Assembly: GCA_009924545.1 (NCBI GenBank)
Contig: RFRL01000004.1
Span: 1 to 43,523 of the forward strand
DNA length: 43,523 bases
Direction of reading: 5' to 3'
From: Planctomycetia bacterium
Lineage (GTDB): Bacteria > Planctomycetota > Planctomycetia > Pirellulales > UBA1268
Below are positions 1-43,523 of the stretch, in pieces. Every line of letters begins with the position of its first letter. Within the stretch, counting starts at the first letter, position 1. Under the pieces are notes generated by a model that saw only the letters and a program-made list of their open reading frames with translations, was not told where the DNA came from and did no database searches. The position numbers and the translations under genes are program-made.

Positions 1-2229
<2,229 letters not shown>

Positions 2230-2317
2230 CGGGAGCTCCACGGCTCCCGGACGCCGCGGAAACCGCTCCCGGGGCTGCCCCTGATCGGGGTGCCCGATCC
2301 ACGCGAGGAATCGTTCA

Positions 2318-2869
2318 ATGCGCCGCCTGCCCGTGTCGATACTGACCCCCGTCGGGTTCGCCTGCACGCCGGTCCTGGCGACGGTCGTCGTCGTCGCCAC
2401 CGGCTGCAGCGAACCGGCAGCCCCGCCGGTGGTCGGCCCGCGGCCCGCCCCGGCGCCGACCGCGGCCGTGGCCCACGACCATGATCACGACCACGATCAT
2501 GATCACGCCAAGCCGGCCGCGGCGGCGCACGAGGGGCACGAGCATCCGGAAACACTCGCCGCCGCCGTCACGGAGTTGAAGGGGTTGGTGGAGAAGGTCC
2601 GGGAGGCCCTGGCCGCCGGCGACCGGGAGAAGGCCGACGGGCCGGTGCACGCCGTCGGTCACCTCCTCGAAGACATGGAAGGGCTGGTGGCCAAGGCCAA
2701 ACTCCCGGCGGAGCGCGAGGCCGCGGTGAAGCAGGCGGTGGAGGAGATCTTCCAGGCCTTCGATGCCCTCGACACCGCCATCCACGGCGATGCCAAGGAG
2801 GCGATCGACTTCGCCCCGCACGAGGAGAAGATCGGCAAGGCACTGGGGGTGATCGGCGACGGCACCTGA
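2318..2869 (+). CDS. Putative lipoprotein with a (His-Asp)5-His metal-binding stretch
   Basis: A 183-aa protein. The N-terminus has a hydrophobic segment ending in VVVATGC (Cys30), a plausible lipobox, so the protein is probably lipid-anchored and faces the periplasm. A Pro/Ala-rich linker follows, then an uninterrupted HDHDHDHDHDH at residues 53-63 and a second His-rich patch (HEGHEHPE). The remaining ~110 residues look like amphipathic helices with no Cys. His-Asp runs of this kind bind Zn, Ni, Cu or Co in metallochaperones and transporter loops; metal binding here is inferred. The start is supported by GAGGAA 8 bases upstream of the ATG. It lies upstream of a secreted protein with a CPFC motif, which could be functionally linked. 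I do not recognise a named family for the C-terminal part. Confidence 0.75.
   Translation: MRRLPVSILTPVGFACTPVLATVVVVATGCSEPAAPPVVGPRPAPAPTAAVAHDHDHDHDHDHAKPAAAAHEGHEHPETLAAAVTELKGLVEKVREALAAGDREKADGPVHAVGHLLEDMEGLVAKAKLPAEREAAVKQAVEEIFQAFDALDTAIHGDAKEAIDFAPHEEKIGKALGVIGDGT
2474..2506 (+). repeat. Short in-frame CAY-GAY repeat encoding HDHDHDHDHDH
   Basis: Five and a half His-Asp codon pairs lie inside the lipoprotein gene. The codons alternate cac/cat and gac/gat, so the DNA is not a perfect hexamer repeat, which suggests selection on the peptide more than recent slippage. Confidence 0.85.
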
Positions 2870-2992
2870 CCACGGGCACGAAACTCGCTCGCCGGCAGCC
2901 CACCGTTGGCGGCGATGCCGACCGGGTGGCTGGCGGATCGATTGGTTTGCGGATCGGGTGGCGCGGCGGGAGCAGGTTCACAGGAGGGTGTC

Positions 2993-3556
2993 ATGACCAG
3001 CGGCGGCACGCGGCGGATGGTGGTCGGGGTGGTGGTGGCCCTTGTCGCGCTTGCAGCGCCTGCCACCCGGGCTGACGTCGATCCGGCGGCGGCCCGTGGC
3101 CGACTCGTTCTCGCTGCCGAACCGACGGGGGCCCTCTCCCCTTCGGCGGCGAAAGCCAAGCTCGCCGCCAAGGATGCCACGCCCGGGCCGCAGCCGATCG
3201 CCATCGCCGGGCGGATCGGGGCCAAGGGGATGGAGCCGTTCCTCGAGGGGAAGGCGTCGTTCGTGCTCATGGAGATCCCCGCCGACGACCATGGCGCGAA
3301 GCCGGGGCACGACTCCGACAACTGCCCGTTCTGCAAGAAGCGGTCGGCCAACGCCCCGCTGGTGGCGGTGCAGTTCCTCGGAGCCGACGGTCAGGTGGTG
3401 CCGCTCGACGCGCGCAAGCTGTTCAACGTGGCCAAGGGGACCGACGTGGTGGTGACGGGGAAGGCGGTCTTCGACCCCAAGCTCGCCATCCCCGTGATCC
3501 AACTCACCGCCGACGGCATCCACGTGCGCGAACCTGCCAAGGCGGCGGGCAAGTGA
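2993..3556 (+). CDS. Secreted hypothetical protein with CPFC motif, OB-fold-like
   Basis: A 187-aa protein. I start at the ATG at 2993 because AGGAGG lies at 2982-2987. An upstream in-frame ATG at 2906 would add a poor N-terminus. A signal peptide is visible (RRMVVGVVVALVALAAPATRA). The mature part has alternating beta-like segments (PIAIAGRIG, ASFVLMEIP, LVAVQFLG, DVVVTGKAVF), which resembles an OB-fold nucleic-acid- or ligand-binding barrel. HDSDNCPFCKKR contains Cys111-x2-Cys114, a likely metal or redox site. The gene abuts the DUF1802 gene with a one-base gap, so the two are probably co-translated. The function is unknown. Together with the upstream His-Asp lipoprotein, a role in envelope metal handling is possible but only inferred. 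Confidence 0.7.
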   Translation: MTSGGTRRMVVGVVVALVALAAPATRADVDPAAARGRLVLAAEPTGALSPSAAKAKLAAKDATPGPQPIAIAGRIGAKGMEPFLEGKASFVLMEIPADDHGAKPGHDSDNCPFCKKRSANAPLVAVQFLGADGQVVPLDARKLFNVAKGTDVVVTGKAVFDPKLAIPVIQLTADGIHVREPAKAAGK

Positions 3557-3557
3557 G

Positions 3558-4055
3558 ATGACGGCCGCGGATCCGCTGCCACTGCGGGTGGCCTTCAAGG
3601 AGTGGGCGGCGATCTGCCGGGCACTCGCCACCGGCCGCCAGGACGTGATCCTCCGCAAGGGCGGGATCGTCGAACCGGGGGGCGCGTTCCGCCCCGAGCA
3701 CGCCCGGTTCCTCCTCCTGCCCACCTTCCTCCATCAGGCGGCGGAGAGCCTCCTGCCGGAGGCCCGCGACCTGCTCGACGGAATCGATGCCGACCGGCCG
3801 CCGGCGGGCCTGGTGATCCTCACGCACGTGGCCACGGTGCGGGCCGCGCATCGGATCGGCGACCGCCGCGGCCTCGATCCCTTCCGGGGCCGGCACGTGT
3901 GGGCGGAGAGCGTGGTGGACGAGCGCTTCCACCGCTGGCGCGATGAACTGCACGTGCTTGAGGTGGCGGTGAGCCCCCTCCCCGCCCCCGTCACGCTCCC
4001 CTGGCGGGAAACCTACGGCGGCTGCCGCTCATGGGTGGAACTGGAAGCACCGTGA
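3558..4055 (+). CDS. DUF1802 family protein
   Basis: A 165-aa soluble protein. The N-terminal pattern FKEWAAICRALATGRQDVILRKGGI, followed by a glutamate/glycine turn and FRPEHARFLLLPTFLHQ, is the hallmark of DUF1802, a family of unknown function found in cyanobacteria and planctomycetes. The C-terminal half contains HVWAESVVDERFHRWRDELHVLEVAV, also typical. The ATG lies one base after the stop of the preceding gene (tgagatg), so translational coupling is likely. No catalytic residues can be assigned from sequence alone. Confidence 0.8.
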   Translation: MTAADPLPLRVAFKEWAAICRALATGRQDVILRKGGIVEPGGAFRPEHARFLLLPTFLHQAAESLLPEARDLLDGIDADRPPAGLVILTHVATVRAAHRIGDRRGLDPFRGRHVWAESVVDERFHRWRDELHVLEVAVSPLPAPVTLPWRETYGGCRSWVELEAP

Positions 4056-4180
4056 GCCCGCCGCGCTTGCCGCAGGGTTGGCAACGGGATGGATCCATCG
4101 CGCTGGCCTCCTGCATGGCAGGCGTGACGCCGGCGGAGGTGCCGGCCATGGAGCGCCTCGTCATGGCCGGTTGGGGGTGA
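4052..4180 (+). CDS. Possible 42-aa mini-protein, GTG start overlapping the DUF1802 stop
   Basis: A short frame starts with GTG overlapping the preceding TGA (GTGA) and ends at TGA 4178-4180. The peptide begins VSPPRLPQGWQRDGSIA and ends MERLVMAGWG. Support comes only from the tight start/stop overlap, the same strand as the upstream group, and non-random-looking composition. It could equally be chance in this GC-rich sequence. No family is recognised. Confidence 0.3.
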   Translation: MSPPRLPQGWQRDGSIALASCMAGVTPAEVPAMERLVMAGWG

Positions 4181-4230
4181 GGAAATGAAACACGAATGAA
4201 CCAGGACGAAGATGGCGGAATATCATCGCC

Positions 4231-5406
4231 TCAAGGCCATCTCCACGACCGGAGAAACGATCGCGGTACGGATCGACCCTGTGTGGCGGCGACAGCCACG
4301 GAGGACCCATCCGCCAGCCTCACCGGACCGGCGAGACGGATCCCGATGAACTGGAATTCCTCGGTATGCGGTTCGTAGACGCAGCGGGTGTCGGAGGAGA
4401 GCGTCGCCGCGGTGGTCGAGCCCCAGAAGCCACCCCGCGCGCCGCGCTGGGAGCACTCGATACCGTCGAGATCGTTCCATTCCCAGACGTTCCCGCTCTG
4501 GTCGAACGTGCCGTAGTAGCTGGCGCTGCCGCGAAAGGACCCGACCGGGCTGAGGAAATTGAGATAGTGGGCGTAGCGGGACCGGGTCGCCGCATAGACC
4601 CTCTCGCGCACGTAGTTGGCCTGGTTCGATCCGTCACCCGTCAGGTTGCCGGGCGGCACGTGACTCTGGGTGGCGAAGGCGGTGTACCCACCGTGGCCGT
4701 TGTCGAGCAGGGGGTTGAAATACGCGGCCTTGTACCACTCGTTTTCGGTGGGAATCCAACAATCCGGCGGCAGCCCCGTGTTGGGGTTGATGGCGTTGCG
4801 TGGCACCGCGGGGCCGCGGACGACGCCGGCCAGTGCGTAGGCCCCGTCCTCGGTCGTGGTCGCGTCCTGCGCGCCGTGAGGGCGACCATTGGCGATCCAG
4901 TTGGCGTACCGGGCCGCGTCGAACCAACTCACCAGGGTGATCGGACGGCGCCCGGCCGCTCGGCTCTTCTCGACGAGCTCGTAGGCATACATCCCGGCCG
5001 TGCCCGTGCGGAGGATTCCGGCGATGTTCGGATTATCGCCCATGCTCGGGTGGTAGAGTCCCGCCGGGTCAGCGACAGCGACGGCGTTGAGGAACGCCAG
5101 GTATTCCTCGACGGTCACCTCGAAACGCCCGATGCGGTAGGCGTAGGGAACCTCGCCGAAGCCATTCGCGTCGGGCGCGTTTTGGGCATCACCCACCGTG
5201 ACCCAGTCGGTTTCGGTCAACGCCTGGGTCGGGGGGCGGCCGCTGGAGAACAAGGAGGCGATGACCGCGCCGGAGGCCAGCGCGACGGTCAAGAACGTCA
5301 ACGTAGCGGCGCCGGTGGGGAGTGCCCCGGCGGTCACCGCGATCCCGCGCGCGGCGTGCCGCCGGTGGCGTTCGCTCCACAAACCTGAACCTTTCCATTG
5401 CAGCAT
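4231..5406 (-). CDS. Formylglycine-generating-enzyme-like (SUMF1 domain) protein with N-terminal membrane anchor
   Basis: A 391-aa protein. A hydrophobic segment (about residues 25-55) anchors it or acts as signal peptide. The SUMF1/FGE fold follows, with YRIGRFEVTVEEYLAFLN, PITLVSWFDAARYANW, CWIPTENEWYKAAYF, GTFDQSGNVWEWN and RGGFWGSTTAATLSSDTR, ending in FQFIGIRLAG. True FGE carries a Cys pair in the segment after RGGxW. Here that segment has none, so sulfatase-activating oxidase activity is unlikely and a binding role is more plausible. Related planctomycete proteins often end in a PEP-CTERM sorting signal. None is visible here, and the tail (SVAVAATQGRSVPRS) is unusual. The gene is divergent from an ECF sigma factor gene 463 bp away. 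An AAGGG about 10 bases upstream supports the start. Confidence 0.8.
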   Translation of the reverse strand: MLQWKGSGLWSERHRRHAARGIAVTAGALPTGAATLTFLTVALASGAVIASLFSSGRPPTQALTETDWVTVGDAQNAPDANGFGEVPYAYRIGRFEVTVEEYLAFLNAVAVADPAGLYHPSMGDNPNIAGILRTGTAGMYAYELVEKSRAAGRRPITLVSWFDAARYANWIANGRPHGAQDATTTEDGAYALAGVVRGPAVPRNAINPNTGLPPDCWIPTENEWYKAAYFNPLLDNGHGGYTAFATQSHVPPGNLTGDGSNQANYVRERVYAATRSRYAHYLNFLSPVGSFRGSASYYGTFDQSGNVWEWNDLDGIECSQRGARGGFWGSTTAATLSSDTRCVYEPHTEEFQFIGIRLAGPVRLADGSSVAVAATQGRSVPRSFLRSWRWP

Positions 5407-5869
5407 GGCGATACCCTTCGGTGTGGGTGATCTCGGTCTGAATGGCCACGACAGTCCGCCGCCAGACTGGACGAATCGGTCGCGTCTCAGCTCGGTCGGC
5501 TGGGGCCGATCGCGGCGTCAGGCCCGAGGTCGGGATCGGCAGATGTCCCGCTCGGGCCCCTCCATCGTTTAAACGTTGGGGAGGCCGAACCTGTGACATC
5601 ATGCGTGGAGAATTCTCCGGTTGGCTCAGAAGGGGGCTCGGCGACCCGGGAAAAAAGGATGCCGAGGACGGTGGTCAGGAGGGGATGCCGAGCGGTGAGG
5701 CGCGGAGCCGGGCATCCGCCTCCCAGTCCCACGGGGGCCGGGAGATGTCGACGGTGGGGGTTCTGTTCAAGAATCGGACCCGCGTCACGCCCCCCACCTC
5801 ACCCCGCAACGAGGGTATTATGGTCGCCGGCCGGGTGTTCACGGAGGATGCGCCAGGAAGGGGGTGGCA
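5407..5869. promoter_or_regulatory. Divergent intergenic region with two perfect palindromes and a -10-like box
   Basis: No gene is supported here. It holds two perfect palindromes, CGTTTAAACG at 5566-5575 and GGAGAATTCTCC at 5607-5618, both unusually AT-rich for the neighbourhood and 31 bases apart. They lie between the FGE-like gene (minus) and the ECF sigma gene (plus), so they are candidate operator sites. TATTAT at 5816-5821 is a -10-like hexamer about 50 bases before the sigma start. I see no good -35 at 17 bases. Confidence 0.4.
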
Positions 5870-6511
5870 ATGAATGCCTCTGACAGCACGTGTGCGGCTT
5901 GGCTCGTGGCAGCACGGCGCGGGTCGCCCGACGCGCTCGGGAACCTGCTCGAAGCGATGCGGCCCCAACTGTTGCGGCAACTCCAGGCGATTTTTCCACG
6001 GTCGATCCGCAGCAAGGTGGGGGCGTCGGACCTCGTTCAGGAGACGTTTCTCGAGGGGCACAGGCGTTTTGACACGTTCGTCGGTGGGTCCGCCGTCGAG
6101 TTCCAGTATTGGATCCGGGCGATTCTCGCCAACAAGGTCACCGACAGCGTCCGCCGTTTCGATACGACCCAGGCCGGCAAGGTGAGACGCGAGGTCAGGC
6201 TCACCGACTCGTGGGCCGATCTGCTCATGGTGCCCGACGATGATCCTCAGCAGACCCTGCTGGCCGACGAAGCGGGCCGAATCCTCGCGGAGACGCTCGC
6301 CCGGGCGATGGCGCGATTGACACCGCTGCAGCAAGACGTGTTCAGGCGCCGCTTCGACGAGAACCAGGGCTTCGATCAGATCGCCGACGCGATCGGTCGG
6401 TCGGAAGCCGCGGTCCGCAAACTCTGGTGCCGCTCGTTCCAGGATCTGAAGCGCTACGCGCAGGGCGGCCCGGACGACCGGGTACCGCTGGCCCTGCAGG
6501 ATGATCCCTGA
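5870..6511 (+). CDS. ECF-type RNA polymerase sigma factor
   Basis: A 213-aa sigma-70 family protein lacking regions 1 and 3. Region 2 is recognisable by KVGASDLVQETFLEGHRRFDTF and FQYWIRAILANKVTDSVRRF. Region 4 carries the helix-turn-helix (LTPLQQDVFRRRFDENQGFDQIADAIGRSEAAVRKLW). KVGASDLVQETFL is characteristic of the planctomycete-expanded ECF group. I chose the ATG at 5870, preceded by AGGAAGGGGG, over the in-frame GTG at 5864. No anti-sigma gene is adjacent; neighbours are a divergent FGE-like gene and a giant secreted protein gene downstream. Either may be in its regulon, but this is a guess from position. Confidence 0.88.
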   Translation: MNASDSTCAAWLVAARRGSPDALGNLLEAMRPQLLRQLQAIFPRSIRSKVGASDLVQETFLEGHRRFDTFVGGSAVEFQYWIRAILANKVTDSVRRFDTTQAGKVRREVRLTDSWADLLMVPDDDPQQTLLADEAGRILAETLARAMARLTPLQQDVFRRRFDENQGFDQIADAIGRSEAAVRKLWCRSFQDLKRYAQGGPDDRVPLALQDDP

Positions 6512-6891
6512 CAACCCGCGGACGCTCGGTGGGCTTACCCAGCCGGCTGCCATTTCCCCCGGCTGATCCCTCCGCCGGGCACCCCGCGGCCTCCCCGGCG
6601 ACGTATTGCGGGCCGCCGTTCCGCGGGAAAACCGGTTTTCGCCGGCACCGCCTTTCGGGGCACGCCGGACTGGTCCCGGTGCAGGCCGCCGCCCCGCGGA
6701 AGGGGGTTCCGATCCCGGTGCGTCTCACCACGTCCTTCTCTGGGCTCTGGGCCGCGGAAAACATGACCCGCCGCCCGGCGGCCGCAGGGTCGCTGCGGCG
6801 AACGTAGGATGGATCTCTCCGGGCAGTGACGCGGCCCCCCGCTGGCACGAGGGCCGCCCCCCGGTCAGTCACCTCCTCGAAGGGCACTGGT
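6512..6891 (+). promoter_or_regulatory. 380-base leader between sigma factor and giant gene, with a 14-bp palindrome
   Basis: No convincing coding frame. GAAAACCGGTTTTC at 6627-6640 is a perfect 14-base palindrome and the most AT-rich patch in this stretch. TAGGAT at 6805-6810 is a weak -10-like box about 80 bases before the downstream start, without a matching -35. Several G/C inverted stretches are present but none is followed by a T-run. Confidence 0.35.
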
Positions 6892-9800
6892 ATGATCGGG
6901 TGGATCGCTTTCCTGACATGTGGCAACGGCCCGGTGGCGGTCGCGGGCCTGGCGGCATTGATGGTGGTGCTGGCCATGGCCCGAGGCGCTGCAGGTGAGA
7001 TCGGCTTCGTCGAGCGCTTCGCCCTCGCCGACGACCGGGAAGCGGCCCTGGAGGAGCTCGTTCCGGGCACGGAGGAGTTCTTCTACTACCGCTGCCTCCA
7101 TCTCCTCGCCACGGAGCGCTTCGCCGCGGTGGAACCGCTCCTCGCCGACTGGGTGAAGGCCCACGGCGAGACCCCGCGCGTGCACGAGATCCGCGCCCGC
7201 CGCGCCCTGCTCACGTTCCCGGCCGATCCCCGGGCGACGACCGACTTCCTCGTGCGCAGCCTCGGGCTCACCTTCGCCCACCAGCCAGACGTTCCCGGCG
7301 CCGAGCCGGTCCTCCCCACGGCGCTGCCGCCCGACCAGGTGACCCCCGCGGCCTGGGCGGCCCGCGCCCTGGCCCGCTCCCCCGACACGCTCGACGGCTG
7401 GAAGGACCCGGCCCTGCGCCGCATCGCCGCCGGCGCCGAGCCGACCGCCCCCCTCACCCCGGTGCGCCGTCGGCAACTCCTCGCGCGCCTCGTGCGGCCC
7501 GACATCCCCGGGCTCGCCAGGCTCGTGGCCGACGACCTGAAGAGCCCCGACTCGGGTGGTTTCGGCTCGATCCCCATCCACCGCCACCTGTCGCGCGCCC
7601 AGCTCGAGGAGCTCCTCGGGCTCGAGCCGGGCCTGCGCGACAACGGCGCGCTGGTCGCCGCCATGCTCCAGCGGCTCCAGCCCTCGGCCGACGAAGACTT
7701 CCCCGGCGATCCGGCGGTGCGGCGTGCCTACCTCGCGCGGCTCGAACCTTTCGTGCGCGGCCTCGGCCCCGCGCACAACAGCCTCAAGGCGATCGTCCTC
7801 CGCGAGCGCCTCGTGCTCGACCGCGAGGAGGGGCGCTTCGACCAGCAGGCCTTCCTCGACTACCTCGCCCTCCCGCGCCATCTCCCCTACGTCTCTCCGC
7901 GACTCCTTGGCACCGAAGCGGCCCGCGGCTTCCCCTGCAACCTCGGCCAGGCGGTCGAGGGTTGCCTCCTGCCGCCGGTGGGGGACGACGAACCGCTCGT
8001 TCGCGCCTATCTCGCCCGGTTCCTCGCCGACGCCCCCGACACGCGCATCTTCGAACCGTTCTTCGAGAAAGGCTGGCTCGACCGCGTGTTCGCCGAAACG
8101 AAACTCCTCGCCGGCCTCGGTGCCCCGGAGACGCACGCGGCCGTCCTCGGGCCGGCGGCCTACCGGGCGCTCCGCGACCGGGTCGACATCGAGATCCTGC
8201 GCTCCAATCCCGGCCGCTTCGCCGCCGGGGCGCCGGTGTCGCTCGACGTGGCCCTGAAAAACGTGCCGGAGCTGACGGTGCGGATCTTCGAGATCGACAC
8301 CCTCGGCCACTACCGCAGCACCCTCGCCGAGGTCGACACCGACATCCCCCTCGACGGCCTCACGCCCACGGCCGCGCTCTCGATCCGCCGTGGCGACGAT
8401 CCGCTGCGCCGCAGCGTCGAAGCCATCGCGCTACCGCAACTGGCGCGGCCCGGGATGTACGTCGTCGATTTCGTGGGCAACGGCCGCTCCAGCCGGGCCC
8501 TGGTGCGGAAGGGGCGGCTGCGGCCCCTCGTGGTGGGCACGGCCGCCGGGCAGCGCTTCACGATCCTCGACGACGAGGGGCGGAAGGTGGCCGGGGCGAC
8601 GCTGTGGCTCGAGGGTCGGGAGTACGCCGCCGGGGAGGACGGCACGATCCTCGTGCCCCCGAGCGCGGCGCCGGGGCGCAAGCCGATCGTCGTCACCGGG
8701 GCGATCCCCCTCGCCGACGGCACGTCGGCCACGATCTCCAGCCTCGACGCCTTCGACCACGAGGGGGAATCGCTGGAACTGGTCGCCGGGATCCACGTCG
8801 ATCGCGAGAGCCTGCGCACACGGCGCACCGCGGAGGTGGTGGTGCGGCCGGCACTGCTGGTCAACGGTCGGCCGGCGTCGCTCGGGGCGCTCGAGGCGGT
8901 GCGGCTCACGATCCGCTCGGTCGACCTCGACGGCGTGCCGGCCGTGCGCGAGATCGCCCCCTTCCCCCTCTTCGAGGACCGCGACAGCGTCCACGAGCTC
9001 CTCGTGCCGCAGCGGCTCGCGGAGGTGACCTTCACCCTCTCGGCGAAGGTGGCACGCCGCGTTACCGGCGGCGCCAAGGAGGACGTGGCGACCAGCCGCT
9101 CGTTCGCCGTCAACCAGATCGACCGGGAGGACAAGGTCGAAGACCTGTTCCTCGTCCGCTCCGCCGACCGGTTCCTCGTCGAGGTGCGCGGCCGTGGCGG
9201 GGAGCCGCGCGGTGGCAGCCCGGTGGTGGTCACGCTCGAGCACCGCGAGGTGCACGGGGCGGAGGCGTTTCCCCTCAAGACCGACGCGGCGGGCGTGATC
9301 GACCTGGGGCCGCTCGACGGCATCGAGACCGTCGCCGTGCGCGGCGCGGAGGGCACGGAGCACCTGTGGCGGCTGCGTCCCGACGAGGCGACCTGGCCGC
9401 AGGCGATCCACGGCCGCGTCGGCGACGTCGTCCGCCTCCCCTTCCTGCCCCGGTCGATCCACGGCACCGGCCGCCCTGCCGACGCCCCCACGCCGGCCGA
9501 CGCCGCGCTGTTCGAGCTCCGCGGCGGGGCCTACGCCGTCGACCGGTTCGCCAACCTCGGCGTCGAGGAGGGAACGCTCGTCCTCCGCGACCTCCCCGCC
9601 GGCGACTACGAGCTGTTCCTCGCCGCCCCCGCCGCCCGGATCGCGGTGCGGATCACGGCCGGCGCCGCCGTGGACGGCTTCTTCGTCGGCCCATACCGCC
9701 AGCTCGAGGCACCGCGGCTCGCCCCCACGGCGCTCACGGCGATCGCCCCCGCGGGGGATGACCTCGTGATCCGCGTGGCCGGGGCCAATCCCTTCACGCG

Positions 9801-12800
9801 CGTCCACGTGTTCGCCGACCGGATGACCCCCGACTTCGACCCCTTCCAGGCGCTGGCCGCGGTGCGCGGGCCGGAGCCGTGGCTCTTCTCACGCGGCGCC
9901 TTCACCAGCGCCTACGTGAACGGCCGCGACCTCGGCGACGAAATCACCTACGTACTGCGGCGGCGCGCCGCCCGCGCCTTCACCGGCGCCATGCTCGACC
10001 GGCCGAGCGTCCTCCTCCATCCGTGGGCGACCGCCGACACGAACACCACCCGGCAGGACGCCGCGGGAGGTGAGGAGTTCGGGACGGCCGCCGCCATGCC
10101 GCTGAGCAGGGCGCAGGTGGACGCCGCGGCGTCGGTGCCGGCGCCGGAGCGGGCGCAGAGCTACGCCGATCTCGACTTCCTCGCCGACGATCCCCCCGTG
10201 GCGACCAATCTGGTGCCGGGCGACGACGGCACGATCCGTCTGCCGCTGGCGAGCCTCGCCGGCCATCAGGAGGTGACTGTGGTGGTCGTCGATCCCACGC
10301 TGACCCTCGCGCGGAGCGTGGCGCTGCCGGTACGCGTTCCGCGGATCGCCGACCAGCGCCTCGCCGCCGGCCTCGACCCCGCCGGGCACTTCATCCAGCG
10401 CCACGAGGTCACGCTCGTCGATCCGGCCGCCGGCCCGCTCGTCATCGACGACGTCACGAGCGGGCGCTTCGAGGCCTACGACAGCCTGGCCCGCGTGTTC
10501 GGCCTGTTCACCGCCGTGTCGCGGCATCCCGACCTACCCACGTTCGCCTTCCTCCTCCGCTGGCCCGCTCTCGACGCGGCCGAGAAGAAGCGGCTCTATT
10601 CCGAGCATGCCTGCCACGAGCTCAACGTGTTCCTGTTCCACAAGGACCAGCCGTTCTTCACCGAAGTGGTGCTGCCCGGCCTGCGCACGAAGAAGGACCG
10701 GACGTTCGTCGACCACTGGCTCCTCGGCGACGACTTGTCGGCATGGCTCGAACCGTGGCGCTACGGCCAGTTGAACGTCGCCGAGCGGGCCCTCCTCGCC
10801 CGGCGGATCGCCGCCGAGAAGCCGCGCACGGCGCGGCACCTGGCCGACCTGCTCACCGTGCTCCCCCCCGACACCGAGCGGCGGCGCGAGCTGTTCGAGG
10901 CCGCTGTGAGTGCCGGTGCCCTCGACACGGCCGACCGGTTCGGCCGGGCGCTGGCCGACGAGAAGGCCGAAGAATTGGGCGATCGACTCGAGTTGCACAT
11001 GGGTGGCCTGGGGGGCGGCGGCTTCGCCGGCCGGCAGGCCGGAGATTCGCTTAGCAACCCTGCGCCGGCGCCGGCCGCGGGCCAGCCCGGGGCGCCGCAG
11101 TCAAACGCCGTGGGCAAGGTGACGGTGCTCGATCGCAGCCTGCGCCGCGACGAAGCACGCAGGGGCCTCGCCGCGGGCGCCAAGCGCAAGCTCGCCGAGG
11201 TGGAGTCGCTCGAGCAACTGGCGGCCGACAAGGATGGGGCCGCGCGCGGCAAGGAGGCCGTGAACCGGTTCTTCTTCGACGCCGAGCGCGGCGCCGCCGC
11301 GGCACCGCTGTTCCGGCTCCTCGACCCGACGAAGGAATGGGCCGAGAACAACTACCGTCACCAGCGGATCGCGGTCCAGGATGCGTCGCTCATCGGCCCG
11401 GGTCGGTTCTGGCTCGACGTCGTCAACCACGACCCTGCCGTGCCGTTCCGCTCGGTGCACCTGGCGGAGGCGACGCGCAGCTTCCCCGAGATGATGCTCG
11501 CCCTGGCGCTGCTCGATTTGCCCTTCGAGTCGCCCGCCCATGGCACGACCTTCGACAACGTGAAGATGACGCTCGTCCCCGCCGGACCGCTGGTCGTGTT
11601 CCGCGAGGAGACGGTCGCCGTGGAGCCGCCGGCGGCGCCGTCGAGCATCCTCGTGGGGCAGAACTTCCTCCGCCACCGGGAGCGGCAGGAGATCGTCGAC
11701 GGCGAGCCGCGCGACGCCTTCGTGACGGGCGAGTTCCGCACCCACGTGGTCTACACGGCGCGGGTGGTGGTGACGAACACGGGCTCGGCGCGGCGCAAGG
11801 TGGCGGTGCTCCTCCAGATCCCGCGCGGTTCGATCCCGGTCCTCGGCAGCCGGGCGACGCGCACCGTGCCCCTCGTGCTCGAACCCTATGCCGTGCAGGC
11901 CTTGGAATACTCCTTCTGCTTCCCGGTACCCGGGGAGTTCGCCCACTATCCGGTCCACGTCGCCGAGGGGGACGGGCTCGTGGCCTTCGTGCCGCCCACG
12001 CCGTTCACCGTCGTCGACCGCCCCGCGCGGCCCGACGAGCGCTCCTGGGAGGCGGTGTCGCAGCAGGGCTCGGCGGCGCAGGTGCTCGAGTGGCTCGACA
12101 CCCACACCCTCGACGGCGTGCCCCTGGAGCGCATCGCCTGGCGGATGCAGGATGCGGAGCTGTTCCGCGCGGTCACCTCGCGGCTCGCCGCGCGGCACGT
12201 CTGGAATCGCACCCTCTGGTCATACGCCTTCTTCCACCGCGATCCGGCGGCGATGCGCGTGTGGCTCGAGCACGAAGACACGTTCGTGGCCCTGCTCGGC
12301 GGGCGACTCGACGGTGGCCTCCTGCCGATCGATCCGGTGGCCCGGCGAACCTTCGAGCACCTCGAGTACTGGCCCCTGGTCAATGCCCGCCAGTTCATGC
12401 TGGGGAGCCGCCGCCAGATCGTCAACGACCGCTTCCACGCGCAGTACCACCGCTTCCTCGACGAGCTGGCGCGGGCCCGCACGCTGTCCGCCGACGATCG
12501 CCTCGCCGCCGTGGTGTACCTCCTCATCCAGGACCGGGTGGAGGAGGCCCGGGAGCAGTTCGCGAAGGTCCGGGCCGAGGGGGTGTCGACGCCGCTGCAG
12601 TACGACTACACGGCCGCGATCCTCGCCCTCCGCTCCGGCGACGTGGCCCGGGCCCGGGAGCTCGCCCGCGGGCGTGTCGGCTTCCCCGTCGATCGCTGGC
12701 GGCAGCGGTTCGAGCTCCTCCTCGCCCACCTCGACGAGGCGGAGGGCAAGGGGGATGCCGCGGTCCTCGACCCGCTCGACCGCGAGCAGCAGCAGGGGCG

Positions 12801-13389
12801 GCTCGCCGCCGCCGCCCCGGCCCTCGAACTGCGCATCGAGGGGAGTGACGTGGTCCTCGAACACAAAAACCTCGCCGCGGTCACGCTCGCCCTCCACGAG
12901 ATGGACCTGGAGGTGCTCTTCAGCCGCAATCCCTTCGCCGGCAGCTTCGCCGGCCAGTTCGGCTCGGTGCGCCCCAACCGGACGATCCCCGTCGAGCTCG
13001 ACCGGGCCGGCGGCACCACGCGCGTGCCGCTGCCGGCCGACGTGGCCCGCCGGAACCTGCTCGTGACGGCCAGCGGTGGCGGGATCACGCGGTCGCAGGC
13101 GGCCTATTCCACGGGGCTCGCCGTGCGCGTCGTGGAGTCGTACGGGCAGGTGCTCGTGACGCGGTCGGCCGACGGGAAGCCGGTGCCGCAGGCCTACGTC
13201 AAGGTCTACGCCCGGATGGACGACGGGCGGGTGGCGTTCTACAAGGATGGCTTCACCGACGTCCGCGGCCGGTTCGACTACGCCTCGCTGTCGACCGCCG
13301 ACGCCGTCGCGGCGCGACGCTTCTCGATCCTCGTCACCAGCGCCGACGAGGGCTCGGCGGTGCGCGAGGCCGACCCGCCACCGCGGTAG
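6892..13389 (+). CDS. Giant secreted alpha-2-macroglobulin-like protein, no thioester motif
   Basis: A 2165-aa exported protein. I start at the ATG at 6892 (MIGWIAFL), which gives a signal peptide ending near MARGAAG. A longer frame from 6826 has no signal-like N-terminus. Residues ~40-420 are helical and repeat-like. Residues ~430-840 contain successive beta-rich segments (PELTVRIFEIDTLGHY, GMYVVDFVGNG, AGATLWLEGREY) resembling macroglobulin/MG2 or Ig-like domains. A Gly/Pro-rich linker (GGLGGGGFAGRQ) sits near residue 1370. A second beta-rich block follows, including VVYTARVVVTNTGSARRKVAVLLQ. Residues ~1830-1960 look TPR-like (ADDRLAAVVYLLIQDRVEEA). The C-terminus has a carboxypeptidase-regulatory-like domain (GKPVPQAYVKVYARM). 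The CGEQ thioester of trapping macroglobulins is absent. It is probably a periplasmic or surface structural protein. The A2M assignment is architectural, not proven. Confidence 0.7.
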   Translation: MIGWIAFLTCGNGPVAVAGLAALMVVLAMARGAAGEIGFVERFALADDREAALEELVPGTEEFFYYRCLHLLATERFAAVEPLLADWVKAHGETPRVHEIRARRALLTFPADPRATTDFLVRSLGLTFAHQPDVPGAEPVLPTALPPDQVTPAAWAARALARSPDTLDGWKDPALRRIAAGAEPTAPLTPVRRRQLLARLVRPDIPGLARLVADDLKSPDSGGFGSIPIHRHLSRAQLEELLGLEPGLRDNGALVAAMLQRLQPSADEDFPGDPAVRRAYLARLEPFVRGLGPAHNSLKAIVLRERLVLDREEGRFDQQAFLDYLALPRHLPYVSPRLLGTEAARGFPCNLGQAVEGCLLPPVGDDEPLVRAYLARFLADAPDTRIFEPFFEKGWLDRVFAETKLLAGLGAPETHAAVLGPAAYRALRDRVDIEILRSNPGRFAAGAPVSLDVALKNVPELTVRIFEIDTLGHYRSTLAEVDTDIPLDGLTPTAALSIRRGDDPLRRSVEAIALPQLARPGMYVVDFVGNGRSSRALVRKGRLRPLVVGTAAGQRFTILDDEGRKVAGATLWLEGREYAAGEDGTILVPPSAAPGRKPIVVTGAIPLADGTSATISSLDAFDHEGESLELVAGIHVDRESLRTRRTAEVVVRPALLVNGRPASLGALEAVRLTIRSVDLDGVPAVREIAPFPLFEDRDSVHELLVPQRLAEVTFTLSAKVARRVTGGAKEDVATSRSFAVNQIDREDKVEDLFLVRSADRFLVEVRGRGGEPRGGSPVVVTLEHREVHGAEAFPLKTDAAGVIDLGPLDGIETVAVRGAEGTEHLWRLRPDEATWPQAIHGRVGDVVRLPFLPRSIHGTGRPADAPTPADAALFELRGGAYAVDRFANLGVEEGTLVLRDLPAGDYELFLAAPAARIAVRITAGAAVDGFFVGPYRQLEAPRLAPTALTAIAPAGDDLVIRVAGANPFTRVHVFADRMTPDFDPFQALAAVRGPEPWLFSRGAFTSAYVNGRDLGDEITYVLRRRAARAFTGAMLDRPSVLLHPWATADTNTTRQDAAGGEEFGTAAAMPLSRAQVDAAASVPAPERAQSYADLDFLADDPPVATNLVPGDDGTIRLPLASLAGHQEVTVVVVDPTLTLARSVALPVRVPRIADQRLAAGLDPAGHFIQRHEVTLVDPAAGPLVIDDVTSGRFEAYDSLARVFGLFTAVSRHPDLPTFAFLLRWPALDAAEKKRLYSEHACHELNVFLFHKDQPFFTEVVLPGLRTKKDRTFVDHWLLGDDLSAWLEPWRYGQLNVAERALLARRIAAEKPRTARHLADLLTVLPPDTERRRELFEAAVSAGALDTADRFGRALADEKAEELGDRLELHMGGLGGGGFAGRQAGDSLSNPAPAPAAGQPGAPQSNAVGKVTVLDRSLRRDEARRGLAAGAKRKLAEVESLEQLAADKDGAARGKEAVNRFFFDAERGAAAAPLFRLLDPTKEWAENNYRHQRIAVQDASLIGPGRFWLDVVNHDPAVPFRSVHLAEATRSFPEMMLALALLDLPFESPAHGTTFDNVKMTLVPAGPLVVFREETVAVEPPAAPSSILVGQNFLRHRERQEIVDGEPRDAFVTGEFRTHVVYTARVVVTNTGSARRKVAVLLQIPRGSIPVLGSRATRTVPLVLEPYAVQALEYSFCFPVPGEFAHYPVHVAEGDGLVAFVPPTPFTVVDRPARPDERSWEAVSQQGSAAQVLEWLDTHTLDGVPLERIAWRMQDAELFRAVTSRLAARHVWNRTLWSYAFFHRDPAAMRVWLEHEDTFVALLGGRLDGGLLPIDPVARRTFEHLEYWPLVNARQFMLGSRRQIVNDRFHAQYHRFLDELARARTLSADDRLAAVVYLLIQDRVEEAREQFAKVRAEGVSTPLQYDYTAAILALRSGDVARARELARGRVGFPVDRWRQRFELLLAHLDEAEGKGDAAVLDPLDREQQQGRLAAAAPALELRIEGSDVVLEHKNLAAVTLALHEMDLEVLFSRNPFAGSFAGQFGSVRPNRTIPVELDRAGGTTRVPLPADVARRNLLVTASGGGITRSQAAYSTGLAVRVVESYGQVLVTRSADGKPVPQAYVKVYARMDDGRVAFYKDGFTDVRGRFDYASLSTADAVAARRFSILVTSADEGSAVREADPPPR

Positions 13390-13395
13390 CAGACC

Positions 13396-13412
13396 GAGGG
13401 CCAGCGGCCTTC
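13396..13412. terminator. Hairpin between convergent genes (weak terminator candidate)
   Basis: GAGGGCC, loop AGC, GGCCTTC form a 7-pair stem with one G-T wobble, located in the 52 bases between the giant gene stop and the stop of the kinase gene on the other strand. There is no T-run, so intrinsic termination is uncertain. Confidence 0.3.
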
Positions 13413-13441
13413 AGTCGGCCCGGGCCCGCGGCACGCGGCAG

Positions 13442-14543
13442 TCAGCGCACGACGCGGGCCCCACCACCGCTGATCTGCTTCTCGACTTCCTTGCGCGTCG
13501 CCATCGACGTGTCGCCGGGAGTGGTCGAGGCGAGGGCGCCATGGGCGGCACCGTATTCGACCGCCTGCTGGGGGTCGTTGAACTCGAGGAACCCGAACGC
13601 CAGGCCGCTGGCGAAACTGTCGCCACCCCCGACCCGGTCGAGGATCTCGAGATCGGGGTACTTCCGGCTGTCGAAAAACGCCCCGTCGTGCCAGAGGATC
13701 GCGCTCCAGTCGTTCTTCGTCGCCGAGACGACGCGGCGCAGCGTGGTGGCGGCGACGTTGAAGTTGGGGAACTCGCGCACGGCCGAATCGATCATCGCCT
13801 TGAAGGCGTCGGTCTCGATGGCGGTGAGGGCGTGATCGACCCCCTGCACCTCGAAACCGAGCGAGGCGGTGAAGTCCTCCTCGTTGCCGATCATCACGTC
13901 GACGTGGCGGGCGATCTCCCGATTCACCTCGCTCGCGCGCCTTCGCCAGCCCGCCGATCGTTTTCCACAGGCTGGGGCGGTAGTTGAGGTCGTAGGAGAC
14001 GATCGTGCCGTGCCGCTTGGCCGCCTGCACCGCCTCGATGGCCAGGGCGGCGGTCGTGGGGGAGAGGGCGGCGAAGATCCCACCGGTGTGGAACCAGCGC
14101 ACGCCGATCCGGCCGAAGAGGTCGTTCCAGTCGATGTCGCCCGGCTTCATCTGCGCAGCCGCCGTGTTGCCCCGGTCGGGCACGCCGACGGCGCCGCGGA
14201 TGCCGAAGCCGCGCTCGGTGAAGTTCAGGCCGTTGCGCACCGTGCGGCCGATGCCGTCGTCCTCGCGCCACAGGACGAAATCGGTGTTCACGCCCCCCTG
14301 GAGGATGAAGTCCTCGATGAGGTGCCCCACCTCGTTGTCGACGAACGCGCTCACCAGGGCCGTCTTCAGGCCGAAGCACTTGCGCAGGCCACGGGCGACG
14401 TTGTATTCGCCCCCCCCTTCCCAGGCCTGAAAATATCGCGCCGTGCGAATCCGCCCCTCGCCGGGGTCGAGGCGGAGCATCACCTCGCCGAGGGACACCT
14501 GGTCGAACCCGCACTGGTTGCGGGGCTTGATCGGCAGCGACAT
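13442..14543 (-). pseudogene. kdgK: 2-keto-3-deoxygluconate kinase (PfkB family), frame broken by a CGAG duplication
   Basis: When intact this would phosphorylate 2-keto-3-deoxygluconate to KDPG. The N-terminal frame starts at ATG 14543 (MSLPIKPRNQCG, with AAGGAG upstream) and shows GGGEYNVARGLRKCFG, FTERGFGIRGAVG and VSYDLNYRPSLWKTIGGL. The rest (EVNREIARHVDVMIGNEEDF, then DRVGGGDSFASGLAFGF with the catalytic Asp of the GGGD loop) lies in another frame. The break is at 13928-13935, where the sense strand reads CGAGCGAG. Removing one CGAG gives KAREVNREIA, the expected continuous sequence, and a 365-aa protein of normal length. As written, the N-terminal frame runs on to 13278, into antisense of the giant gene. 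It is the last gene of a dehydrogenase operon, 13 bases after the Ldh2-type gene. This is either a real mutation or an assembly indel. Confidence 0.85.
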
Positions 14544-14556
14544 GCGGGGGGCTCCT

Positions 14557-15654
14557 TCAGGCAGTGGCCAGCTTGGTGGCGTCGATGGCGGGCACCCCGG
14601 CGCCGTGGGCGAACTCGTTGAGGGCTTCGATCTCGGCGCTGGAAAACAGCAGGCCGCCGGCTTCACGGCTGCGCTCGGCGGCCCGCGCCTCGACCTGGCC
14701 GGGGAGGAGGCAACGCTCGTTGCCGTGGCCGAGGATGTCGGCCAGGACCGCACCGACGTTTGCCGCCTGGTCGCGCCCCGCGGCGAAGGCGCCGCCGGCG
14801 AGGGCGTCGGGATGGATCACCTGGAAGAAGAAGCAGCAGGAGTGCTTCTCGCCGGGCGCGGCCGGGGCCTGGGGGCGGCTGCGGATCGTGGGGAGCGAGC
14901 CGCCGATGAACGCCGCCACCAGTTCGTTGATGAGCGACAGGCCGTAGCCCTTGTGCTCGCCGAAGGGCACGAGCGCCGCCACCGCGTCGGGATCGGTGGT
15001 GGGATTCCCCTGGCGATCGACCGCGGCGTGCGCGGGGAGGGCCTTCCCCTCGCGCTTCAGTTGCTGCACCCGTCCCATGGCGATCACGCTCGTCGCCCAG
15101 TCGATGACCACCGGAAAGCCGACCGCGGCCGTGGTGGGGAAGCCCCAGGAGTGCGGGTTGGTGCCGAGGGTGGGAAACGCCCCCTGGAACGGCACCACTT
15201 CGGCCAGCGACGCCGTGCAGTTGGTGTAGGCGATGTAGCCGCGCCGCGCCGCCTCCATCACGTAGCCCCCGCCCCACAGGTAGTGGAAGGCGTTGTCCAC
15301 GCTCACCGTCCCGGTACCGTGGCGGTCGGCGAGGCCGATGCAGGTCTCGATCGCCTCCCAGGCGACCGCCTGCCCGAGCTTGCGGCCGGCGTCCCACACC
15401 TCGGCGGCGTCGAAGCGGCCGGGGAGGCGGCGGATCGTGGCCCGGGGCACGCAGCCCCCGGCCTTCGATCCGAACATGTCGTCGAGGTGGAGGGCCTTGA
15501 TGGCGTTGTGGGTGCGGATCCCGTGGGTGGTGGCGGCGGTGGCCAGCCGGGCGGCCGCGCGGGCCTCGTCGGCGGCGAACCCACGGGCCGTGTAGGCCGC
15601 CTCGACGAGGGCCTCGTGGGTCGCCACCGGGACGACGTGGAAGGTTTCCGCCAT
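14557..15654 (-). CDS. Ldh2/malate-lactate dehydrogenase family NAD(P)-dependent oxidoreductase
   Basis: A 365-aa cytoplasmic enzyme of the Ldh2/MdhA/YlbC/ComC family, which reduces or oxidises 2-keto/2-hydroxy acids such as malate, sulfolactate, ureidoglycolate or 2,3-diketo-L-gulonate. The family active-site motif is visible as THGIRTHN (His44, His49). NAFHYLWGGGYVMEAARRG, TNCTASLAEVVPF and FGEHKGYGLSLINELVAAF are also typical, as are the GTNPHSWGFPT and VVIDWATSVIAMG segments. It lies between a D-2-hydroxyacid dehydrogenase gene (upstream, overlapping as written) and a KDG kinase gene (13 bases downstream), so its substrate is probably a sugar-derived acid. The exact substrate cannot be read from sequence. 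Confidence 0.88.
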   Translation of the reverse strand: MAETFHVVPVATHEALVEAAYTARGFAADEARAAARLATAATTHGIRTHNAIKALHLDDMFGSKAGGCVPRATIRRLPGRFDAAEVWDAGRKLGQAVAWEAIETCIGLADRHGTGTVSVDNAFHYLWGGGYVMEAARRGYIAYTNCTASLAEVVPFQGAFPTLGTNPHSWGFPTTAAVGFPVVIDWATSVIAMGRVQQLKREGKALPAHAAVDRQGNPTTDPDAVAALVPFGEHKGYGLSLINELVAAFIGGSLPTIRSRPQAPAAPGEKHSCCFFFQVIHPDALAGGAFAAGRDQAANVGAVLADILGHGNERCLLPGQVEARAAERSREAGGLLFSSAEIEALNEFAHGAGVPAIDATKLATA

Positions 15655-16682
15655 GGGGAAAACGACTCCGTGCGGGAAGGAACGCGGGACGGGGCAGCCG
15701 CGGGGATCAGGCAAACGCGCGGACCGGCATTGACCTGGGCCAGCGGGGCCTCGCCGCGCAGCGCCCGGATGAGGTTGGTGACCGCGGCCAGGGCCTGCCG
15801 CTGCACGCTCTCCAGGGTCCGCGAGCCGATGTGCGGGGTGACGATGCAGTTGGGGAGGCGGAGCAGCGGATGGTCGGCCGGTGGCGGCTCCTCGTCGAGG
15901 ACGTCGGTGCCGTAGCCGCGGAGGCGCCCCGTGGCGAGGGCTTCCGCCACCGCCTCGGTGTCGACGATCTCGCCGCGGGCGCAATTGATGACGATCGCGC
16001 CGGGCTTCATCGTGGCGATCGAGGCGGCGTTGACGAGGTGCCGGGTCTCGGGGGTGAGGTTGGTGTGGAGGGAGACGTAGTCGGCGGTGGCGAGCAGGTC
16101 GGCGAGGGAGCCGGCCCGGGTCACGCCGTGGGCCCGGGCGAAGTCGTCGTCCCAGAAGACGTCGTGGGCGATCACCGGCATGCCGAAGGCACGGGCCCGC
16201 AGCGCCACCTCGCGGCCGATGCGCCCCAGACCGACGATCCCGATCGTCTTCCCGAGGAGCTCGCGGCCGGTCTGGCGCTTCCAGCCCCCGGCCCGCGTGG
16301 AGTCGGTGTGGAAGAGGAGGTGCTTTTCCAGGGCCAGGAGCAGGAGGAAGGCGTGCTCCGCGACGGTGGTGTGATTGACGCCCGGGGTGAAGAGCACGGG
16401 GATCCCCAGCTCCGTGCACCGGGCCACGTCGATTTTGTCGACGCCGATGCCGTACTTGCTCACCACCTTGAGCCGGGGGGCGGTGGCGTCGAGCACCTTG
16501 CGGGTGATCATGTCGTCGCCGCAGATCGTGGCGTCGATACCGGAAAGCGCCGCGAGCGTGTCGGCCTCGGAGAGCGGCCCTCGGGCGGTGACCACCTCCC
16601 AGCCGGTGGCGGCGAGGGCGGCATGGTGTTCGCCGGGGGTGTCCTGGAACGACGTCGTCGTGAGGAGGATCCGGGGGGACAT
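15303..16682 (-). CDS. D-2-hydroxyacid / phosphoglycerate dehydrogenase family protein with run-on C-terminus
   Basis: NAD-dependent D-isomer-specific 2-hydroxyacid dehydrogenase. The Rossmann motif GLGRIG is at residues 151-156, and the catalytic Arg236 (NCARGEIVD), Glu264 (VLDEEPP) and His284 (TPHIGSRT) are in order. The start is ATG 16682 (MSPRILLTTTSF). The conserved domain ends near residue 318 (PLAQVN, about base 15729), the normal family length. As written the frame does not stop there: it continues for about 141 Arg/Pro/Ser-rich residues, overlapping the downstream Ldh2-type gene by 352 bases. In the +1 frame a TGA follows 7 codons after AQVN, so a one-base insertion at the 3' end would explain the run-on. 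A promoter candidate lies about 105 bases upstream. First gene of a sugar-acid operon. Confidence 0.82.
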   Translation of the reverse strand: MSPRILLTTTSFQDTPGEHHAALAATGWEVVTARGPLSEADTLAALSGIDATICGDDMITRKVLDATAPRLKVVSKYGIGVDKIDVARCTELGIPVLFTPGVNHTTVAEHAFLLLLALEKHLLFHTDSTRAGGWKRQTGRELLGKTIGIVGLGRIGREVALRARAFGMPVIAHDVFWDDDFARAHGVTRAGSLADLLATADYVSLHTNLTPETRHLVNAASIATMKPGAIVINCARGEIVDTEAVAEALATGRLRGYGTDVLDEEPPPADHPLLRLPNCIVTPHIGSRTLESVQRQALAAVTNLIRALRGEAPLAQVNAGPRVCLIPAAAPSRVPSRTESFSPWRKPSTSSRWRPTRPSSRRPTRPVGSPPTRPARPPGWPPPPPPTGSAPTTPSRPSTSTTCSDRRPGAACPGPRSAASPAASTPPRCGTPAASSGRRSPGRRSRPASASPTATVPGR

Positions 16683-16785
16683 CGATGGGGGCTCGCTGGT
16701 TGAGGGCACGGAATCCCGGCGCGGAGCGGCACGCACGGCACGGGATCGGCCCGCCGGGCACGGGGGCGGACCGTCGCTCGGCAGT

Positions 16786-16815
16786 CGTATACCGCACCCC
16801 GCGCCGACGCGTCAA
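16786..16815 (-). promoter_or_regulatory. Sigma-70-like promoter for the dehydrogenase / KDG kinase operon
   Basis: On the minus strand TTGACG (16810-16815) and TATACG (16786-16791) are separated by 18 bases. They match the consensus -35 at 5/6 and -10 at 4/6 positions, about 105 bases upstream of the dehydrogenase ATG. This is the clearest two-box promoter I can see in the window. Confidence 0.5.
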
Positions 16816-16861
16816 ACCGCGTGCGGCACGGGGACCGCGCCCTGCCCAAAGCGCGGCCACC

Positions 16862-17449
16862 TCACGCTCCCGGCAGGCTTTCCGCGGCGCTGGCGGTGAG
16901 CAACGTCGCGGCACTGCCGTCCCACTGCCAGACGCCACACGTGAGGCCGTCGCGGGCGCCCGCCCCCGACGTGCCGTGGCGGTGGAGCCAGAGGATGGCG
17001 TCGGCCGGGGCCCCGAGATGGGCGAACTCCGCCTGCCGCGCCGGCGGGAGCCCGAGCTTCACCCAGCTCCAGTGGTTCACGTGGTGGCGGTGCCCCTCGT
17101 CGGGATGCCGCTTCGACCACTCGCGAAACTCCAGTTCCGTCAGCGCCAGCACCGTCCCGGGCGGACAGTGGGCAACGGCCCGCGCCGTGGCCGCGAGCCC
17201 CCAGTCGCTGGTCATGCAGAGGATCACCGGGTCGGGATCGACGTCGCCGCCGGCGGCCAGCGCCTCGCGCTGCCGGCGCACGGCGGGGAGGTCGTGGGCC
17301 AGCCATCCGGCCAGATGGTCGCCGAGGATGTGCTCGTGGGCCGCGGAAACGGCAGCGACCATCGGGACTGCCCGCGGGGGCCGGGCAGCCCGATGGTCGG
17401 CCACGAAGCGGGCCAGATCGTCGGCCCACTGCCGGGTGAGAGGGTGCAT
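16862..17449 (-). CDS. Hypothetical cytoplasmic protein
   Basis: A 195-aa protein with no signal peptide or membrane segment and no family I recognise. I start at ATG 17449 (MHPLTRQWADDL); an upstream GTG at 17479 is possible. It is rich in His and Trp, with HRHHVNHWSWVKLGLP and ILWLHRHGTSGAG in the C-terminal half and DPVILCMTSDWGLAATARAV in the middle. The last of these looks like a beta-strand/helix pair of an alpha/beta fold. It lies on the same strand as, and 39 bases after, the small secreted protein gene. Stop at 16862, 179 bases before the dehydrogenase gene. Confidence 0.6.
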   Translation of the reverse strand: MHPLTRQWADDLARFVADHRAARPPRAVPMVAAVSAAHEHILGDHLAGWLAHDLPAVRRQREALAAGGDVDPDPVILCMTSDWGLAATARAVAHCPPGTVLALTELEFREWSKRHPDEGHRHHVNHWSWVKLGLPPARQAEFAHLGAPADAILWLHRHGTSGAGARDGLTCGVWQWDGSAATLLTASAAESLPGA

Positions 17450-17488
17450 GGGGTGGAGTCGGAACCGGCGCGGCACCACCCCGCGGGG

Positions 17489-17674
17489 TCACCGGCCGAG
17501 GAACCGCTGGCGCAGCCACTCGTTCTTGCGGCGCTCCAGTTCGATCAGCTTGGCGATCGGCCCGTTGCGCTGGGCACCGACGGAGGGACGGGCACCCTGG
17601 AACTGGGCCGCCGAGGCGGACACCGACATGATAAGGACGGCGGCAACGGCCGACAGGATCGTGAGACGACGCAT
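17489..17674 (-). CDS. Small secreted planctomycete protein, 61 aa
   Basis: A very short protein with a clear signal peptide (RRLTILSAVAAVLIMSVSASA) and a mature part of about 38 residues that ends in IAKLIELERRKNEWLRQRFLGR. That charged, helix-forming tail is one I associate with small secreted planctomycete proteins; the role is unknown. AGAGGAG 10 bases upstream strongly supports the ATG at 17674. It may be easily missed by gene callers because of its size. Confidence 0.65.
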   Translation of the reverse strand: MRRLTILSAVAAVLIMSVSASAAQFQGARPSVGAQRNGPIAKLIELERRKNEWLRQRFLGR

Positions 17675-17986
17675 GGGGGGAAACTCCTCTGCACTCGAGC
17701 ACTGGGGGGATCGACACGGGCACGGCGCCCCGGACGGGACCGCCGCGTGTGGGGAGGAATCGGCGCCGCCGTGGGCCGTTCTCCAGCGGCGCGTGGACCG
17801 GCCGTGCGGCAGGCACGACCGCCATCGGCCGTAGGAGCGACAGGAGAGGTTTCCCGCGCACGCCCGCTCCATTCGCGCCAGAAGGCCCGCGAGAATCACT
17901 TCGATTCGCACGATCCCGCCCGGGCCAAAGGCCGGGGATGGATTTTGGCCACGGAGGGGATGGACGTTGGCCACGGACGGCCAGCA
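17675..17986 (-). other. 312-base intergenic stretch with a tandem repeat
   Basis: Lies between the small secreted protein gene and hrpB, both minus strand. No gene is supported. It carries a two-copy 22-base tandem repeat close to the hrpB stop and a GGCC-AAA-GGCC hairpin next to it. No T-run and no clear promoter boxes. Confidence 0.4.
17934..17977. repeat. 22-bp tandem repeat, two copies
   Basis: Units 17934-17955 and 17956-17977 are directly adjacent and differ at only two positions (ATTT versus ACGT in the middle). They begin 10 bases after the hrpB stop in the direction of hrpB transcription. Confidence 0.8.
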
Positions 17987-20566
17987 TCATCGGCCGGTGG
18001 TGAGCGGGTCCTCGGGCCAGGTGTGCTTCGGGTAGCGGCGCGCCAGCTCACGGCGGAGCTGCGGGTAGGTGTTCTTCCAGAAGCCGGCCAGATCGGCGGT
18101 CACCTGCCGCGGTCGCTGGTCGGGGCCGAGGAGATGGAGCACCACCGCCACGCGACCGTCGGCGACGCGCGGCGTGTCGGCCAGGCCGAACAGGTCCTGG
18201 ATCCGCGTCGCCAGCCGGGGCGGGCCGTCGGCCTGGTAGTCGAGGCGCTGGCGCTTGCCCGACGGCAGTGCGAGCGACTCGGGGGCGAGCCGGTCGACGA
18301 GATGGGCGCGGTCGTGGCCGGTGAGGGCGACGAGCCTCGGCAACCAGTCGGCGCCGGCCACGTCGTCGAGCGACGTGAGCCCCCGGCAGACCTCGGGCAG
18401 GAGGTCGGCCATCTGGGACGCGTCGAGCGCGGGGAGCCCGAGGTCGGGAAGCAGCCCGGCGAGCCAGCGCACCCGGTCGCGGTAGCGCCCCGCCGCCGAG
18501 TCGGCAGGGGGAAAGGCCCGCTCCCCCTGCTGCCGGGCCGCGGCGGCGAGGACGGCGGTGGCCGCCGCCGGATCGCCCAACGCCAGCGGCGTTTCGTCGA
18601 TCACCAGGTCGATCCAGCAGGTCCGGCGGCGCCCCGCCACCTGGCGCCGCGACTCGTCGTAGACCAGCTCGTCGGTGGTGCGGAGGTTGTCACGGACGCC
18701 CTCCTCGTCGAGCCATTCGCGCTCGATGGCCGTGGCGAGTCGCGTCCGGGCCTCGCCCCGCGCGTCGTCGAGGTCGATGGCGAGGAAGAAGGGCTCGTGG
18801 CTGACGCGCGACGGTTCGGTGAGCCGCACGCCCCGGCCGCCGACAAGCGTCCCGCGGTCGCCCGAGCCGGAGCGGAGCCGGGCGAGGCGGTCGGGAAACG
18901 CGGCCAACAGGGCGCGGGCGAGGGCCGCACGCGGATCGGCGGCACGCGGTCCGAGCGGGCCGGGGGCGAGGTGATAGAGCTGCTCGGCGGCGCGGAGGAT
19001 CGCCCGGGCGGCACCCGGGTGCGGGTCGAGCGCCGGGTCGGTGGCGGCCGCGCCGGCGTGGAACGCCTGGAGCGCGAGGACGCGGTCGTGGAGGTCGCAG
19101 CGCGAGCGCACCCGCTGCCGGTCGCGGGGGCCGCCTCCGCCGTGAGCCGAGCGCCGGAAGGGGTCGCGATCGGAGACCAGGGCCGCGGCGAGCGACGCCT
19201 CGCGGAGCACCCCGCCTGAGGCGCCCGCCAGGAGGAGGCAACCCAGCCGCGGGTGCGTCGGCAGCCCGACGAGGATCCGGCCCCGCGGCGTGATCGCCCC
19301 CGCGTCGTCGATGGCGCCGAGGCGCGAAAGCAGGCTCCGGGCCGTGGCGACCGCATCGGCAGCGGGTGGGTCGAGCCAGGGGAAGTCGCGCGCTTCCCCC
19401 AGGGCCTCGAGCCACAGCAGCGGCCCGGCGAGGTCGGCGCGCAGCACCTCGGGCACCTCGGCGAGTGGCCGGCCCTGGTGCTCCGCCTCCGACCACAACC
19501 GGTGGCAGTGGCCGGGACCGGTGCGGCCGGCGCGGCCGGCACGCTGGTCGGCGGCGGCCCGCGCGATGCCCACCAGTTCGAGGCGCGGCAACCCGGTGGC
19601 CGGGCTCACGGTGAGCTGCCGGGCGAGGCCCGAATCGACCACCGCGGTCACGCCGGGGATCGTCAGCGACGTCTCGGCGACGTTGGTGGCGAGGATGATC
19701 TTCCGCCGCCCGGTCTCCGCCAGGGCCTCGTCCTGCCGTTCGGGCGGCAGGTCGCCATGGAGCGGGAGGAGGTCGTGTCCGCCGCGCGCCGCGAGCCCCT
19801 CCAGTTCGCGCTGGCAGGCCACGATCTCGCCGACCCCCGGGAGGAACACGAGCACGTGCCCGGCGGTGCGGGAGACGGCCTCCTCGACCGCGGGGCGCAC
19901 GAGGTCGACCAGCTCGCGCCGCGGGCCGCGTGGCAGGTGCGTCACCGTCACCGGGTGCATGCGCCCCGCCGCCTCGATCACCGGGCAGTTGCCCAGCGCC
20001 GCCGCGACGTGCTCCGCGGCCAGCGTGGCGCTGGTGACGACGATCCGCAGGTCGGGGCGGAGCGACTCGCGCACCTGGCAGAGCAGGCCGAAGCACAGGT
20101 CCATCTCCACCGAGCGCTCGTGGAACTCGTCGAGGACCACCGCGCCGATGCCCGGCAGGGAGACGTCGTCGAGGAGCCGCCGGAGGACGATGCCGGTGGT
20201 CTCGACGAACAGCCGCGTGGCCGGCGACGTACGCGAATCGAACCGCACCTGGTAGCCCACCTCCGCGCCCAGGGGCCCGCCGCGGAGGCGGGCGATCTGG
20301 GCCGCCACTGCCCGCGCGGCGAGGCGCCGCGGCTGCACCAGCAGCACACCCTGGCCGCCGAGATCGTCGAGCACCGCGGCGGGCACCAGCAGCGTCTTCC
20401 CCGATCCCGGCGGTGCCACCACCACGACCGCGCCGCCGCGCGACGCGCCGACCACCCGGTCGAGCACCTCGCGCACCGGCAGCATGGCCGCCCAGGGAGC
20501 CAGGCCGGAGTCGGAGCCAGCGGCGGGCGCGGTCACGGAGGGCTGGCCCTGCGGGTCGACGGTCAC
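17987..20566 (-). CDS. hrpB: ATP-dependent helicase HrpB (DEAH-box family)
   Basis: An 859-aa DExH helicase. Walker A APPGSGKT is at residues 51-58, DEFH (motif II) at 146-149, then VVTSATL (motif III), ATNVAETSLTIPGV (motif V) and QRAGRAGRTGPG (motif VI). A helicase-associated region and the HrpB C-terminal domain follow. The start is GTG 20566, which overlaps the TGA of the upstream esterase gene (GTGA), so the two are translationally coupled. A later in-frame Met (MLPVREVLDRVV) corresponds to the usual HrpB N-terminus, leaving about 28 extra residues. Substrate is unknown in most bacteria. Length and domain order are normal. Confidence 0.9.
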   Translation of the reverse strand: MTVDPQGQPSVTAPAAGSDSGLAPWAAMLPVREVLDRVVGASRGGAVVVVAPPGSGKTLLVPAAVLDDLGGQGVLLVQPRRLAARAVAAQIARLRGGPLGAEVGYQVRFDSRTSPATRLFVETTGIVLRRLLDDVSLPGIGAVVLDEFHERSVEMDLCFGLLCQVRESLRPDLRIVVTSATLAAEHVAAALGNCPVIEAAGRMHPVTVTHLPRGPRRELVDLVRPAVEEAVSRTAGHVLVFLPGVGEIVACQRELEGLAARGGHDLLPLHGDLPPERQDEALAETGRRKIILATNVAETSLTIPGVTAVVDSGLARQLTVSPATGLPRLELVGIARAAADQRAGRAGRTGPGHCHRLWSEAEHQGRPLAEVPEVLRADLAGPLLWLEALGEARDFPWLDPPAADAVATARSLLSRLGAIDDAGAITPRGRILVGLPTHPRLGCLLLAGASGGVLREASLAAALVSDRDPFRRSAHGGGGPRDRQRVRSRCDLHDRVLALQAFHAGAAATDPALDPHPGAARAILRAAEQLYHLAPGPLGPRAADPRAALARALLAAFPDRLARLRSGSGDRGTLVGGRGVRLTEPSRVSHEPFFLAIDLDDARGEARTRLATAIEREWLDEEGVRDNLRTTDELVYDESRRQVAGRRRTCWIDLVIDETPLALGDPAAATAVLAAAARQQGERAFPPADSAAGRYRDRVRWLAGLLPDLGLPALDASQMADLLPEVCRGLTSLDDVAGADWLPRLVALTGHDRAHLVDRLAPESLALPSGKRQRLDYQADGPPRLATRIQDLFGLADTPRVADGRVAVVLHLLGPDQRPRQVTADLAGFWKNTYPQLRRELARRYPKHTWPEDPLTTGR

Positions 20567-22467
20567 AGGCGCGGCTTGGCCGGCAGGCTTGGCGGCAGGG
20601 AGCCAGGGGCGCCGCGGACCTTGAGCGAACGCTGCCAGGCGCCGCCGTCGCCGGTCACCAGCAGCGTGTCGAACTCCGGGCCCCCGAACGCGAGGCTCCG
20701 GGCAGCGGCGGCCCCGGGGAGGGGCAGGATGACGTTCACGCGTCCGGCCTGGTCGCAGACCTGGATGCCCAGCGCCGTCGCCACCCACAGGCGGCCGTCA
20801 CGGTCGACGGCGAGCCCTTCGGCCCCGGCGTCGTCGCGGCCGTCGGGAACGTGGAGATGGAAGTACTTCTGGCCGGCGGACAGGCTGCCGTCGGCGGCGA
20901 CGACGAACGAGTGGACCCAGTGCGACGCCCCGTCGGCGACGTAGAGCAGGCTCTGGTCGGGGGAGAGGCAGACCCCCGTGGCCCGCGCCGGGTGCGGCAA
21001 CGTGGCGACGACGACGGGGGCGCCACCCGCGCCTGGCACGAACACCACGCGGCTGGGCGTGTCGGGGCCAGAGCCCGCGAGTGTCACGAACAGGCCATTG
21101 TCGGCGCGGACGGCGATCGAGTGCGGCCGGCCGGCGGGGAGCGGGCTCGGAACCGGCACCAGTTCGGCCCGCGCGAGCGACAGCGTCCCCCCGGCGGCGC
21201 CGTCACGCGGAGCCTGGACCATGGCCAGCGCCCCGTCTGGTCGCCACACGGCGCCCAGGACCGCGGTGGCCGGCAACTTTGTGGCCGGCAACTCGGTCAC
21301 GCCGGGAGCGGTCGACGGTTCGCCGGCCGGGTTCACCCGCGTCTGCGCCGGTCCCGCTTCGGAGCTGAAGCCGATGAACGCGCCCCCCGTCGGATCGCCC
21401 ACCGCCACCGACCCTGCCGCCGGTCCCGCGACGCTCCGCCATCCTTCGCCCGGCCGGACGATTTCCTGGAGTTGGCTGCTGCCGGCACCCGTGGCGATCC
21501 CCTGCGGCCATTCGCGCCACAGCCACTCGACCGCCGCCGGGAAGAGCTCCGTGGCGTGCTTGCCGTTGTGGCCGCCGTCGCCCCACTCGTGCTTCACGTC
21601 GTAGCCGGCGAAGGAGAGGGAGCGCTCCAGCGCCTGGTTGGCGATCCACCAGTCGCCGCCGTAGATGTTGAGGTCGTTGGAGCCCCCCTGGAGGAACACG
21701 CGGATCGGCTTCGGCTCGGTTTTGCGCACGAGGGTGGAATAGCCATGGCCGCCGCGCAGGCCGACGTAGGTGCCGATGCCGCTGAACACGCGGGTGAACG
21801 CGTCGGGACGCTCCCAGGCGGCGGTGAAGGCGGCGATCGCCCCGCTGCTGGTGCCGGCGATGGCCCGGTCGGTGCCCTTTTTGGAGAGGACGATCGCGCG
21901 CCCGTCTGAAGTCTTCTTCGTCTCCACGTCGGGGAGCAGTTCGTCGAGGAGGAACCGGGCGTAGTCGGGGCCGAGGCCGTCGTATTCGTAACTCCGGTTG
22001 AAGCGGTCGAGGGCGTCGGCCCGGGTCGCCTTCACACGGCCGTGCATCACGAACACGCCGATGGCCACCGGCATCTTTTTCTCGTGGATCAGCCGGTCGA
22101 AGACCTTGGGGGCGTCGAACTGGATGCCGTCCTGGTTGACGTGGACGCAGGCCGGCGTCGTGCCGTCGTACTGCCGGGGCACGTAGACCCAGTAGTCGCG
22201 GAACGTGCCGGGGAAGATCGTGCTGTTCTCGAAGCTGAACTGGAGTACCTCGCCTGCCGGGGGAGCGTCGGCCTCGACCGCTGCCGCAAATCCCCCGGGG
22301 AGCGACAGCAGCGCGGCCAGCGCCCAGCCGGCCACCGCCATGGCCCGCGGGCCGAGCTGCCGGCCCGACAGCCGCGCTGCGGCGGTCCGGCCACGGGGCG
22401 CTGCGGGAATCGACCCGGTGCCGCACCGGCAGGGATGGGCAGGCTGGAAGAAGTGGGGCGACTGCAT
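20563..22467 (-). CDS. Secreted esterase (alpha/beta hydrolase) fused to SMP-30-like beta-propeller
   Basis: A 634-aa exported protein. An N-terminal region with a late hydrophobic core (MAVAGWALAALLSLPGG) acts as signal. It is followed by a putative-esterase domain (Fes/feruloyl-esterase type): YWVYVPRQYDG, nucleophile Ser207 in GTSSG, and GDGGHNGKHATELFP containing the likely catalytic His. The C-terminal half (~residues 340-630) has repeated blades such as PHSIAVRADNGLFVTLAG, ATGVCLSPDQSLLYVADGA and GAEGLAVDRDGRLWVATA, typical of SGL/gluconolactonase-like propellers. This fusion suggests cleavage of polysaccharide-linked esters or lactones in the periplasm. I start at ATG 22467, with AGGAG 9 bases upstream; a later ATG before the hydrophobic core is the alternative. 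Divergent from the TPR-protein gene. Confidence 0.82.
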   Translation of the reverse strand: MQSPHFFQPAHPCRCGTGSIPAAPRGRTAAARLSGRQLGPRAMAVAGWALAALLSLPGGFAAAVEADAPPAGEVLQFSFENSTIFPGTFRDYWVYVPRQYDGTTPACVHVNQDGIQFDAPKVFDRLIHEKKMPVAIGVFVMHGRVKATRADALDRFNRSYEYDGLGPDYARFLLDELLPDVETKKTSDGRAIVLSKKGTDRAIAGTSSGAIAAFTAAWERPDAFTRVFSGIGTYVGLRGGHGYSTLVRKTEPKPIRVFLQGGSNDLNIYGGDWWIANQALERSLSFAGYDVKHEWGDGGHNGKHATELFPAAVEWLWREWPQGIATGAGSSQLQEIVRPGEGWRSVAGPAAGSVAVGDPTGGAFIGFSSEAGPAQTRVNPAGEPSTAPGVTELPATKLPATAVLGAVWRPDGALAMVQAPRDGAAGGTLSLARAELVPVPSPLPAGRPHSIAVRADNGLFVTLAGSGPDTPSRVVFVPGAGGAPVVVATLPHPARATGVCLSPDQSLLYVADGASHWVHSFVVAADGSLSAGQKYFHLHVPDGRDDAGAEGLAVDRDGRLWVATALGIQVCDQAGRVNVILPLPGAAAARSLAFGGPEFDTLLVTGDGGAWQRSLKVRGAPGSLPPSLPAKPRL

Positions 22468-22581
22468 GGGCAAGGCTCCTGGGCTGGTGGCGGTCGAAGG
22501 GAGGCGGAGGGCCGATTGATCGGGTGGTCGACGCTCCTTTGAACGGGCCGCGCTCGGTGTCCGTTCCTGGGGCGGACGCAG

Positions 22582-22587
22582 TATCAT
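22582..22587 (+). promoter_or_regulatory. -10-like box (TATCAT) for the TPR-ExbBD operon
   Basis: TATCAT matches 5 of 6 consensus -10 positions and is the only AT-rich hexamer in this GC-rich divergent region, 65 bases before ATG 22653. The same patch read on the minus strand (TGATAC) could serve the esterase gene. No -35 box is recognisable. Confidence 0.3.
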
Positions 22588-22652
22588 GCGCCGGAGGGTT
22601 GCCGCACAGCCTCCGGACCCCGGAGGGGTGGCCAGGTCGCGTGGGTGAAGCG

Positions 22653-25600
22653 ATGCCAGCGTGGTGTGATCGAAGCGCCGCCCGCAGTCGGCCGCGACGG
22701 GCCCCGACTTGCTTGCGTCGCGGTTGGGGTCGCCGGCACGCCCGTTGCGGCCAGTCGCTGCCCGCAGTGGTCGGGATGCTGGTCGTTGTCGTCGCCGGCC
22801 TTGCGACGGCGCCCGCCGCCGACCCGGTGCCTACCGGCGCGGCCCGGGCTGCCTATGCCTCGGCGGCAGCGCTCCAGAACCGCTCGGTCTGGTCTCTGGC
22901 GGCGCAGGAGTGGGAGGCCCTCCTCCGCGATCATCCGCAGGACGTGCTCGCCCCCAAGGCCCGCTACCAACTCGGCATCTGCCGGCTGAAGATGGGGGAG
23001 TGGCCGGCGGCGGCCGCCGCCTTCCGCGCGGTGGCCACGGCTGGGAACGCCGATGCCGAGACGCTTGCCCTGGCGCGCTTCGAACTCGCCCGGGGCACCC
23101 TGGTGCAGGCGCAGGCCACACGCGCACCGCCCGATTTCGCCGCCGCGGCAGCCCTGTTCCGCGAGGTGATGGCGGGTGGGCCTCCCGCCGGACTCGCGGC
23201 CGACGCCACCGCCTACCTCGGGGAGGCCCAGTGGCAGGCGGGGGAGCAAGAAGCGGCACTCGCCACGTGGCGCACCTTCGCCGGTGCCACGCCCGACGGT
23301 CGGGCGGCCGACACGCCCCGTCTGGCCGACATGCTCTACGCCCTCGGGGTCGCGGAGGCGGAACTGGGGCAACGCGAACGGGCGACCGCCACCTTGGCCC
23401 GCTTCAGTCGCCTCTATCCCCGGCACCGGCTCGCTGCCGACGTCACGCTGTGGCGTGCCGATCTCCTCCTCGCCGATGATCCGACGGCGGCTGAGAAACT
23501 CCTCGCGCCGCTGGTGACCGGCCCGAAGGCCGATGCGGCCCTCGACCGCGTCGGCGCGGCACGCTGGAAGCGCGGTGACTGGAAGGGCGCGGCGGAGGCT
23601 TACGGCCGCCTGGCCGACGCCCATTCCGACTCCCCACTCTCCCCGCGTGCGGCGCTGTCGGCGGGCCTGGCCCTGGCGGAGGCGGGTGACCGCGACGGGG
23701 CGCGGCGGCGGCTCGCTCCGATCGTCGACGCCCAGGAGGCGACGGCCGCGCCCGCGGCCCGGCGGCTGGCGCGGCTCGAGATCGAGGCGGGCGATCCGGC
23801 CCGGGCCCTCGCCGTGGCCGAGCGCGGGCTCGCCGTGGCGAAGGCGATCGGTGCCGATCCGGCCCTCAGCGCCCAGCTCGAGCTGCTCCGCGCCGATGCG
23901 CTGTGGGAGCTCCCAAACCGGCGGGCCGACGCCCGCGATGCCTACGCCGCCATCCTCCGCACCCATCCCGCCGATCCGGCCGCCGTGACGAGTCAGGCGA
24001 TGCTGGCGCTGGCCGCCCTGGAGGAAGGGCGGGCGGCGGAGGCGCTGGAGCTGGCCGACGCCTTCCTGGCGCGGCCGGACGCCGCGGGCCCGGCCGGGGG
24101 TGCAGGTGCCGGCCGCGATGCCGCGGCGCTGCGCGCCGATGTGGGCGCGATCCGTGCCGAGGCGCTGTTGGCCAAGGGGGACGCGGCCGCGGCCGTGGAC
24201 GCCTACGGGGCGCTGGTGGCCGCGGCCGCCGGCGGCGAGCGCGCGGCGTTGTGGTTGTCCCGCAAGGGGGTGGCGCTGGCGGCCGCCGAGCGCTGGGCGG
24301 AGGCCCGTGACGAGCTCGATCGGGCGCTGCCGCTCCTGGCCCGGGATCCGGCGCAGGCCGAGGCACTCGCCGAGGCCCGGTTCGTGGCGGCGACGGCCCG
24401 CGTCGAGTTGGGTCAGCCGCGCGAGGCCCTCACCATGCTCGCGGCGCTGGCGCAGGCAGTGCCCGATGGGGCGCGGCGGGCTGAAAGCGACCTGCTCGCC
24501 ATCCGGGCCCGGCTCGACGCCGGCGACACGACCGGCGCGGTGGAGTTGGCCGAGCGGCTCGCCGCCGGCACCGTGCCGGAGGGGCTCCGCGAGCAGGTGG
24601 CGTTCCGGCTCGGGCAGGCGCGCCAGGCGGCGGGGAACGACGCCGCCGCGATCGAGGCCTATGCCGACGTGATCCGGCGTGCCCCCGATGGCCCGCGGGC
24701 CGCCGCCAGTCTCACCGCCACCGGGTGGTGTGCCGAGCGGCTGGGGAAGTTCTCCGCAGCGCTCGCCGCGTGGACGCAGGTGATCGACCGTTTCCCCACC
24801 GGGACGGCCGCCACGTCGGCGCTCCTCGGCCGGGCCGACGTCCGGCAGCGCACCGGCGATGCCGCGGGCGGCCTGGCCGATGCGGAGCGCCTCCTCGGCA
24901 GGCATGCCGACGGCAGCGCCCCGTTGCCCCCGCGGTCGTTGGCCGAAGCCCGGCTGGTGGCGGGGATCTGCCTCACCACGGTGGGCCGGCCGGCCGCAGC
25001 GCTGCCCGTATTGGATCGACTCCTCGCCGAGGCGCCCGACTTCCCGGCGGCCGACCGCGTCCTCTGGGAACGCGGATTGGCGGCACTGGCCGCCGATGAT
25101 CCCGCGGTGCGCGCCACCGCCACGGCGTCGTTCGAGCGCCTCATCGCCGAGCATCCGCGGAGCAGCCGGCGTGCCGACGCTTGGCTCGAAGTCGGCGAGA
25201 TCGCCTTCCAGGAGGAGCGTTACGCGGCGGCCGCCGCCGCCTACGAAGCCGCGGTGGCGGCGGCCGACGGGCAGGCCGTCGGCCTCGCGGAGCAGGCCCG
25301 GCACAAGCTCGGCTGGGTGCACGCCATCCGCGGCGACCATGCCGCCGCCGCGCAGGTGTTCGGCGCGCAGGTGGCTGCGGCGCCGGAGGGGCCGTGGGCC
25401 GCCGATGGGCAGGCGCTGCTCGGCCAGTCGCTGTTCGAACTGGGACGGATGGACGAGGCGGGGCGGGCCCTGGGGGCGGCGCTGGCCGATCCCGGCCGGC
25501 TCTCCAGCGACGAGCTGCGCGGGGTGACGCTCGTGCGCGCCAGTGAGGTGGCGGCGCGCGCCGAGCGCTGGGAGGAGAGCCTGACGCTCGCCGACCGCTG

Positions 25601-26078
25601 CGTGGCGCTCCTGCCGGGCGGGGCTGAAGCCGGCACGGGCACCGCGGCCCGGGCGCGGTACGCCGCCGCGTGGGCCCGGCAGAACCTCGGCCAACTCGAG
25701 GCGGCGCTGGCAGGCTTCCGCGCGCTGGCCGATGCCTCGACCACCCCCCTGGCCGCGCGCGCCCGACTCATGGAGGGGGAGGTGCTCTTCGAACAGGGGC
25801 GGCACGAGGAGGCGATCCGCAGCTTCTTCAAGGCGGCCTACGCCACCGGCGAAGGGGCCGACTACCGCCCCTGGCAGGCGCAAGCGGTGTTCGAGGCGGC
25901 ACGCTGTTTCGAGGTCCTGCGGCAGACGGACCAGGCCCGCGGTCTCTATGCTGAGGTGCTGGAAAAACACCCCGCTTCACCGCACGTCGCCGCCGCCCGC
26001 AAGCGCCTGGCGGCGCTGGGCGGGCCGCCGCCGGCGCAACCCGCCGCCGGCGCCGGTCCACGGAAGGACAGCGAATGA
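22653..26078 (+). CDS. Secreted/anchored tetratricopeptide-repeat protein, first gene of ExbBD operon
   Basis: A 1141-aa Ala-rich protein. A long basic N-terminus and a hydrophobic segment (LPAVVGMLVVVVAGLA) form a signal anchor or signal peptide. Almost all of the rest is helical TPR-type repeats: AAQEWEALLRDHPQDVLAPKARYQLGICRLKMGEW near the start, ATLARFSRLYPRHRLAADVTLWRADLLL in the middle and ARGLYAEVLEKHPASPHVAAARKRLAAL at the end. A periplasmic scaffold is likely. I chose ATG 22653 because longer starts fall before the likely -10 box. The stop overlaps the exbB ATG (ATGA at 26075-26078), so the TPR protein and the motor are translationally coupled. This coupling suggests it is a physical partner of the ExbBD-toroid machinery. 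The partnership is inferred from context. Confidence 0.8.
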   Translation: MPAWCDRSAARSRPRRAPTCLRRGWGRRHARCGQSLPAVVGMLVVVVAGLATAPAADPVPTGAARAAYASAAALQNRSVWSLAAQEWEALLRDHPQDVLAPKARYQLGICRLKMGEWPAAAAAFRAVATAGNADAETLALARFELARGTLVQAQATRAPPDFAAAAALFREVMAGGPPAGLAADATAYLGEAQWQAGEQEAALATWRTFAGATPDGRAADTPRLADMLYALGVAEAELGQRERATATLARFSRLYPRHRLAADVTLWRADLLLADDPTAAEKLLAPLVTGPKADAALDRVGAARWKRGDWKGAAEAYGRLADAHSDSPLSPRAALSAGLALAEAGDRDGARRRLAPIVDAQEATAAPAARRLARLEIEAGDPARALAVAERGLAVAKAIGADPALSAQLELLRADALWELPNRRADARDAYAAILRTHPADPAAVTSQAMLALAALEEGRAAEALELADAFLARPDAAGPAGGAGAGRDAAALRADVGAIRAEALLAKGDAAAAVDAYGALVAAAAGGERAALWLSRKGVALAAAERWAEARDELDRALPLLARDPAQAEALAEARFVAATARVELGQPREALTMLAALAQAVPDGARRAESDLLAIRARLDAGDTTGAVELAERLAAGTVPEGLREQVAFRLGQARQAAGNDAAAIEAYADVIRRAPDGPRAAASLTATGWCAERLGKFSAALAAWTQVIDRFPTGTAATSALLGRADVRQRTGDAAGGLADAERLLGRHADGSAPLPPRSLAEARLVAGICLTTVGRPAAALPVLDRLLAEAPDFPAADRVLWERGLAALAADDPAVRATATASFERLIAEHPRSSRRADAWLEVGEIAFQEERYAAAAAAYEAAVAAADGQAVGLAEQARHKLGWVHAIRGDHAAAAQVFGAQVAAAPEGPWAADGQALLGQSLFELGRMDEAGRALGAALADPGRLSSDELRGVTLVRASEVAARAERWEESLTLADRCVALLPGGAEAGTGTAARARYAAAWARQNLGQLEAALAGFRALADASTTPLAARARLMEGEVLFEQGRHEEAIRSFFKAAYATGEGADYRPWQAQAVFEAARCFEVLRQTDQARGLYAEVLEKHPASPHVAAARKRLAALGGPPPAQPAAGAGPRKDSE

Positions 26079-26783
26079 ACGATCTCACCGACGTCCGCAA
26101 CCTGTGGGAGATGTTCCTGGCGGGTGGTCCGCTGATGTGGCCGATCGCTGTCATGTCGGTGATCGTGCTCGCCTTCGCCCTGGAGCGCGCGTGGGGACTG
26201 CGGCCGGGGCGGTTCGTGCCCTGGCGGTTCGCCGCCGACGTGGAGCGGGTGGTGGCGGTCCGGCCGCTCGACACCGAGGCTGTGCGCACGGCGGCCGAGC
26301 GTGGCGGCGAGCGTCGTCCGGGCGGCGGTGGCGCGGGCCGGTCGCCCCGCAGCCGAGGTCGAGCGGGCCGTCGAGGTGGCGAAGGAACGCGAGGCCTCGG
26401 CCCTCTATGCCAACATCCGCCCGATCTCGCTGGCGGTGCAGGTGACGCCGCTGCTGGGGCTCCTCGGCACGGTGCAGGGGATGATTCTCGCCTTCTACAC
26501 CACTTCGCAGCTCGAAGCGGGGGCCAATCGGGCCGCCGAACTCGCCGCCGGGATCTACGTGGCGCTGATCACCACGTTCGCCGGCCTTTGTGTGGCGATT
26601 CCGGCGGCCGTCCTCGCCCATCTCCTCGAGGGACGGATCATGGCGGGCTTTCGCCGGGTCGACGAGGTGCTGGCCCGGGTGCTCCCCGCCCTGGAAGCGA
26701 CCGAGCCCCGGGGCCGGGCGGTGACGCCGGCGCGGGCCGACGCCGCGGCGACGGCCGGGGTCGGGGCGGGAGCGGACGCATGA
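26075..26783 (+). pseudogene. exbB: ExbB/TolQ/MotA-family proton channel subunit, frame broken by a net +1
   Basis: ExbB forms a pentameric inner-membrane proton channel around ExbD. The N-terminal frame from ATG 26075 gives MNDLTDVRNLWEMF and TM1 (GPLMWPIAVMSVIVLAFALERAW), then loses similarity after EAVRTAAERGG. The +1 frame from about 26301 gives SVVRAAVARAGRP, ANIRPISLAVQVTPLLGLLGTVQGMILAF and TM3 (GIYVALITTFAGLCVAIPAAVLAHLLEG), ending at TGA 26783. Removing one base near 26309 (GGCGGCGAGC to GGCGGCAGC) would give AAERGGSVVRAA and a normal ~235-aa ExbB. The TGA overlaps the exbD ATG. As written, the first frame stays open and runs straight into exbD. Whether this is an assembly error, decay or a recoding event is open. 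Confidence 0.82.
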
Positions 26784-27211
26784 GCGTGCGCATCGACAAG
26801 GGACGCCTGGGGGCGGGGCTCGAAATGACGCCGCTCATCGACGTCGTCTTCCTGCTGATGATCTTCTTCCTCGTGGCCAGCCGTCTGGAGGAGGCCGATC
26901 GGGTGATCGACGTCGTCCTCCCCGAGGCCAGCGCCGCCAAGCCCCTCACCAGCCGGACGCGCGAGTTCGTCATCAATATCGACCGTACCGGCGCCTACCA
27001 CGCCGGGGCGCGGCCGGTCGACCTGACGGAGTTGGAGCGCCTCTTGCGCCAGGCGGCGGCCGATCAGCCGGTCGGCCAGACGGTGATCCTCCGGGCCGAC
27101 GAGGATGTGCCCCACAAGTTCGTGGTGGGGGCGATGAACGCCTGCGTGCTGGCGGGCATCGACGACTACCACGTGCAGTCGGTGACGACCGCCGATTCCC
27201 CGCGGCCGTGA
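26780..27211 (+). CDS. exbD: ExbD/TolR-family motor subunit
   Basis: A 143-aa protein with one transmembrane helix (MTPLIDVVFLLMIFFLVAS) carrying Asp21, which corresponds to the proton-binding Asp25 of E. coli ExbD. The periplasmic domain follows with EFVINIDRTGAYHAG and QTVILRADEDVPHKFVVGAMNACVLAGI, standard for the family. The ATG overlaps the exbB stop (ATGA), and the next gene starts 10 bases after the stop. Together with ExbB it would couple proton flow to a periplasm-spanning partner; here the partner candidate is the next gene's product, with its TonB-like anchor. Confidence 0.92.
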   Translation: MSVRIDKGRLGAGLEMTPLIDVVFLLMIFFLVASRLEEADRVIDVVLPEASAAKPLTSRTREFVINIDRTGAYHAGARPVDLTELERLLRQAAADQPVGQTVILRADEDVPHKFVVGAMNACVLAGIDDYHVQSVTTADSPRP

Positions 27212-27221
27212 GGCTCCCGCC

Positions 27222-29510
27222 ATGGCCCGCACTGCCAGCCCACCGCCCGCCGCGCCCGCTGTGACCACCCCGGGGGGGCTCTCCGCGCGGGCCGGTACGC
27301 TGGTGTGGCGCAACCGTCTCCGGCTGGCACTGGCGCTGGCGCTGAGCCTCGTCGGGCATGCGTGGCTCGCCGGTGGCCTGGCCCGCGTGCCGCTGCGGCT
27401 GGCCAGCGACGCCGAACCGGTGGCCGCCGTGGAGCCGCCGTCGCGGCCGCAGCCGCGCGACTTCGACCTCGCGCTCGCCCCTGCCGGCCAGGCCCCGGCG
27501 GCGCACCAGCAGCCGCTCGACGTGCTCCTCGATCCGCGTCTGTCCCCGGCCACCGAGGTGGCCAAGGAAGCGGCGAACATCGCCAGCGCGCCGCCGCTGG
27601 CCGTCGCCGAGGAGGTGGTGCCGGCGCTCGTTCCGCTCGAGCGGCCGGTGGTGCCCGAGGGCCGGACCGACATGCGGCCGACCGGTCTGCCACGCGAGTC
27701 GGCGGCCGCACCCACGGCCGATACCCCCGACATCACCCTCGAGCTGCCGGCCGTCGAGGCAAGCGCCGACACCGCGCCCGAGATGCGCCCCATGCGCCGC
27801 CAGCCGCCCGCGGAAGCGCCCGCCGCGGTGACGGGGCGCGCGACGGCGATCGTGGGTGACGCCCCCCTGCCCCTCGTGGTGCGCGACGACATGGCAGCCG
27901 GCGGCGCGGGGATGCCGGCCCACCTCGCACCGCGCGTGTCGCGGCGCGGTCCGGAGGCCGCGCCCGGGACGGTGGTCGGCGGGCCGCCCGGCCGGGCGCC
28001 CACGCGGATCGACGTCAGCGCCGGTGCCGACTCCGGTGGTGCCGTTCCCGCGCTGCCGTCGGATACCGATCCCCCACAGGCCGTGTCGTCGCCGGCGCCA
28101 TCGCCGAACGGGAGCCTCGCGGCCTTGGGGATGCGGCCTGCCGCCCGGCCGGGGCGGGCACCCCGGTCGGCGGCGGTGGGCGCGGCGGTCACGGCGCCGC
28201 GCGGGACGGTCAGCGACGAGGAGCCGCTCTCCGTGGAGTCGGTGGGGGCGCTGTCGCGCCCCGGTGTCGGCGGTGGGGAGCGCCTCGCCGTGCTGCCCCT
28301 GAAGCCCGCTCCCCTGCCCCGCGGGACGGCGGTCGTGCTGCCGCCGGAGGGCCGGGTGCGCTCCATCGCCAGACCCTACGCCGGGCGCGCGGCCGAACGT
28401 CGCGGGCAGGCGCCGATCGACCGCGTCGTGGACCGGGGATTGGCCTACCTGGCGCGGAGCCAGCGCGCCGACGGCAGTTGGACGCTCGCCGGGGCCGACG
28501 GCACCACCGCGGCCAGCGCCACGAAACTGAAGAGCGACACCGCCGCGACCGGGCTGGCGCTATTGAGCTTTCTCGGGGCCGGCTTCGACCACTTCGACGG
28601 CCCGCACCACGACACGGTACGGCGCGGCCTGGAGTGGCTGATGCGCACGCAGCGGCCCGACGGCGACCTGTACGTGCCCGCCGATCCGCTCTCCGACAGT
28701 TGTGCGTGGCTCTACAGCCATGCCATTGGCACGATGGCGCTGTGCGAGGCGGTGGGGATGACCGGCGATCCGCTCATCCGCCCGGCGGCGGAGCGGGCCT
28801 GTGGCTTCATCGCCGCCAGCCAGCACCCCGAGCGCGGCGGCTGGCGGTACACACCCCGCTCCGATGCCGATCTCTCGGTGAGCGGTTGGATGCTCGTGGC
28901 GCTCCGCTCGGGGCAACTGGCCGGGATCACCGTCGACCCGCAGGTGCTGGAGCGGGTCCGGACCCTCCTGGCCACCTCCGCGCTCCCGGCCGATGCGGCC
29001 GCGGCCGCCGGCATCGGCGTCGGGCGCTACGTCTACAACATCCGCAATCCGCAGCAGCGTCCGTCGGAGCTCTCCACCGCCTGCATGACGGCCCTGGGCA
29101 CGCTCATGCGTCTCCACACGGGTGCCGCAGTCGAGGATCTGGCGATCCGCGACGCGGCGGCCGCGCTGGCGGCGTTCGAGCCCGCCTACGGCACGCAGCG
29201 GGATCGTCGGCGCGACGCCTACTTGTGGTACTACGCCTCGCAGGTGCTCGTGCACACCGGCGGCGACGACTGGGAGCGCTGGTATGCCGCGCTGTGCCGG
29301 CTGCTCGACGCCCGGCAGGAGCGCCATGGTCCGCTGGCGGGGAGCTGGGATCCGCTGGGAACGGTGCCCGATCGATGGGGGAGCTACGGTGGGCGGACCT
29401 ACGTCACGGCGCTGCACCTCCTGGCCCTCGAAGTTCCCTACCGTCACCTCCCCACGTACGATCTCGAACCCGGAGCCAACCCCGCTCCCGGGGCCGATGC
29501 CGGGAAGTGA
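27222..29510 (+). CDS. TonB-like membrane anchor fused to a prenyltransferase/squalene-cyclase-type alpha/alpha toroid
   Basis: A 762-aa protein. A single N-terminal TM helix (RLALALALSLVGHAWLAGG) contains Ser42-x3-His46, the SxxxH signature of TonB-type helices that contact ExbB/ExbD. Residues ~60-400 are Pro/Ala/Arg-rich and disordered-looking, as in TonB periplasmic linkers. Residues ~405-745 show toroid repeats: DRGLAYLARSQRADGSW, RGLEWLMRTQRPDGDLY, ERACGFIAASQHPERGGW, SVSGWMLVALRSGQ and GGRTYVTALHLLALEVPY. I see no DxDD of squalene-hopene cyclases, so terpene cyclisation is unlikely and a binding role is more plausible. No TonB C-terminal domain is present. It sits 10 bases after exbD in the same operon. 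The product is likely an ExbBD-energised envelope effector; this function is inferred. Confidence 0.8.
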   Translation: MARTASPPPAAPAVTTPGGLSARAGTLVWRNRLRLALALALSLVGHAWLAGGLARVPLRLASDAEPVAAVEPPSRPQPRDFDLALAPAGQAPAAHQQPLDVLLDPRLSPATEVAKEAANIASAPPLAVAEEVVPALVPLERPVVPEGRTDMRPTGLPRESAAAPTADTPDITLELPAVEASADTAPEMRPMRRQPPAEAPAAVTGRATAIVGDAPLPLVVRDDMAAGGAGMPAHLAPRVSRRGPEAAPGTVVGGPPGRAPTRIDVSAGADSGGAVPALPSDTDPPQAVSSPAPSPNGSLAALGMRPAARPGRAPRSAAVGAAVTAPRGTVSDEEPLSVESVGALSRPGVGGGERLAVLPLKPAPLPRGTAVVLPPEGRVRSIARPYAGRAAERRGQAPIDRVVDRGLAYLARSQRADGSWTLAGADGTTAASATKLKSDTAATGLALLSFLGAGFDHFDGPHHDTVRRGLEWLMRTQRPDGDLYVPADPLSDSCAWLYSHAIGTMALCEAVGMTGDPLIRPAAERACGFIAASQHPERGGWRYTPRSDADLSVSGWMLVALRSGQLAGITVDPQVLERVRTLLATSALPADAAAAAGIGVGRYVYNIRNPQQRPSELSTACMTALGTLMRLHTGAAVEDLAIRDAAAALAAFEPAYGTQRDRRRDAYLWYYASQVLVHTGGDDWERWYAALCRLLDARQERHGPLAGSWDPLGTVPDRWGSYGGRTYVTALHLLALEVPYRHLPTYDLEPGANPAPGADAGK

Positions 29511-29568
29511 GTGGAACGCGGGGCACCGCGGCACACGTGTCCGATTCACCGCGCCGACCGGGGCGTGG

Positions 29569-30774
29569 TCAAAACGGTGTGGGGAGCAGGATGGCGTGGT
29601 GGTCCAGGAGGGCCCGGCGACCGAGGGCATCGATCGCCGGCGTGAAGAACAGGAGGAACAGGTACACACCGAGCAGCGCGGTGAGCACGCCCCCGCAGGC
29701 GAGACGCACCACGAGCCAGCGCCGCTCCGGGCGCCGCATGGCCCGCGCGATCGCCCAGCCGAGGGCCAGCCGCGCCGGGAAGATCGAGAGGATGAAGATC
29801 GGGGTCATGAACAGCACGGCGTCGCGCGGTGCGGCGATCACCTTGAACAGGTGGAGGGGCAGCGACAGCGCGTGGAGGAGCACCGTCGCGCCCGTGAGCA
29901 CCACCGGCGCGCGACGGAACAACTCGCGCACGGCGGCCACCTCGATGAACGCCGCCGGGCGCCCCGTGGCGGCGAAGCGCGCCTGGAGCACGGGCACCCA
30001 CGCCAGCACCACCGACAGCGCCAGGCCGCCGGCGAGCGTGACGAACACCGCCGCCGGGTGCTGCGTGTCGCGGAGTGACGCGAACAGGGCCGTGGGAAGG
30101 AGCAGCCAGAGGAAGCCGCCGACGAAGCCGCCGAGGCCGAGGAGGAACAGCCGTACCGGACGGATGGCGGCCAGGACACCGGCCAGCACCGCCGCCGCCC
30201 CGCTCCACAAACTGCCCGCGCGGGAGGCCGCGATCGCCAGGCGGAAGTTGCGGATCGGCCGCACGAACGACACGAGGCTGCCCCCGGCACGCCAGGCGAG
30301 GAGGAGGTGGAGGCCCACCAGGAGCGTCGTTGCGATCCGCGCCACGCGCCACCGCACGGCCACCGGGCCATGGGGGTCGATGAGCGCCGCGTCGGCGGCG
30401 ATCGACGTCACGAATCGCACCACCAGTAACCACACCCAGGTGCCGAACACCACGGCGCCGAGCCGGGGCACTCCGCCCAGCAGCGGCACCCCGTCGCGCA
30501 GTCGTCCGGAACGCACCACCCGCCCCTCCCCCTCGAGCATGTAGCCCAGCGCCAGGAAGTTGGCCACCGGCAGCGCGGCGAGGATGGAGAGAATGAGGAG
30601 GAGGCTGACCAGGCCGGCGCCGAGCGACACCAGCCAGGCGACCGCGCGGAGCGGATGGCGGAGCGGGTGGGGGCATGGCGCGAGGTCGCCGAAGGACGCG
30701 CCGGCAGCGGCGTCCTCCGGGCCGGTGCCCGTGGTCGGCTGGTCCGCTGACACATCCCCCGGGGGCGTCACCAT
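29569..30774 (-). CDS. Multi-pass inner-membrane protein, planctomycete type
   Basis: A 401-aa protein. A soluble N-terminus of ~45 residues is followed by about eight or nine hydrophobic segments, for example WLVSLGAGLVSLLLILSILAAL, AVVFGTWVWLLVVRFV, LFLLGLGGFVGGFLWLLL and VLFMTPIFILSIFPARLALG. The conserved-looking loop NFLALGYMLEGEGRVVRSGRLRDG after the first helices is shared by a group of uncharacterised planctomycete membrane proteins. I do not recognise a transporter family. It is convergent with the toroid gene (58 bases apart) and divergent from the DUF1549/DUF1553 gene. ATG 30774 (MVTPPGDVSADQ) is chosen because upstream residues look non-coding. Confidence 0.7.
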   Translation of the reverse strand: MVTPPGDVSADQPTTGTGPEDAAAGASFGDLAPCPHPLRHPLRAVAWLVSLGAGLVSLLLILSILAALPVANFLALGYMLEGEGRVVRSGRLRDGVPLLGGVPRLGAVVFGTWVWLLVVRFVTSIAADAALIDPHGPVAVRWRVARIATTLLVGLHLLLAWRAGGSLVSFVRPIRNFRLAIAASRAGSLWSGAAAVLAGVLAAIRPVRLFLLGLGGFVGGFLWLLLPTALFASLRDTQHPAAVFVTLAGGLALSVVLAWVPVLQARFAATGRPAAFIEVAAVRELFRRAPVVLTGATVLLHALSLPLHLFKVIAAPRDAVLFMTPIFILSIFPARLALGWAIARAMRRPERRWLVVRLACGGVLTALLGVYLFLLFFTPAIDALGRRALLDHHAILLPTPF

Positions 30775-30823
30775 GCGGAGATGATACCGCCCCGCGGGGT
30801 CGCTGCCGGGTGTCGCGGTGGGG

Positions 30824-30829
30824 TAGGAT
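30824..30829 (+). promoter_or_regulatory. Weak -10-like box before the DUF1549/DUF1553 gene
   Basis: TAGGAT, within GGTAGGATACAAG, is the only AT-rich patch in the 81-base divergent gap, 27 bases before ATG 30856. No -35 box is recognisable, and the minus strand of the same patch (TATCCT) could serve the membrane-protein gene. Confidence 0.25.
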
Positions 30830-30855
30830 ACAAGCTCCTGGTCGCAGTGGGGTTC

Positions 30856-32622
30856 ATGATGACGCGGCTTCTGACAGTGTGGCGGTCCATCGGCCGTTCG
30901 GCCCGCGCGGCGCTCCCGGCACTGGCACTGGTGGTGATCGCAACGCTCCTGGCGGCTGCCGCCCGCAGCCCGCTGGCGGGCCCGTCGTTCGGCCCCGGGC
31001 CGCAAGGGCTCCGGTCGGTGCCGGTGGCCGACTCCCCGGCCGCGGCACCCGCGTCCACCGGCCCGGCACCGGCAGCGCCCGACACGGGCGTGCCGGTCGG
31101 CGCTGCGGTCGCCGCCTTCGATGAAATACTCGCGGCTCGCTGGCGGGAGGCGGGTATCGACCCCGCCGACGAGTTGACGGTGCTGCGGCGGGCGTGGTTA
31201 TCGCTGGCCGGCACGATCCCGTCGGTGGAGGAGATCCGGCGCTTCGAGGCCGATCGCACGGCCGACCGCGTCGATCGGTGGATCGCCATGCTCCTGGCCG
31301 ACCGTCGGGCGGCCGATCACCTGGCGCGGCGACTGGCGCGGTCGCTGGTGGGGGACGCGGAGGGACAGTTCATCGTCTTCCGTCGCGACCGGTTCACCGA
31401 CTGGCTCGCCGGCCGGCTCGAGGCCAACGAGCCGTTCGATCGCGTGGTGACCGCGATGCTCGCCCACGGTGGACTGTGGACCGAGGCCCCCGAGGTGAAC
31501 TTCATCACCCAGGCGATGTCCGACGACAGGCTCGACGCCAACGTTCTCACCGCGCGTGTCTCGCGGGCGCTGCTCGGGCAGCGGATCGACTGCGCCCAGT
31601 GCCACGACCACCCCTTCGCGCCGTTCACCCAGGCGCAGTACGAGGGCCTGGCGGCCTGCTTCGGCCAGGTGCGTGTGACCGGTCTCGGCGTCGAGGACGA
31701 TCCTGCCCGGGTGCTGTCGATCGACCTGCCACCGGCGGTCGAGGAGCCGATGGGCGAGGCGCCCGCCGGCAGCCGACCGATGGCACCGCGGACCCGCAAA
31801 GTGCCCCCGCGGGTGCCCTTCGGCGCGGAGTGGTGGCCCGCGCAGGGGACCCACCGGCAAAACCTCGCCACGTGGATCGTCGATCCGCGGAACCGGCGGT
31901 TCCACCGGGCGCTGGTCAACCGCTGCGTGGCGATCGTCTTCGGGCGCGCCTGGCACGAGCCAGTGGACGACCTTCCCGACCCGCCCGCCGCGGGCGCCGT
32001 CACCGATCCGCTCGACCTGTTGGCGGACGATTTCCGTGACCACGGCTGCGACCTGCGCCGCCTCCTCTCGATCCTCGTCGGCACCCGCCTGTTCCATCTC
32101 TCGAGCGGCCACCCGCTCCGGGAGGACGAGGCGGGAAACGACGCCGTCGACGGCGCGTGGGCCGCGTTCCCCATCACCCCCGTGGGCCCCGACGCGATGA
32201 TCTCGTCCCTCGTCCAGGCGACCAGTTTGCGGACCATCGACCGCGACTCCCACCTCGTGACGCGGACGATCCGCTTCTTCCGCGAGGTCGATTTCCTCCG
32301 GGAATACGGGCGCACCGACGATGCCAATGGCCGGCCACAGCCGGCGACGATCCCCCAGACCCTCGTCCGCATGAATGGCCGGCTGGCCCGCGAACTGGTC
32401 GAGGCCAATCCGTTCACCGCCACCGGGCGGATCGCCGGCTTGGCACGCGACGACAGGGCGCGCTGCGACCTGGCCTTCCTCGCCATGCTCACCAGGTATC
32501 CGACGACGGAGGAACGGACGGCACTCGGCGACCTCCTCGCCGCCGCCCCCTCGCGCGGCCAGGGGATGGAGGATCTGTGCTGGGTGCTCATGAACTCGGT
32601 CGAGTTCAGGTGGAACCATTGA
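30856..32622 (+). CDS. DUF1549/DUF1553 (PSCyt2/PSD1) secreted protein
   Basis: A 588-aa exported protein. The N-terminal hydrophobic segment (ALPALALVVIATLLAAA) acts as signal, then an Ala/Pro linker. DUF1549 follows: ELTVLRRAWLSLAGTIPSVEEIRRF, HLARRLARSLVG, and DCAQCHDHPFAPFTQ with a CxxCH-like motif (Cys246, Cys249, His250). DUF1553 follows: NLATWIVDPRNRRFHRALVNR, FGRAWHEPVDD and LRRLLSILVGTRLFHLSS, ending in LCWVLMNSVEFRWNH. The family is strongly planctomycete-associated and nearly always paired with a DUF1501 gene, as here (19 bases apart). It lacks the PSCyt1 cytochrome-like N-terminal domain of longer members. Biochemical function is unknown. ATG 30859 is an alternative start. Confidence 0.9.
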   Translation: MMTRLLTVWRSIGRSARAALPALALVVIATLLAAAARSPLAGPSFGPGPQGLRSVPVADSPAAAPASTGPAPAAPDTGVPVGAAVAAFDEILAARWREAGIDPADELTVLRRAWLSLAGTIPSVEEIRRFEADRTADRVDRWIAMLLADRRAADHLARRLARSLVGDAEGQFIVFRRDRFTDWLAGRLEANEPFDRVVTAMLAHGGLWTEAPEVNFITQAMSDDRLDANVLTARVSRALLGQRIDCAQCHDHPFAPFTQAQYEGLAACFGQVRVTGLGVEDDPARVLSIDLPPAVEEPMGEAPAGSRPMAPRTRKVPPRVPFGAEWWPAQGTHRQNLATWIVDPRNRRFHRALVNRCVAIVFGRAWHEPVDDLPDPPAAGAVTDPLDLLADDFRDHGCDLRRLLSILVGTRLFHLSSGHPLREDEAGNDAVDGAWAAFPITPVGPDAMISSLVQATSLRTIDRDSHLVTRTIRFFREVDFLREYGRTDDANGRPQPATIPQTLVRMNGRLARELVEANPFTATGRIAGLARDDRARCDLAFLAMLTRYPTTEERTALGDLLAAAPSRGQGMEDLCWVLMNSVEFRWNH

Positions 32623-32641
32623 ATCCCCCGGGGAACCCCTG

Positions 32642-33907
32642 ATGCGTGACGCCGTCGAGATCAGCCGCCGCCGCTGGTTGCAGGTGGCTCCGCTGGGCCT
32701 GTCGTTCGCGCTGCCTGCGCTACCGGCCCGGGCGGCGGCACGCCGGGGCGCGGAGCGGCCCGGGGCGCTGGTGACGATCTGGCTGGCGGGTGGCCCGAGC
32801 CAACTCGAGTCGTTCGACCCTCACCCCGGGACGCCGATCGGAGGTCCGACGCAGGCCATCGCCACGAGCCTGCCGGGGGTGCGGATTGCCGCCGAATACC
32901 CCCGTCTGGCGGAGATGCTCGACCGCTTCTCGCTGGTGCGGTCGCTGGTGTCCCGCGAAGGGGACCACGAGCGTGGCTCGCATCTCCTCCGCACCGGCTA
33001 CCGCCCCGATCCGGTCCTCCTCCATCCGGGCCTCGGGGCGATCGTGGCAAGCGAGTTGGCCGCGGACGGCCTGGAGATCCCCCGTTTCGTCGCCCTGGGC
33101 AACGATCCCCATCCGTCACGTGGTGGCTACCTGGGGGCCACGCTCGACCCGTACCGCGTCAGCGATCCCGGCCAGCGCGGACAAAACCTCGTGCCGCACG
33201 TCGGGAGCGACCGGCAGGCGCGGCGCTTGGAAGGGGTCGAGCGTCTCTCGCTCTCGTTCGCCGCCGGGCGCGCGGCCGCGGTCCGGCAGACCCTCGACGA
33301 CCACACCCGCCGCGGGGCGCTGGCGATGATGGAGTCGGAGCAACTCGCCGCCTTCTCGCTCGACGAGGAGACGGAGGCGATCCGGGCGGCCTACGGGCAC
33401 ACCCCGTTTGGCCGCGGTTGCCTCGTCGCGCGCCGGCTGGTGGAGACGGGCGTGCGGAGCGTGGAGGTGACGCTCGCGGGGTTCGACACTCACGCGGCCA
33501 ACTTCACCGGTCAGGCGGCCCAGGCCGCGATCCTCGACCCGGCGCTGGCCGCGCTTGTCGCCGACCTCGAGGCCCGCGATCTCCTCGACTCGACCGTCGT
33601 GCTCGTCGTGGGGGAGTTCGGCCGGACCCCGACGATCAATCCGCTCGACGGCCGCGATCACTGGCCCCACGGTTTTTCCGGCCTCCTCACCGGCGCGGGG
33701 CTCGTGCGTGGGCGGGTGATCGGGGAAACCGATCCCCAGGGGCTCGTCCGGCAGCCGAGTGATCCGATCGACGTCGCCGACCTGGTGGCCACGGTCCTGG
33801 CGGCCGTGGGGGTCGATGGGTCGCGCGAGGTCACCACGCCGATCGGCCGGCCGATGAAGCTCGCCGCCGGACGGCCTGTGGATCGGCTTCTCGCCGACCG
33901 GTCCTGA
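32642..33907 (+). CDS. DUF1501 family protein (sulfatase-like fold), Tat-exported
   Basis: A 421-aa protein. The N-terminus SRRRWLQVAPLGLSFALPALP is a twin-arginine signal. The family motifs LVTIWLAGGPSQLESFDPHPG, RSLVSREGDHERGSHLLRTGY, EVTLAGFDTHAANFTGQ, VVLVVGEFGRTPTINPLDGRDHWPHGFSGLLTGAG and ADLVATVLAAVGVD are all present. DUF1501 is distantly related to the alkaline-phosphatase/sulfatase superfamily, and the conserved Asp/His residues (FDTHA, RDHWPHG) could bind metal. Paired with the upstream DUF1549/DUF1553 gene; the two are believed to act together outside the cytoplasm. Full length, no anomaly. Confidence 0.92.
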   Translation: MRDAVEISRRRWLQVAPLGLSFALPALPARAAARRGAERPGALVTIWLAGGPSQLESFDPHPGTPIGGPTQAIATSLPGVRIAAEYPRLAEMLDRFSLVRSLVSREGDHERGSHLLRTGYRPDPVLLHPGLGAIVASELAADGLEIPRFVALGNDPHPSRGGYLGATLDPYRVSDPGQRGQNLVPHVGSDRQARRLEGVERLSLSFAAGRAAAVRQTLDDHTRRGALAMMESEQLAAFSLDEETEAIRAAYGHTPFGRGCLVARRLVETGVRSVEVTLAGFDTHAANFTGQAAQAAILDPALAALVADLEARDLLDSTVVLVVGEFGRTPTINPLDGRDHWPHGFSGLLTGAGLVRGRVIGETDPQGLVRQPSDPIDVADLVATVLAAVGVDGSREVTTPIGRPMKLAAGRPVDRLLADRS

Positions 33908-33932
33908 TCCCGACCCCCTCCCGGGAGCGTCG

Positions 33933-35669
33933 ATGCCAAGCCCCCCGCCCGACCGCGATCCACGCCGGCTCCGCTCCTGGCGCTGGTTCGGCCCCGACGA
34001 CCTGCGCAGCTTCGGCCACCGCAGCCGCCTCCGGCAGATGGGCCTCGCCGCCGAGGATGCCGAGGGGAAGCCGGTGATCGGCATCCTCAACACGTGGAGC
34101 GACCTCGCCCAGTGCCACTCCCACTTCCGCGCGCGGGCAGAGGAAGTGAAGCGCGGCGTGTGGCAGGCGGGGGGCTTCCCGGTCGAAATCCCGGTGCTGT
34201 CGCTGTCGGAGATGTTCGTCAAGCCGACGGCGATGTACCACCGCAACCTCCTCGCCATGGAGGTGGAGGAGGTGCTGCGCAGCCAGCCGATCGACGGCTG
34301 CGTGCTCATGGGGGGCTGCGACAAGACGGTGCCGGGGCTGCTGTTGGGGGCGATCTCGGCCGGGCTGCCGGCGCTGTTTTTCCCCGCCGGCCCGATGCTC
34401 GCCGGCCGCTACCGGGAGCAGCGGCTCGGCAGCGGCACCGACGTGTGGAAGTTCTGGGCGGAACGGCAGGCGGGGTGCCTGTCGGAATGTGCCTGGCGGC
34501 AGATCGAAGAGGGGATCGCGCGCTCCCCCGGCACCTGCATGACGATGGGCACCGCCTCGACGATGGCGGCGGTTGTCGAGACGTTGGGGCTGTCCCTGCC
34601 GGGATCGGCCACGATCCCCGCGGTCCACTCCGCCCACGCCCGCCTCGCTGGCCTGTGCGGACGGCGGATCGTGGAGATGGTGTGGGAAGGGCTGACGCCT
34701 CGGCGGATCATCTCCCGCGCGGCGTTCGAGAATGCCATCGTCGCCGCCATGGCGCTGTGCGGGTCGACCAACTGCATCGTGCACCTGGTCGCCCTGGCAC
34801 GCCGCGCCGGGATTCCACTGGCCCTCGACGACTTCGACCGCATCTCCCGGGTCGTGCCGGTGATCGCCAACCTCCGCCCCGCGGGGGCCCACCTGATGGA
34901 AGATTTCCACGAGGCGGGTGGCGTGCCCGCCCTCCTCTCCCGGCTGCGCGATCATCTCTCCCTCGACTGCCCCACCGTCACCGGCCGGACCCTCGGGGAG
35001 AACATCGCCGGCGCGGCGGTCCTCGACGACGACGTGATCCGCCCCCTCGACCGCCCCCTCGACGCGGCCGGCGGCACCTGCGTGCTGCGCGGCAGCCTCG
35101 CCCCCGACGGCTGCGTGATCAAGCCGACCGCCGCCGACCCCCGGTTGCTCGTCCACACCGGGCCGGCGCTCGTGTTCGCCGACTATGCCGCCCTCAAGGC
35201 GCGGATCGACGAACCCGACCTGCCGGTCACCGCCGACACGGTTCTCGTGCTCCAGTCGGCGGGTCCCGTCGGGGCCCCCGGGATGCCGGAGTGGGGCATG
35301 CTCCCCATCCCCAAGAAGCTCCTTGCCGCCGGGGTGCGCGACATGGTGCGGATCTCCGATGCCCGGATGTCGGGTACCAGCTACGGCACCTGCGTGCTCC
35401 ACGTGGCGCCCGAGTCGGCCGTCGGCGGACCGCTGGCACTGGTGCGCGACGGGGATTCGATCGCCCTCGACGTGCCGGCCCGCCGGCTCGACCTGCTCGT
35501 CGATCCCGCCGAGGTCGCCCGTCGCCGGGCCGCGTGGCAGCCGCCACCGCGGCGCGTGCACCGCGGGTACGGCCGCCTGTACCTCGACGAGGTGACGCAG
35601 GCCCCCGAGGGCTGCGATTTCCGCTTCCTCGAGGATGGCCCATCCACGCCGGAACCGGACATTTTCTGA
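33933..35669 (+). CDS. IlvD/Edd-family sugar-acid dehydratase (arabonate/xylonate/galactonate type)
   Basis: A 578-aa cytoplasmic [2Fe-2S] dehydratase that converts an aldonic acid to its 2-keto-3-deoxy derivative. The three expected cluster cysteines are visible: Cys61 (NTWSDLAQCHSHF), Cys129 (LMGGCDKTVPG) and Cys202 (SPGTCMTMGTAST), matching the spacing of pentonate dehydratases more than that of IlvD itself. MALCGSTNCIVHL, AGGTCVLRGSLAPDGCVIK and ARMSGTSYGTCVLHVAPESAVGGPL are also typical. The SGTxxGTxxLHxxPE segment carries the catalytic Ser. GGGAG-type spacing upstream is weak. It lies upstream of a DapA-type gene on the same strand, consistent with sequential steps of sugar-acid breakdown. 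Branched-chain amino-acid synthesis is the less likely alternative. Confidence 0.88.
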   Translation: MPSPPPDRDPRRLRSWRWFGPDDLRSFGHRSRLRQMGLAAEDAEGKPVIGILNTWSDLAQCHSHFRARAEEVKRGVWQAGGFPVEIPVLSLSEMFVKPTAMYHRNLLAMEVEEVLRSQPIDGCVLMGGCDKTVPGLLLGAISAGLPALFFPAGPMLAGRYREQRLGSGTDVWKFWAERQAGCLSECAWRQIEEGIARSPGTCMTMGTASTMAAVVETLGLSLPGSATIPAVHSAHARLAGLCGRRIVEMVWEGLTPRRIISRAAFENAIVAAMALCGSTNCIVHLVALARRAGIPLALDDFDRISRVVPVIANLRPAGAHLMEDFHEAGGVPALLSRLRDHLSLDCPTVTGRTLGENIAGAAVLDDDVIRPLDRPLDAAGGTCVLRGSLAPDGCVIKPTAADPRLLVHTGPALVFADYAALKARIDEPDLPVTADTVLVLQSAGPVGAPGMPEWGMLPIPKKLLAAGVRDMVRISDARMSGTSYGTCVLHVAPESAVGGPLALVRDGDSIALDVPARRLDLLVDPAEVARRRAAWQPPPRRVHRGYGRLYLDEVTQAPEGCDFRFLEDGPSTPEPDIF

Positions 35670-35695
35670 GCGCGCCAGCCCCGCCCGCGCCGCCC

Positions 35696-35724
35696 CTGAC
35701 GGCCGGCGCCGGCCGCGGTACGCT
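35696..35724 (+). promoter_or_regulatory. Possible promoter with internal palindrome between dehydratase and DapA-type genes
   Basis: CTGACG (35696-35701), 17 bases, TACGCT (35719-35724); matches to consensus are 4/6 and 3/6. The spacer overlaps a perfect 14-base palindrome GGCCGGCGCCGGCC at 35701-35714, which could be an operator or a hairpin of the upstream transcript. Weak evidence. Confidence 0.25.
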
Positions 35725-35748
35725 GTCAAATCCCTCGGAGGCCCATGC

Positions 35749-36684
35749 ATGGACACCCGCCCGCTGTCGTCGGACCATCTCGCCCGCTCCGTGATGGCGG
35801 TGCCACCGCTGGCACGCGACGCCGACGGCGCCATCAGCGAGGGGGAGAATGCACGGATCATCCGCCACCTCGAGGCGGGCGGGGTGGAACTGCTCCTCTA
35901 CGGTGGCAACGCCAACCTTTACCACCTTCCCCTCGGGGAATACGACGCCCTGCTCGGCATGCTCGAGCGCCTGGCGGGCCCGGACACACTCGTCGTGCCC
36001 TCCGCCGGACCCACCTACGGCCTGCTCCTCGAGCAGGCGCGGATCGTGGCCCGGCACCGCTTCGCCACGGTGATGGTGCTCCCCCAGCAGGGAATCACCA
36101 CCAGCCGCGGCGTGGCGGAGGGGGTGCGCCGGTTCGTGCAGGCGGCGGGCATTCCCGCCCTCCTCTACATCAAGCACGACGGCTTCATCGAGCCCGACGA
36201 CGTGGCCGGCCTCGACCGCGCGGGGTTGATCTCGGCGATCAAGTACGCCACGGTGCGGGCCGACCCGGCGGCCGATCCCTACCTGTGCCGGCTCGTGGAC
36301 GTCGTCGATCCGCAGAAGATCATCAGCGGCATCGGCGAGCAGCCGGCGATCGTCCACCTCCGCGATTACCATCTCGGCGGCTTCACCAGCGGCTGCGTCT
36401 GCGTGGCGCCGCGGCTCTCCCAGGCGATGCTGGCGGCGATCCGCCGTGGCGACATCGCCGCGGCGGAACGGATCCGCGGAATCTTCCTCCCCCTCGAGGA
36501 CCTGCGCAACTCGATCAACCCGATCCGCGTCCTCCACCAGGCGGTGGCGGGCGCCGGCATCGCCGCCACCGGGCCACTCCTGCCGCTGCTCTCGGCGGTC
36601 GATCCGGCCGACGTGCCGGCGATCGATGCGGCGGCGACGGCCCTGGTGCGGGCCGATCGGGATGCCGGCCATCGTCCCGGGTGA
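35749..36684 (+). CDS. DapA-family (dihydrodipicolinate synthase-like) aldolase/dehydratase
   Basis: A 311-aa class I aldolase-fold enzyme. YGGNANLYHLPLGEYDALL occupies the place of the substrate-binding GTTGE loop. Tyr140 (ALLYIKHDG) and Lys165 (ISAIKYATV) match E. coli DapA Tyr133 and the Schiff-base Lys161. The substrate loop lacks the canonical GTTGE, so lysine biosynthesis is unlikely. Given the sugar-acid dehydratase gene directly upstream, a 2-keto-3-deoxy sugar-acid aldolase or dehydratase is more plausible. The start is the second of two overlapping ATGs (ATGCATG), in frame and 8 bases after GGAGG. Convergent with the ECF sigma gene, 7 bases apart. Confidence 0.85.
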   Translation: MDTRPLSSDHLARSVMAVPPLARDADGAISEGENARIIRHLEAGGVELLLYGGNANLYHLPLGEYDALLGMLERLAGPDTLVVPSAGPTYGLLLEQARIVARHRFATVMVLPQQGITTSRGVAEGVRRFVQAAGIPALLYIKHDGFIEPDDVAGLDRAGLISAIKYATVRADPAADPYLCRLVDVVDPQKIISGIGEQPAIVHLRDYHLGGFTSGCVCVAPRLSQAMLAAIRRGDIAAAERIRGIFLPLEDLRNSINPIRVLHQAVAGAGIAATGPLLPLLSAVDPADVPAIDAAATALVRADRDAGHRPG

Positions 36685-36691
36685 GCCCGTA

Positions 36692-37384
36692 TCAGCCCGT
36701 CGACATGAGGCGTGCGACCTCCTCGCGGATCATCCGTAGCACCTTGCTGCGGGCGACGTACGCCGTGTTGACTTCCATCCCCAGCCGCGCGGCCACCTCG
36801 CGACCGGTCAGGTGCTCGAGTGCCAGGAGGCGGAACGCCTCCCAGGTGTGCGGCTGCACGCGCTGCGTCACCTGCTCCATGGCCAGCCGCATCAGCTCGC
36901 CATCGAAGGCCTCCTCCATGCGGGTGACCAGTTCGTCCCGTGCCGGCGCCGTGGCGAGGGCGGCGGCGAACCCCTGGTGATCGGTCTCCAGCCGTTCCGA
37001 CGGCGCGGTGGTGTGCCAGTCGGCGAGGACCGTGGTCACGATCCGTTTGAGGTAGTGACGGAACTTCAGAGACGGGTCGTAGTCGAACGTGCCAGCATGG
37101 CGCCAGAACCGGATGAGGACGGTTTGTGCCACGTCCTCGGCATCGGCCGCTTGGAGGCCCCGGGCCCGGCACCACCCCAGGACGGCTGGGGCATACACCC
37201 GCACGAACTCCCCCCAGGCAGCCTCACTCCCGGGCGACTCCCGGAGGGCGTGAAGCAACGACGCGCGCGTCGTGCAGGGATCGTCCATGCTGCCATCCGT
37301 TCCCGTCGGACCGGTCGTCTGCCGCCAGCCACCGGACGCCAGCCATGCGGCTGGCCTCCGATCGTTGGACAGCGCGGTGGACAT
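36692..37384 (-). CDS. ECF sigma factor, neighbour of a Ser/Thr kinase gene
   Basis: A sigma-70 family protein with region 2 (GEFVRVYAPAVLGWCRARGLQAADAEDVAQTVLIRFWRH, DYDPSLKFRHYLKRIVTTVLADW) and region 4 (WEAFRLLALEHLTGREVAARLGMEVNTAYVARSKVLRMI). It belongs to the planctomycete ECF type that is often encoded next to Ser/Thr kinases. The start is ambiguous. ATG 37384 has AGGAGGT at 37397-37403 (12-base spacing), giving 230 aa. ATG 37288 (MDDPCTTRASLL) gives 198 aa and matches where family members usually begin but has only a weak ribosome-binding site. It is divergent from the kinase gene at 37915, and regulatory interplay is likely (see that entry). Confidence 0.87.
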   Translation of the reverse strand: MSTALSNDRRPAAWLASGGWRQTTGPTGTDGSMDDPCTTRASLLHALRESPGSEAAWGEFVRVYAPAVLGWCRARGLQAADAEDVAQTVLIRFWRHAGTFDYDPSLKFRHYLKRIVTTVLADWHTTAPSERLETDHQGFAAALATAPARDELVTRMEEAFDGELMRLAMEQVTQRVQPHTWEAFRLLALEHLTGREVAARLGMEVNTAYVARSKVLRMIREEVARLMSTG

Positions 37385-37403
37385 TGCCGGCCACACACCT
37401 CCT

Positions 37404-37914
37404 CATTCCCTGAACCCCAGACACAGCATCTCTACCCGCGCTCGGCCGCCGCTGCAATCGCGATGCAGGATCGCCCGGCGGCAGTGATGGAGACCGGCGC
37501 GGTTCGGGAACGCTCTCAGGGCGGTCCGTGGGGAGCGGGTCAAGGCAGCTGGCAGAGAAGCCGCCGCTGCGTCCGGCTGCCGGGAAAGGCTGGCCTTGCT
37601 GACTCGTTGGGAGGTACCAGGCGCCACAAGCACCTGGGAACCCCATCCCGGCAACGCACAACCACAGGTCTCACCCGGTCAGTGGGGAAGACCGAAAAAC
37701 AATCAATCGCCGACCAGTCACCGGCCCGGAGGTGCCTTCAGGTTGGAAAATCCTGCTGCGGACTCATGGTGAGACCCGAAGGCACCTCCGGAGAACCTCC
37801 GGGGAGGTTCCCACCCACCTATACTGTCGGCCGAGGTCGAACCTGACAGCGCCCGGCCGATTTTCCGAAAGCCCGCAGAAACACCTACCTGAAACCCGGC
37901 ACCGAGGGCGGGTG
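37404..37914. promoter_or_regulatory. Divergent intergenic region (ECF sigma / kinase)
   Basis: About 510 bases without a supported gene. The stretch 37690-37720 is AT-rich for this genome (ACCGAAAAACAATCAATCG). The kinase-proximal part holds nested inverted repeats and a -10-like TATACT, listed separately. No tRNA or small RNA could be recognised. Confidence 0.45.
37726..37825 (+). promoter_or_regulatory. Nested GGAGGT/ACCTCC palindromes upstream of a TATACT box (kinase promoter)
   Basis: A perfect 14-base inverted repeat (arms 37726-37739 and 37778-37791, core GGAGGTGCCTTC / GAAGGCACCTCC) encloses 38 bases. Directly after it, GAACCTCC-GG-GGAGGTTC (37793-37810) is a second palindrome with the same hexamer. 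In total there are four GGAGGT/ACCTCC hexamers, two on each strand. TATACT at 37820-37825 (5/6 of a -10) follows, 89 bases before ATG 37915. The layout looks like a multi-site operator for the kinase gene. Confidence 0.45.
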
Positions 37915-40875
37915 ATGCCACGCATGCCGTCGATCACGGTCGACACTCCGCGGGCAGGCGGCTGCCCCGATCACGTCACCCTGCGGCTGTTTCTCGACGA
38001 GCAACTCGCCGAGGCGGCGCACCGGCGCGTGGTGGAGCACCTGGCGGACTGTCCCGTGTGCGACGCGGCGCTCGCGTCGCTGTCCGGTTCGGGCGCCGTC
38101 GCCGATCTGGCGGCTGTGCCCCCGAGAGAGCCATGGGCGGTCGGCCCGCACCCCGACAGTTTCGTCGCCCGCGTGGCGGGTGAGCCTCCGTCGCACCGGC
38201 CCCTCCCCCGCGGGGTGCCGGTGATCCCCGGGATCGCCGACCTCGAGCCGGTGGGCCGCGGGGGCATGGGAGTGGTCTACCGCGGCCGGGAAACCGCCTC
38301 CGGCACGACCGTGGCGGTGAAGGTGCTGTGGTCGGTGGGGGGCTTGTCGCAAGCGGCCCACGCGCTGGCCCGCCGCGAGGCGGAGGTGCTCTCACGGATG
38401 GACGATCCGGGGATCGTGCGGATCCGCAAAGCGGGGGTGTGTGACGGCGGTCCCCTCGAGCCCGGGGGCGTGCCCTACATCGTGATGGAGTGGATCGACG
38501 GCGAGACGCTCCAGTCGCGCATACGCAGCCGGGCCCTGGGTGTTTCGGCTGCGGCACGGGTGATCCGCGACCTGGCCCGGATCCTCGCCCGCGTCCACTC
38601 CCTGGGCATCGTCCATCGCGACATCAAACCAGCCAACGTGTTTCTCTTGCCGTCCGGCACCGGTGTCGGGGCGGACGCCTCCGGTCGACTCAAGCTCGTC
38701 GATTTCGGTCTCGCCCGTCGCGACGGTCCGGCCGGCGCGTTCACGCTGGAGGGGGAGCTCGCCGGGACCCCCGGCTACATGGCACCGGAACAGGCCGCCC
38801 GCGACAACGCCGCGGTTGTCGGTCCGGCCACCGACGTGTTTGGTCTGGGAGCCACCCTGTTTTTCCTCCTCACCGGGCGGCCGCCGCCGCGGCAGCGATC
38901 AGGAGTGGACGCCCTCGCGGCAACCCCGACGTGGCCGGCGGGAGCGCGACGCCTGCCGGTCGATCTGCGCACGATCGTGGAAAAGTGCCTCCAGCCCGCG
39001 CCGCTGAAGCGTTATGCCTCGGCCGGCGAGTTGGCCGACGACATCGAGCGCTTCCTCGACGGGACGCCGATCCGTGCCCGCCGGGCCGGGCTCATCGAGC
39101 GCGTCCTCAACCACGCGCGCCGGCACCCCGCGAAGGCGAGCGCTGCCGCCAGCGCGGTGGCCATGCTGGGATTCGCGGTGGTGGGCACGTGGCTGCACAC
39201 CACTCGCCTGGCGGCGTCGGAACGCGTCGCCCGCGATTCCGCACGCGCTGCCCGCGATTCGGAGCGCATCGCCCGCGACGCGGAGCGGGCAGCCAACGCC
39301 GCCCGCGAGACCGCCCGGGGAGTCGTCGCCCGCCTCACCAGCGACACGATCGGCCGGTTGATCGCCCAGGGCGCGCCCCTTGGTGGCATCAACGCGGATT
39401 ATCTTCAGGACGTCCGCACGGTCTATCGGTCGTGGCCCCTGGAGCCCGATCCCACCGCGAGTTTGCTGTTCCGCGCCGAGGGGCTCGATCGGTTGGGGCA
39501 GCTCTACGGTCGCATCCATCGGCTCACCGACGCCCGGGCATGTTTCGCCGAGGCGCTCGAGGCGCTCGCGGAGCATGATCGCCTGGCCGGTGCGGGGAGG
39601 GCCGCCGACGCGAAGCGGCTGGCGGTCTTGCTCCACGACTATGAGGTGGTCCGCGACACGTTGCCTCTCCCCGAACTGGAGGCCCTGATCCGGAGGCTTC
39701 TTGCCGAGCCGGCCGCGGCGACCGCTGAGGCTCCCCAGGGAAGGAGTTTCGCGGCGCACGCACGCGTGGGGTTGGGGGTGATCCTCGCCCGCCAGGGGCG
39801 CGGCGCCGAAGCCCGCGTCACGGTCGCGCAGGGGCTCGACGAGCTCGACCGATTGCAAGCGGCACTGCCGGATGACCCCGACGTGCGTCTGGCTCGGGTG
39901 AAAGCACTCTTCGACGCGGCTGAAGTCGCCGAGAGCGCCGCCGCTGCGAAAGAATCGCTCATGCTCTCGGTGACCGTCGCCGAGGAGTCGGGCCGGGTGT
40001 TGCCCGAGCGGAGGGACGAGTTCACTCGGAGCCTTCTCTGGTCCCTGGCAACGCTTGCCGATCTGGAGCTGCGCGAAGGGAAACCGTACGCGACCCTTGA
40101 AATCGCGCAGCGTCTGCAGGCGCTGGCCGAAGAGGGGATGGCGGCGGCCTCCGCCGATCTCTTCTACCGCGGTGAATACATCGAGGCGGTGATCCGCGAG
40201 GCGCACGCGCTGGGGATGCTGGGCCGGCCGGGGGATGCCGGGCCACGGCTCGTCGAGGCGATCGACCTGGCCCACCAGTCGATGGTCGCGGAGCCCGCCC
40301 TGGCGGTCCATGCCAAGCGCCTGGCGAAGGCGCTGCAGTGCCGGGCCGCCGGTCTGCTGGCAATGGGGCAGCGCGATGCGGCGGTGCCCGAGATCCGGAA
40401 GATCGCCGCCGTCCTCATCCCCTGGAAGGACTCTCCGGGCGAGGGGCAATTCTTCGTACCATTGATCTCCGGAGCACTGGTGGAATCCGCCCGGTTGCTC
40501 GCGGTGAGCGGCCGGCACGAGGAGGTGATCGCCGATCTGCGCACGCTCGTCGGGATCGCCCCTCTCGACCAGCGCCCCCAAGCTGCCCTGCTCCTCGCCC
40601 GGGCGGCCGTGGCGGCCGGGCACGAAGGGGTGGCACGAAAGGCGCTTGCCATCGCCATGGAGGACGCGGCCGCGCTGCCCGCCGTCCGCGAGCTCACGGC
40701 GCGGCTCGACGGGACTCCCCGGCCGGAGGCGGTCGTGACCGACGGGGCCACCGGCGGGGGAGCCACCGGCGGGGGGGCCGCTGCGGATCCTCAGCCCGGC
40801 TCCGCTTCCCGGTCGGCGTCGGCCTCGCGACCGGGGCCGGCTGACGACGCCTCGAGGGATTCCCAGCGCGAGTAG
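37915..40875 (+). CDS. Membrane Ser/Thr protein kinase with N-terminal anti-sigma-like zinc motif
   Basis: A 986-aa Hanks-type kinase. Residues 17-49 hold Cys17 and His42-x3-Cys46-x2-Cys49 (EHLADCPVCD), the HxxxCxxC layout of ZAS zinc anti-sigma domains. The kinase domain follows: GRGGMGVVYRG from 114, Lys136, catalytic Asp236 in HRDIKPANV, Asp263 in DFGLAR, and GTPGYMAPEQA. A heptad-repeat coiled coil comes after one TM helix (~412-430), and then ~500 residues of helical, TPR-like repeats outside the membrane. The C-terminus is low-complexity (Gly/Ala/Ser/Arg). The start is ATG 37915 with GAGGG upstream. It is divergent from an ECF sigma gene, and the zinc motif makes direct sigma binding plausible. 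The last 85 bases overlap the convergent ABC-F gene. Confidence 0.9.
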   Translation: MPRMPSITVDTPRAGGCPDHVTLRLFLDEQLAEAAHRRVVEHLADCPVCDAALASLSGSGAVADLAAVPPREPWAVGPHPDSFVARVAGEPPSHRPLPRGVPVIPGIADLEPVGRGGMGVVYRGRETASGTTVAVKVLWSVGGLSQAAHALARREAEVLSRMDDPGIVRIRKAGVCDGGPLEPGGVPYIVMEWIDGETLQSRIRSRALGVSAAARVIRDLARILARVHSLGIVHRDIKPANVFLLPSGTGVGADASGRLKLVDFGLARRDGPAGAFTLEGELAGTPGYMAPEQAARDNAAVVGPATDVFGLGATLFFLLTGRPPPRQRSGVDALAATPTWPAGARRLPVDLRTIVEKCLQPAPLKRYASAGELADDIERFLDGTPIRARRAGLIERVLNHARRHPAKASAAASAVAMLGFAVVGTWLHTTRLAASERVARDSARAARDSERIARDAERAANAARETARGVVARLTSDTIGRLIAQGAPLGGINADYLQDVRTVYRSWPLEPDPTASLLFRAEGLDRLGQLYGRIHRLTDARACFAEALEALAEHDRLAGAGRAADAKRLAVLLHDYEVVRDTLPLPELEALIRRLLAEPAAATAEAPQGRSFAAHARVGLGVILARQGRGAEARVTVAQGLDELDRLQAALPDDPDVRLARVKALFDAAEVAESAAAAKESLMLSVTVAEESGRVLPERRDEFTRSLLWSLATLADLELREGKPYATLEIAQRLQALAEEGMAAASADLFYRGEYIEAVIREAHALGMLGRPGDAGPRLVEAIDLAHQSMVAEPALAVHAKRLAKALQCRAAGLLAMGQRDAAVPEIRKIAAVLIPWKDSPGEGQFFVPLISGALVESARLLAVSGRHEEVIADLRTLVGIAPLDQRPQAALLLARAAVAAGHEGVARKALAIAMEDAAALPAVRELTARLDGTPRPEAVVTDGATGGGATGGGAAADPQPGSASRSASASRPGPADDASRDSQRE
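39226..39288 (+). repeat. 21-bp tandem repeat (three copies) encoding coiled-coil heptads
   Basis: Units of 21 bases encode VARDSAR, AARDSER and IARDAER just after the kinase TM helix. A fourth, degenerate unit follows (AANAARE). The seven-residue period with hydrophobic a-position fits a juxtamembrane coiled coil that could mediate dimerisation. Confidence 0.8.
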
Positions 40876-42662
40876 GTGGTGCGGAGCCGGTCTTCGAGCT
40901 CCCGCAATCGGCTCTGCTCGGCGGCGATCACATCGCGGGACTGGCGGTAGTGCTCCGGCGCCGCCAGGGCCGCGTGAAGCGCCGCCAGATCGGTCTCCAG
41001 CGACTCGATCAAAGCCGGCAGTGCCGCCAATTCCTGCTGTTCCTTGAACGACAGCCGGCGCTTCCGCGCGGCGGTCGGCGGCGGTGGGCCCGTCGGCGCG
41101 GTGTCGCCGGCACGGCCCCTTCCGGCCGCAGGCGGAGGCGGCGGCGCGGCCTGGCGCTGCCGCACCCAGTCGGCATGCCCGCCGACGTATTCCTGCACGG
41201 TCTGGCCGCCAACGCGGTCGGCGGCCGGTTCGAAGACGAGCGTGCTGGTGACGACGTGGTCGAGGAAGTCGCGGTCGTGGCTCACCACGAGCACCGTTCC
41301 GGTGAACTCCGCCAGCCGCTCCTCGAGCAGCTCCATCGTCTCCTGGTCGAGATCGTTGGTGGGCTCGTCGAGGACGATGAGGTTGGCCGGCTTGGCGAAC
41401 AGCCGGGCAAGGAGCACCCGGTTGCGCTCCCCGCCGGAGAGGAACCGCACCAGCCCCCGGGCACGCTCGGGGCTGAAGAGGAAATCCCGCAGGTACCCCA
41501 CCACGTGCCGCGGCTGGCCGGCGATGCGCACCGTTTCGGAGCCGTCGGCCACGTTGTCGGCCACCGAGCGGTCGGGGTCGAGCTGCTCCTGGAGCTGGTC
41601 GAACCACGCCACCTGGAGGTTGGTGCCCAGGCGGACGCGGCCGGTGGCGGGGGTGAGGCGACCGAGGAGGACCGCCAGGAGCGTCGACTTGCCGACGCCG
41701 TTGCGCCCGATGATCCCCACGCGGTCGCCGCGCATCACGGTGGTGGTGACGTCGGAGAGCACGCGCCGTCCCCCGCGGTCGACGGCCACCCCCTCGAGCG
41801 CCGCCACGAGGGCCCCGCTGCGCTCCGCCTCCTGGATGCGGAGGTTCACGGTGCCCGGTCGGGCGCGCCGCGCCGCCCGCTCGCGCCGCATCCCCTCCAG
41901 GGCCCGGACGCGCCCTTCGTTGCGCGTCCGCCGCGCCTTGATGCCCGTGCGGATCCAGGCCTCCTCCTCGGCGAGCCGCTTGTCGAACAGCGCCGCCTGC
42001 TTCTCCTCGGCCGCCTGGGCCTCCTCGCGCCGGGCGAGGAAGGTGTCGTAGTCGCACGACCAGTCGAAGACCCGGCCGCGGTCGATCTCCAGGATCCGCG
42101 TCGCCAACCGGCGGAGGAAGGCGCGGTCGTGGGTCACGAACACGAGCGTGCCGGTCCACCGGCCCAGAAACCGCTCCAGCCACTCGATGGCCTCGATGTC
42201 GAGATGGTTGGTCGGTTCGTCGAGGAGGAGAAGGTCGGGCTCGGCGACGAGAGCCCGCGCCAAGAGCACCCGGCGCTTCATCCCCGCCGAGAGCGTCTCG
42301 CACGCCGCGGTCCCGTCGAGATCCATTCGCGACAGGATCCGCGCCACCGCCTGATCGCGTTGCCACGCCGAGTCGTCGCCACCGGCGGGGAGCCCCGTGG
42401 CCACGATCGCGGCCACCGGCCCGTGGAGATCGGCAGGCACGTCCTGTGGCAACAGCGCGACGATGCTGCCCGGGGGGCGGGCGATCTCCCCCGCGTCGGC
42501 CGGCAACTGGCCGGCGAGGAGGCGGAGGAACGACGTCTTGCCGGCCCCGTTGCGCCCCAGGAGGCCGATCCGCTGCCCCGGCTCGATGACGCAATCGACC
42601 GCGTCGAGCAGCGCCGGACCACCGACGGACAGCGACACCCCACGGAGCGTGACGAGCGGCAT
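40791..42662 (-). CDS. uup: ABC-F ATPase, Uup type
   Basis: A 623-aa soluble protein with two ABC domains and no membrane segments. Walker A motifs are GRNGAGKT and GRNGVGKS. Signatures are LSAGMKRRVLLARAL (degenerate in the first domain) and LSGGERNRVLLARLF. Walker B motifs are LLLLDEPTNHLD and LIVLDEPTNDLD. The linker between domains is the Arg/Glu-rich helix pair of ABC-F proteins. The C-terminal coiled coil (RRLSFKEQQELAALPALIESLETDLAALHAAL) is the Uup hallmark and in E. coli Uup contacts DNA and ribosomes. Start ATG 42662 (MPLVTLRGVSLSV). It lies 31 bases after the Gfo/Idh/MocA gene on the same strand, and its 3' end overlaps the kinase gene antisense by 85 bases. Confidence 0.92.
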   Translation of the reverse strand: MPLVTLRGVSLSVGGPALLDAVDCVIEPGQRIGLLGRNGAGKTSFLRLLAGQLPADAGEIARPPGSIVALLPQDVPADLHGPVAAIVATGLPAGGDDSAWQRDQAVARILSRMDLDGTAACETLSAGMKRRVLLARALVAEPDLLLLDEPTNHLDIEAIEWLERFLGRWTGTLVFVTHDRAFLRRLATRILEIDRGRVFDWSCDYDTFLARREEAQAAEEKQAALFDKRLAEEEAWIRTGIKARRTRNEGRVRALEGMRRERAARRARPGTVNLRIQEAERSGALVAALEGVAVDRGGRRVLSDVTTTVMRGDRVGIIGRNGVGKSTLLAVLLGRLTPATGRVRLGTNLQVAWFDQLQEQLDPDRSVADNVADGSETVRIAGQPRHVVGYLRDFLFSPERARGLVRFLSGGERNRVLLARLFAKPANLIVLDEPTNDLDQETMELLEERLAEFTGTVLVVSHDRDFLDHVVTSTLVFEPAADRVGGQTVQEYVGGHADWVRQRQAAPPPPPAAGRGRAGDTAPTGPPPPTAARKRRLSFKEQQELAALPALIESLETDLAALHAALAAPEHYRQSRDVIAAEQSRLRELEDRLRTTYSRWESLEASSAGPGREADADREAEPG

Positions 42663-42693
42663 CGGATCCCCGGGCAAGCGGGCGGGCGGCAGG

Positions 42694-43523
42694 TCAGGCG
42701 AACGGATCGCGCTGCGGACGGGTGCGCAGTCCGTTGGCCTCGTGGTCGGGCCCGCCGGCGGCGGTGAGGAACGATTCGGTGGCCGGGTCGAAGCGCAGCG
42801 GTCGGCCGAGCATCCAGGCGATCGCCGCGGCATGGCAGGCGACGTGCGACTTCCGCATCACGTCGGCGTTGCACACCGTGGGCTGGCGCGATTTCACGCA
42901 GTCGAAGAAGTTGCGGGCGTGGAGCGCGGCATCGGTGCCGGCGAGACGCTTCCCCGTCGCGCCGATCGCGCCGCGCAGCGACTCGTCCGACAGGTCGGTG
43001 CCTCCGGCATCGCCCGTCTCCACCCAGCCGGCATCCCCCACGAACTTCACCGGGCAGGTGCCGAGCTTGGTGTTCCAGTTGGGCCCACGGTCGCCGAACG
43101 GATCAGGCAGGAAGTCGATCACCAGCCGCACGCCGTTGGCGTAGCGGCAGTGGAGGGCCGTCGGCTGCGGATCGAACTCCACCGGCGTGGTGTCGTCGGC
43201 ACCGTTGGCCCACTGGCAGAGATCGACCGTGTGGGCACCCCAGTCGAGGAGCTTGGCCCCGGAGTCGAAGTCGTGGTAGCCGCGCCACTTGCCATCGACG
43301 TACTGCTGGTTGAACGGGCGCCACGGGGCGGGACCGAGCCACATGTTCCAGTCGCAGACCGCCGGATCGGGGGTCGGTTGGGCGGGGAGCCAGTCGTTGG
43401 CCAGGACCGGCTTGTAGGCGGAGGCGTGGAGGGTGTGGAGCGTGCCCAGCCGGCCGCCGGTGGCGAGGCGCACCGCGTCGATGAAGTTGGGGACGCTGCG
43501 CCGCTGGGTGCCGGCCTGGAAGA
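42694..43523 (-). CDS. Gfo/Idh/MocA family oxidoreductase, 5' end outside window
   Basis: The C-terminal ~276 residues of an NAD(P)-dependent sugar-type oxidoreductase are present. The frame is open to the window edge, where codons read FQAGTQRRSVPNFIDAVRLA, a typical internal segment, so the N-terminal Rossmann part lies beyond base 43523. Visible features are WNMWLGPAPWRPFNQQY and DFDSGAKLLDWGAHTVDLCQW, with the catalytic-region Asp/His of the (G/D)xxxDxGxH pattern, and FFDCVKSRQPTVCNADVMRKSHVACHAAAIAWMLGRPLRFDP near the end. The latter is standard for the large secreted planctomycete subgroup, which often carries a Tat signal; that part cannot be seen here. The substrate is unknown. Confidence 0.88.
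   Translation of the reverse strand, partial: FQAGTQRRSVPNFIDAVRLATGGRLGTLHTLHASAYKPVLANDWLPAQPTPDPAVCDWNMWLGPAPWRPFNQQYVDGKWRGYHDFDSGAKLLDWGAHTVDLCQWANGADDTTPVEFDPQPTALHCRYANGVRLVIDFLPDPFGDRGPNWNTKLGTCPVKFVGDAGWVETGDAGGTDLSDESLRGAIGATGKRLAGTDAALHARNFFDCVKSRQPTVCNADVMRKSHVACHAAAIAWMLGRPLRFDPATESFLTAAGGPDHEANGLRTRPQRDPFA

Follow-up and report, generated by a model that had tools for sequence, protein, structure and literature searches.

Among the described systems closest to the locus analysed here are MicA and RybB, two small RNAs under RpoE in E. coli (PMC8103513), and the bidirectional promoters, for which the commonest distance between the two start sites is given as 18 bp (PMC12825309). 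Small RNAs of planctomycetes are few in catalogues, with eight listed for the whole PVC group (PMC9029176), and the Rhodopirellula-1 motif appears without Rfam accession in the table that describes it (PMC2864571). The genomes that we searched each contain many ECF- and kinase-like matches; an RNA associated with one ECF-kinase pair would give a concrete, testable regulator. We describe a cluster of palindromes that has the appearance of an operator and can be reread using one distant relative. In our opinion, formed by sequence comparison, it is probably the DNA of a conserved, folded minus-strand RNA of about 93 to 140 nt, located between an ECF gene and a divergent kinase gene.

The window, i.e. 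the whole 43,523-nt stretch that was analysed, corresponds to contig C224 in a genome of 4.36 Mb (G000). The ECF sigma factor gene (36692-37288, minus strand; Pfam Sigma70_r2, E 5.9e-12) lies 3' of the proposed RNA on the same strand, and is 69% identical in the congener G003. The protein kinase gene (37915-40875, plus strand; Pkinase, E 2.1e-34) is divergent from the proposed RNA. These matches bear out the names that a preliminary description had given to both genes. The kinase begins with a zf-HC2-like segment. Against a cut-off of 22.2 bits, this segment falls short in the window, with 20.8, and passes in the congener, with 25.8; the zf-HC2 domain is typical of anti-sigma factors. When the kinase was searched in 39 genomes, the best match outside its own genome was on contig C56 of G003 (47% identical). 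This congener supplied the comparison locus, L022; the same element sequence is in record SXWA01000091.1, a metagenome-assembled genome. Comparisons within the genus were made on four genomes, G000 to G003, of which G002 is 97% and G001 69% complete.

As seen by direct reading and by a repeat search, the cluster begins with a perfect 14-bp inverted repeat, CCGGAGGTGCCTTC (37726-37739) and GAAGGCACCTCCGG (37778-37791), with a 38-base spacer. The second palindrome, 18 bases overall, is formed by the 8-base arms GAACCTCC (37793-37800) and GGAGGTTC (37803-37810) on either side of a 2-base spacer, GG, and a TATACT box (37820-37825) is found nine bases past it. There are four GGAGGT/ACCTCC hexamers, starting at 37728, 37784, 37795 and 37803. 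All these elements were already in the preliminary description, and re-reading confirmed them. The 14-bp repeat by itself is unremarkable, since one hundred dinucleotide shuffles of the whole window gave 10 with a perfect inverted repeat of at least 14 bp and a spacer of up to 60 bases. None of 100 such shuffles had four hexamers within 90 bp, for a hexamer that was picked post hoc; it is frequent in the window as a whole (44 observed versus 25 expected). Stronger support than these chance statistics comes from the conservation of the layout in one congener.

Upstream of the G003 kinase gene, L022 presents the same layout as the window, with arms of 15 bp that are 38 bases apart, a second hairpin and the sequences CCCACCCATCTATACT and AACCTGACAGCG, and the order of the ECF gene, the element, the kinase gene and an ABC-F gene is common to both. 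In the intergenic alignment the region 37722-37846 is 68-81% identical per 25 bases, and its flanks 0-56% (56% for the next 25 bases). Over columns 51-148 of the block alignment, 75 of 96 positions are identical, the values for coding DNA being 72% for the ECF gene and 56% for the kinase gene. The arms of the long palindrome are nearly identical in the two loci. The second palindrome of L022, GGACCGCCGGAGCAGTCC, differs from that of the window at 6 of 18 bases and has lost both GGAGGT and ACCTCC; taken as plain DNA it retains six of eight arm pairs, and taken as minus-strand RNA its pairing is complete. This loss of the hexamers with full minus-strand pairing argues for the evolution of a fold rather than of a protein site. 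It also disfavours the main reading of the preliminary description, which saw in the four hexamers the operator of a repressor or activator: such half-sites are not conserved between the orthologous promoters, where the first palindrome is kept and the second has no hexamers in L022. The first palindrome alone would be a possible operator.

The core of the proposed RNA is 93 nt long (37723-37815, minus strand, with its 5' end at 37815) and corresponds to the outer fold predicted for both the window and L022. It would consist of a closing helix, GGU/GCC, an 8-bp hairpin and an 18-bp hairpin. The 8-bp hairpin (37792-37811, with arms at 37804-37811 and 37792-37799) is over the second palindrome. 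The 18-bp stem has its 5' arm at 37774-37791, which includes the second arm of the 14-bp repeat, and its 3' arm at 37726-37743, which includes the first; it reaches 18 pairs on the minus strand in both species. Both hairpins were delineated from the repeat search, the predicted fold and covariation. The apex of the 18-bp hairpin, CUCACCAUGAGUC, is invariant between the window and L022. The apical segment CTCACCATGAGTC (37761-37773, minus strand), identical in both species, could be modelled as a 4-bp stem with a CCA loop.

For the pair counts, the fold hypothesis was the minimum-energy fold of the minus strand of the window, nothing being taken from L022. Applied to L022, 34 of its 35 pairs could form. 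In the three outer helices all 29 pairs could form, with four double compensatory changes and three single changes in which pairing is maintained by G-U; the apical part, beyond the 29 outer pairs, contains the only broken pair and the other two of the five single changes. The 8-bp hairpin of L022 shows two of the double changes (A-U and U-A, each to G-C) and one pair changed from C-G to U-G, and the long stem two further double changes and two G-C/G-U exchanges. When the same 11 substitutions were placed at random (200,000 trials), all 29 pairs were kept in 0.07% of the trials and at least four double changes were obtained in 0.04%. Sliding the pairing partners by one to three columns gave no double change. 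In a third control, weak with n = 2 sequences, the 3' letters were re-dealt between the two rows, and the observed values were reached in 34 of 500 cases. Helices kept by compensatory changes, our criterion for a structured RNA, are found on the minus strand, in two sequences only.

The two strands were compared in several ways. The minus-strand folds had 1 broken pair out of 35 (window fold on L022) and 3 out of 37 (L022 fold on the window), versus 4 and 7 out of 33 for the plus-strand folds. Double changes support a fold and not a strand, because the plus-strand folds have them too (4 and 3). The z values of single sequences did not separate the strands (minus: -4.8 for the window and -5.7 for L022; plus: -3.1 and -6.1, respectively). 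The consensus energy was -67.0 kcal/mol for the minus strand versus -42.3 kcal/mol for the plus strand. In 300 shuffles of alignment columns 9-150 the mean energy was -34.6 for the minus and -25.8 for the plus strand; the observed minus-plus gap over these columns, -23.6, was reached in 1 of the 300 (mean -8.85, sd 4.68), the shuffles themselves leaning to the minus strand by 8.85 on average. Broken-pair counts and modelled consensus energies thus favour a minus-strand RNA. An RNA-level role had been mentioned as an aside in the preliminary description, for a plus-strand transcript started further upstream; the role has gained support, and the evidence places it on the opposite strand. The link then made with Shine-Dalgarno sequences finds no support, because the hexamers sit within stems and only two of the four are conserved.

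The consensus fold adds a hairpin that spans the invariant 13-mer GCGCTGTCAGGTT (37840-37852, minus strand) and, further out, a helix formed by CGGC and GCCG, three pairs being kept by one-sided changes. A longer RNA of about 140 nt (approximately 37721-37860), closed by CGGC/GCCG, is possible according to this model. If real, it would have inside it the invariant AGTATAG (37819-37825, minus strand), which could then not be its promoter. We tentatively prefer the shorter RNA because no other promoter-like box was seen by eye on its 5' side. For this shorter form AGTATAG is the candidate -10 box, and its plus-strand reading, CTATACT, the candidate -10 box of the kinase gene. As judged by eye, no sequence in the block resembles a -10 box more than CTATACT does, and AGTATAG is a poorer one. 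A sigma-70 promoter scan of both strands of the window and L022 let no site pass, neither at TATACT, nine bases off the putative operator, nor as a -35 partner of CTATACT. The preliminary description is supported in that a conserved element does stand beside a promoter-like TATACT. The 13-mer GCGCTGTCAGGTT would be the -35 region of the minus-strand promoter, or part of an extra hairpin of the RNA, or a plus-strand site for the kinase gene. The search for a terminator of the minus-strand RNA gave one weak match in the window (0.8 expected) and none in L022.

Other genes of the genus gave some indication of what its promoters look like. The sequence GCTATCGT precedes the RNase P RNA gene in all four genomes, and a GGTANNNT box lies 68-94 bases ahead of the ECF match in six of eight ECF loci examined, among them the G003 ECF locus (L069), where it reads GGTATCTT. 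The window ECF locus has an imperfect version, GGTAGAGAT, about 145 bases upstream, and locus L074 has its sole box at 180 bases. Both GCTATCGT and GGTANNNT fit TANNNT, as does CTATACT on the plus strand; on the minus strand TAGTAT, in L022, fits and CAGTAT, in the window, does not. The RNase P RNA and tmRNA genes of relatives, taken as promoter references, showed by eye no common box outside the genus and gave no -35 rule. The pattern TGTCAGGTT-N12-17-GTAT had no copies in the four genomes beyond the two RNA loci. Going by these motifs, AGTATAG/CTATACT may possibly be a -10 box shared by two divergent promoters.

To sum up the computation, a fold common to two species is kept by compensatory changes, with a preference for the minus strand and the same neighbourhood in both. 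An operator reading would have one or more regulator dimers bound to the palindromes as DNA and controlling the kinase from the plus-strand TATACT promoter. With a start about seven bases past TATACT the palindromes would be at about -22 to -106, which is usual for activators; CTATACT is invariant and, by eye, without rival in the block, though the scans found no -35 for it, and the near identity of the long arms is also to be expected of a binding site. We nevertheless hold this reading to be unlikely: the altered second palindrome of L022 (6 of 18 bases, no hexamers, six of eight DNA arm pairs) pairs fully as minus-strand RNA, and neither double compensatory changes nor a strand-dependent G-U pattern are expected of a protein site. 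Less likely still is an RNA made from the plus strand, either as part of the kinase 5' UTR or as a small RNA ending at the T-run that follows a conserved GCCG (37856-37864 in the window) and has four T in the window and seven in L022. The double changes kept in the plus-strand folds, the z of -6.1 in L022 and the T-run itself are what such an RNA has in its favour, against a consensus energy far weaker than that of the minus strand, more broken pairs, and a conservation that ends at the left edge of the block, where no promoter-like box was seen by eye.

The minus strand also has short frames immediately after AGTATAG (37738-37818 in the window, 1273-1329 in L022), which could be those of a small leaderless protein starting with GTG (37818) or ATG (L022 1329). 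A single G/A change does preserve the start codon, but the products would be only 26 and 18 amino acids long, a 2-base indel shifts the frame and, by hand count on the two frames, two of the nine substitutions before the indel are silent. These frames are probably due to chance, and a protein is very improbable. The probable minus-strand RNA can itself be understood in two ways, covered by the same degree of confidence: a separate small RNA acting in the ECF-kinase pathway, or the 5' domain of an extended leader of the ECF mRNA. For a cis-regulatory leader, which we find rather doubtful, speak its position upstream of the ECF gene on the same strand in both species and the lack of a clear terminator between the two. 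Against a leader stands the low conservation of the stretch separating the RNA from the ECF gene (window, about 434 nt; L022, about 230 nt), and the GGTANNNT-type boxes close to the ECF genes, including that of G003 and with only the imperfect copy in the window, also speak against it. Given the variability of this stretch and, in G003, the presence of GGTATCTT within it, we consider a separate small RNA somewhat more probable than a leader.

To determine how widely the RNA occurs, a covariance model, R1, was built from the window and L022 sequences, which both match it by construction. At E ≤ 0.01 it retrieved 2 of 72 genomes of the family and 2 of 396 genomes sampled from the order, both times G000 and G003. 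In both, the RNA has an ECF sigma gene on the minus strand on one side and a divergently oriented kinase gene on the other. By DNA search, the element had no further full-length copy in the 72 family genomes. Searched in the GTDB species set, the arm pattern gave four matches, the G003 record and three Desulfobacteraceae palindromes. In G002 the aligned ends of two flanking genes are 11 bases apart, and the space between these genes has no match to ECF, kinase or ABC-F; we take one of them to be a DHDPS-like gene (it has no Pfam match), and the other encodes an oxidoreductase of the GFO/IDH type. In G001 (69% complete) a search for the DHDPS-like gene gave no match. The whole block of ECF gene, RNA, kinase gene and Uup-like ABC-F gene (window 36685-42693) is missing in G002 (L128 8445-8457), which, from the sequences, would be the gain or loss of an entire module. 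RNA and module are thus present or absent together in the three comparable genomes, since the window genome and G003 have all of it and G002 none.

Other ECF loci of the genus are organized differently. Of the eight other ECF matches in G000 to G003, seven have a kinase match after them in the same direction and the eighth runs off its contig; the RNA was found in none of the six loci scanned with their flanks. The best E value of R1 on ten other ECF/kinase loci was 0.25. Within up to 700 bases 5' of four more kinase matches (L025-L027 and L046) there was neither an inverted repeat of at least 10 bp (spacer up to 60 bases) nor a CTATACT. Two oddities were encountered in these loci. Another ECF-kinase operon of G003 (L072 1415-1493) has a palindrome, GGAGAATACCCGGTATTCTCC, over a GGTATTCT box just 5' of the ECF gene. 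A kinase match in the genome of the window (G000:C119:363-2945, 42% identical) contains TGA in frame at two points along its length.

We cannot file the RNA under any named RNA family; Rhodopirellula-1 would be a candidate. Rfam release 15 gave no match above the gathering cut-off in the window; permissive scans gave six matches in L022 and eight in the window region, each below its own cut-off, the best being to a CRISPR repeat model (E 0.01, 23.9 of 39 bits). A literature search found no description of this element. A repeat or mobile element (REP, MITE) was rejected: there is no second copy in its own genome, where the next BLAST match covers 25 flank-side bases (E 1.6e-4) and the next best R1 match has an E value of 0.13. 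Phage or plasmid origin was rejected as well, with no match in phage or plasmid collections and no arm pattern in viral contigs; of the 41 viral stretches that contain the short motif GTATAGRTGGGTGGG, none fits R1 at E ≤ 1. The Desulfobacteraceae loci (L064 2544-2606, L066 659-723 and L067 313-372) are long, mostly perfect intergenic palindromes with the core GGAGGTGCCTT...AAGGCACCTCC. They score 16-29 bits with R1, mostly from the long stem, and by eye do not have the invariant apex or the AGTATAG block. Apparently a separate family, they were set aside as convergent, although unrelatedness is not proven. Weak R1 matches in G057, G075, G050, G051 and G000:C79 (E 0.12-0.51) were dropped as chance. 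The DNA matches L053 (G050) and L054 (G020) were dropped because each covers just a small piece of the element. The latter is inside a long frame, presumably Rhs-like. In L053, 28 bases (1501-1528) located 5' of a G050 gene are 93% identical to window 37824-37851, which is the region of the 13-mer GCGCTGTCAGGTT; this is either a shared site or chance. We take the G050 gene to encode a glycoside-hydrolase-57-like protein.

How the minus-strand RNA might work can be outlined as follows. It would be transcribed from a promoter around AGTATAG, and we infer its direction and 5' end accordingly from the fold and this box; the same promoter region may serve the kinase gene in the opposite direction. 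Speculatively, it would be a small RNA particular to this lineage, produced next to the ECF-kinase module and with its role in the same pathway. Some protein or RNA would recognize its apex, CUCACCAUGAGUC. Neither G000 nor G003 has another site for the invariant 13-base apex, up to one mismatch being allowed, which fits a protein or a short-seed partner better than long antisense pairing. A bolder and, we think, improbable version would make this small-RNA family a built-in third component of the module formed by the ECF sigma factor and the zinc-finger kinase, transcribed divergently off the shared -10 box, with feedback on the sigma factor or its mRNA, or else on the kinase, perhaps as a stable hairpin that binds one of these proteins directly.

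Compared with the systems mentioned at the outset, the proposed RNA resembles MicA and RybB as a small RNA tied to an ECF sigma factor, in our case only through its position: their mRNA targets and sigma dependence are known (PMC8103513), whereas what links the RNA described here to its sigma factor is a gene position beside the sigma gene. With the bidirectional promoters that share a symmetrical -10 box (PMC12825309), the locus has in common a single AGTATAG/CTATACT box between divergent units; it differs from them in that its minus-strand box is weak and a candidate from sequence alone. The Rhodopirellula-1 motif (PMC2864571) is likewise a candidate structured RNA; its table entry covers Planctomycetes and Proteobacteria. 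The nearest systems by descent are the other ECF-kinase pairs of the genus. They differ by their co-directional kinase gene (7 of 8) and by the absence of the RNA (6 of 6 scanned), but in them, as here, the ECF gene adjoins a related kinase gene.
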